Shown here: positions 1 to 37,066 of the stretch, in pieces | Numbering within the stretch: position 1 is the stretch's first letter | Layout of the letters: each line of letters begins with the position of its first letter | DNA from: Butyrivibrio sp. | GTDB taxonomy: Bacteria; Bacillota; Clostridia; Lachnospirales; Lachnospiraceae | Length of the DNA stretch: 37,066 nt | Assembly: GCA_023664865.1 (NCBI GenBank) | Contig: JAMPEU010000001.1 | Location: 107,955 to 145,020 of the forward strand | Direction of reading: 5' to 3' | Notes under the pieces: generated by a model | Database searches by the model: none | Told to the model about the DNA's origin: nothing | Seen by the model: the letters and a program-made list of their open reading frames with translations, nothing else | Translations under genes and position numbers: made by a program

Positions 1-20
1 GTGAAATAGGAGGAACAAAA

Positions 21-1727
21 ATGTTATTGACAGGTGCAGAAATTGTTGTGGAATGCTTAAAAGAGCAGAGCGTAGATACTGTTTTCGGATATCCGGGCGG
101 GACTATTCTGAATGTATATGACGCATTATATCAACATAGTAATGAAATAACGCATATACTTACGTCACATGAGCAGGGGGCTGCTCATGCCGCAGACGGA
201 TATGCACGCTCGACTGGAAAGGTTGGAGTCTGCATGGCTACCAGCGGTCCGGGCGCAACCAATCTGGTAACAGGTATAGCTACGGCATATATGGACTCGG
301 TTCCTATGGTGGCAATCACTTGTAACGTTAATCTGCCGCTTCTTGGCAAGGATTCTTTTCAGGAGGTAGATATTGCCGGCGTGACAATGCCGATTACCAA
401 GCACGGATATATCGTAAAAGATGTAAATATCCTTGCAGACACAATCCGTAAGGCTTTTGCGATTGCAAAAAGCGGAAGACCGGGGCCTGTGCTTGTGGAT
501 ATTACGAAAGATGTCACGGCAAATAAATGCGAATATACTAAAGTAAATGTTACCGGACAGGAAAACGAAACAGTGAGCGTCAAAACCAAATCCGCAAAGG
601 ATTTTGATACTGATATTGAAAAGGCGCTTGAACTGATAAAAGAGTCAAAGAAACCATATATATATGTGGGCGGCGGCGCGGTTATCTCCGGCGCATATGA
701 AGAAGTGCGGGAATTTGCCGCTAAGGTAGATGCCCCGGTATGCGATACCCTGATGGGCAAGGGCGTATTTGACGGACACGACAAACTCTATACAGGTATG
801 ATTGGTATGCACGGAACGAAAACTTCCAATTACGGAGTGAGCGAATGTGACCTTCTTATTGCGATGGGCGCAAGATTTTCAGACCGCGTTGTAGGCAACC
901 CTAAGAAATTTGCAGAGAATGCGAAGGTACTTCATATAGACATCGACGCGGCGGAGATAGATAAGAATATTCGCACGGACGTATCCGTAGTGGGAGATTT
1001 AAAGGAAACGCTTAAGAAACTCAATGCCGCGCTTGAGAAACAGGAGCATACGGAATGGATAGCTCATATCATGGAGCTTAAGGAAAAATATCCGCTTAAC
1101 TATGATTCCTCCGTGCTGTCCTGTCCTTATATAATGGAAGAGTTAGACAGGATTACTAAAGGTCAGGCGATTATCACTACGGATGTAGGCCAGCATCAGA
1201 TGTGGGCGGCGCAGTATTATAAATATTCCAGACCGCGTACATTCTTATCTTCCGGCGGACTCGGAACGATGGGCTACGGGCTTGGCGCATGTATAGGCGC
1301 GAAAGTTGGCAATCCTGATAAAATCTGCGTCAATATCGCGGGAGACGGCTGCTTTAGAATGAATATGAACGAGCTTGCGACTGCAAGCAGATATAATATT
1401 CCTATTATTCAGGTAGTTATCAATAATCACGTATTAGGCATGGTAAGACAGTGGCAGACATTATTCTATGACAAACGCTATTCGCAGACCGTGTTAAACG
1501 ATAAGGTTGATTTCTGCAAAGTGGCGGAAGGGCTTGGCTGCGAGGCTATAAGAGTCACAAAGAAAGAGGAAGTTGCACCCGCAATAGAAAAGGCTTTGTC
1601 ATTAAACGAACCCGTGCTTATAGACTGCATCATTCCGGAAGACGATAAGGTGTTCCCGATGGTTCCGGCAGGAGCGCCGATAAGCGAGGCTTTTGATGCG
1701 AAGGATTTGGCGGAGCGTGGGAAATAA
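21..1727 (+). CDS. ilvB: Acetolactate synthase large (catalytic) subunit
   Basis: Condenses two pyruvates to 2-acetolactate, or pyruvate and 2-oxobutyrate to 2-aceto-2-hydroxybutyrate, the first common step of branched-chain amino-acid synthesis; ThDP- and FAD-dependent and cytoplasmic. Seen: 568 residues, normal for the family. The N-terminal ThDP domain has GYPGGTILNVYDAL and the catalytic Glu51 in SHEQGAAHAADG. A central FAD-binding domain follows. The C-terminal domain has the ThDP/Mg motif starting GDGCFRMN and ending VVINN. An AGGAGG-type site lies just upstream of the ATG. No regulatory-subunit gene (ilvN) follows: the next 297 bp hold a palindromic repeat and the serC promoter. The start of any ilv operon lies outside the window. 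Other ThDP decarboxylases such as oxalyl-CoA decarboxylase or catabolic AlsS are less likely given the ilvB-like sequence throughout. Confidence 0.96.
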   Translation: MLLTGAEIVVECLKEQSVDTVFGYPGGTILNVYDALYQHSNEITHILTSHEQGAAHAADGYARSTGKVGVCMATSGPGATNLVTGIATAYMDSVPMVAITCNVNLPLLGKDSFQEVDIAGVTMPITKHGYIVKDVNILADTIRKAFAIAKSGRPGPVLVDITKDVTANKCEYTKVNVTGQENETVSVKTKSAKDFDTDIEKALELIKESKKPYIYVGGGAVISGAYEEVREFAAKVDAPVCDTLMGKGVFDGHDKLYTGMIGMHGTKTSNYGVSECDLLIAMGARFSDRVVGNPKKFAENAKVLHIDIDAAEIDKNIRTDVSVVGDLKETLKKLNAALEKQEHTEWIAHIMELKEKYPLNYDSSVLSCPYIMEELDRITKGQAIITTDVGQHQMWAAQYYKYSRPRTFLSSGGLGTMGYGLGACIGAKVGNPDKICVNIAGDGCFRMNMNELATASRYNIPIIQVVINNHVLGMVRQWQTLFYDKRYSQTVLNDKVDFCKVAEGLGCEAIRVTKKEEVAPAIEKALSLNEPVLIDCIIPEDDKVFPMVPAGAPISEAFDAKDLAERGK

Positions 1728-1733
1728 GTGAAT

Positions 1734-1903
1734 GCGGCATGGACTCATATGTTTCCACTTGAGGTACGCTCTCGCTCCGTGTAAAATCGCAGCGGTACTA
1801 AGTTCAAAAGCTAAAAAGCAGCTTTTTCACTAAAGTACAAGACCACTTGCAGTGGTCTGCGTTTTACAAGGACCTCAAGAGGAAGCATATGAGTTCATGC
1901 CAC
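1734..1903. repeat. Long palindromic repeat element, copy 1 (downstream of ilvB)
   Basis: Begins 7 bp after the ilvB stop. The terminal 23-bp arms (1734-1756 and 1881-1903) are inverted repeats matching at 20 of 23 positions; two of the three differences would be G-U wobble pairs in RNA. Inside lie CTTGAGG / CCTCAAG and TAAAATCGC / GCGTTTTA arms. The centre holds two extra hairpins: AAAAAGC-A-GCTTTTT (1813-1827) and AGACCACT-TGC-AGTGGTCT (1840-1858). The same element, shorter and inverted, lies after serA at 4348-4486. It resembles a miniature palindromic or REP/ERIC-like repeat and could also act as a transcript-end structure. I do not recognise a named family. Confidence 0.85.
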
Positions 1904-1944
1904 TATGCAACTGAGAATAGTAACAGATTAAAAAATTTAGAACC

Positions 1945-1973
1945 TTGACGAAATATAACAATAAATGTAAAAT
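1945..1973 (+). promoter_or_regulatory. Sigma-A type promoter of serC-serA
   Basis: TTGACG (1945-1950) and TAAAAT (1968-1973) are separated by exactly 17 bp, about 50 bp before the serC start. It lies after the palindromic repeat, so serC is probably transcribed independently of ilvB. Confidence 0.75.
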
Positions 1974-2024
1974 GTTTTGTGATTATATGGAAAATATAGT
2001 AATTCGTGACAGGAGGAAAGAAAA

Positions 2025-3107
2025 GTGTCCAGAGTATACAATTTTTCGGCAGGCCCGGCTGTTTTGCCTGAGGAAGTGTTAAAAGAAGCAGCGGCGGAGA
2101 TGTTAGACTATAACGGAAGCGGAATGTCCGTTATGGAAATGAGTCACCGTTCCAAAACATACGATAAGATTATAAAAGACGCGGAAGCGGATTTAAGAAC
2201 CTTATTAAATATTCCGGAGAACTATAAAGTTTTGTTTTTGCAGGGCGGAGCAAGCCTGATTTTTGCATCCGTACCTATGAATCTGATGAAAAACCGCAAG
2301 GCAGGCTATATCCTGACAGGACAGTGGGCGAAAAAAGCGTTTGCGGAAGCTAAGATTTATGGTGAAGCGGTGGAACTTGCCTCTTCCGCCGATAAGACAT
2401 TTTCATATATTCCCGACTGTTCGGACTTACCGATTACAGACGATATGGATTATGTTTATATTTGTGAGAATAATACGATTTACGGTACGAAGTACCACAC
2501 GCTCCCTGATACTAAGGGAAAAATCCTTGTTTCAGACGTTTCATCATGTTTCTTATCCGAACCGATGGACGTGACGAAATACGGCATGGTTTATGCAGGA
2601 GTGCAGAAAAACGTAGGCCCTGCCGGAACTCAGGTTGTCATTATCAGAGAAGACCTTTTGACGGATGACGTCCTGCCATGTACGCCTACCATGATGAAAT
2701 ATAAGGTTCATGCGGACAACGATTCATTATATAATACGCCGCCGTGCTATGGCATATACATCTGCGGCAAGGTGTTTAAGTGGCTGTTAAACAATGGCGG
2801 CTTAAGCGCAATGAAAGAGCTTAATGAGAAAAAGGCAAAAGTCCTGTATGACTTTCTGGATAAGAGCGTTCTTTTCAAAGGAACTGTCAGAAAAGAAGAC
2901 CGCTCGCTGATGAATGTGCCTTTTATTACGGGCAATGATGAGAAGGATGCAGCTTTCATAAAAGAGGCGACGGCGGCAGGGTTCATCAACTTAAAAGGAC
3001 ACCGCAGCGTAGGCGGCATGCGCGCAAGCATATACAACGCGATGCCGATTGAAGGCGTGGAGAAGTTAGTCGCATTTATGGAAGAGTTTGAAAAGAAAAA
3101 CAGCTAA
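2025..3107 (+). CDS. serC: Phosphoserine aminotransferase
   Basis: PLP-dependent transfer of amino groups between glutamate and 3-phosphohydroxypyruvate, the second step of serine synthesis (it can also serve pyridoxine synthesis). Seen: 360 residues, the usual length. The N-terminus YNFSAGPAVLPEEVL is diagnostic of SerC; QGGASLIFASVPMNL follows, and the PLP-binding lysine is Lys195 in YAGVQKNVGPAG. The C-terminal GHRSVGGMRASIYNAMP is also typical. The start is GTG at 2025, chosen because AGGAGG (2011-2016) lies 8 nt upstream and the conserved N-terminus begins there. serA follows after 59 bp on the same strand, giving a serC-serA operon that lacks serB. Confidence 0.97.
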   Translation: MSRVYNFSAGPAVLPEEVLKEAAAEMLDYNGSGMSVMEMSHRSKTYDKIIKDAEADLRTLLNIPENYKVLFLQGGASLIFASVPMNLMKNRKAGYILTGQWAKKAFAEAKIYGEAVELASSADKTFSYIPDCSDLPITDDMDYVYICENNTIYGTKYHTLPDTKGKILVSDVSSCFLSEPMDVTKYGMVYAGVQKNVGPAGTQVVIIREDLLTDDVLPCTPTMMKYKVHADNDSLYNTPPCYGIYICGKVFKWLLNNGGLSAMKELNEKKAKVLYDFLDKSVLFKGTVRKEDRSLMNVPFITGNDEKDAAFIKEATAAGFINLKGHRSVGGMRASIYNAMPIEGVEKLVAFMEEFEKKNS

Positions 3108-3166
3108 TAACTGTAAAGGAACTGAACAGTTACAACAGCTAAACAGGAAAGGGACAGGAAAATTAA

Positions 3167-4330
3167 ATGTTTAAATATTATTGTTTAAATCCCATCTCAA
3201 AAGTGGGAACCGAGAAATTCAGCGCGCAGTATGAGAAGACGGAAGATATAAACGAGGCGGAAGGAATCTTAGTAAGAAGCGCGTCCATGCACGAAATGGA
3301 GATGCCAAAGAACCTTCTTGCCGTAGCAAGGGCAGGCGCGGGCGTTAATAATATTCCGATAGATAAGTGCGCAGAGCAGGGAATCGTCGTATTTAATACT
3401 CCGGGGGCTAATGCGAACGGTGTAAAAGAGCTGGTAATCGCCGGTATGCTGCTGGCGTCAAGAGACGTGGTAGGCGGTATTAAGTGGGTGTCCGAAAATA
3501 AAGACGATGCAGACATATCAAAGACGGCGGAGAAAGCAAAGAAAAACTTCGCAGGAACAGAAGTTCAGGATAAAAAGCTGGGAATCATCGGACTTGGAGC
3601 TATCGGCGTAAAGGTTGCCAACGTAGCGAAACATCTTGGTATGGAAGTATACGGATATGATCCGTATGTTTCGGTAGATGCAGCGTGGAACTTAAGCCGT
3701 GACGTAAAACATGTGCTGAATGTTGATGAGATATACGAAAGCTGCGATATCATTACCATTCATGTGCCGCTTATGGACGCAACGAAGGGCATGATAAATA
3801 AGGACGCCATCGATAAGATGAAAGACGGAGTAATCCTGCTTAATTTTGCAAGGGATCTTCTTGTAGACGAGAAAGCCGTGCTTGACGGTATAAAAGTTGG
3901 AAAGATACGCAAATATGTAACTGATTTCCCTAACGCTACAACAGCGGGGCAGGATGGCTGTATCGTAATTCCACATCTTGGAGCATCTACGGAAGAATCC
4001 GAAGATAACTGCGCTAAAATGGCGGTTAAGCAGATGATGGATTACCTTGAGAACGGTAATATTGTCAACAGCGTCAACTATCCGAAATGTGATATGGGAG
4101 TATGCGACCAGGCAGGACGTATTGCGATTTTCCATAAGAATATCGCCAATATGATTACGAAATTTACGGCATGTTTTGGAGATAACAGCATCAATATCAC
4201 CAATATGATGAATAAATCCAAAGGGGAAGTTGCTTATACCATGATGGATATAGAAGTTCCTGCGTCTGAGGAGATAATCAAGAAGCTTGCGTCTATTGAA
4301 GGTGTGTTCCGCGTGAGGGTTATTAAATAA
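3167..4330 (+). CDS. serA: D-3-phosphoglycerate dehydrogenase
   Basis: Oxidises 3-phosphoglycerate to 3-phosphohydroxypyruvate with NAD+, the first and usually serine-controlled step of serine synthesis. Seen: 387 residues, the short type with a C-terminal ACT-like segment (about 318-387). The Rossmann motif GIIGLGAIGVKVANVAKHLG lies at about 140-160; the catalytic Arg229 is in NFARDLLVDE and His270 in IPHLGASTEESEDN. The usual ARG triplet of the family reads ARD here, a minor variant. It is downstream of serC with a purine-rich ribosome site (AGGAAAGGGACAGG). Eighteen bp after the stop begins the second palindromic repeat, which may form the end of the transcript. Feedback by serine through the ACT segment is a family inference. 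Confidence 0.95.
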   Translation: MFKYYCLNPISKVGTEKFSAQYEKTEDINEAEGILVRSASMHEMEMPKNLLAVARAGAGVNNIPIDKCAEQGIVVFNTPGANANGVKELVIAGMLLASRDVVGGIKWVSENKDDADISKTAEKAKKNFAGTEVQDKKLGIIGLGAIGVKVANVAKHLGMEVYGYDPYVSVDAAWNLSRDVKHVLNVDEIYESCDIITIHVPLMDATKGMINKDAIDKMKDGVILLNFARDLLVDEKAVLDGIKVGKIRKYVTDFPNATTAGQDGCIVIPHLGASTEESEDNCAKMAVKQMMDYLENGNIVNSVNYPKCDMGVCDQAGRIAIFHKNIANMITKFTACFGDNSINITNMMNKSKGEVAYTMMDIEVPASEEIIKKLASIEGVFRVRVIK

Positions 4331-4347
4331 GTTAATATGTAATGGTT

Positions 4348-4486
4348 GCGGAATGGACTCATATGTTTCCTCTTGAGGGCCTTGGAAAACGCCGGTACTT
4401 AGCGAGGTATTTTCGAGCTTAGTACCGCTGCGATTTTCCACGGAACGAGAGTGTGCCTCAAGTGGAAACATATGAGTCCATTCCGC
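4348..4486. repeat. Long palindromic repeat element, copy 2 (downstream of serA)
   Basis: 139 bp with perfect 23-bp terminal inverted repeats (4348-4370 and 4464-4486). Further inward pairs are CTTGAGG/CCTCAAG, GGAAAA/TTTTCC and CGGTACT/AGTACCG, so the whole unit can fold as one long, slightly imperfect hairpin. Its reverse complement aligns with copy 1 over both outer thirds, including the asymmetric CTCTCG-TTCCGTG segment, so the copies have opposite orientation. Copy 1 is 31 bp longer, all in the centre. No reading frame is conserved between copies, which supports a non-coding repeat. Confidence 0.88.
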
Positions 4487-4512
4487 TAAACAACTATGAA
4501 TATTAACTATTT

Positions 4513-4767
4513 TCATACCAAACCGCTGTCACGCAATTCCGATTGAAACTGTTCTTCCGCTTTAACGGCGACTTCGCTTGCAAGGTCCATATAAAGAATG
4601 AACACATCTTCAAGCGACATATTCTTTTCTTTCGCAATTTCTTTCATGACTGGCTTTAACGCTTCAAGCTGGGAAGAAATCGGCGTTTTCTGTGGATCAA
4701 TATCGCCCAGCGTCTTTTCGGCATAATCATTGATTTTATGAAGAATTTCTGCATTTTCCGCTGTCAT
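4513..4767 (-). CDS. Small conserved-looking protein of unknown function (84 aa)
   Basis: Transcribed against its neighbours between serA and the DUF1015 gene. The start ATG (4765-4767) has AAGGAAG eight bases upstream; a longer reading to 4812 has no ribosome site and is not favoured. The product is acidic and wholly helical in appearance (MTAENAEILHKINDYAEKTL...), without membrane segment, signal peptide or cysteine motif. The leader (about 4815-4850) contains an inverted pair GCAGG...CCTGC that could fold. I do not recognise a family. Codon use and the good start signal favour a real gene. Confidence 0.65.
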   Translation of the reverse strand: MTAENAEILHKINDYAEKTLGDIDPQKTPISSQLEALKPVMKEIAKEKNMSLEDVFILYMDLASEVAVKAEEQFQSELRDSGLV

Positions 4768-4896
4768 ACATACACTTCCTTTTCCATGAATATTATATAT
4801 TGCTTGCAACAATCAGCCCGCAGGGGGAAACATATTTGTTCCTGCTGAGTGTGGGTTGAATTATTACTGTTACTTTGCTATTTTAGCACCAGACGC

Positions 4897-4925
4897 TTGT
4901 GTTAAACAAGTATTTTTGATAAAAT
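4897..4925 (+). promoter_or_regulatory. Probable promoter of the DUF1015 gene
   Basis: TTGTGT (4897-4902), 17 bp spacer, TAAAAT (4920-4925), 34 bp before the start codon. The -10 box is good and the -35 box moderate. Confidence 0.5.
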
Positions 4926-4958
4926 ATAATATATTTATGATTTAATAGGAGAGAGATA

Positions 4959-6200
4959 ATGGCAGACATAATTCCGTTTAAGGCGCTTAGACCGCGTGAG
5001 GATTTAGTGGAAAAAATTGCCGCGCTTCCATACGACGTATATAGCAGGGAAGAGGCAAGAAGAAAAGTAGAAGGGGATTTTTATTCATTCTTAAGGATAG
5101 ACAGGGCGGAGACACAGTTTCCGGAAGATTATGATATGTATGCGCCGGAGGTTTATGAGAAGGCGCATGATATACTCTGGGACATGGTAAGCAGGGGAGA
5201 GTTTGTCAGGGAGAAAAATGACGCTTATTATGTATATGAGCTTGTAATGAACGGCAGGTCACAGACGGGGATTGCGGCATGTGCGTCTGTGGACGATTAT
5301 GAGAATCAGGTAATCAAGAAACATGAGAATACAAGGGCGGATAAGGAAGCCGACAGAATACGCCATGTGGATATCTGCAATGCGCAGACAGGTCCGATTT
5401 TCCTTGCCTACAGGCAGAGGCAGGATATTAATGAACAGATAGAGAAAGCTAAGAAAAGAAAGCCTTTATATGATTTTAGGGCGGACGACGGCGTTATACA
5501 CAGGGTATGGGTTATAGATGATGTGGATTCGGTACGCGCCATCAAAGAAGGTTTTGCACAGGTGGATTCCGTATATATTGCAGACGGCCATCATAGGTGC
5601 GCCTCGGCTGTAAGGGTATCTCAAATGCGCAGAGAGCAGAACCCCGATTATGACGGAAGCGAAGCCTTCAATTATTTTCTTTCCGTGCTGTTTCCTGATG
5701 AACAATTGTTTATAATGGATTATAACAGGGTAGTCAAATCCTTGAACGGATATACAGAAGAAGAATTTTTAATAAAGACAGGCGAGATTTTTGCCGTACA
5801 GGAAATGGGAAAAGAGGCATATCGTCCGAAGAAAAAGGGCGAAATCGGCATGTATCTGAAAGACACATGGTATAAGCTTTCCATAAAAGAGGAGATGCTT
5901 ATGGGAGAGCCGGTAGAGGATTTGGATGTGGCTATATTACAGAAATATTTGTTAAATCCTGTACTGGGAATTCTGGATCCCAAGGTTGATAAAAGAATAG
6001 ACTTTGTCGGAGGAATCAGGGGGCTTGACGAACTTGAAAGAAGGGTAAAAACAGACTGTAAGGCGGCGTTTGCAATGTATCCGACCGATATCCATGAATT
6101 ATTTGCGGTTTCCGATGCAGGTAAGCTGATGCCGCCCAAATCGACATGGTTTGAACCTAAGCTTCGCAGCGGTATATTCATACATTCTTTGGAAGGCTAG
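4959..6200 (+). CDS. DUF1015 family protein (COG4198-like)
   Basis: 413 residues beginning MADIIPFKALRPREDLVEKI, with the family's characteristic early PYDVYSREEAR and FLRIDRAE segments. The central ADGHHRCASA and the C-terminal FVGG/AFAMYPT regions are also family-like. The biochemical role of DUF1015 proteins is not established. The HHR-containing core suggests an enzyme or nucleotide-binding protein, but this is only inference. Association with serA/serC is common in Clostridia as far as I recall, and here it lies just downstream of serC-serA, separated by a repeat and a divergent small gene. It has its own ribosome site (AGGAGAGA) and probable promoter. No signal peptide or membrane helix is visible. 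Confidence 0.85.
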   Translation: MADIIPFKALRPREDLVEKIAALPYDVYSREEARRKVEGDFYSFLRIDRAETQFPEDYDMYAPEVYEKAHDILWDMVSRGEFVREKNDAYYVYELVMNGRSQTGIAACASVDDYENQVIKKHENTRADKEADRIRHVDICNAQTGPIFLAYRQRQDINEQIEKAKKRKPLYDFRADDGVIHRVWVIDDVDSVRAIKEGFAQVDSVYIADGHHRCASAVRVSQMRREQNPDYDGSEAFNYFLSVLFPDEQLFIMDYNRVVKSLNGYTEEEFLIKTGEIFAVQEMGKEAYRPKKKGEIGMYLKDTWYKLSIKEEMLMGEPVEDLDVAILQKYLLNPVLGILDPKVDKRIDFVGGIRGLDELERRVKTDCKAAFAMYPTDIHELFAVSDAGKLMPPKSTWFEPKLRSGIFIHSLEG

Positions 6201-6320
6201 AATAATGGCATATTCATATTACTGGTAAATGTGTAGGGCTGGTTAAATTGGATTATGGCGGAAGATATAAATAATATGGTGCGGCAAGACTGCATCAGGT
6301 GACGGAAGGAGCATAAAATT

Positions 6321-8804
6321 ATGAATAAGAGACTCTATAAATTGATGAACTGGGCTGAAATTGAGGGAGTTATTTATTCCGAATCGGATAATCCGCATAG
6401 CATATTGGGAGCGCATGCAAGCGGCAGCAATATCCTGATTCAGGCGTTTATACCCGGAGCAAAAAGCGTCCGTGTCCAGCCTGATACAGGTGATAAAAGC
6501 TATCCGATGGAATGCGTGGACGAAGAGGGATTTTATGCAGTATTGATTCCTTCAAAGAATATGTTTGCATATGACTATATCGTAGAGTATGAAGACGGCA
6601 CGCTTAAAAAGATAAAGGACGCATACAACTTTAAACCGCAGATTAGCAAACAAGATACTGATAAATTTAACGCGGGAATACACTACACTATTTATGATAA
6701 GCTCGGAGCGCACCCGATGGAAATAGACGGCGTGAAAGGCGTATATTTTGCGGTCTGGGCGCCGGATGTAGTCCGTGTCAGCACGGTAGGGGATTTCAAC
6801 GGCTGGGACGGCAGGGTGCATCAGATGAGGAGGCTTGGTGACTCCGGCATTTTTGAGATTTTTATCCCCGGAGTAAAGGAAGGCGACTGCTATAAGTTTG
6901 AACTGAAAGCTAAAGGCGGGCTTACCTATCTGAAAGCGGATCCTTATGCTTTTGGACAGCAGCTCCGTCCTGACACTGCGTCTATTGTCAGGGATTTACG
7001 CGGGTTTGACTGGAAAGACGGAAAATGGCTGAAAAAGCGTAAAGATGCTCAGGCTGTAAATGCGCCTATCAGCATTTACGAGCTGTATCTCGGTTCTTTT
7101 GCCAAACCGGAGGCGGAGGGCGAAAATCCATATATGAATTACAGGGAGCTTGCGCCCAAGATTATTGAATATGTAAAAAAAATGAATTATACGCATATAG
7201 AGCTTATGCCGGTTATGGAACATCCTTTGGATAATTCATGGGGATATCAGGTGATAGGCTACTATGCTCCGACTTCGCGCTATGGCACGGCGGAAGACTT
7301 TATGTACTTTATGAACGAAATGCACAAGGCTGATATCGGCGTAATCCTTGATTGGGTGCCTGCACATTTTCCTCGTGATACCCACGGACTTTCCAATTTC
7401 GACGGCACATGCCTGTATGAACATGCAGATCCCCGCCAGGGCAGCCATCCGCATTGGGGGACGCTTATCTATAATTACGGAAGGCCTGAGGTGCGCAATT
7501 ACCTGATTGCCAATGCGCTGTACTGGGTAGAGCAGTACCATGCGGACGGCATCAGAATGGATGCGGTAGCCTCTATGTTATATCTTGACTATGGAAAGAG
7601 CGACGGACAGTGGGTGGCGAATATCTACGGCGGCAACGAAAATCTGGAAGCGGTAGAGTTCCTTAAACATCTCAATTCCGTGATGAAAAAGAGAAATGAC
7701 AGCGTTCTTATGATTGCCGAAGAATCGACGGCGTGGCCTAAGGTGACGGGAGATTTGAATGACGACGGACTTGGCTTTGACTTAAAGTGGAACATGGGAT
7801 TTATGAACGATTATTTAAGCTATATCAAGAATGATCCGTATTTCCGTTCAGGCTGCCATAATAACCTGACATTCAGTATGATATATGCGTACAGCGAGAA
7901 TTTTGTGCTGGTATTTTCGCATGATGAGGTTGTGCATGGGAAGGCAACCATGCTTGGAAAGATGCCGGGTGAAAATAAGGATAAGTTTGCTAACTTACGT
8001 CTGACTTATGCGTATCTTATGACGCATCCGGGCAAAAAACTCTTGTTCATGGGACAGGATATCGGGGAATTCGACGAATGGAACGAAGAACGCGCAGTAG
8101 AGTGGGAGCTTTTGGAGTATCCTGAGCATAAAAAACTGAATAAACTGATGGCGGATTTGAATAAACTGTATACCACGCTGCCCGCCATGTATAAGAAAGA
8201 CGATTCGTGGGAGGGCTTTGAGTGGATTAACTGCATAACGCCGCAGGAATGTATGCTTTCATATATGCGTAAGGCGGATAAGGAAAAGGATACCCTGGTT
8301 GTGGTTGCCAATTTTGCCAATGCAAAACAGGACTTTACGGTGGGAGTGCCTTATGAGGGCAAATATAAAGAAATCCTCAATACAGATGCAACCGCTTATG
8401 GCGGCAGCGGAACTATAAATTCCAAAGAAAAGCATACCATCGATAAAGAATGGGACGGAAAGCCCTATGCGATTGAAGTGGTGAGCGCACCTTTATCATT
8501 GAGTATTTTTGAGTATATTCCTTATACTGCGGAAGAAAAAGACGCCATAGACAAGGCAAAAGCCGAGGCTATCCGCAAAGCGAAAGAAGAGCAGGAAAAA
8601 CGTGAAGCCACGGAGGCGGCAAGAATCACGGCGATGGAAGCCGAAGAGGCTAAGGCGGCGGCAAAAAGAGCCATGCAGGAAGCCGAGGAAAAGGTCAAAG
8701 CGGCAAACGCGGCGGCGGAGCGGCTTAAGAAGATAACGGAGAAGGAAAAGGCTGCTAAGGCTAAAAAGAATACAAAAGCAACAAAAGAAATAGGAATTAG
8801 ATGA
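6321..8804 (+). CDS. glgB: 1,4-alpha-glucan branching enzyme with charged C-terminal tail
   Basis: Transfers alpha-1,4 glucan chains to O-6 positions to branch glycogen; GH13 family, cytoplasmic. Seen: an N-terminal CBM48-like region (FAVWAPDVVRVSTVGDFNGW), then a TIM barrel with nucleophile Asp414 (DGIRMDAVASMLYLDYG), acid/base Glu467 (IAEESTAWP) and Asp535 (FSHDEVVHGK), at spacing like the E. coli enzyme. A C-terminal beta domain ends near IFEYIPY (about residue 735). Odd: residues 736-827 form a roughly 92-residue Ala/Lys/Glu-rich, predicted helical or coiled-coil extension ending in a lysine-rich patch, absent from typical GlgB proteins of 620-770 residues. A strong GGAAGGAG site precedes the ATG. 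The gene overlaps mscS by 4 bp (ATGA), so the two are cotranslated. No other glycogen genes are nearby. Confidence 0.95.
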   Translation: MNKRLYKLMNWAEIEGVIYSESDNPHSILGAHASGSNILIQAFIPGAKSVRVQPDTGDKSYPMECVDEEGFYAVLIPSKNMFAYDYIVEYEDGTLKKIKDAYNFKPQISKQDTDKFNAGIHYTIYDKLGAHPMEIDGVKGVYFAVWAPDVVRVSTVGDFNGWDGRVHQMRRLGDSGIFEIFIPGVKEGDCYKFELKAKGGLTYLKADPYAFGQQLRPDTASIVRDLRGFDWKDGKWLKKRKDAQAVNAPISIYELYLGSFAKPEAEGENPYMNYRELAPKIIEYVKKMNYTHIELMPVMEHPLDNSWGYQVIGYYAPTSRYGTAEDFMYFMNEMHKADIGVILDWVPAHFPRDTHGLSNFDGTCLYEHADPRQGSHPHWGTLIYNYGRPEVRNYLIANALYWVEQYHADGIRMDAVASMLYLDYGKSDGQWVANIYGGNENLEAVEFLKHLNSVMKKRNDSVLMIAEESTAWPKVTGDLNDDGLGFDLKWNMGFMNDYLSYIKNDPYFRSGCHNNLTFSMIYAYSENFVLVFSHDEVVHGKATMLGKMPGENKDKFANLRLTYAYLMTHPGKKLLFMGQDIGEFDEWNEERAVEWELLEYPEHKKLNKLMADLNKLYTTLPAMYKKDDSWEGFEWINCITPQECMLSYMRKADKEKDTLVVVANFANAKQDFTVGVPYEGKYKEILNTDATAYGGSGTINSKEKHTIDKEWDGKPYAIEVVSAPLSLSIFEYIPYTAEEKDAIDKAKAEAIRKAKEEQEKREATEAARITAMEAEEAKAAAKRAMQEAEEKVKAANAAAERLKKITEKEKAAKAKKNTKATKEIGIR

Positions 8805-9673
8805 TGAATGGGTTTACGGAAATTGAAACAATTGCAGAAGAGGGGATTGACGTAGGATTATTGCAGTCGTTTTTGCAGGAGCTGCCCGATAAGGCGCTGC
8901 GTTTCGGCATAAGGGTGCTGCTTGCTCTGATTGTGTTCCTTGTCGGTTTGCAGCTTATTAAGCTTGTGCGGCGGATTTTAAAGAAGTCCATGAAACGTGG
9001 AAATGCTGATGTGGGAGTGGTACAGTTTCTGGATTCGTTCGTTAAAATTACTTTATATATTATTCTTGTATTTGTTATTGCGTCAGGTTTCGGCTTAGAT
9101 GCGGCAAGCGTGGTGGCGCTGCTTGGCTCGGCGGGAGTTGCGATTGGTCTTGCCATACAGGGAAGCTTATCCAACTTTGCGGGCGGAGTGCTGATACTTT
9201 TGATGAAGCCGTTTAAGGTAGGGGATTATATTGTTGCCGGAAACGGCAATGAAGGAACCGTGACCGAAATCCAGATTTTCTATACCAAGCTTACGACTGT
9301 CGATAACAGGGTGATTGTGATTCCCAACGGAACGCTGTCCAATTCCAGCCTTATTAATGCCAGCGCGATGCCGCAGCGCAGAATAGATATATCCGTGGGA
9401 ATCTCGTATCAGGCGGATATCTGTCAGGCGCGCGAAGCGCTGCTTAAGGTTTTGGATAGCGACGACAAGGTATTGCAGGAGCAGGAGAAACTGGTATTTG
9501 TAAATTCGCTGGGAGAGAGCGCGGTTGAACTTGGAATCCGCTGCCATGTGGCATCGGAGGATTTCTGGGAGACCAAATGGAGGCTGACGGAAAATATCAA
9601 ATACGCGCTGGACGAAGCAGGAATATTGATTCCATACAACCAGCTTGACGTACATCTTTTAAAAAAAGATTAA
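8801..9673 (+). CDS. mscS: Small-conductance mechanosensitive channel, MscS family
   Basis: Tension-gated channel that releases solutes on osmotic downshock; inner-membrane homoheptamer in the family. Seen: 290 residues, close to the 286 of E. coli MscS. There are three hydrophobic segments (about 29-53, 75-95, 97-130). The pore helix VVALLGSAGVAIGLAIQGSL is followed by LSNFAGGVLILLMKPFKVGD, the family hallmark. Then come the beta domain (TVDNRVIVIPNGTLSNSSLIN) and a C-terminal alpha/beta domain. The start overlaps the glgB stop; a second ATG follows directly at 8804. Coupling to glgB suggests shared expression, not shared function. Confidence 0.94.
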   Translation: MMNGFTEIETIAEEGIDVGLLQSFLQELPDKALRFGIRVLLALIVFLVGLQLIKLVRRILKKSMKRGNADVGVVQFLDSFVKITLYIILVFVIASGFGLDAASVVALLGSAGVAIGLAIQGSLSNFAGGVLILLMKPFKVGDYIVAGNGNEGTVTEIQIFYTKLTTVDNRVIVIPNGTLSNSSLINASAMPQRRIDISVGISYQADICQAREALLKVLDSDDKVLQEQEKLVFVNSLGESAVELGIRCHVASEDFWETKWRLTENIKYALDEAGILIPYNQLDVHLLKKD

Positions 9674-9699
9674 TCTTCTAAAAAAATATTAATTCGTTG

Positions 9700-9728
9700 T
9701 TGCAAAAAAAGGAATAACCCTTTATAAT
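9700..9728 (+). promoter_or_regulatory. tRNA-Thr promoter
   Basis: TTGCAA (9700-9705), 17 bp, TATAAT (9723-9728), 12 bp before the mature tRNA 5' end. A perfect -10 box gives the tRNA its own transcription unit. Confidence 0.8.
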
Positions 9729-9740
9729 AACATAGGATAA

Positions 9741-9813
9741 GCTGGAATAGCGCAGTTGGTAGCGCAACTGATTCGTAATCAGTAGGTCGAGGGTTCGAGT
9801 CCCTTTTCCAGCT
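9741..9813 (+). tRNA. tRNA-Thr, anticodon CGT
   Basis: A complete cloverleaf can be drawn by hand. The acceptor stem is GCTGGAA/TTCCAGC; the D arm GCGC/GCGC carries loop AGTTGGTA. The anticodon stem ACTGA/TCAGT has loop TTCGTAA (anticodon CGT at 9774-9776, reading ACG). The variable loop is AGGTC, and the T arm GAGGG/CCCTT has loop TTCGAGT. It is 73 nt including discriminator T, and the CCA end is not encoded. It stands alone between mscS and a small accessory gene. No integration duplication of its 3' end was seen within the window. Confidence 0.97.
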
Positions 9814-9826
9814 TTTGGAAATTTTT
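9805..9826 (+). terminator. Rho-independent terminator overlapping the tRNA 3' end
   Basis: TTTCCA-GCTTT-TGGAAA followed by TTTTT. The left arm is part of the tRNA acceptor/T-stem strand, so the terminator shares sequence with the mature tRNA. Confidence 0.6.
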
Positions 9827-9934
9827 GATTTTACGATGTTTTCGGAAAAATTGTTTTATAAAGTATGTTAGCAGTTTAATAATATATTTTATAAAACATT
9901 TTTTATATTTTTAATTAATTGATTATGGAAAGAA

Positions 9935-10216
9935 ATGATTGATAATATGGTATATCCTTATGCAACACTAAGTGATACAACGGAAATTGTTCATTCTGAA
10001 ATGAAGTCAGATGGGAGAGTTAAAGTTTATATTGAAAAAGCTGTACATGATGGTTTTCATAATGCAACATGCTATTTGCCGAATTATACATGGGAAAATA
10101 TAGTTGGGTTTTCTGATACTGAAATGGAATATTATAAAGAGTTTGTTGAAAATAATGCTCATTTAATTATGGAATTTGCAAAAGAAGGGGGATTTGAAAA
10201 TGCCTCAAATTTTTAA
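9935..10216 (+). CDS. Small protein found beside DUF4160 genes (93 aa, unknown function)
   Basis: Acidic, soluble 93-residue protein (MIDNMVYPYATLSDTTEIVH...) with central ATCYLPNYTWENIVGFSD and C-terminal NAHLIMEFAKEGG. I recall similar proteins encoded directly upstream of DUF4160 genes in Clostridia, and its 3' end overlaps the DUF4160 remnant by 17 bp. The paired, overlapping layout suggests a two-gene toxin-antitoxin-like unit, but that role is unproven. The ribosome site GGAAAG is close to the ATG (about 4 nt); an alternative ATG lies at 9947. This gene appears intact while its partner is broken. It is more AT-rich than its biosynthetic neighbours, which fits acquisition by transfer. 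Confidence 0.7.
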   Translation: MIDNMVYPYATLSDTTEIVHSEMKSDGRVKVYIEKAVHDGFHNATCYLPNYTWENIVGFSDTEMEYYKEFVENNAHLIMEFAKEGGFENASNF

Positions 10217-10395
10217 ATTTGGTGGTTATATAATTTTCTTTTGGTCAAATGAAAATAAGCCGATTGCGCCTATTCATGTTCATATTACAAAATATAATCC
10301 AAGAGCTAATTCAACAAAAGTATGGATAACAAGGAAAGAATGAAATTATGCAAAAGTGGCATGAATATTTTGGAGAAATTAGTTATTATTGTTGA
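10200..10395 (+). pseudogene. Remnant of a DUF4160 family gene
   Basis: The first part (10200-10343) encodes MPQIFKFGGYIIFFWSNENK... with PIHVHITK, matching the N-terminal half of DUF4160 proteins (start motif plus HVHV-like strand). It then ends in TGA after 47 codons. A second piece in another frame (10348-10395) encodes MQKWHEYFGEISYYC, which looks like the family's C-terminal WHEYFG ending. The middle (roughly the segment linking the tryptophan-containing strand to the C-terminal helix) is missing. An internal deletion with frameshift is the simplest reading. It begins inside the end of the upstream gene, as expected for translational coupling. Confidence 0.7.
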
Positions 10396-10448
10396 TAGTA
10401 TAAGATTTAAGCGGAACTAAGGTAACAAACATTAGCAGGTACTTAAAT

Positions 10449-10814
10449 ATGAAATTTATCCCTTTATCTGAATCCGAAGGCTCTGCCGACAAAAACATTT
10501 TAAAAGAAGAATTTAAAGCCGCGGCGTATGTCGGCGAAGGCAGACTCGGAGCAAAGCGTCTGTTCTACCGCTATTTTATTAATGTGAAATACATCTCATA
10601 TCTGAATATACAAAAAGCCTACCTTAGAGTTGAAAGTGGAGAGTCCGGGGAATTTCTGTTACAGGAATTCTATCTTATGCTGGTCTTTAAAGACGGCGGC
10701 GAAGGAAAACTGCGCTTTGAGCGCGAGGGGAATGTGAAGACGATTCTGGAATATCTTAAAGAAAATTATCCCGATATTGAAATTGGATATAAAAAGCAGC
10801 GTCCGGCAAAATAG
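10449..10814 (+). CDS. Uncharacterised 121-residue protein
   Basis: Reads MKFIPLSESEGSADKNILKE... with alternating hydrophobic and charged stretches in the middle (YISYLNIQKAYLRVES, FLLQEFYLMLVFKDGG) that suggest beta strands. It ends in a charged helix plus KKQRPAK. The strand-rich core with a C-terminal helix would suit a PH-like or similar small domain, but this is shape only and I do not recognise a family. No signal peptide or membrane helix is visible. The ribosome site is weak (AGCAGGTA). It lies just before the nrdD promoter and is probably unrelated to it. Confidence 0.65.
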   Translation: MKFIPLSESEGSADKNILKEEFKAAAYVGEGRLGAKRLFYRYFINVKYISYLNIQKAYLRVESGESGEFLLQEFYLMLVFKDGGEGKLRFEREGNVKTILEYLKENYPDIEIGYKKQRPAK

Positions 10815-10830
10815 TTTTTCAAACTAATCC

Positions 10831-10858
10831 TTGACATATATTTATAAGATGGTACAAT
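10831..10858 (+). promoter_or_regulatory. nrdD-nrdG promoter
   Basis: TTGACA (10831-10836), 16 bp spacer, TACAAT (10853-10858), about 80 bp before the nrdD start. The -10 box lies inside the first of the operator-like boxes described separately. Confidence 0.75.
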
Positions 10859-10888
10859 ATATAGTATACTAAGAACTAGATATTGTAT
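10852..10888 (+). promoter_or_regulatory. Two probable NrdR boxes in the nrdD promoter
   Basis: GTACAATATATAGTAT (10852-10867) and GAACTAGATATTGTAT (10873-10888) both resemble the NrdR box (ACAC-WAWATSTW-GTGT as I remember it). They lie 21 bp apart centre to centre, two helical turns. Box 1 covers the -10 hexamer, so binding would block transcription. NrdR is the known repressor of ribonucleotide reductase genes across bacteria, which supports the call. Confidence 0.5.
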
Positions 10889-10893
10889 AAAAA

Positions 10894-10909
10894 TATTACT
10901 ATAGTAATA
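10894..10909. promoter_or_regulatory. Perfect 16-bp palindrome in the nrdD leader
   Basis: TATTACTATAGTAATA is identical to its reverse complement. Its centre is a further 21 bp after the second NrdR-like box. The sequence itself is not a good NrdR box, so it may bind another dimeric regulator or an additional repressor unit. Confidence 0.5.
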
Positions 10910-10938
10910 CTATATAATAAGAATGTTGGGGGTTAAAT

Positions 10939-13101
10939 ATGAAGATTATCAAAAGAAGCGGTGCGGAAGTAGCTTTTGACCTGGAGAAGATTTCTGCCGC
11001 CATACGCAAGGCAAACGACAGCGTTGAAGGGATGGAAAAAATTTCCGAGGAGGAAATCGACGAGATTGCCAAAGTGGTAGCGGAACATTGCGTAGAAATG
11101 AAGCGTTCTCCAAGCGTGGAAGAAATTCAGGATATGGTGGAAAACCAGCTTATGAAGCATGACGCCTATTCTATGGCGAGAAATTACATTACTTATCGCT
11201 ACAGGCGTGCGCTTGTGCGTAAGTCCAATTCTACCGACCAGCAGATATTGAGCCTGTTGGAATGTAATAACGAGGAAGTCAAGCAGGAGAATTCTAATAA
11301 AAATCCGACTGTAAATAGCGTGCAGCGCGATTATATGGCGGGAGAAGTGAGCAAGGATATCACGAAGAGATTTTTGCTGCCGGCGGATATAGTAGAAGCC
11401 CATGAGCAGGGAATAATTCACTTCCATGATGCAGATTATTTTGCCCAGCATATGCACAACTGCTGTCTGGTAAATTTAGAGGACATGCTGCAGAACGGAA
11501 CCGTAATAAGTGAGACGATGATTGACACGCCGAAGAGTTTTTCCACGGCATGTAATGTCGCTACTCAGTGTATTGCACAGATAGCCAGTTCGCAGTACGG
11601 TGGGCAGAGTATATCTTTAGCGCACTTGGCTCCTTTCGTACAGGTGAGCCGTGAAAAGCTGCGCCGTGTAGTCCGTGAGGAAATGCAGGCGGCGGGCATT
11701 GCCGTAACCGAGGAACAAGTAAATACGATTGCCGAAGTGCGCGTAAGGGAGGAAATCAACCGGGGCGTGCAGATGATTCAATATCAGGTTATTACGCTGA
11801 TGACGACCAACGGACAAGCGCCGTTTGTCACAGTGTTTATGTATATTGATGAAGCACCCGAAGGACAGACCAGGGACGACCTTGCAATGGTTATCGAGGA
11901 GATGCTTAACCAGCGTATCCGTGGAGTCAAGAATGAAAAAGGCGTGTATATTACCCCCGCGTTCCCCAAGCTTATTTATGTTCTGGAAGAAGACAACATT
12001 CATGAGGACAGTAAATACTGGTATCTGACCAAGCTTGCTGCCAAATGTACGGCGAAAAGAATGGTGCCAGACTATATTTCCGAGAAGATTATGAAAAAGT
12101 TAAAAGACGGCAACTGCTATACCTGCATGGGCTGCCGTTCTTTCCTTACGGTATACCATGATGAGAATGATAAACCGAAATTCTACGGCAGATTCAATCA
12201 GGGCGTAGTGACGTTAAACCTCGTGGACATCGCATGTTCGTCGGGGAAAGACATGGATGCTTTCTGGAAGATATTTGACGAAAGGCTGGAACTTTGTAAA
12301 CGTGCGCTTATGTGCAGGCATGACAGATTAAAAGGCACGCCTTCCGACGTTGCGCCGATTTTATGGCAGTATGGCGCGCTTGCCAGACTTAAAAAAGGCG
12401 AGCCGATTGATAAGCTGCTTTATGGCGGATACTCCACGATTTCTCTTGGTTATGCGGGCTTGTGTGAATGTACAAAATATATGACAGGAAAATCGCATAC
12501 AGATCCGGAGGCAACGCCTTTTGCACTGGAAGTTATGCAGCGTTTGAATGCCGCATGTAAGAAATGGGCGAAAGAAACAAACATTGATTTCAGCCTTTAC
12601 GGTACGCCGCTTGAATCCACGACATACAAATTCTCCAAATGCTTACAGAAGCGTTTCGGCATCATTGAAGGCGTGACGGATAAGAGCTATATTACAAACA
12701 GCTATCATGTGCATGTGACGGAAAATATCAACGCTTTTGATAAGCTTACATTTGAATCACAGTTCCAGGAGCTGTCTCCGGGCGGCGCAATAAGCTATGT
12801 GGAAGTGCCGAACATGGAGAATAATATAGACGCTGTGCTTGCCGTTATGAAACATATCTATGATAATATCATGTATGCCGAACTTAACACCAAGAGCGAT
12901 TACTGTCAGGTATGCGATTATCACGGCGAGATTAAAATCGTGACGGATAACGACGGAAAACTGATTTGGAAGTGTCCGAACTGCGGAAACACAGACCAGA
13001 ACAAAATGAATGTAGCGAGACGCACCTGCGGTTATATCGGCACGCAGTTCTGGAATCAGGGACGCACGCAGGAAATTAAAGAAAGAGTTCTGCATCTGTA
13101 A
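10939..13101 (+). CDS. nrdD: Anaerobic (class III) ribonucleoside-triphosphate reductase
   Basis: Reduces ribonucleoside triphosphates to deoxyribonucleotides without oxygen, using a glycyl radical. Seen: 720 residues. The N-terminal ATP-cone (about 1-95, starting MKIIKRSGAEVAFDLEKISA) is the usual allosteric domain. The central catalytic domain is followed by a zinc site at Cys656, Cys659, Cys679 and Cys682 (CQVC...CPNC). The C-terminal radical loop is RRTCGYIG with the radical Gly698. The ribosome site is TTGGGGG-type. nrdG follows after 13 bp. The oxygen-sensitive radical enzyme as the local reductase fits a strict or facultative anaerobe. Regulation by NrdR is suggested by the upstream boxes. 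Confidence 0.97.
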   Translation: MKIIKRSGAEVAFDLEKISAAIRKANDSVEGMEKISEEEIDEIAKVVAEHCVEMKRSPSVEEIQDMVENQLMKHDAYSMARNYITYRYRRALVRKSNSTDQQILSLLECNNEEVKQENSNKNPTVNSVQRDYMAGEVSKDITKRFLLPADIVEAHEQGIIHFHDADYFAQHMHNCCLVNLEDMLQNGTVISETMIDTPKSFSTACNVATQCIAQIASSQYGGQSISLAHLAPFVQVSREKLRRVVREEMQAAGIAVTEEQVNTIAEVRVREEINRGVQMIQYQVITLMTTNGQAPFVTVFMYIDEAPEGQTRDDLAMVIEEMLNQRIRGVKNEKGVYITPAFPKLIYVLEEDNIHEDSKYWYLTKLAAKCTAKRMVPDYISEKIMKKLKDGNCYTCMGCRSFLTVYHDENDKPKFYGRFNQGVVTLNLVDIACSSGKDMDAFWKIFDERLELCKRALMCRHDRLKGTPSDVAPILWQYGALARLKKGEPIDKLLYGGYSTISLGYAGLCECTKYMTGKSHTDPEATPFALEVMQRLNAACKKWAKETNIDFSLYGTPLESTTYKFSKCLQKRFGIIEGVTDKSYITNSYHVHVTENINAFDKLTFESQFQELSPGGAISYVEVPNMENNIDAVLAVMKHIYDNIMYAELNTKSDYCQVCDYHGEIKIVTDNDGKLIWKCPNCGNTDQNKMNVARRTCGYIGTQFWNQGRTQEIKERVLHL

Positions 13102-13114
13102 TAGGAGACGACAA

Positions 13115-13636
13115 ATGTATTATTCGGAGATAAAAGAATATGATATTGCCAACGGACCGGGAGTAAGGGTTACATTGTTCGTGAGCGGCTGCACGCACCA
13201 CTGTAAAGGCTGTTTCAACGAGATGACATGGGATTTCCAATATGGCAGACCGTTCATGGTGGAAGATATTGAGAGAATCTTAAAGCTTATGGAACCGTCA
13301 TATATATCCGGATTAACCCTGCTTGGCGGCGAACCGATGGAATATGTAAACGAACAGGGGCTTTTGCCCCTGCTTCGTGCTGTAAAAGAAAAGTATCCGC
13401 ATAAGTCCGTATGGTGTTATACCGGTTATCTGTTTGATAAGGATATTCTGGGCGATTTTTGCCATAAATGGCAGGAGACAAAAGAGCTGCTTTCTTATCT
13501 CGACATCATTGTAGACGGTGAGTTCATCGAAGAGCAAAAAGACATAATCCTTCAGTTTAGGGGTTCTTCCAATCAGAGAATTATCGATGTCAAAAAGTCC
13601 ATGCAATCAGACGAAATTGTCCTGTGGGAAGAATAA
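13115..13636 (+). CDS. nrdG: Anaerobic ribonucleotide reductase activating protein (radical SAM)
   Basis: Uses S-adenosylmethionine and a [4Fe-4S] cluster to generate the glycyl radical on NrdD. Seen: 173 residues, normal length. The cluster-binding Cys26, Cys30 and Cys33 lie in SGCTHHCKGCFNEMTW, preceded by ANGPGVRVTLFVSG typical of NrdG. GGEPM at about 70-74 is the SAM-binding GGE motif. The ribosome site is GGAG, with the start 13 bp after nrdD, so the two form one operon. Confidence 0.96.
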   Translation: MYYSEIKEYDIANGPGVRVTLFVSGCTHHCKGCFNEMTWDFQYGRPFMVEDIERILKLMEPSYISGLTLLGGEPMEYVNEQGLLPLLRAVKEKYPHKSVWCYTGYLFDKDILGDFCHKWQETKELLSYLDIIVDGEFIEEQKDIILQFRGSSNQRIIDVKKSMQSDEIVLWEE

Positions 13637-13668
13637 GGGAACAGTGTGAGAAGGAGCGTGGTTTTAAT

Positions 13669-13986
13669 ATGGAGAAAGAGACAAATGATGAAAAAGATGT
13701 CGGCAAAGGGCTTATTGGGCTTGGAATATTTAATTTGGCGCTCACTTTAATTCTTATAAGTTGGAGAAAATTATTCTTTAGCGCAGTCTTAATTCTGGCT
13801 TATGGCATCGGAATTTACAGTGTTGTATATGCTTTTAAAAATAAAAAGATATTCATTGGCGTGGTTTGTTTTTTATTGAATGGCATAGCGATTCTGCTTT
13901 ATGCCAGAAAATTCGGTTTGATTTTTTTACAATACCTAATGATATTGTGGGATTTTATAAAAAAGATTTTTGCCCTTTTTCAATAA
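13669..13986 (+). CDS. Small integral membrane protein, unknown function (105 aa)
   Basis: A charged N-terminus (MEKETNDEKDVGKG) is followed by three or four hydrophobic stretches: GLGIFNLALTLILISW, LFFSAVLILAYGIGIYSVVYA, FIGVVCFLLNGIAILLYA and GLIFLQYLMILWDFI. I place the start at 13669, which has AAGGAGCG upstream, instead of 13624, which would overlap nrdG and has no ribosome site. It lies 32 bp after nrdG and 54 bp before the first Sel1 gene, so cotranscription with either is possible. It resembles many small membrane proteins without a clear family. Confidence 0.7.
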   Translation: MEKETNDEKDVGKGLIGLGIFNLALTLILISWRKLFFSAVLILAYGIGIYSVVYAFKNKKIFIGVVCFLLNGIAILLYARKFGLIFLQYLMILWDFIKKIFALFQ

Positions 13987-14040
13987 AATTCCCTGTTATT
14001 TTCTGCTATCAAAAACAACTGCAACAAAAGGATAAGGAAA

Positions 14041-15534
14041 ATGAAGAAAAAATTATTCATGGTAATTCTGTTGTTATGCGTTACTATGGCAATGGCAGCC
14101 TACGGCAAAAATGCAGTCATGGAAGCGGAGGAACATGAAGTCGCGGAAGCAGAAACGTGGCTTACGGAAGCGGACAGGTGCTATGAAGCGGGACGCAAGA
14201 GCCTTTATGGACTGGACGGAACGCAGATTAACCTTGAGGACGCCTATACGAATTTCATAAAGTCGCAGGAGCTTGGAAATACTGATGCGAATTTCTATCT
14301 CGGTTTATTGGCTGACGAATATTACAATTATCCCATACAGAATTATAAGCAGGCAAGAGCATATTATGAGCAATGCGGGGACAATCCACATGCGCAGATT
14401 GTTTTAGGGCTTTTATACTATTGGGGAAATGGCGTAGATGAAGACAAGGAAAAGGGTAAAGAACTTTTTCAGTCAGCGATAGAACAGGGTGTGACTGAGG
14501 GATATTATGGGTATGCCGTTATCATGCAATATAATGATTATGAAACTGCCTTAGAATATTATAATAAAGTAATAGAAGAAGGCACAGAGCAGTTTTATAT
14601 TGCAAGGGCAATGTGTTCTATCGGCGATATGTATGAGTGGGACAGGAGATTGGGACGTGATTACGAAAAGGCAGCCGAGTGGTACATAAAGGCAGCGGAT
14701 TTGGGTGATAAGTACGCAATGCGGGAATTAGGCTCTATGTATGCGTATGGCAAAGGCGTAGAACAGGACGGAGCAAAAGCAATCGAATGGTATATCAAAG
14801 CAGCGGATATAGGCGATACGGGCGCACTGTATTCTATTGGCGATATGTATATGTTTGGCGGAGGCGTGGAGCAGGATTATGATAAAGCAATCGAATGGTA
14901 CACCAAAGCGGCTGATTTAGGTCATATGGATGCAATGCGCAGACTTGCCACTATATATAGGTATGGCAATATATATGGGTATGGCGAAGAAGAAATACAG
15001 CCGGATTATGATAAGGCAGTCGAATGGTATACAAAATTAGCGGATTTAGGTGATGTGAATGCAATGCGTACTCTTGGCGGTATATATAGAGAAGGTATTG
15101 GAGTGAAACAGGACGGAGAAAAAGCCCTCGAATGGTATGCCAAAGCAGCGGATTTGAGTGATGCGCATGCAATGTGCCTTATTGCTTATATGTATGATGA
15201 TGGCATTGGAGTGGAGCAGGATTATGAAAAAGCGCTCGAATGGTATACAAAGGCGGCAAACTTAGGTGATATTGATTCGAAGATTATACTTGGAACTAAG
15301 TATAGGTATGGAGAAGGAGTAGAGCAGGACGGCGAAAAAGCTATCGAATGGTATATGGATGCGTTAGATAAAGGTTCTAATATTAGATATGTATGGAATT
15401 ATATTGCCGCTATGTATAGATATGGTGAAGGCGTGGAGCAGGATTACGATAAGGCAATAGAATATTACACAAAAGCTGCAAACTTAGGTGATACGTCTGC
15501 GAAGGAGACTCTTGAAGAGTTGCAGAGACAGTAA
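14041..15534 (+). CDS. Secreted Sel1-repeat (SLR) protein A, lipobox cysteine lost
   Basis: 497 residues: signal peptide (MKKKLFMVILLLCVTMAMAA), a short acidic linker, then about eight canonical SLR units and three degenerate ones. The units follow the pattern LGxMYxxGxGVEQDxxKAIEWYxKAADLGD. SLR proteins are helical solenoids that mediate protein-protein contacts; bacterial ones act in envelope, symbiosis or signalling roles. It is a close paralogue of the gene at 16287. There the signal peptide ends TMTACGKNAD, a lipobox with Cys21; here the same position is Tyr21 (AMAAYGKNA, TGC to TAC). This copy is therefore probably released or remains uncleaved instead of lipid-anchored. The ribosome site AAGGATAAGGAAA is identical in the paralogue. 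The target is unknown. Confidence 0.88.
   Translation: MKKKLFMVILLLCVTMAMAAYGKNAVMEAEEHEVAEAETWLTEADRCYEAGRKSLYGLDGTQINLEDAYTNFIKSQELGNTDANFYLGLLADEYYNYPIQNYKQARAYYEQCGDNPHAQIVLGLLYYWGNGVDEDKEKGKELFQSAIEQGVTEGYYGYAVIMQYNDYETALEYYNKVIEEGTEQFYIARAMCSIGDMYEWDRRLGRDYEKAAEWYIKAADLGDKYAMRELGSMYAYGKGVEQDGAKAIEWYIKAADIGDTGALYSIGDMYMFGGGVEQDYDKAIEWYTKAADLGHMDAMRRLATIYRYGNIYGYGEEEIQPDYDKAVEWYTKLADLGDVNAMRTLGGIYREGIGVKQDGEKALEWYAKAADLSDAHAMCLIAYMYDDGIGVEQDYEKALEWYTKAANLGDIDSKIILGTKYRYGEGVEQDGEKAIEWYMDALDKGSNIRYVWNYIAAMYRYGEGVEQDYDKAIEYYTKAANLGDTSAKETLEELQRQ
14630..15520 (+). repeat. Tandem 108-bp coding repeats of Sel1 protein A
   Basis: About eight imperfect units of roughly 36 codons each, recognisable at DNA level by recurring GAATGGTATA-C/A-AAAGC and GAGCAGGA-(C/T)-(G/T)A-GA-AAAGC. 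They are coding repeats, not CRISPR, and are a likely substrate for unit gain or loss and for exchange with the paralogue. Confidence 0.8.
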
Positions 15535-15588
15535 GCGGAATATAATCTATAAAGTCGTATAGAGAGATAATATACATAGAATAAAAGC

Positions 15589-15617
15589 TTTACACTTTTT
15601 ACATACTTTGTTATGAT
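15589..15617 (+). promoter_or_regulatory. Promoter of the 61-residue gene
   Basis: TTTACA (15589-15594), 17 bp, TATGAT (15612-15617), 43 bp before the ATG at 15660. Confidence 0.65.
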
Positions 15618-15659
15618 TAAGTTGTAACAACTGACAGGGATGAAAGGGTAGGTGATTGT

Positions 15660-15845
15660 ATGACTGAAGGCGAAATGATAAAAATAACAGTCGAAGAGTT
15701 TGCAAGAATTCAAAAATATATGCTTTTAATAGAAAATAAAGAGTCAGCAGCATATAAAGAAATTAAAGGTCGGTATATTGAACTGAAAGTAATACTCACA
15801 CAATCCGGCGTTAATCTCACAGAACTTGATATAGTAAAAGCATAA
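15660..15845 (+). CDS. Small protein, unknown function (61 aa)
   Basis: MTEGEMIKITVEEFARIQKY... is a charged, helical 61-residue protein with a well-placed ribosome site (GTAGGTG), its own promoter and a hairpin terminator. The bounded transcription unit argues for a real gene. It lies between the two Sel1 paralogues. No family recognised; the EEFARIQKYMLLI stretch may be an amphipathic helix. Confidence 0.65.
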   Translation: MTEGEMIKITVEEFARIQKYMLLIENKESAAYKEIKGRYIELKVILTQSGVNLTELDIVKA

Positions 15846-15855
15846 TAAGCAAATA

Positions 15856-15898
15856 GGTGTAAAGTCTTTATTAAATTATTAAGTCTTTACGCCTTTTT
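15856..15898 (+). terminator. Rho-independent terminator after the 61-residue gene
   Basis: GGTGTAAAG (15856-15864) pairs with CTTTACGCC (15885-15893) with one G-U, then TTTTT. Confidence 0.7.
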
Positions 15899-15968
15899 AA
15901 TACAGATACTTGAAATTATCAGTAGAATTGATATAATTAAAATAATAATAACTAGGGTAGGATAAAAT

Positions 15969-16211
15969 ATGGATGATGAATTGAAACTGATGGTTAATAC
16001 TATTATTGAAGAAATTGGAAGAGTGGAAAATAGAATAGATAAGCGGTTTGAAAATATCGATGCGCGATTTGATAAGTTAGAAATACGTTTAGAATCCATG
16101 CAGCATGAGATTAATGCGTGTAAGTTAGAACGTGATTCAGTTGGATTATTGCTTAAAAAAATAGACCAGTTAGAGCATCGAATTGAAGAACTGGAAAGAA
16201 AAACGGCATAA
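15969..16211 (+). CDS. Small coiled-coil protein (80 aa)
   Basis: MDDELKLMVNTIIEEIGRVE... consists almost entirely of heptad-like patterns (ENRIDKRFENIDARFDKLEI, LLLKKIDQLEHRIEELERK), predicting a parallel coiled coil. No enzyme motif, signal peptide or membrane helix. Similar small heptad proteins are common in clostridial genomes and phages without assigned function. The ribosome site is GTAGGATAAA. A hairpin terminator follows, so it is probably monocistronic between the Sel1 genes. It might act as an oligomerisation partner, but nothing in the sequence proves this. Confidence 0.7.
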   Translation: MDDELKLMVNTIIEEIGRVENRIDKRFENIDARFDKLEIRLESMQHEINACKLERDSVGLLLKKIDQLEHRIEELERKTA

Positions 16212-16224
16212 TAACAGAAACAGT

Positions 16225-16266
16225 AAAGCAGAGAAGTAGTTTTAATAAAACGGTTCGCTGCTTTTT
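16225..16266 (+). terminator. Rho-independent terminator after the coiled-coil gene
   Basis: AAAGCAG (16225-16231) pairs with CTGCTTT (16258-16264), with an inner hairpin GTTTT-AAT-AAAAC (16239-16251), then a T-run. Confidence 0.65.
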
Positions 16267-16286
16267 CTTTATAAAGGATAAGGAAA

Positions 16287-17672
16287 ATGAAGAAAAAATT
16301 ACTTATGGCAATTATTACATTATGCGTTGCCCTGACAATGACGGCATGCGGTAAAAATGCGGACACAGTAGAAGTTAAGGACTTTAGCGTAGCAGAAGAA
16401 ATCGTGGACGCTGACGCACAGGTGCAAGAGAACGCAGCGGTATGGGTTGAGAAAACAGACGAGTATTACGAAGCTGGACGCAGGAATCTTTATGGATTGG
16501 ACGGAACACAGATTAACCTGGAGGAAGCCTATACAAATTTCATAAAGTCGCAGGAGCTTGGAAATACCGATGCGAATTTCTATCTTGGTCTGCTGGCTGA
16601 CAGGTATAGTTATCCCAAACAGAATTACGAGCAAGCGAAGGAATATTATGAGCAGTCTGCTGATAACCCCTATGCAAAGATTGCTTTAGGGTATTTATAT
16701 TATTATGGGAACGGTGTAGAAAAAGACAGGGAAAAGAGTAGAGAATTTTTTCAAGCAGTGGTAGAGCAGGGTGTAGTTGAGGGGTATTATGGGCTTGTTG
16801 CCGGGGAAAGTGTTAAAACACAGTTAGAATATTATAATAAAATAGTGGAAGAAGGCACAGAACAGTTTTATATTGCGGAAGCGATGTTTGAAATTGGCTG
16901 GATATATGATTATAGCATGGGAGCGGAACGTGACGTTGCGAAAGTAATCGAATGGTATACAAAGGCAGCAGATTTGGGCAATACATATGCAATGATTTGG
17001 CTGGGCGATATGTATAAGTCTGGTGATAAAGTGGAACAGGACGGAGAAAAAGCAATTGAATGGTATACCAAAGCGGCTGATTTGGGTGATATGAATGCAA
17101 TGGGCGAGATTGCTTATATGTATAGGGCTGGTTATGGAATGGAGCAAGACGGCGAAAAGGCAATCGAATGGTTTACCAAAATGGCAGATTTAGGCAATAC
17201 ATATGACATGATTCATATTGGCGATATATACAGGAATGGCGAAGGGGTGGAACAGAACGGAGAAAAAGCAATTGAATGGTACATAAAAGCGATAGATTCA
17301 GGTGATATGAACGGAATGTGCAAGATTGCTGAAATGTATAGAAATGGCGAAGGGGTGGAACAGGACGGAGCAAAAGCAATCGAATGGTATACCAAAATGG
17401 CGGATTTAGGCGATGCGGACGCATTGTATTATATTGGTGAGATGTATAGGTATGGCGACGGAGTAGAGCAGGACGGAGAAAGAGCAATCGAATGGTACAC
17501 AAAAGCGGTGAATTCAGGCGCTGACTATGTAATGATTCAGATTGGCGATATGTATGGGAATGGCGAAGGAGTGGAACAGGATTACGATAAGGCAATCGAA
17601 TGGTATACAAAGGCAGCAGATTTAGGTTATTCATTCGCAAGTAAGTCTCTTAAGGAATTGCAGGGGCAGTAA
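16287..17672 (+). CDS. Sel1-repeat (SLR) lipoprotein B
   Basis: 461 residues: signal peptide MKKKLLMAIITLCVALTMTA with lipobox TMTAC giving lipidation at Cys21. An acidic linker and about seven canonical plus three degenerate SLR units follow. It is expected on the outer face of the membrane, offering a solenoid for protein binding. The first 130 residues after the linker (AGRRNLYGLDGTQINLEEAY..., SQELGNTDANFYLGLLAD...) are nearly the same as in protein A, showing a recent tandem duplication. The ribosome-site context is also duplicated. The two paralogues differ in unit number, linker and lipid anchor. Client unknown. Confidence 0.9.
   Translation: MKKKLLMAIITLCVALTMTACGKNADTVEVKDFSVAEEIVDADAQVQENAAVWVEKTDEYYEAGRRNLYGLDGTQINLEEAYTNFIKSQELGNTDANFYLGLLADRYSYPKQNYEQAKEYYEQSADNPYAKIALGYLYYYGNGVEKDREKSREFFQAVVEQGVVEGYYGLVAGESVKTQLEYYNKIVEEGTEQFYIAEAMFEIGWIYDYSMGAERDVAKVIEWYTKAADLGNTYAMIWLGDMYKSGDKVEQDGEKAIEWYTKAADLGDMNAMGEIAYMYRAGYGMEQDGEKAIEWFTKMADLGNTYDMIHIGDIYRNGEGVEQNGEKAIEWYIKAIDSGDMNGMCKIAEMYRNGEGVEQDGAKAIEWYTKMADLGDADALYYIGEMYRYGDGVEQDGERAIEWYTKAVNSGADYVMIQIGDMYGNGEGVEQDYDKAIEWYTKAADLGYSFASKSLKELQGQ
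16880..17640 (+). repeat. Tandem 108-bp coding repeats of Sel1 lipoprotein B
   Basis: About seven imperfect 36-codon units, with recurring GAGTGGAACAGGACGGAGAAAA-like and GCAATCGAATGGTATAC-like blocks shared with the paralogue at 14630-15520. Confidence 0.8.
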
Positions 17673-17829
17673 ACGGATAAGGCAGAAAGCAGAAATTTTA
17701 GTCTGACTTGAATTTTTTATTAAAAAAGTATAACATTCATATATAAGATATTTCATATCAAAGCGTTGTGAAATTTAGCAAAGAGAAATCCGGCAGCTAT
17801 GATATGTAAAACATATAAGGAGACATAAC

Positions 17830-18891
17830 ATGTATTCTACTTTTATACAAAAGCGGCATTTTGAAGAAATCCGCAAATGGCTCTATAGTTTTATTTTGGT
17901 ACTCGCATTGTCATTTCAGGTAAGCATCGCGGCGCATGCTGCAGATTTTGCGGTCACTGAGGTAAACGCGGTAATCTATACGGCGACTCCCAGCGGATGT
18001 TATACCGAACCTGACGCATCGTCGGTGCTGGTTGCTACGCTGCCGGTCGGTACGCCTGTACAAGTCACAGGCATCACTTCTAATGGTTGGCTTCGCATTG
18101 AGGCAGGCGGCATCTTCTACATATCGGGTAACGCGATGGCGCAGAATACTGCGGCAACGCCTATGCCAAGCGTTGCAACTGTTTCTTCGCCGCAGTATAC
18201 AGACAGCGTGGAATACACGATTACTTCGATGGACAGCGCATATACGGCACGCGCCGATGCAATATCTAAGCATGCCTCCCACATCGTGCTGCATAATAAG
18301 GGTGTTGATAATAATACACTGCTTAATTTATTTTACGGCGTTCCGAGCGAGCCTGTCAGTGATTATGCCATGGTAAATATCTATGGGGTGAGCATCAGCT
18401 ACACTTCAAAGGATGCCACAGTAAGCTATAGGTATCTTAGCACCATCGAGGAAGAGTTATATACAGATGCAACTGTAGCTCAGCTTGTCCCGCAGTTTAA
18501 TACCGGCTCAACCTATGATAAAATTAAAGCTGTCCATGATTACATATGCAATACGGTGTCTTATTCCCATGAAACTGCAGCAGGGGCTGCCAATTTCCAG
18601 TCCGCCTATGACGCATTGTATTATAAGACTACTGTCTGCTCAGGGTATGCGCTGCTGTTCCAGAAATTCATGGACTATATGGGGATTCCCTGTTATGTCG
18701 CAAGAGGTACTATGAACGGAGTCGGTCACGCATGGAACGTCGTCAACGTTGATGGCCAGTGGTATTATATTGACTGCACCAATGATGATCAGGACTACGG
18801 AATCATCCGCAATTTTTTCCTCAAAGGAGCTTCCTTTGCGGGACCGGTTTGGGGCAATATCCCCATCAGCGCAACTGATTATAAACGCTGA
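17830..18891 (+). CDS. Secreted transglutaminase-like protein with SH3-like domain
   Basis: 353 residues. An N-terminal signal or anchor (about 15-36, SFILVLALSFQVSIAAHA) is followed by a bacterial SH3-like segment (about 45-100, AVIYTATPSGCYTEPDASSV, VGTPVQVTGITSNGWLRIE). A linker leads to a transglutaminase-core domain (about 225-330). The triad is visible: Cys270 in TTVCSGYALLFQKF, His300 in GVGHAWNVV and Asp315 in WYYIDCTND. Such secreted domains act as cysteine proteases or cross-linkers of wall or surface proteins; substrate unknown. The start at 17830 has AGGAGACATAAC upstream. It follows the Sel1 lipoprotein by 157 bp. Confidence 0.88.
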   Translation: MYSTFIQKRHFEEIRKWLYSFILVLALSFQVSIAAHAADFAVTEVNAVIYTATPSGCYTEPDASSVLVATLPVGTPVQVTGITSNGWLRIEAGGIFYISGNAMAQNTAATPMPSVATVSSPQYTDSVEYTITSMDSAYTARADAISKHASHIVLHNKGVDNNTLLNLFYGVPSEPVSDYAMVNIYGVSISYTSKDATVSYRYLSTIEEELYTDATVAQLVPQFNTGSTYDKIKAVHDYICNTVSYSHETAAGAANFQSAYDALYYKTTVCSGYALLFQKFMDYMGIPCYVARGTMNGVGHAWNVVNVDGQWYYIDCTNDDQDYGIIRNFFLKGASFAGPVWGNIPISATDYKR

Positions 18892-18934
18892 TAATACATT
18901 AACATGATGCTGCTATCCTCAATGTAATAAAAGA

Positions 18935-18962
18935 TTGAATATTGAATGAAGTCTGATATAAT
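18935..18962 (+). promoter_or_regulatory. Promoter of the decayed toxin-antitoxin locus
   Basis: TTGAAT (18935-18940), 16 bp, perfect TATAAT (18957-18962), 32 bp before the antitoxin remnant. It looks intact although the genes behind it are not. Confidence 0.6.
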
Positions 18963-18994
18963 AAGGCTATAAGCTAGGAAAGAAGGTATTATAT

Positions 18995-19123
18995 ATGAGT
19001 GATAGGGAAATACCAAACAAAGAAACATTAGAAGCATTTAGAGAAGGTGATGAAATGTTGGCGAATGGCACAGGGAAAAGATATACCAGCACTGCCACTC
19101 TTTTTGCTGATATGGAGGCATAA
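18995..19123 (+). pseudogene. Truncated RelB/DinJ-type antitoxin (C-terminal part only)
   Basis: 42 codons, MSDREIPNKETLEAFREG... ending RYTSTATLFADMEA. This matches the C-terminal toxin-binding half of RelB/DinJ antitoxins (IPNxETxxAxxEA...YxxxxELFxDL). The N-terminal ribbon-helix-helix DNA-binding half, about 45 residues, is absent. A ribosome site (AGAAGG) and ATG are present, so a short peptide could still be made. It overlaps nothing and is followed 2 bp later by the toxin remnant. Being only the neutralising half, it might still bind a YafQ/RelE toxin encoded elsewhere; that is speculation. Confidence 0.6.
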
Positions 19124-19125
19124 CA

Positions 19126-19281
19126 GTGTTAGTCATTACACCAACTGAAAAATTTAAGAAAGATTATAAACTATGTAAAAAACGTGGCTATAATATGGAT
19201 TTGCTGCTTGTATACTGCGTAGAAGGCGATAGACTTATGTTATACAGAACAGGAACACATGCAGATTTATTCGGTAAATGA
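19126..19281 (+). pseudogene. YafQ-type mRNA interferase with internal deletion
   Basis: Open from GTG for 51 codons. The start (VITPTEKFKKDYKLCKKRGY) matches the YafQ N-terminus. It then jumps to LLLVYCVEGDRLMLYRTGTHADLFGK, the family's C-terminus with the catalytic-histidine region RTGTHSDLF. The middle of roughly 35-40 residues, including the HxL/RECHI strand region, is missing, but the frame is retained. Normal YafQ is about 90 residues, so the toxin fold cannot be complete and is presumably inactive. Gene order antitoxin-toxin is the normal one. Confidence 0.7.
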
Positions 19282-19326
19282 TATTGGTAAAGAGATAGAA
19301 AAAGGTGTAAAGTCTATAATTAAAGA

Positions 19327-19369
19327 AAGAGTGTCTTAGCTGAAATAACAACAGCTTTGGCACTCTTTT
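19327..19369 (+). terminator. Hairpin terminator after the toxin remnant
   Basis: AAGAGTGTC (19327-19335) pairs with GGCACTCTT (19359-19367), with an inner AGCTG/CAGCT stem and a short T-run. It may also serve the convergent XRE gene. Confidence 0.65.
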
Positions 19370-19427
19370 GGTTTCTAGTTAAGAGATTAGATGTTTTGTT
19401 TTTATTATGAAGCATATAAATTATTAG

Positions 19428-19772
19428 TTACTTTTTTGACAATCGTTGTTTCATTGCTTTCACAATATCAAGTAAGTAAAGTTGTTCATCTTCCGAGAGT
19501 CCTTTGGCAGCTTCAAACAATTCTGATAGTAGTTTGGCGCTCTGAGAGGCATCGCTGGTGTCTTCCATTTCATCTATGCCATTTGTAAGCCAATTTTTGT
19601 TTATCTTAAGTATTTTACAAATAGCATTAATGACAATAATCTGTGGTTCAGTTTTATTTTTTTCCAGATTAAATATAACACCACGGGATACACCGATTGC
19701 TTTGGCAAGAGAATCTTGTGTATATCCCCTTTTTTTGCGGGCATAGCATAGCCGTTCGCCTAAAGAGTTCAT
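19428..19772 (-). CDS. XRE-family transcriptional repressor
   Basis: 114 residues. The N-terminal helix-turn-helix (about 5-60: LGERLCYARKKRGYTQDSLA, KAIGVSRGVIFNLEKNKTEP) is of the Cro/C1/SinR type, and a short linker (about 66-77) follows. The C-terminal helical segment (78-111) contains GLSEDEQLYLLDIVKAMKQR and probably dimerises. The same C-terminal pattern occurs in the divergently encoded 55-residue protein, suggesting that this protein is its partner (see findings). The ATG is preceded by GAGGTGAT on the minus strand. Its promoter and that of the divergent gene lie in the 150-bp gap with three 11-bp near-palindromes, so autorepression is likely. It need not be a phage repressor: no phage genes are seen. 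Confidence 0.9.
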   Translation of the reverse strand: MNSLGERLCYARKKRGYTQDSLAKAIGVSRGVIFNLEKNKTEPQIIVINAICKILKINKNWLTNGIDEMEDTSDASQSAKLLSELFEAAKGLSEDEQLYLLDIVKAMKQRLSKK

Positions 19773-19789
19773 TTTATCACCTCAAACAA

Positions 19790-19819
19790 AGTATAGCTTA
19801 TAAAAAAATCATTGTCAAT
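19790..19819 (-). promoter_or_regulatory. Promoter of the XRE gene
   Basis: On the minus strand TTGACA (19814-19819), 18 bp, TATACT (19790-19795). The -35 box is inside operator copy 1. Confidence 0.65.
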
Positions 19820-19870
19820 GTATTTATGCGTTGACAATGAAAATTTAATTATTAAAAAGCGTTGACAGTG
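19810..19870. promoter_or_regulatory. Three-copy operator between the XRE gene and its divergent partner
   Basis: CATTGTCAATG (19810-19820), CGTTGACAATG (19829-19839) and CGTTGACAGTG (19860-19870) fit the near-palindrome C-R-TTG-W-CA-R-TG. Centres are at 19815, 19834 and 19865. Copy 1 covers the -35 box of the minus-strand promoter and copy 3 the -35 box of the plus-strand promoter, so a bound repressor would shut both. Assignment to the adjacent XRE protein is inference. Confidence 0.65.
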
Positions 19871-19890
19871 AATAAAAAAGATGATATAAT
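19862..19890 (+). promoter_or_regulatory. Promoter of the 55-residue gene and operon
   Basis: Consensus-perfect TTGACA (19862-19867) and TATAAT (19885-19890) at 17 bp. The -35 hexamer could be misread as a TTG start codon of the downstream frame, so the real start must lie further on. Confidence 0.85.
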
Positions 19891-19924
19891 TCATTCACAA
19901 AGCAAAAGAGAGAAGCGGATAGTA

Positions 19925-20092
19925 TTGGCAAAGGAAACAAATTTGGAAGAACAAACGAATGTATTAAACGAAATTATTGAAAATGCAATAGGGCTTCCGC
20001 CTAGTAATCAGGAAGCATTGTTGTTGATTGCAAAAGCAATGAAGTATACACGAGAGTGTATAATGAGTGAATATGTAATAGAGAAAAATTGA
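19925..20092 (+). CDS. SinI-like small antagonist candidate (55 aa)
   Basis: Starts at TTG 19925 with AGAGAAGCGG upstream. The open frame extends back to 19862, but that part contains the promoter itself. The protein reads MAKETNLEEQTNVLNEIIEN..., then IGLPPSNQEALLLIAKAMKY. Residues 10-43 align without gaps to residues 78-111 of the neighbouring XRE repressor, 14 of 34 identical, including GL, Q, LL-x-I and KAMK. It has no DNA-binding domain. By analogy with Bacillus SinI/SinR it may form mixed dimers with the repressor through this shared helical hairpin and relieve repression. First gene after a strong promoter; three genes follow on the same strand. No identity with SinI itself is claimed. 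Confidence 0.65.
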   Translation: MAKETNLEEQTNVLNEIIENAIGLPPSNQEALLLIAKAMKYTRECIMSEYVIEKN

Positions 20093-20145
20093 CAATTAAT
20101 ATTTATATGGTTCATAAACAAGCCAAGAGAGGAAGGATTATGTAA

Positions 20146-20424
20146 ATGGGATTTTTAGGACTTATGGGAGAATTTTTAGGTGAAATGGTTAAAGATACAA
20201 CAGGTATCGATGTCGAAAAAGGGATAAATATTGTAAAAAAATCAGGAAGTTTAGAGGAAGCCTTCTATGCCGTTAAAGACGACATGGAAGGGACTGCTTA
20301 TAAAAGGTTTAGACAAGAATTACACTCATTAACGGATGAACAGTTTAAGCGAATACGGACAGACGATTTTATAGATGTTAAAATGAGAGCCTATGAGGAT
20401 GAAAAAAGGCGAAGAAGATTGTAA
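20146..20424 (+). CDS. Small protein of unknown function (92 aa)
   Basis: Starts MGFLGLMGEFLGEMVKD with a glycine/hydrophobic N-terminal stretch. It continues with charged helices and ends in a strongly basic tail (YEDEKRRRRL). The GGAAGG site lies 9 nt before the ATG. Second gene of the run from 19925, 53 bp after the first. The amphipathic first 20 residues could associate with a membrane, but they are not a clear signal peptide. No family recognised. Confidence 0.65.
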   Translation: MGFLGLMGEFLGEMVKDTTGIDVEKGINIVKKSGSLEEAFYAVKDDMEGTAYKRFRQELHSLTDEQFKRIRTDDFIDVKMRAYEDEKRRRRL

Positions 20425-20447
20425 ATAGAAGAGGAGGAAATTAGAAA

Positions 20448-20669
20448 ATGGGAACAAATTCTAGAGATTTAGATGAATATGGATATGCTCTTTGTGGGTG
20501 TTGTAGAAAAAAATATTCTTTGAATGAATTAGTAGAAAAATGTGAATTTTGTGGCAAATGGTTTTGTCGTAATTGTGCAAGGGAGGTTCCGGCTGGACAT
20601 GGACATGGAAAAATATGCGTCAAATGTCGCGATAAAATAAAGCGGGAAGATAAGCTGGCAAGAAAGTAG
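20448..20669 (+). CDS. Small cysteine-rich zinc-finger protein, FYVE/RING-like spacing (73 aa)
   Basis: Cysteines at 16, 18, 19, 32, 35, 40, 43, 57 and 60 give C-x2-C-x12-C-x2-C-x4-C-x2-C-x13-C-x2-C. This is the eight-ligand cross-brace spacing of FYVE-type fingers and, more loosely, RING or AN1 fingers. His51 and His53 in PAGHGHGK are extra candidate ligands. FYVE fingers are usually thought of as eukaryotic, so a bacterial structural look-alike is more likely than homology, and the lipid-binding RxHHCR signature is not present. Strong AGGAGG ribosome site. Located between the 92-residue gene and the membrane-anchored gene, 23 bp after the former, so probably cotranscribed. Function unknown. 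Confidence 0.75.
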   Translation: MGTNSRDLDEYGYALCGCCRKKYSLNELVEKCEFCGKWFCRNCAREVPAGHGHGKICVKCRDKIKREDKLARK

Positions 20670-20748
20670 TTATTTTCTATATTGAGAGATAAACTTTTTA
20701 TGAAGCTAATTAGCTACATAAAGGAAAAGTGACGAGGAGATTAAAACA

Positions 20749-21723
20749 ATGGAAGAAAACAACAAAAAAGAGAAGAAGAAAATTGGCAAAGTGCCGTTTG
20801 TTATTTGCGTTATATTTGCTTTACTATTTGGATTAGCGCTTGGCGGGGGGGCAGAAAGTGACAATGCCAAAGATACTACAACAACCGTAAGTACAGCTGA
20901 AGATAAAAAGGATTCTGGAAAAGAAGAAGCAAAAGAAGGCACAAAAGAACCGGAAGGTGTTGCAGAAGTAGAACCTGAAGTAAGGACAACTGAGCAGAGT
21001 CGATCAGAGGATACCGATAATAATTCATTAAGTGTTGGTGACTCTATTGATGTATTGGATCAGGATGGTAATATGCTTGGTGTAACTGTTACAGGAATAG
21101 AAGTTGTTGTTAATGAGTATGACGAGATATGTGCTAATATTGATTTTGAGTTAGAGAATAAATCTGATAGCGATATTTACATGGCTAATCCAACGGATTT
21201 TTTCATATTCGTAGATGGATATCAATACGGTAGGGAAATACCACTTACTGCAGTTGATGATGAGATATCTTTTGGCTATAAGATAAGTTCAGGTTACAAA
21301 AAGAAATTTCCATTTTGGACAGTATTACCTGATGAGGTTATTGAGGCTGATGATGTTGAAATATCAATTCCATATGGTCGTAGAATAGTAGTCTTCAAAA
21401 AAGATGGGATTTGGTATGAGGGCTCATCATTATTAGATACTGTAGGAATGACCCATCCTGATGGTTTATATGAATCTGTAGATGGTAAATCTCCGGCTAT
21501 AATTATAGAATGGGATTTAGGTATCGTCCGCATAGTAGGGTCTGATGGTATGTTGATATCAGGAACTATACGTCCTTCAGAGTTACCGACATACATACAG
21601 ATATCAAAGGACGATGTTGTTGAATGCGGAATGTCTTTCACAGATGATTTTTCAAGTGCTGAACTGGCATCATATGGTGATTTATTTACTGATAGCACAT
21701 ATAATTATTCTGGTACATGGTAA
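20749..21723 (+). CDS. Membrane-anchored extracellular protein with DUF4352-like domain
   Basis: 324 residues: a lysine-rich cytoplasmic start (MEENNKKEKKKIGK), then one membrane helix (about 15-35, VPFVICVIFALLFGLALGGG). An acidic, low-complexity linker (36-90, rich in E, K, T and D) follows, then an Ig-like beta domain (about 92-215, LSVGDSIDVLDQDGNMLGVT, DFELENKSDSDIYMANPTDF) like the DUF4352/telokin-type domain of surface proteins. A second strand-rich C-terminal region ends DSTYNYSGTW. It is expected to be anchored with its domains outside. Good GAGGAG site. Last gene of the run behind the XRE-controlled promoter, 79 bp after the zinc-finger gene, so it could have an additional promoter. 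Confidence 0.75.
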   Translation: MEENNKKEKKKIGKVPFVICVIFALLFGLALGGGAESDNAKDTTTTVSTAEDKKDSGKEEAKEGTKEPEGVAEVEPEVRTTEQSRSEDTDNNSLSVGDSIDVLDQDGNMLGVTVTGIEVVVNEYDEICANIDFELENKSDSDIYMANPTDFFIFVDGYQYGREIPLTAVDDEISFGYKISSGYKKKFPFWTVLPDEVIEADDVEISIPYGRRIVVFKKDGIWYEGSSLLDTVGMTHPDGLYESVDGKSPAIIIEWDLGIVRIVGSDGMLISGTIRPSELPTYIQISKDDVVECGMSFTDDFSSAELASYGDLFTDSTYNYSGTW

Positions 21724-21798
21724 TCAAGGAGGGAATATTCTATTTACGAATGATACAAATACTTTTAATTATCATATTTACAAATGATATAAACTGGA

Positions 21799-21831
21799 AA
21801 CAGGGAAAACTCGCAAAGGGTTCTCCCTGTT
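21799..21831. terminator. Hairpin between convergent genes
   Basis: AACAGGGA (21799-21806) pairs with TCCCTGTT (21824-21831). There is no long T-run on either side, so termination efficiency is uncertain. It sits between the stops of the 324-residue gene and the ABC permease. Confidence 0.4.
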
Positions 21832-21853
21832 AAGTATCTTAATTTTATGCCGC

Positions 21854-22675
21854 CTACTTAACCTTCTTATAATGATGCTCCATACTCTGAATAATCTTAT
21901 ACAGCCCCATTGCGATAGCGCACAGAATAATAATCGACGTAATCACCATATTGAGCTGGAAGACCTGAGAACCGTATATTATCAGATATCCGAGTCCGCG
22001 CCTTGCCGCGAGGAATTCCCCTATAATCACGCCTACAAGACAGAGCCCGATATTTACCTTCATATTGCTTATTATAAGCGGAATCGAGCTTGGCAGGATT
22101 ACCTTAAATAAAGCGTCCTTCCTGTTGCCGCCCAATGTGATAATGAGTTTTAACATGTCGTCGTCCGCTTGGCAGAACCCCGTATATAGATTGATAACCG
22201 AGCCAAAGATGGCGACCGATATGCCGGCGACGATAATGGTTTTAGAACCTGTACCCAGCCAGACGATGAGCAGCGGGGCAAGGGCGGATTTAGGAAGTGA
22301 ATTAAGCACTACCAGATACGGCTCCAGGATTTCCGAGAGACTGCCGTGATACCATAACAGCATGGCGGCAAAAAGGCTGAAAAACGTGACCAGCAGAAAG
22401 CTTACAATGGTTTCAAGCAGGGTGATTCCGGTATGGGTGAAAAACGATGCGTCCGCAATCATGCGGTACAAATGAGAGACAATCGCGCTTGGCGAACTGA
22501 AAAAGAAGATATCTACATAACCCATTCTTGTTGAAAATTCCCAGACCGAGAGAAAAATTATTAAAATTAAAATCCGAAAAAATGAGATAACATGATGGTG
22601 CTTGCGGTGCGCTGACATAAATGCCTGCTGATTAGTCAGGGGTTCTTTTTTATATTGGTTTGTCTGAAAAATCAT
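21854..22675 (-). CDS. ABC transporter permease (SsuC/TauC/ThiX type)
   Basis: 273 residues with about six membrane helices (e.g. FFRILILIIFLSVWEF, LVTFFSLFAAMLLW, TIIVAGISVAIFGSVI). It carries the coupling EAA-like loop GGNRKDALFKVILPSSIPL followed by GVIIGEFLAARRGLGYLI. This pattern is characteristic of permeases for sulfonates, nitrate, taurine or thiamine-precursor pyrimidines. I place the start at 22675, where GGAAGGAG lies 7 nt upstream; a longer frame to 22780 would overlap the ATPase further. It overlaps the ATPase 3' end by 26 bp and is translationally coupled to it. No substrate-binding protein is encoded in the window, so the substrate cannot be assigned. Confidence 0.88.
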   Translation of the reverse strand: MIFQTNQYKKEPLTNQQAFMSAHRKHHHVISFFRILILIIFLSVWEFSTRMGYVDIFFFSSPSAIVSHLYRMIADASFFTHTGITLLETIVSFLLVTFFSLFAAMLLWYHGSLSEILEPYLVVLNSLPKSALAPLLIVWLGTGSKTIIVAGISVAIFGSVINLYTGFCQADDDMLKLIITLGGNRKDALFKVILPSSIPLIISNMKVNIGLCLVGVIIGEFLAARRGLGYLIIYGSQVFQLNMVITSIIILCAIAMGLYKIIQSMEHHYKKVK

Positions 22676-23414
22676 CTGATAACTCCTTCCATAGAATGTT
22701 GAAATAAGTCTGATATTCTTCCGTATTGCGTATGGCAATGGCATTGCCGCGCTCGATATCATAAGAAACCGGCAGTTCATATTTTACTTTAGACGGACGG
22801 CTTGATAATACCAGCACCCTGTCCGCTAATGTGACCGCTTCGGACAAGTCATGGGTAATAAGGATTGCGGTCTTGCCGGAACTGCGGATAATACTGCCTA
22901 TATCGGCGGATACGGTCATTCTGGTCTGGAAGTCCAGTGCGCTGAAAGGCTCATCTAATAAAAGCACGTCAGGCCTTATTGCCATAGTGCGTATCAAAGC
23001 AGCCCGCTGCCTCATTCCGCCCGAAAGTTCTGATGGTTTCTTATCTTTAAACGAATAAAGCCCATAGTCTTTAAGCAGCTGCAATACATAGTCGGTATTT
23101 TCTTTAGTGGCTATTTTATTAAGCTCCAAACCGAGAATAACATTCTGATATATTGTACGCCATTCAAACAAATGGTCATGCTGCAGCATATAGCCGATAG
23201 TGGTGGAGCGTCCAAAAGAAAGCGTGCCGCCTTCAGGCTTAAGCAGTCCTGCAATTATTGACAATAGGGTGGATTTGCCACAGCCGGAAGGTCCTACAAC
23301 TGCCATGAACTCACCTTCATTTACCTGAAAACTTATTCCGGCTAAAGCGGCTGTCTCCCCCTTAAGGTTATGATATGAATATGAAATGTTTTCCACATAT
23401 AAAATAGGCGACAT
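22650..23414 (-). CDS. ABC transporter ATP-binding protein (SsuB/TauB/ThiZ type)
   Basis: 254 residues: Walker A GPSGCGKS at 41-48, Q-loop near GYMLQHD, signature LSGGMRQRAALIRTMA, Walker B VLLLDEPFSALD, and the switch His in LITHDLSEA. It hydrolyses ATP to drive import through the permease encoded next. Minus strand, GGGAG ribosome site 9 nt before the ATG. Divergent from argH across about 200 bp. No riboswitch was visible in the leader that would name the ligand. The ThiXYZ and sulfonate systems are the main alternatives. Confidence 0.9.
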   Translation of the reverse strand: MSPILYVENISYSYHNLKGETAALAGISFQVNEGEFMAVVGPSGCGKSTLLSIIAGLLKPEGGTLSFGRSTTIGYMLQHDHLFEWRTIYQNVILGLELNKIATKENTDYVLQLLKDYGLYSFKDKKPSELSGGMRQRAALIRTMAIRPDVLLLDEPFSALDFQTRMTVSADIGSIIRSSGKTAILITHDLSEAVTLADRVLVLSSRPSKVKYELPVSYDIERGNAIAIRNTEEYQTYFNILWKELSDDFSDKPI

Positions 23415-23531
23415 TATGATATACTCCCTATATAATTTCGTAGTGTATTATTTATAAGATATTTTATGAAGAAAATGCAAATTTGTGTTTAACTGCCATA
23501 TCCAAATTGTAAAAATAAATAAACCCCATTA

Positions 23532-23560
23532 TTGAAATATAATCGCATTTATGATATCAT
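23532..23560 (+). promoter_or_regulatory. argH promoter
   Basis: TTGAAA (23532-23537), 17 bp, TATCAT (23555-23560), about 70 bp before the start. The leader carries several AT-rich AATTTGG/CCAAATT stretches (around 23502-23510, 23561-23580). These could be operator half-sites but were not resolved. Confidence 0.6.
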
Positions 23561-23629
23561 CAAATTTGGGTTTAATTTGGATTTAACAAATACGGCATTG
23601 ACGGCGTAGAAAGGAGCATGGATTTTCAT

Positions 23630-25009
23630 ATGGCACAGCTTTGGGGAGGACGTTTTACTAAGGAAACGGACAAGCTTGTATACAATTTTAATGCTTCGAT
23701 AACTTTTGATAAGAAATTCTATGCGCAGGATATAGAGGGGAGCATCGCCCATGTTGTGATGCTGGAGAAACAGGGGATACTTACCGAGAACGAGAAAAAC
23801 GAGATAGTAAAAGGTCTGACGGGAATCAGACAGGACATAGAGAATGGCAGCTTAGAGATTACCGAAGAATATGAAGACATCCACAGTTTCGTAGAGGCTA
23901 ATCTTATAGAGCGCATAGGCGATGCGGGGAAGAAACTGCACACAGGCAGAAGCCGCAACGACCAAGTGGCGCTGGACATGAAACTTTACACGAGGATAGA
24001 AGTGCTGAATGTCAACGAGCTGCTAAAAGGGCTGCTTGAGACATTTATAGGGATAATGGAAGAGAATATCGAAACCTATATGCCCGGCTTTACACATATG
24101 CAGAAAGCGCAGCCGGTCACACTGGCGCATCATATAGGCGCGTATTTCGAGATGTTTAAAAGGGACAGGCTGAGGCTTAAGGACATCTACCACAGAATGA
24201 ATTACTGCCCTTTAGGCGCGGGGGCGCTTGCCGGAACGACTTATCCGCTGGACAGATATTATACCGCGTCTTTGCTGGGGTTTGAAGAGCCGACGCTTAA
24301 CAGCATGGACTCTGTTTCCGACAGGGATTATATCATAGAATTTCTTTCGGCGTTGTCTACGATTATGATGCACCTTAGCAGATTTTGTGAAGAAATAATT
24401 ATCTGGAATTCCAATGAATACAGATTCGTTGAGATTGATGATTCATATGCGACAGGAAGCAGCATTATGCCGCAGAAGAAGAATCCCGATATCGCGGAGC
24501 TGATTCGCGGCAAGACAGGAAGGGTGTATGGCGCGCTTATTTCCATCCTGACTACGATGAAGGGGATTCCGCTTGCTTATAATAAGGACATGCAGGAGGA
24601 CAAAGAGCTTACCTTTGACGCCATAGATACGGTAAAAGGCTGTATTGCATTGTTTGACGGCATGATTAAATCCATGAAATTCAACAAAGCCATCATGGAG
24701 AAAAGCGCAATGTCCGGTTTTACCAATGCGACCGATGCGGCTGATTATCTGGTGGTGAAAGGTGTTCCGTTCAGAGATGCCCACAGCATAATAGGAAAGC
24801 TGGTGCTTTACTGCATTGATAAAGGCTGCGCCATCGATAATCTGAATATCGACGAATTAAAAAGCATAAGTCCGGTATTTGAAGAGGACGTATACGATGC
24901 AATAAGCTTAAAGACCTGTGCAGAGAAGCGTCTGACCGTAGGCGCACCCGGTTCGGAAGCAATGCGTAAGGTAATAGAGATTGAGAAAGAGTATTTATTA
25001 AAATCTTAA
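23630..25009 (+). CDS. argH: Argininosuccinate lyase
   Basis: Splits argininosuccinate into arginine and fumarate, the last step of arginine synthesis; cytoplasmic tetramer. Seen: N-terminus [17 protein letters not shown], typical of Arg[20 protein letters not shown] and the fumarase/lyase signature [20 protein letters not shown] (about residue 275-295) follow. The start is set at 23630 because family members begin at (M)xLWGGRF. An upstream ATG at 23618 is only 1 nt from AAGGAG (23611-23616); 23630 leaves 13 nt, slightly long. 459 residues, normal. argG is not in the window; asd follows after 85 bp but is not an arginine gene. Confidence 0.97.
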
Positions 25010-25094
25010 ATATATGAAATTGCAAGACTTATCATTTCACAACGTGATATAACTAATAAATATAATTTAATACAATGATAAAGGAGAAATTTTA

Positions 25095-26180
25095 ATGAGT
25101 GAGAAAATAAAGGTAGGAATTTTAGGCGGAACCGGAATGGTAGGGCAGAGATTTATCGCGCTGCTTGAAAATCATCCGTGGTTTGAGGTGACGACAATCG
25201 CGGCAAGTCCAAGGTCTGCCGGCATGACGTATGAAGAAGCGGTAGGCGGAAGATGGAAGATGGATACGCCGATTCCCGAAGCGGTTAAGAAGATTGTAGT
25301 TCTTAATGTCAATGAAGTGGAGAAAGTCGCTGACAGCGTAGACTTCGTTTTTTCAGCAGTAGATATGACTAAGGACGAGATTAAGAAGATTGAAGAAGAA
25401 TATGCTAAAACGGAGACGCCTGTAGTGTCAAATAACAGCGCGCACAGATGGACTCCCGACGTGCCGATGGTAGTGCCGGAGATTAATCCTGAGCATTTTG
25501 ATGTGATTGAATCCCAGAAGAAGAGGCTCGGAACCAAGAGGGGCTTTATTGCGGTTAAACCGAACTGCTCCATTCAGAGCTATGCGCCTGTGCTTACGGC
25601 ATGGAAGGAATTTGAACCCTACGAGGTAGTGGCGACTACATATCAGGCGATTTCGGGTGCAGGCAAGACGTTTAAGGACTGGCCGGAGATGGTTGAAAAT
25701 ATAATCCCATATATCGGCGGTGAAGAAGAAAAGAGTGAGAAAGAACCGCTTAGAATCTGGGGAAAAGTAGAAAACGGCGAGATAGTTCCGGCAGCGGAGC
25801 CGGCAATTACCTGCCAGTGTATACGCGTGCCGATTTTAAACGGACATACGGCGGCGGTATTCGTGAAATTTAAGAAGAAGCCTACGAAAGAGCAGCTTAT
25901 CGAGAAACTGCGTCAATTTAAGGGGCTTCCGCAGGAACTTGAGCTTCCGAGCGCGCCGAAACAGTTTATACAGTATCTTGAAGAAGATAACAGACCGCAG
26001 GTAAAACTGGATGTAAATTATGAAAGAGGTATGGGAATCAGCGTAGGACGCTTAAGGGAGGACAGCGTATACGACTGGAAATTCGTAGGCCTTTCACATA
26101 ATACCGTGCGCGGAGCCGCTGGGGGAGCTGTGCTGTGTGCGGAAACTTTAAAAGCTAAAGGATATATAACTAATAAGTAA
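25095..26180 (+). CDS. asd: Aspartate-semialdehyde dehydrogenase (archaeal/fungal-type)
   Basis: Reduces aspartyl phosphate to aspartate semialdehyde with NADPH, the branch point to lysine/diaminopimelate, threonine and methionine. Seen: 361 residues. The nucleotide-binding start is KVGILGGTGMVGQRFIALL; the catalytic Cys158 is in KPNCSIQSYAPVL, followed by TYQAISGAGK. The acid/base histidine is probably in the NGHTAAVF strand, and the C-terminus has GLSHNTVRGAAGG. The sequence matches the class found in archaea, fungi and many Firmicutes more than the E. coli type. Ribosome site AAAGGAG. Confidence 0.96.
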   Translation: MSEKIKVGILGGTGMVGQRFIALLENHPWFEVTTIAASPRSAGMTYEEAVGGRWKMDTPIPEAVKKIVVLNVNEVEKVADSVDFVFSAVDMTKDEIKKIEEEYAKTETPVVSNNSAHRWTPDVPMVVPEINPEHFDVIESQKKRLGTKRGFIAVKPNCSIQSYAPVLTAWKEFEPYEVVATTYQAISGAGKTFKDWPEMVENIIPYIGGEEEKSEKEPLRIWGKVENGEIVPAAEPAITCQCIRVPILNGHTAAVFVKFKKKPTKEQLIEKLRQFKGLPQELELPSAPKQFIQYLEEDNRPQVKLDVNYERGMGISVGRLREDSVYDWKFVGLSHNTVRGAAGGAVLCAETLKAKGYITNK

Positions 26181-26188
26181 ACAATTAA

Positions 26189-26210
26189 ACAGTTCTTGGG
26201 GGAGAACTGT
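26189..26210 (+). other. Perfect hairpin after asd
   Basis: ACAGTTCT, loop TTGGGGG-like hexamer (26197-26202), AGAACTGT. A perfect 8-bp stem but no T-run, so probably not a standard terminator; it may protect the asd mRNA 3' end. Confidence 0.5.
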
Positions 26211-26251
26211 CAGACAACGATATAATGTATGGCGGGGAAAAGGATATATTT

Positions 26252-27976
26252 ATGGATGAATTTAAGAAACAAGAGGAGATATTAAACTCAATTAACAGAA
26301 GGCTTATTAACGATTCAAAGATACTTAAACTGATTTGCGACACATCTAATACGGCATTTCTTTATTATAATTTTGAAGATGATAACATTCGCACAATAGC
26401 GAATTGGAGTTATTTCTTTAATTTTGAAGTAAAGGAGCATAAGGATTTCTACAAATTCTACGAATGTGTGGAAGACAAGTATGTTTCCGCTATGCGCGAG
26501 ACTCTTTTCATAGAGAAGAGAGGAATGAAATCTTCAACTATAGACGTTAAAATGAAGGACAGCAGGATGTGGCTTGAAGTGGAGACCAACATTATCTACG
26601 ACGACGATATGCGTCCCGTAGATAAGATAATCCGCTTTAAAGATGTAACCAAGTTCAATTCTCAGAACGATGAATTGACATATATGGCGTATTATGACCT
26701 TTTAACAGGGCTGTATAACAGGAATTACTTCGTGCGCCTGCTTGGAGAATTTGTGTGCCGGGCTAAGGAAAACGATAAAAAGGTGGCTGTGTTGTTCCTT
26801 GATTTGGACGGCTTTAGGAAGATGAACGACAGTCTCGGCATCATTATCGGAGATGAAATCGTCCAGCTTTTCGGACAGACCTTATCTGAGCTTGCTGGTG
26901 AAAATGTTATCGTATCGCATTTTAACGGTGATTTATACTGTATCGGCATATATGATCCGCAGGATGATTGGAGTGTAGACGCCATATGCAATAAAATAAC
27001 CGAAAGGCTTAAGAAACCGTTTACGCTGAGTACGGGGCGCAATGTTATGCTTACCGTGTGCATAGGTATAGCGGATTATCCTGAGGCGGCGACAAGTGCG
27101 TTAGAGCTGATTAACTGTGCGGAAATCGTTATGGTCGGTGCCAAATCCATGGGAAAGGGACGCATACAGCATTTTGACGGCGCTATACTTGAGGATTTCT
27201 TAAAGACCGTCAGCATTGATAACAAATTAAAAGAGGTTGACTTTTCGCAGAACTTTACCATGTATTTCCAGCCGCAGTTCCATACCACGGATAAGATGCT
27301 GCGCGGCGTGGAAGCGCTTATACGCTGGAAAGATGAAAACGGCAAAATGATTAAGCCCGATGTTTTTATACCGATTGCGGAGAAGAACGGAACAATTGTT
27401 CCCATCGGAACATGGGTAATGGAAGAGAGCCTGCGGATTTTTGCAGATTGGAAAAAGAAATATCATTACCCCATGATAATGTCCTTAAATGTCTCGGCGA
27501 TTCAGTACAAGCAGCCGGATTTTGTGGAGAAAGTCATGCAGATTATGAGTAAGTACGATATTTCACCGCATGATATAGAATTGGAAATTACGGAAACAAT
27601 ACTTATAGACGACTTCAAGGGCGTTACGGAAAAGCTGACGGCGTTAAGGAAACTGGGGATTAAGATATCGCTTGACGATTTCGGCACGGGTTATTCGTCG
27701 CTTTCATATCTTAAGGGGCTGCCGATTGATACCTTAAAGATTGACAAGACGTTTATCGATACCGTGATTACTGATAAGAATACACGTATTATCACGGAGT
27801 CCATTATCTATATGGTTAAAAAGCTGGGATTTGAGACAATCGCAGAAGGCGTGGAGACTAAAGAGCAGTTTGAGTATCTTAACGCGATTAACTGCGATAA
27901 TATACAGGGGTATTATCTGGGCAAGCCTATGCCGCCGGAGAAAATCGAGGAATTAATAGTAAAAGTCCTCGGATAG
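26252..27976 (+). CDS. GGDEF-EAL protein, probable c-di-GMP phosphodiesterase
   Basis: 574 residues: an N-terminal PAS-like sensor (about 20-125), a GGDEF-like domain (about 140-300) and an EAL domain (about 310-565). The GGDEF site reads FNGDL (residues 224-228), so cyclase activity is not expected; it may bind GTP as a regulator. The EAL site is intact: EALIRW near residue 354, LEITETI, DDFGTGYSSLSYLKGLPIDT, LKIDKTFI and EGVET. Linearising cyclic di-GMP is therefore the likely activity. Start at 26252: AAAAGG precedes it by 8 nt, whereas the upstream ATG at 26225 has no ribosome site. No membrane helix, so cytoplasmic sensing. A second degenerate GGDEF protein lies at 32215. Confidence 0.9.
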   Translation: MDEFKKQEEILNSINRRLINDSKILKLICDTSNTAFLYYNFEDDNIRTIANWSYFFNFEVKEHKDFYKFYECVEDKYVSAMRETLFIEKRGMKSSTIDVKMKDSRMWLEVETNIIYDDDMRPVDKIIRFKDVTKFNSQNDELTYMAYYDLLTGLYNRNYFVRLLGEFVCRAKENDKKVAVLFLDLDGFRKMNDSLGIIIGDEIVQLFGQTLSELAGENVIVSHFNGDLYCIGIYDPQDDWSVDAICNKITERLKKPFTLSTGRNVMLTVCIGIADYPEAATSALELINCAEIVMVGAKSMGKGRIQHFDGAILEDFLKTVSIDNKLKEVDFSQNFTMYFQPQFHTTDKMLRGVEALIRWKDENGKMIKPDVFIPIAEKNGTIVPIGTWVMEESLRIFADWKKKYHYPMIMSLNVSAIQYKQPDFVEKVMQIMSKYDISPHDIELEITETILIDDFKGVTEKLTALRKLGIKISLDDFGTGYSSLSYLKGLPIDTLKIDKTFIDTVITDKNTRIITESIIYMVKKLGFETIAEGVETKEQFEYLNAINCDNIQGYYLGKPMPPEKIEELIVKVLG

Positions 27977-28018
27977 GGATACGCATAGATTGAACTGTGG
28001 AAAGGTATGGTAATTTAT

Positions 28019-29395
28019 ATGATGGCAGGAAGAATGCCGGAATTGCAATATCTGAATCAGCACTTCGACAGAGACGGCAGTCAGATTCTGGTTGTATATG
28101 GACAAAAGCATATTGGAAAGACCACTCTGGCACGTGAGTTTGCAGACGATAAGCCGTACTTTTATTATCTTGCCAAGCCTTGCTCCGAGCGGGAACAGCG
28201 TTATCAGATGGCTTTGCAGCTTAAGAATAAAAGAAAAGACAATAAAGAAGTAATAGAGGATTTTCCGGATTTTTTGAATATTTTTGAAATGATATGCAGT
28301 GATGAAGTCAGTAAAAAAGTCATTATTATAGACGAATTTCAAAATATTGTCAGGGCAAGCGACAGCTTTATGTCCGAACTTGTCCGTTTCGCGCAGATTA
28401 AGGAAGAAAAAAGGGGAGTTACGATACTCTTATGCAGTTCTGCTGTCGGCTGGATTGAGAACAGCATGAAGGAAAAGATTGGCGACGCCGCTTTAAAGAT
28501 AGCGGGGACATTGAAGCTTAAGGAACTGCCTTTTACGGATATTGTCAATCGTTTCCCCAATTTTAGAATTGAAGAATGTGTGGAAGCATATGCTATATTG
28601 GGCGGGATTCCGGGGCTGTGGAACCAGTTTGACGACAAGCTCACGATACAGCAGAATATCTGCCGCCATATATTGAATCCCGACAGTTTCCTCTTTGAAG
28701 AGGGGGAGCGCATTGTTGCGGAGCAGCTGCGGGAAACCGGCGTATATAATACGATACTGGCGGCGATAGCCTCAGGCAGGCATAAGCTTAATGACATATA
28801 CGCGCACACGGAATTTTCGCGTGCCAAAATCAGCGTATATTTGAAGAATTTAATGGAACTGGAACTGGTGGAAAAAGTATTTTCCTATGAGACGGCGGGC
28901 AGGGAGAACACGCAGAAGGGCGTTTATAAGATAACCAATCCCTTTGTGGATTTCTATTTTACTTACCTGTATCCGTATATGAGCGCATTGCAGACCATAT
29001 CTGTGGGAGAATACTATAACGAATATATTTATCCTAAGTTCAAACGTTACGTTTCAGGTTATTTCAAGCGCGCCTGCCGTCAGCATCTTGAGAGGATGAA
29101 CGCACGCGGGAAACTGCCGTTTAGATTTAGTGAATGTGGCGAATGGATTGGAAAAGAAGGCACAATTGACGTAATCGCGCAGAACGAGGAGAAGGATACG
29201 CTGATAGCATTGTGCAATTGGGAAAAACCGATGATGACCTATGAAGATTACCAGTGGGTTATGAACTGCGCGAGACAGGCGAAGATTGATGCGGATTATA
29301 TCTATCTGTATACAGCGTCGGGGTTTGACGAGAAACTCAATCTCGAGGCGAAGGTAAAGCGCGGACTGAAACTGGTGCAGATTACGGATATCTGA
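28019..29395 (+). CDS. AAA ATPase with DUF234-like C-terminal domain
   Basis: About 458 residues. It has Walker A GQKHIGKTTLAREFA, Walker B KVIIIDEFQNI, then a helical and winged-helix part (DIYAHTEFSRAKISVYLKNL) and a C-terminal region like the nuclease-related DUF234 domain (GEWIGKEGTIDVIAQNEEKD). This is the layout of 'archaeal ATPase' family proteins (PF01637 plus PF03008), whose function is unknown. They are scattered in Firmicutes and Bacteroidetes. The start is uncertain between ATGs at 28007, 28019 and 28022; AAAGG lies about 13 nt before the second. It lies 42 bp after the EAL gene and 14 bp before topB, so probably cotranscribed. Confidence 0.8.
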   Translation: MMAGRMPELQYLNQHFDRDGSQILVVYGQKHIGKTTLAREFADDKPYFYYLAKPCSEREQRYQMALQLKNKRKDNKEVIEDFPDFLNIFEMICSDEVSKKVIIIDEFQNIVRASDSFMSELVRFAQIKEEKRGVTILLCSSAVGWIENSMKEKIGDAALKIAGTLKLKELPFTDIVNRFPNFRIEECVEAYAILGGIPGLWNQFDDKLTIQQNICRHILNPDSFLFEEGERIVAEQLRETGVYNTILAAIASGRHKLNDIYAHTEFSRAKISVYLKNLMELELVEKVFSYETAGRENTQKGVYKITNPFVDFYFTYLYPYMSALQTISVGEYYNEYIYPKFKRYVSGYFKRACRQHLERMNARGKLPFRFSECGEWIGKEGTIDVIAQNEEKDTLIALCNWEKPMMTYEDYQWVMNCARQAKIDADYIYLYTASGFDEKLNLEAKVKRGLKLVQITDI

Positions 29396-29409
29396 ATATA
29401 CGAGGAAAT

Positions 29410-31473
29410 ATGGGAAAAAATTTATTTATTGCAGAAAAGCCCAGCGTTGCAAAAGAATTTGCCAAGGCTTTAAAATACCGTATGAGTAATAAAGACGGTT
29501 ATATGGAGTCTGACGAGGCGCTTGTGACATGGTGCGTGGGGCATCTTGTTACGATGAGCTATCCGGAGAGTTATGACGAAAAGTATAAGAAATGGTCTTT
29601 AGATACCATTCCCTTCATCCCCGAAGAATTTAAGTACGAGGTGATAGAGGGCGTCAAGAAGCAGTTTCAGATTGTCAGCGGACTGCTGAACCGCAAAGAC
29701 GTGGATACAATCTATGTCTGTACAGACTCAGGGCGCGAGGGAGAGTACATATACAGGCTTGTGGAACAGCAGGCGCATGTGTCGGGCAAGACAAGGAAAA
29801 GAGTGTGGATAGACTCGCAGACGGAAGACGAGATTTTACGAGGGATACGGGAGGCGAAAGACCTTTCGGCATATGATAATTTAAGCGACGCCGCATATCT
29901 TCGGGCGAAGGAAGACTACTTGATGGGTATTAATTTTTCACGTGTGCTTACGCTTAAATACAGCTACCCCGTGAAAACCTATTTAAAAGCTGACAAGGCT
30001 GTCATATCCGTGGGCAGGGTAATGACCTGCGTGCTTGGCATTGTGGTAAACAGGGAGCGTGAAATCAGGGATTTCGTCAAAACGCCTTTTTACCGCGTCC
30101 TTGCGGGGATAAATATAAAGGGTAAAGAGTGCGAATGTGAATGGAAAGCGGTAGAAGGCTCGAAGTATTTTGAGTCGCCGCTGCTTTATAAAGACAACGG
30201 CTTCCTTGAGAGGAAAACCGCCGAAGAACTTATTAGCAGCCTTGAAGAAGAGCCGGTATCCGCGCCTGTATTAGAGGGCGTGGAGAAGAAGAACGAAGTT
30301 AAGAATCCGCCGCTGCTTTATAATCTTGCGGAACTGCAGAACGACTGCTCCAAGTTTTTTAAGATAAGTCCCGACGAGACGCTTAAGATTGCGCAGGAGC
30401 TGTATGAGAAAAAGCTTACAACCTATCCGCGTACCGACGCAAGAGTATTGTCGTCGGCGGTAGCAAAAGAGATAAATAAGAACATAAGCGGCCTGCGGCA
30501 GTATGAAGAATGTCGGGTGGCGGCAGAAGAAGTCCTTGCATCGGGAAGCTATAAGAATATCGCCAAGACAAGATATGTCAACGATAAGCAGATTACCGAC
30601 CACTATGCGATAATACCCACGGGACAGGGCTTTGGCAGTTTAAAGAGCCTCAATCCTACCGCGGTCAAGGTATACGAGTGCATTGTCAGGAGATTTTTGA
30701 GCATTTTTTATCCGCCGGCTGTATATAGAAAGATTTCGCTGAAAGTAAATATAAAGGGCGAGCGGTTTTTCTCTAATTTTAAGGTGTTGGCTGACGAAGG
30801 CTACCTTAAAGCGGCGCAGTGTTCGTTCTTTAAGAAAAAAACTCAAGACCGGACTGATATAAGCGGAAAGAGCGAAGAGAACGGAAAGACCGAAGAAAGC
30901 GGTAAAACTGAGGGAGAAGATACGCAGGAAGAGGAAACCTACGACGCTTCATTCGTAGAAGCAATAAGCGGCTTAAAAAAAGGCGAGACGCTTGACTTAA
31001 AGGCTTACTCGATTAAAGAGGGCGAGACTTCCCCGCCGAAACGCTACAATTCAGGCACCATGATTTTGACGATGGAAAACGCCGGGCAGTTCATAGAAGA
31101 CGACGAGCTGCGCGCCCAGATTAAGGGAAGCGGCATAGGGACTTCCGCAACGAGGGCGGAAATACTTAAGAAACTTGTAAATATAAAATACCTTGCCTTG
31201 AATAAAAAGACGCAGATAATCACTCCGACGCTGCTTGGCGAAATGATATACGAGGTGGTGTCCGCCTCTATCAGACCGCTGCTTGATCCCAGGCTTACGG
31301 CAAGCTGGGAGAAGGGTTTAAGCATGGTGGCGGAAGGTTCTATTACGGCGGACGAGTACATGGTAAAGCTGGATGATTTCGTGACAAGACGGACTAATCT
31401 GGTGAAGCAGACTAATAATCAGGGCGCATTAAACGAAAGGTTCAGATACGCCTCGCAATTTTATAAGAAATAA
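29410..31473 (+). CDS. topB: DNA topoisomerase III-type (type IA)
   Basis: Cuts one DNA strand to relax or decatenate DNA. Seen: 687 residues. The toprim N-terminus is KNLFIAEKPSVAKEFAKALK with DSGREGEYIYRLVE (acidic toprim residues), and the catalytic Tyr339 lies in LTTYPRTDARVLS. IKGSGIGTSATRAEILKKL and PTLLGEMIYEVV are typical of TopB. There is no C-terminal zinc-finger block. Odd: a low-complexity insert (about 480-512) repeats GK-T/S-E-E-x-GK-T-E and is followed by an acidic run. Ribosome site ATACGAGGAAAT. Chromosomal TopB is expected, though plasmid or element topB genes exist. Confidence 0.93.
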   Translation: MGKNLFIAEKPSVAKEFAKALKYRMSNKDGYMESDEALVTWCVGHLVTMSYPESYDEKYKKWSLDTIPFIPEEFKYEVIEGVKKQFQIVSGLLNRKDVDTIYVCTDSGREGEYIYRLVEQQAHVSGKTRKRVWIDSQTEDEILRGIREAKDLSAYDNLSDAAYLRAKEDYLMGINFSRVLTLKYSYPVKTYLKADKAVISVGRVMTCVLGIVVNREREIRDFVKTPFYRVLAGINIKGKECECEWKAVEGSKYFESPLLYKDNGFLERKTAEELISSLEEEPVSAPVLEGVEKKNEVKNPPLLYNLAELQNDCSKFFKISPDETLKIAQELYEKKLTTYPRTDARVLSSAVAKEINKNISGLRQYEECRVAAEEVLASGSYKNIAKTRYVNDKQITDHYAIIPTGQGFGSLKSLNPTAVKVYECIVRRFLSIFYPPAVYRKISLKVNIKGERFFSNFKVLADEGYLKAAQCSFFKKKTQDRTDISGKSEENGKTEESGKTEGEDTQEEETYDASFVEAISGLKKGETLDLKAYSIKEGETSPPKRYNSGTMILTMENAGQFIEDDELRAQIKGSGIGTSATRAEILKKLVNIKYLALNKKTQIITPTLLGEMIYEVVSASIRPLLDPRLTASWEKGLSMVAEGSITADEYMVKLDDFVTRRTNLVKQTNNQGALNERFRYASQFYKK

Positions 31474-31518
31474 AAAATTTTATTAAAAATAAAATCGAAA
31501 GGAAATGTCAAAAAAAAG

Positions 31519-32199
31519 ATGCCAAATGGGTTAAAAGATGTTACAATAAAAGAGTTATATACATTAGATGAGACTATTGCAGCGGAAATTTTCGACAGCG
31601 TGAGCTATCCGTGGGAAGTATTGCCGAAAATAAGTGATTTTATCATAAGCCTGGGGAATACCCTTCCTGCAGATAAATATGAGAAGCGTGGAGAGAATGT
31701 CTGGGTGGCGAAATCCGCTAAAATATATCCGTCGGCTTACATAGGCGGTCCGGCTATCATTGACGAAGATGCGGAAATAAGGCACTGCGCTTTTATCAGG
31801 GGCAGCGCCATAGTCGGAAAAGGCGCGGTAGTAGGAAATTCAACGGAACTTAAAAATGTGGTTTTATTCAATAAAGTACAGGTTCCGCATTATAATTACG
31901 TCGGGGACAGTATTCTCGGATTTAAGGCGCATATGGGAGCGGGTTCCATTACTTCCAATGTCAAAAGCGACAAGACGTTAGTAGTCGTCAGAATCGGCAG
32001 CGAATCCTGCGAGACGGGGCTTAAGAAGTTCGGCGCGATGCTTGGCGACAATGTGGAAGTCGGTTGTAATTCAGTCTTAAATCCCGGCACGATTATAGGG
32101 CGCGGCACGAATATTTATCCTACTTCCATGGTCAGGGGATTTATCCCGGCGGGAAGTATCTACAAAAAACAAGGCGAGATTGCAGAAAAAAGACAGTAA
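31519..32199 (+). CDS. Left-handed beta-helix (hexapeptide repeat) protein
   Basis: 226 residues. After about 60 N-terminal residues (MPNGLKDVTIKELYTLDETI...), hexapeptide repeats form a beta helix: VWVAKSAKIYPSAYIGGPAI, IDEDAEIRHCAFIRGSAIVG, VVGNSTELKNVVLFNKV. There is also HMGAGSITSNVKSDK and, near the end, NSVLNPGTIIGRGTNIYPTS. It resembles the acyltransferase end of GlmU-like enzymes without a nucleotidyltransferase domain; annotated homologues are often called UDP-GlcNAc pyrophosphorylase-like, which I doubt. Acyl or acetyl transfer to a sugar is possible. An A8 run (31510-31517) separates the purine site from the start codon by 16 nt, unusual for an efficient ribosome site. The start is the weakest part of this call. 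Confidence 0.8.
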   Translation: MPNGLKDVTIKELYTLDETIAAEIFDSVSYPWEVLPKISDFIISLGNTLPADKYEKRGENVWVAKSAKIYPSAYIGGPAIIDEDAEIRHCAFIRGSAIVGKGAVVGNSTELKNVVLFNKVQVPHYNYVGDSILGFKAHMGAGSITSNVKSDKTLVVVRIGSESCETGLKKFGAMLGDNVEVGCNSVLNPGTIIGRGTNIYPTSMVRGFIPAGSIYKKQGEIAEKRQ

Positions 32200-32214
32200 T
32201 GGGGATGAGAAGAT

Positions 32215-34431
32215 ATGGCATTTGATATTAATTTAGAAGAATTTAATTCCATGATTAATAACATTATTGCTGGAATATGCTTTTTCGAGTATGAGGATGG
32301 TAAGCTTAATCCAATTTTTTGTAATGACGGCTTTTTCCGCATGCTTGGATATTCTAAGACCGTAGGCATGGGCTATCTAAAGGCGGCGCAGATGAGCATT
32401 GTTCAGGAGGATATGCCGATATATGAGCAGGGAATCAAGGACATACTTAAGGACGACGGCTCGGTAGAGGTAGAGCTGCGTACCGTAACCGCAAGCGGAA
32501 ATATGAGATGGCTGCAGATAAGGGGCAATCTTTATGCCAGACAAGGCTCTAAGTACATAATCGTCACCATCATTCAGGATATAACCGAGAAGAAAAATAT
32601 TGAAGAAGAACTCAAGCAGCAGGCTGAGCGCCTTCACATCCTGCTTGAGGCTGAAGGTGAGAAAATCATAGATTACAATGCCAAGACCGATGTTTTTGTT
32701 ATCAAAGAGTCGGAAGAATATATGTCTAGCGGGGATATCATAATCAACAGATATTGGCAGAGGTTTGACGGTTCGGATATTCATGCGGAAGATATCGAAA
32801 GCTATAAGACAGTGTTCGGCGGAATGTTGAAGTCTCCCAAACACGATACGATTGAACTCCGCACCAAAAAATTTGACGGTGAGTATAAATGGTATCAGCT
32901 TAACCTCACATCGCTCCTTGGAACAGAAGGTTATGTGACGCGAATCGTAGGCAGGATGATAGATATTAACGATAAAAAGCTGCACGAACTCGATGTGGAG
33001 CTTAAGGAGCAGAAAGATGCGCTTACCGGTCTTTATCCTATGGATGTTACAAGGATGCTTATTCAGAATGCCCTTTTTGAAGAGACCGGCGAAGATGTAC
33101 TGAATGCGCTGATGCTTGTCGATTTGGATAATTTTGCCTCTATAAGTGAAAAGATAGGCCATTCGTATGCCAACAGGATACTTGAGGAGGTGGGCAGCTA
33201 TCTGCGGAAAGTATTTAAAGGCTCGGATATCGTCGGCAGGGGCGAACACGACAGATTTATAATATATATCAGAAATTTAAACAGCTTTACAGAGCTTGAA
33301 CATATGGCAGCCGATATCATTAAGAATATTGACTATCGTCCTGCCAATGTACAGGAAGACATACATATTACATGCAGTATCGGAATGGCGGTATATCCGT
33401 ACCACGGCACCAACTTGGACGAACTTATGGGCAAGGCGGTAAGGGCGTTGTCGAGGGCTAAGGCAAACGGTAAGTATATGTATCGTATTTACGACGCGGC
33501 AGTAACATTGGCGTACCATCTTACCAGAAAGAGCGAAGATAAGGCGTATAATCCGGAAAAAGGCATGAAGCTCAATAAGGGTACGGAAGAATTGATAATG
33601 CGGATTCTGCTTGACGATAAGATGTTAGAGGCGGCATTGACATACGCGATTGAGATTATCACAGTCAGATATAAGTTCCATCGCGCCTATATATGCGGAA
33701 ATGAAAAAGGCAGCCTGCCGCTTTCCGATGAAGTTAAATTTGCAGTCCGCGGATATGAGATGGGAAATGAGAGCGTTGAACATAGGGAATTGCGCAGGGT
33801 TGTTTACGAGGTTTTATATGAATCTTATAAGAACTGCAGCATTATCCATGAGTATGACTTAGGCGCAGACGAAATGCGTTATTATTTCCAGTCCGAAGGA
33901 ATAAAGAGCATGCTTTATTATCCGATTACTTCCAAGGGCGAATTTCAGGGGGCGATTGTATTTGAGAATCGCGTCGAAGCACAGCTTGAGTTTGACGATA
34001 ACTTAATGGAAGAACTGCGCTCGCTATTCAGGGTTATAGAGGCGCATATACTCCAAATCGGGCTTATGGATAGGCTTGGAGACTTTACTACGCAGATAGA
34101 GATGCTTGATAATCTGGATAGTTTCGTGTATATCGTAAATACGGACACGCACGAACTCAGCTTTATCAATAAGAAGATTTTGATGCAGTCTCCGGAAGTA
34201 AAAATCGGCGATATATGTTATAAGGCTATCCAGCATAGGGATACGCCATGCGAGAACTGTATCTTTAACAATATGAATAAAAACGATGCGCATGACAGGC
34301 GTACCGAAGAACTGTTCAATTATTCGCTGCGCTGTTGGTGCAGATGCAGCGCAAGCTGGCTGGAAAACAAAGAAGAAAATACGCTGGGCATGCTGAATTG
34401 CATCGATATATCTGAGTATTTTATTGGATAA
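32215..34431 (+). CDS. PAS-PAS-GGDEF-GAF-PAS signalling protein with degenerate GGDEF
   Basis: 738 residues, no membrane helix seen. PAS-like (about 15-130, ending IIQDITEKKNIEEEL), PAS-like (about 145-255), a GGDEF-like domain (about 265-420), a GAF-like region (about 440-600) and a C-terminal PAS-like part (about 625-735). The C-terminal part carries CYKAIQHRDTPCENC, a cysteine motif I recall from clostridial PAS proteins. The GGDEF signature reads GRGEHDRF (active-site loop EHDRF), so diguanylate cyclase activity is unlikely. Possibly a receptor that binds a ligand and nucleotide and passes it on by protein contact. It lies 15 bp after the hexapeptide gene and slightly overlaps the sortase leader, so it belongs to the same run. 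Ribosome site weak (GATGAGAAG). Confidence 0.85.
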   Translation: MAFDINLEEFNSMINNIIAGICFFEYEDGKLNPIFCNDGFFRMLGYSKTVGMGYLKAAQMSIVQEDMPIYEQGIKDILKDDGSVEVELRTVTASGNMRWLQIRGNLYARQGSKYIIVTIIQDITEKKNIEEELKQQAERLHILLEAEGEKIIDYNAKTDVFVIKESEEYMSSGDIIINRYWQRFDGSDIHAEDIESYKTVFGGMLKSPKHDTIELRTKKFDGEYKWYQLNLTSLLGTEGYVTRIVGRMIDINDKKLHELDVELKEQKDALTGLYPMDVTRMLIQNALFEETGEDVLNALMLVDLDNFASISEKIGHSYANRILEEVGSYLRKVFKGSDIVGRGEHDRFIIYIRNLNSFTELEHMAADIIKNIDYRPANVQEDIHITCSIGMAVYPYHGTNLDELMGKAVRALSRAKANGKYMYRIYDAAVTLAYHLTRKSEDKAYNPEKGMKLNKGTEELIMRILLDDKMLEAALTYAIEIITVRYKFHRAYICGNEKGSLPLSDEVKFAVRGYEMGNESVEHRELRRVVYEVLYESYKNCSIIHEYDLGADEMRYYFQSEGIKSMLYYPITSKGEFQGAIVFENRVEAQLEFDDNLMEELRSLFRVIEAHILQIGLMDRLGDFTTQIEMLDNLDSFVYIVNTDTHELSFINKKILMQSPEVKIGDICYKAIQHRDTPCENCIFNNMNKNDAHDRRTEELFNYSLRCWCRCSASWLENKEENTLGMLNCIDISEYFIG

Positions 34432-34447
34432 AGGAGTTGTTCTTACT

Positions 34448-35632
34448 ATGGCTGACTATAGCGTTGCAGGAAGGCAGTTTCGTACCAAGGCGGATTATGA
34501 TGCAGCACTTAAGGATAAGGCACAGATAGAGGCAATTAAAACCAAAGTAAATATGCAGCAGCCGGGAGAAGTGATTACACTCTCAAAGGATTTAGCGGCT
34601 GGCAAATACCCGATGAAGACACTGGTAGGCAGGGACTTCATAGAAGAGATAGACGAACTGGCTTATAAGTATGAGAAACAGGGTTATACCAAAGACAGTA
34701 AAATAAGACTTTCAAATAAGACTGCTAAAGGCGGCGCGGGAAACAAGAACAGGCAGGCAGGCGGAAGCGCTGCAAAGAGCGGCAATAAGCGTACGCTCGA
34801 CGACTATGACGAGCATATGCAGAAGGAAATAAAAGCAGTTCTTAAGAAGAACGAGCTAAGAAGAAAGCTGATTGTAGTTCTTTGCAGCGTAGTGGCGCTT
34901 GGGTGTTTCGGTTACTACGGTGTGTACTATTATAATGCTGAAAAAGCAGAGTCGGAATATAATGAGCTTAACGACCTTAAAGGCAGTACGGCGCTATCCT
35001 ATGGAACGCCTGAGGTTACTATACACTATACAGAAGATGAGGAGATAGAGCTGGAAGTTCTGGAAGAGTATGCCACTCTATATAACAAGAACAGAAGGCT
35101 GATAGGCTGGATTCAGATTGAAGGCACCAATATTGATTATCCTGTTATGCAGACCACTAATAATGAATACTATCTGGACCATGATTATAATCAGGAAAAG
35201 GACAGGAACGGCAGTATTTTCATGGACAAGGACTGCGACATCGTACACAGAAGCACGAATCTCATTATCTACGGACACAACATGAAGTCCGGCAAAATGT
35301 TCGGCACTTTGGGGAAATACAGCAGTAAGAGTTTCTACGAGGAGCATCCCACATTCCGCTTTGATACGATTTATGAGAAGGGAACCTATCAGGTTATGTA
35401 TGCGTTCCGTTCCCGTATTTACAATGAAGATGAAATTGTTTTTAAATATTATCAGTTCATAGACGCTGTGTCTGAGCAGGAATTTAATTCCAATCTTCAG
35501 GAGATGGCGGCAATATCAATATACGACACCGGCGTGACGGCAAGCTACGGCGACGAACTGCTGACTCTGTCCACCTGCGACAATTCGGAGGAAGACGGAC
35601 GCTTCGTCGTGGTTGCGAAGAGGATTGAGTGA
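34448..35632 (+). CDS. srtB: Class B sortase with long cytoplasmic N-terminal part
   Basis: 394 residues. The sortase domain (about 180-394) has NLIIYGHNMKSGKMFGTLGK with catalytic His277, LLTLSTCDNS with Cys377 and GRFVVVAKR with Arg385. This His-Cys-Arg triad and the class B look fit the srtB family. Odd: the membrane helix is at about 140-160 (LIVVLCSVVALGCFGYYGVY), leaving 140 cytoplasmic residues. These begin MADYSVAGRQFRTKADYDAA, with GRDFIEEIDELAYKYEKQ and a basic Gly/Asn/Lys linker. Most SrtB proteins have the helix at the extreme N-terminus. I set the start at 34448 after AAGGAG; an earlier ATG at 34424 overlaps the previous gene. No LPXTG or NPXTG substrate is encoded in the window. 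Confidence 0.9.
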   Translation: MADYSVAGRQFRTKADYDAALKDKAQIEAIKTKVNMQQPGEVITLSKDLAAGKYPMKTLVGRDFIEEIDELAYKYEKQGYTKDSKIRLSNKTAKGGAGNKNRQAGGSAAKSGNKRTLDDYDEHMQKEIKAVLKKNELRRKLIVVLCSVVALGCFGYYGVYYYNAEKAESEYNELNDLKGSTALSYGTPEVTIHYTEDEEIELEVLEEYATLYNKNRRLIGWIQIEGTNIDYPVMQTTNNEYYLDHDYNQEKDRNGSIFMDKDCDIVHRSTNLIIYGHNMKSGKMFGTLGKYSSKSFYEEHPTFRFDTIYEKGTYQVMYAFRSRIYNEDEIVFKYYQFIDAVSEQEFNSNLQEMAAISIYDTGVTASYGDELLTLSTCDNSEEDGRFVVVAKRIE

Positions 35633-35664
35633 AATAAGTGCAATTTTTTTGCACCCTTATTTCA
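35630..35664 (+). terminator. Hairpin at the end of the sortase gene
   Basis: TGAAATAAGTGCAA (35630-35643) pairs with TTGCA-CCC-TTATTTCA (35650-35665 region) around a T-rich loop. The left arm begins at the stop codon. It overlaps an alternative hairpin with 35680-35694 and the Fic promoter, so it may be part of a switch. Confidence 0.5.
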
Positions 35665-35671
35665 ATTTCAA

Positions 35672-35700
35672 TCGAATTCTTGAAATAAAAGGTGTATAAT
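35672..35700 (+). promoter_or_regulatory. Probable promoter of the Fic gene
   Basis: Perfect TATAAT (35695-35700), 17 bp after a poor -35 (TCGAAT, 35672-35677). The spacer lies in the right arm of an inverted repeat (CACC-CTTATTTCAA, 35652-35665 / TTGAAATAAAAGGTG, 35680-35694). Confidence 0.55.
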
Positions 35701-35741
35701 AGAAGTAGATATTTCAAGTTCGCTGAAAGGAGTCGATACTG

Positions 35742-36884
35742 ATGAATAACCGTGCAGGTCATTATAAATCAAATTTATCGGGTGAAATGGCATATAAGTC
35801 TTTTGTGCCAAGTCCTTTGCCGCCGGTTCCGCCTATTGAATTAACGGAGGATATTGTAGGCTTGCTTATAAAAGCCAATTCCAAACTCGCAGTTTTGGAG
35901 AGTGTTGCTACACGAATCCCCAATGTTGAATTATTCGTATCTATGTATGTACGCAAAGAAGCATTGATGTCTTCACAAATTGAAGGCACACAGGCAACTT
36001 TGGAAGATGTTCTCGATCCATTGCTGGATGTTAATACTAATCGTAATGTAGCAGACGTTGTAAATTATATTAAAGCAACTGAATTTGCAATTGAGCGCTT
36101 ACAGACGATTCCATTGTGTAACCGCTTAATTAAAGAAACTCATGCAGTTTTGATGGAAGGGGTGCGGGGACAGGAAAAAAATCCCGGCGAGTTTAGACAT
36201 TCACAGAACTGGATTGGCGGTCAAGGAAGCACTCTAAAGAATGCCAGATATATTCCACCATCACTGGATGACATGATAGATGCAATGTCTGACCTTGAAA
36301 AATATATCAATGCCGATGATGAACTTGATCCCTTAATTCGTGCAGCATTGATACATTATCAGTTCGAGACCATTCATCCTTTTCTTGATGGAAACGGTCG
36401 CGTAGGCAGGTTGCTGATTACACTGTTTTTAATGGAGAAGAAGGTTCTCACTACTCCAGCACTGTATATTTCCTATTTCCTTAAAAAAAACCGAATAGAA
36501 TACTATGACCGTATGACTGAAGTAAGAGCAAAGGGGAATTACGAGCAATGGATAAAGTTCTTCCTACAGGCTATCATGGAATCCGCTGAAGATGCCGTTG
36601 CCACAATTGATGAGCTAATTGCTCTTCATGACGCTAATGCAGTTGTGGTTTCCGGTTTGGGACGTGCGGCAAAAAATGCCATGCTTGTTTTCAATTACTT
36701 GGAGTCCAATCCTATTATTGAAATCCGAAAAACAGCAGAAGCTTTAGATATTGCCTTTAATACTGCATCCAGTGCAGTCAACCGTTTAGTGGATATTGAC
36801 ATTCTTGTGCAGACATCTAGCATCGGCAGAACTCGAACCTTTGCTTATGAAGCATATCTGGATATTCTGCGTAAAGGAACTTAA
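35742..36884 (+). CDS. Fic family protein with N-terminal inhibitory motif and C-terminal winged helix
   Basis: 380 residues. The Fic core motif HPFLDGNGRVGR starts at His212 (HxFx(D/E)GNGRxxR, the AMP-transfer signature). The N-terminal inhibitory helix has SSQIEG at 77-82 with Glu81, the (S/T)xxxE(G/N) motif that blocks ATP in class II Fic proteins. Residues 310-380 form a helix-turn-helix part (EIRKTAEALDIAFNTASSAV). Fic proteins add AMP (or another nucleotide) to target proteins; the class II enzyme is self-inhibited and may de-AMPylate. Target unknown. Ribosome site AAAGGAG. The C-terminal winged helix suggests autoregulation or binding to its own promoter (inverted repeat upstream). Confidence 0.93.
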   Translation: MNNRAGHYKSNLSGEMAYKSFVPSPLPPVPPIELTEDIVGLLIKANSKLAVLESVATRIPNVELFVSMYVRKEALMSSQIEGTQATLEDVLDPLLDVNTNRNVADVVNYIKATEFAIERLQTIPLCNRLIKETHAVLMEGVRGQEKNPGEFRHSQNWIGGQGSTLKNARYIPPSLDDMIDAMSDLEKYINADDELDPLIRAALIHYQFETIHPFLDGNGRVGRLLITLFLMEKKVLTTPALYISYFLKKNRIEYYDRMTEVRAKGNYEQWIKFFLQAIMESAEDAVATIDELIALHDANAVVVSGLGRAAKNAMLVFNYLESNPIIEIRKTAEALDIAFNTASSAVNRLVDIDILVQTSSIGRTRTFAYEAYLDILRKGT

Positions 36885-36904
36885 TAAAAGGTGTTTTTTG
36901 TAAA

Positions 36905-36918
36905 GAATGCTTGCATTC
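36905..36918. other. Short perfect hairpin after the Fic gene
   Basis: GAATGC-TT-GCATTC, 6-bp stem, no T-run. Between the Fic stop and the partial minus-strand frame. Function not assigned. Confidence 0.35.
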
Positions 36919-37006
36919 TCTTATATTCTATGCTATTATATACGAAATAAAACAAATCTTGATTCTTATACATGGTAACTGTGATATATGGTTGTATTAT
37001 AATCTA

Positions 37007-37066
37007 TTAATATTCGCAGTTGCATGATTCCGGCAGTTCTGCCAGAGATTCAATTTTGTTTGGCAG
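37007..37066 (-). CDS. Possible 3' end of a minus-strand gene (partial)
   Basis: Reading the minus strand from the window edge, 19 codons stay open to TAA at 37007-37009 and encode ...LPNKIESLAELPESCNCEY. The protein-like composition and the stop before a non-coding gap suggest a gene running in from the right. It is too short to identify and may be chance. Confidence 0.3.
   Translation of the reverse strand: MPNKIESLAELPESCNCEY

Follow-up and report, generated by a model that had tools for sequence, protein, structure and literature searches.

SinR of Bacillus subtilis is composed of an N-terminal helix-turn-helix (HTH) part (residues 1-69) and a two-helix hook (residues 74-111). SinI, a protein of 57 aa, carries a matching hook, and its heterodimer with SinR abolishes DNA binding, according to the available part of the source (PMC3163267). 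The sinI and sinR genes share transcripts and sinI is under the control of Spo0A, as given in extracts of two reports (PMC3163267, PMC5864091). In Clostridioides difficile, also one of the Clostridia, the repressor SinR is likewise encoded beside a partner that binds it; in the extract of PMC5864091, however, this partner, SinR', retains an HTH and lies in one operon with sinR.

Comparable arrangements are described for phages. The CI-MOR systems of TP901-1 and phi13 comprise a repressor, a divergently encoded small partner and several operators, and are bistable; MOR, itself an HTH protein, attaches to the N-terminal domain of the CI repressor (PMC7250872, PMC11149083, both in extract). In the TF-smORF prophage modules, Qtip and the Gifsy antirepressors, small proteins inactivate a repressor without cutting it. 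The available text of the corresponding papers says that these smORFs are without homologues and describes none of them as a copy of its own repressor (PMC10432266, PMC11323111, PMC3121763). In the TF-smORF modules, moreover, the factor encoded next to the small gene is its activator, and the repressor that is targeted comes from a different gene, as far as the extract of PMC10432266 goes.

Here we analyse a divergent gene pair within a stretch of 37,066 nucleotides of Butyrivibrio sp. (contig JAMPEU010000001.1; hereafter the window). A preliminary description of this DNA had proposed that a 55-residue protein copies the C-terminal domain of an adjacent XRE repressor, and that the two form a SinR/SinI-like pair. 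No paper on this repressor/small-gene pair was found in the open-licence PMC literature.

Organization of the locus

The features of the locus are collected in Table 1. The small gene is divergent from the repressor gene and adjacent to it, as first described. A mechanically listed ORF of 76 aa from 19862 would begin within a -35 box, and 19925 is therefore the sensible start; a TTG start codon is usual for the small gene.

Table 1. Features of the repressor/small-gene locus in the window (positions are those of the window).
Feature	Position	Strand	Description
XRE repressor	19428..19772	-	114 aa; HTH ~1-68 and C-terminal helical hairpin; HTH_3 E 2.4e-12
Repressor promoter	19790..19818	-	TTGACA-17-TATACT, 11/12; second-best of 12 sites
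Operator-like palindrome O1	19810..19820	.	CATTGTCAATG, exact; covers -35 of repressor promoter
Operator-like site O2	19829..19839	.	CGTTGACAATG, 1 mismatch; place filled in only some loci
Operator-like site O3	19860..19870	.	CGTTGACAGTG, 2 mismatches; covers -35 of small-gene promoter
Small-gene promoter	19862..19890	+	TTGACA-17-TATAAT, TG before -10, 12/12; best of 12 sites
Weak operator-like site O4	19892..19902	.	CATTCACAAAG, 2 mismatches; in some loci; may be chance in window
Small protein, proposed antirepressor	19925..20092	+	55 aa, TTG start; predicted two-helix hairpin homologous to repressor hairpin
92-aa protein	20146..20424	+	~50 bp behind small gene, possibly co-transcribed
73-aa Cys-rich protein	20448..20669	+	possibly co-transcribed; zinc-finger-type Pfam matches all sub-threshold
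324-aa protein, N-terminal hydrophobic segment	20749..21723	+	possibly co-transcribed; DUF5067 below its cut-off only

The AlphaFold model of the repressor places its C-terminal helices at residues 73-90 and 94-112 (pLDDT 87.5 for the whole chain). The model of the small protein, built from 21 aligned sequences, has helices at 3-21 and 26-54 (pLDDT 79.3). The small protein of the window had no Pfam match, and HTH families were absent from all 21 small proteins, the sole trace being RecX_HTH2 at E 0.18 in one of them. With the two-helix model, these searches bear out the earlier statement that the small protein lacks a DNA-binding domain. A PDB search with the small-protein profile returned no chain at E <= 10 except an amidase at E 0.25, and fold comparison of the model gave no informative match.

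The small gene is under coding constraint. Among the 21 rows of the alignment pN was lower than pS in 210 of 210 pairs, with a median ratio of 0.45, and the ratio was 0.05-0.39 in the 12 pairs of lowest pN. The shared part of the small proteins is closed by a motif, M-x-[YF]-T-R-x-C (20039-20059 in the window), which has no counterpart in the repressors; in its tail T and R are conserved in 19/21 proteins each and C in 20/21.

The small protein is homologous to the C-terminal part of the repressor

The 14 identities in 34 positions noted at the outset, between small-protein residues 10-43 and repressor residues 78-111 without gaps, are exact. Single-pair BLASTP with composition adjustment misses this segment, and its only match lies elsewhere (E 2.1). 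The gapless BLOSUM62 score of the window pair is 57, which was reached by none of 5000 shuffles (maximum 49). Taken by themselves, the two sequences are thus a borderline case.

Profile similarity between the two C-terminal segments, fixed beforehand as a test, was significant. The small-protein profile (21 distinct rows) aligned with the repressor profile (24 relatives) over 41 gapless columns, small 1-41 on repressor 69-109, at P 8.4e-7, and a second profile alignment gave P 2e-6 over 36 columns. The observed score of 35.7 lies far above the best of 400 column shuffles (20.3; mean 8.9) and the reversed profile (9.9). The similarity is located in the C-terminal part of the repressor, which alone gave P 8.6e-8 as against 0.2 for the HTH part. 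The predicted hairpins also match, their turns coinciding in the models at the gapless register (offset 68). The most conserved positions of the two families coincide as well: E16/E84, L24/L92 and L33/L101 (small/repressor) are each conserved in 21/21 and 24/24 sequences, and Q29/Q97 in 20/21 and 24/24.

In a tree of 33 columns the small proteins and the repressor C-termini form two groups with 100% bootstrap. This split indicates a single old common origin and not a fresh copy. Identity within the window pair is 0.42 over 33 positions, compared with a mean of 0.30 over all small-repressor combinations; the window pair is thus at the high end, and the resemblance was first met where it is strongest. 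The own repressor was the closest to the small protein in 2 of 18 pairs, that of the window among them, and on average a small protein is no nearer to its own repressor than to others (means 0.303 and 0.300). Changes in the small protein did not specifically track those in the repressor C-terminus (partial r 0.10 given the HTH part, against 0.45 for the HTH part given the C-terminus). Thus the proposed copying of the C-terminal domain holds as homology, but the relation is old and family-wide, and a recent copy is not supported.

Comparison with SinR and SinI

The pair resembles SinR-SinI of B. subtilis in protein sizes and domain plan, which are equal, and in the HTH parts, which are related (compared with the available part of PMC3163267). 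In a PDB profile search, SinR (1b0n) matched the repressor HTH at profile positions 4-75 with E 7.9e-6; this match ends ahead of the hook. Like SinI, the small protein is without an HTH and is similar to the dimerisation region at the C-terminus of its partner repressor; a two-helix hook is predicted in both proteins here. By anatomy, a mode of action like that of SinR-SinI is well supported.

The layout differs from that of sin. The two genes point away from each other, both in the window and in the 19 loci that hold the pair in the genome scan described below, with no shared direction; the two promoters share operator-like palindromes, and the pair appears to be mobile and local in action. 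Membership of the SinI family was considered for the small protein and rejected: PF08671 (SinI) matched 0 of 21 small proteins at E <= 10 and nothing in the genome of the window, while one of the 14 control genomes gave a match above the cut-off of the model. The idea of a SinR/SinI-like switch therefore stands for the anatomy (hairpin homology, absence of an HTH, pairing) and falls for family membership and for the sin circuit layout.

Distribution of the gene pair

A scan of 84,980 species genomes was carried out with the repressor alone (residues 28-114) as query; the scan requires exact short peptide matches, so distant relatives are missed. It yielded 21 repressor loci, and in 19 of them the small gene was divergent and adjacent. 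At L075 the repressor and the palindromes are present and the small gene was not found, and L080 is cut by a contig end. Two loci of a single assembly, L076 and L077, hardly differ from each other and therefore count as one. A family search added three small-gene loci, two with the repressor (L044, L045) and one in which no repressor was found (L046).

Among 397 family genomes, apparently the same set in the search for either gene, the small gene was found in 6 (E <= 1e-3) and the repressor in 5 (E <= 1e-20). All five repressor genomes also have the small gene, on the same contig, divergent and 0.16-0.75 kb apart. For independent genomes the chance of this co-occurrence would be 7.5e-11, but independence does not hold (G561 and G867 belong to one genus). 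The co-occurrence looked for across genomes was thus found in both surveys, and the repressor and the small gene form a real pair. Its distribution is patchy, neither protein being closely matched in 144 other genomes around that of the window. Named hosts are Lachnospiraceae or other Clostridia, for example Roseburia, Blautia, Hungatella and C. clostridioforme.

Both promoters overlap conserved palindromes

Control regions were compared in 22 loci (20 distinct), with 150-275 bp between the genes, for the palindrome CATTGWCAATG. Both divergent promoters are conserved in 22/22 loci. At the place of O1, over the -35 box of the repressor promoter, a site with at most one mismatch is present in all 22, and so is a site with at most two mismatches at the place of O3. 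Further sites occur in some loci near -97, -33 and -2 from the start codon, to give arrays of up to five. In 13 of the 20 distinct loci, the window not among them, the small-gene start is overlapped by a site with at most two mismatches. The sites are spaced at repeating steps of about 19 and 31-32 bp.

Palindromes with at most one mismatch numbered 46 in 3.4 kb of intergenic DNA; the other 181.6 kb of these 20 distinct loci contained 3. Because the palindrome contains TTGACA, some of the overlap of operator-like sites with -35 boxes is built in; despite this, a -10 box follows at 17 bp in both directions. The region 19250-21900 (2.65 kb) holds 12 promoter-like sites in total, against a shuffle mean of 11.8. 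The most distant pair, L090, retains two divergent TTGACA promoters with similar boxes. In the genome of the window the exact palindrome occurs five times and only the intergenic copy at this locus lies outside a long open frame, so the repressor looks local. From these patterns, the CATTGWCAATG palindromes are probably the binding sites of the repressor.

Proposed mechanism of the switch

These results suggest, with a probability of about 70% in our estimate, that the two genes constitute a self-contained repressor-antirepressor switch, SinR-SinI-like in action and under the repressor's own control. The repressor would bind the palindromes over both -35 boxes and keep off its own gene as well as the small gene with the genes downstream. 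The small protein, a free-standing repressor hairpin, would take the place of one repressor chain at the dimer interface; the DNA-binding form of the repressor would thereby be broken up and both promoters released. As the repressor would hold down its own antagonist, a double-negative loop would result, which could be bistable or excitable. The basis for such a switch is present in the conserved pair, the homologous hairpin, the conserved palindromes and promoters, and the coding constraint; for mixed dimers of hairpins, SinR-SinI is the precedent (PMC3163267, in extract). The two proteins would bind each other, and binding would presumably inactivate the repressor and not retarget it. The genes behind the small gene may share its promoter, and the loop may be bistable. 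Against the proposal stand the absence of C-terminal co-change and of own-partner preference, the exceptions at L046 and L075, the unexplained T-R-x-C tail and the partly built-in -35 overlap.

The small protein could alternatively act as a co-repressor or retargeting partner, with a mixed complex that stays on DNA at another subset of operators, as CI:MOR of TP901-1; the repressor promoter might, for example, be silenced and the other promoter opened. The gene has the position of MOR, divergent to a repressor with several operators, up to five operator-like sites leave room for such a choice, and CI and MOR of TP901-1 act as a complex in the available part of PMC7250872. We consider this rather unlikely, because the small protein is without a DNA-binding domain and is similar to the C-terminal hairpin alone, whereas MOR has an HTH (PMC11323111) and the domain of CI that it binds is the N-terminal one (PMC11149083; both in extract).

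A distinctly unlikely reading is that the hairpin likeness reflects descent only and that the small protein acts elsewhere: its target would be RNA polymerase or a different repressor, or it would form a homodimer with a separate function. It would account for the T-R-x-C motif, which lies beyond the shared part in about nine tenths of the family, for the small gene of L046 and for the lack of co-change with the repressor C-terminus. The near-constant pairing with the repressor argues against it, and so does a six-frame search of 397 genomes: beyond its own family the small-protein profile reached only the C-terminus of a partner repressor (G705, E 4e-4; threshold 1e-3). It is very improbable that the short ORF is a leader or a chance frame over control DNA with no protein function. 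Its shortness, usual TTG start and frequent overlap with an operator-like site would fit such a frame, but the constraint in every pair compared, the profile homology to the repressor and the fairly confident hairpin speak for a protein.

Comparison with phage switches

The locus appears, by its sequence, to be laid out like a phage immunity region of the repressor-Cro/Ner/MOR type, with divergent promoters and shared operator-like sites in 22/22 loci. Cro or Ner is the second gene of such a region, and the proposed decoy occupies that place here; unlike Cro, Ner or MOR, the second protein is not a small HTH protein, and a bare C-terminal-type hairpin stands in its position. This also sets the pair apart from CI-MOR of TP901-1 and phi13, which it resembles in gene arrangement, and the homology of the small protein to its own repressor distinguishes it from the TF-smORF, Qtip and Gifsy proteins as the available text describes them. 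An HTH repressor chain of an arbitrium phage (PDB 9iaq) aligns with positions 7-109 of the repressor profile at E 4e-5, and the entry title, to which this comparison is confined, names a small antirepressor.

Genes behind the small gene and genomic setting

In the window, the close spacing and the promoter suggest that the small-gene promoter controls three further genes. For the first of these, the 92-aa protein, no Pfam, NCBIfam or PADLOC match was accepted, and no relative was found in 97 other genomes at E 1e-5. With duplicates included, there are 23 small-gene loci. In 10 of them the following ORF has the same direction and lies within about 55 bp or overlaps; in the other 13 it is further off, in the opposite direction, or not well called. 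The gene directly behind the small gene encodes a UDP-GlcNAc 2-epimerase in L064 and L066, a TRAP solute-binding protein in L068 (and, by similarity, in L070 and L072), an ABC permease in L071 (with a permease remnant by similarity in L076 and L077), and an unknown protein in L046 and the window.

In L064 and L066 the epimerase gene is followed by genes for a formyltransferase and then a PIG-L deacetylase (by Pfam in L064; in L066 the epimerase by Pfam and the rest by eye). Judged by its genes, this is apparently a surface-sugar operon behind the switch.

The neighbour genes of the pair are not conserved, save within small groups of loci. At L073 the pair lies in a prophage, which we take to be Mu-like; an Ant gene is present there together with two genes for transposition (phrog_130, phrog_310, phrog_296). 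Phage integrases are found beside the pair in L062 and L063, and L039 is an IMG/VR contig that equals the L060 contig in length. Host-type genes are found beside the pair in L064, L066, L068, L071 and the window. It appears that the cassette passes between phages and chromosomes and comes to lie ahead of various genes, and its position suggests that it controls the genes behind the small gene.

A wider proposal, which we put forward tentatively and at somewhat less than even odds, is that the immunity switch of a temperate phage, with Cro/Ner replaced by a repressor-hairpin decoy, has been repeatedly adopted by gut Lachnospiraceae to control, as a possibly bistable plug-in, operons for surface glycans, transport and secreted proteins. 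If the proposed repressor-antirepressor mechanism is right, the SinR-SinI trick, in which a loose dimer hook disarms the repressor, also occurs beyond the SinI family, in a self-contained switch whose operators and both promoters fit in less than 700 bp. The cassette would show a way for unrelated operons of gut bacteria to acquire on/off expression, and would tie the lysogeny switches of phages to surface and transport genes of the host. It would also offer a compact genetic switch for study in laboratory strains.

Additional observations on the repressor loci

A decayed toxin-antitoxin pair apparently adjoins the switch in the window (18995-19281, + strand), consisting of an ORF of 42 aa and a remaining piece, 51 aa long, of a YafQ/RelE-type toxin. 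This fragment matches PF15738 at E 1.3e-10, the best stretch covering the domain end only, and RelE_StbE slightly below its cut-off. In L039 and L060, where the small gene and the palindromes are intact, the repressor frame is broken near codon 14 in an A-run; the break may be genuine or an error of sequencing.

A second, related repressor, mostly of about 108-112 aa, follows the first in the same direction in several loci, in tandem in L071, L074, L076, L077 and L078 and 1.3 kb off in L075. It has CACGAA-type repeats upstream in place of CATTGWCAATG. At L097, a phage-type repressor (35% identical) is accompanied by a divergent small ORF, at 4681-4884 (-) and 4998-5369 (+), and these two genes are possibly an analogous pair from another family.
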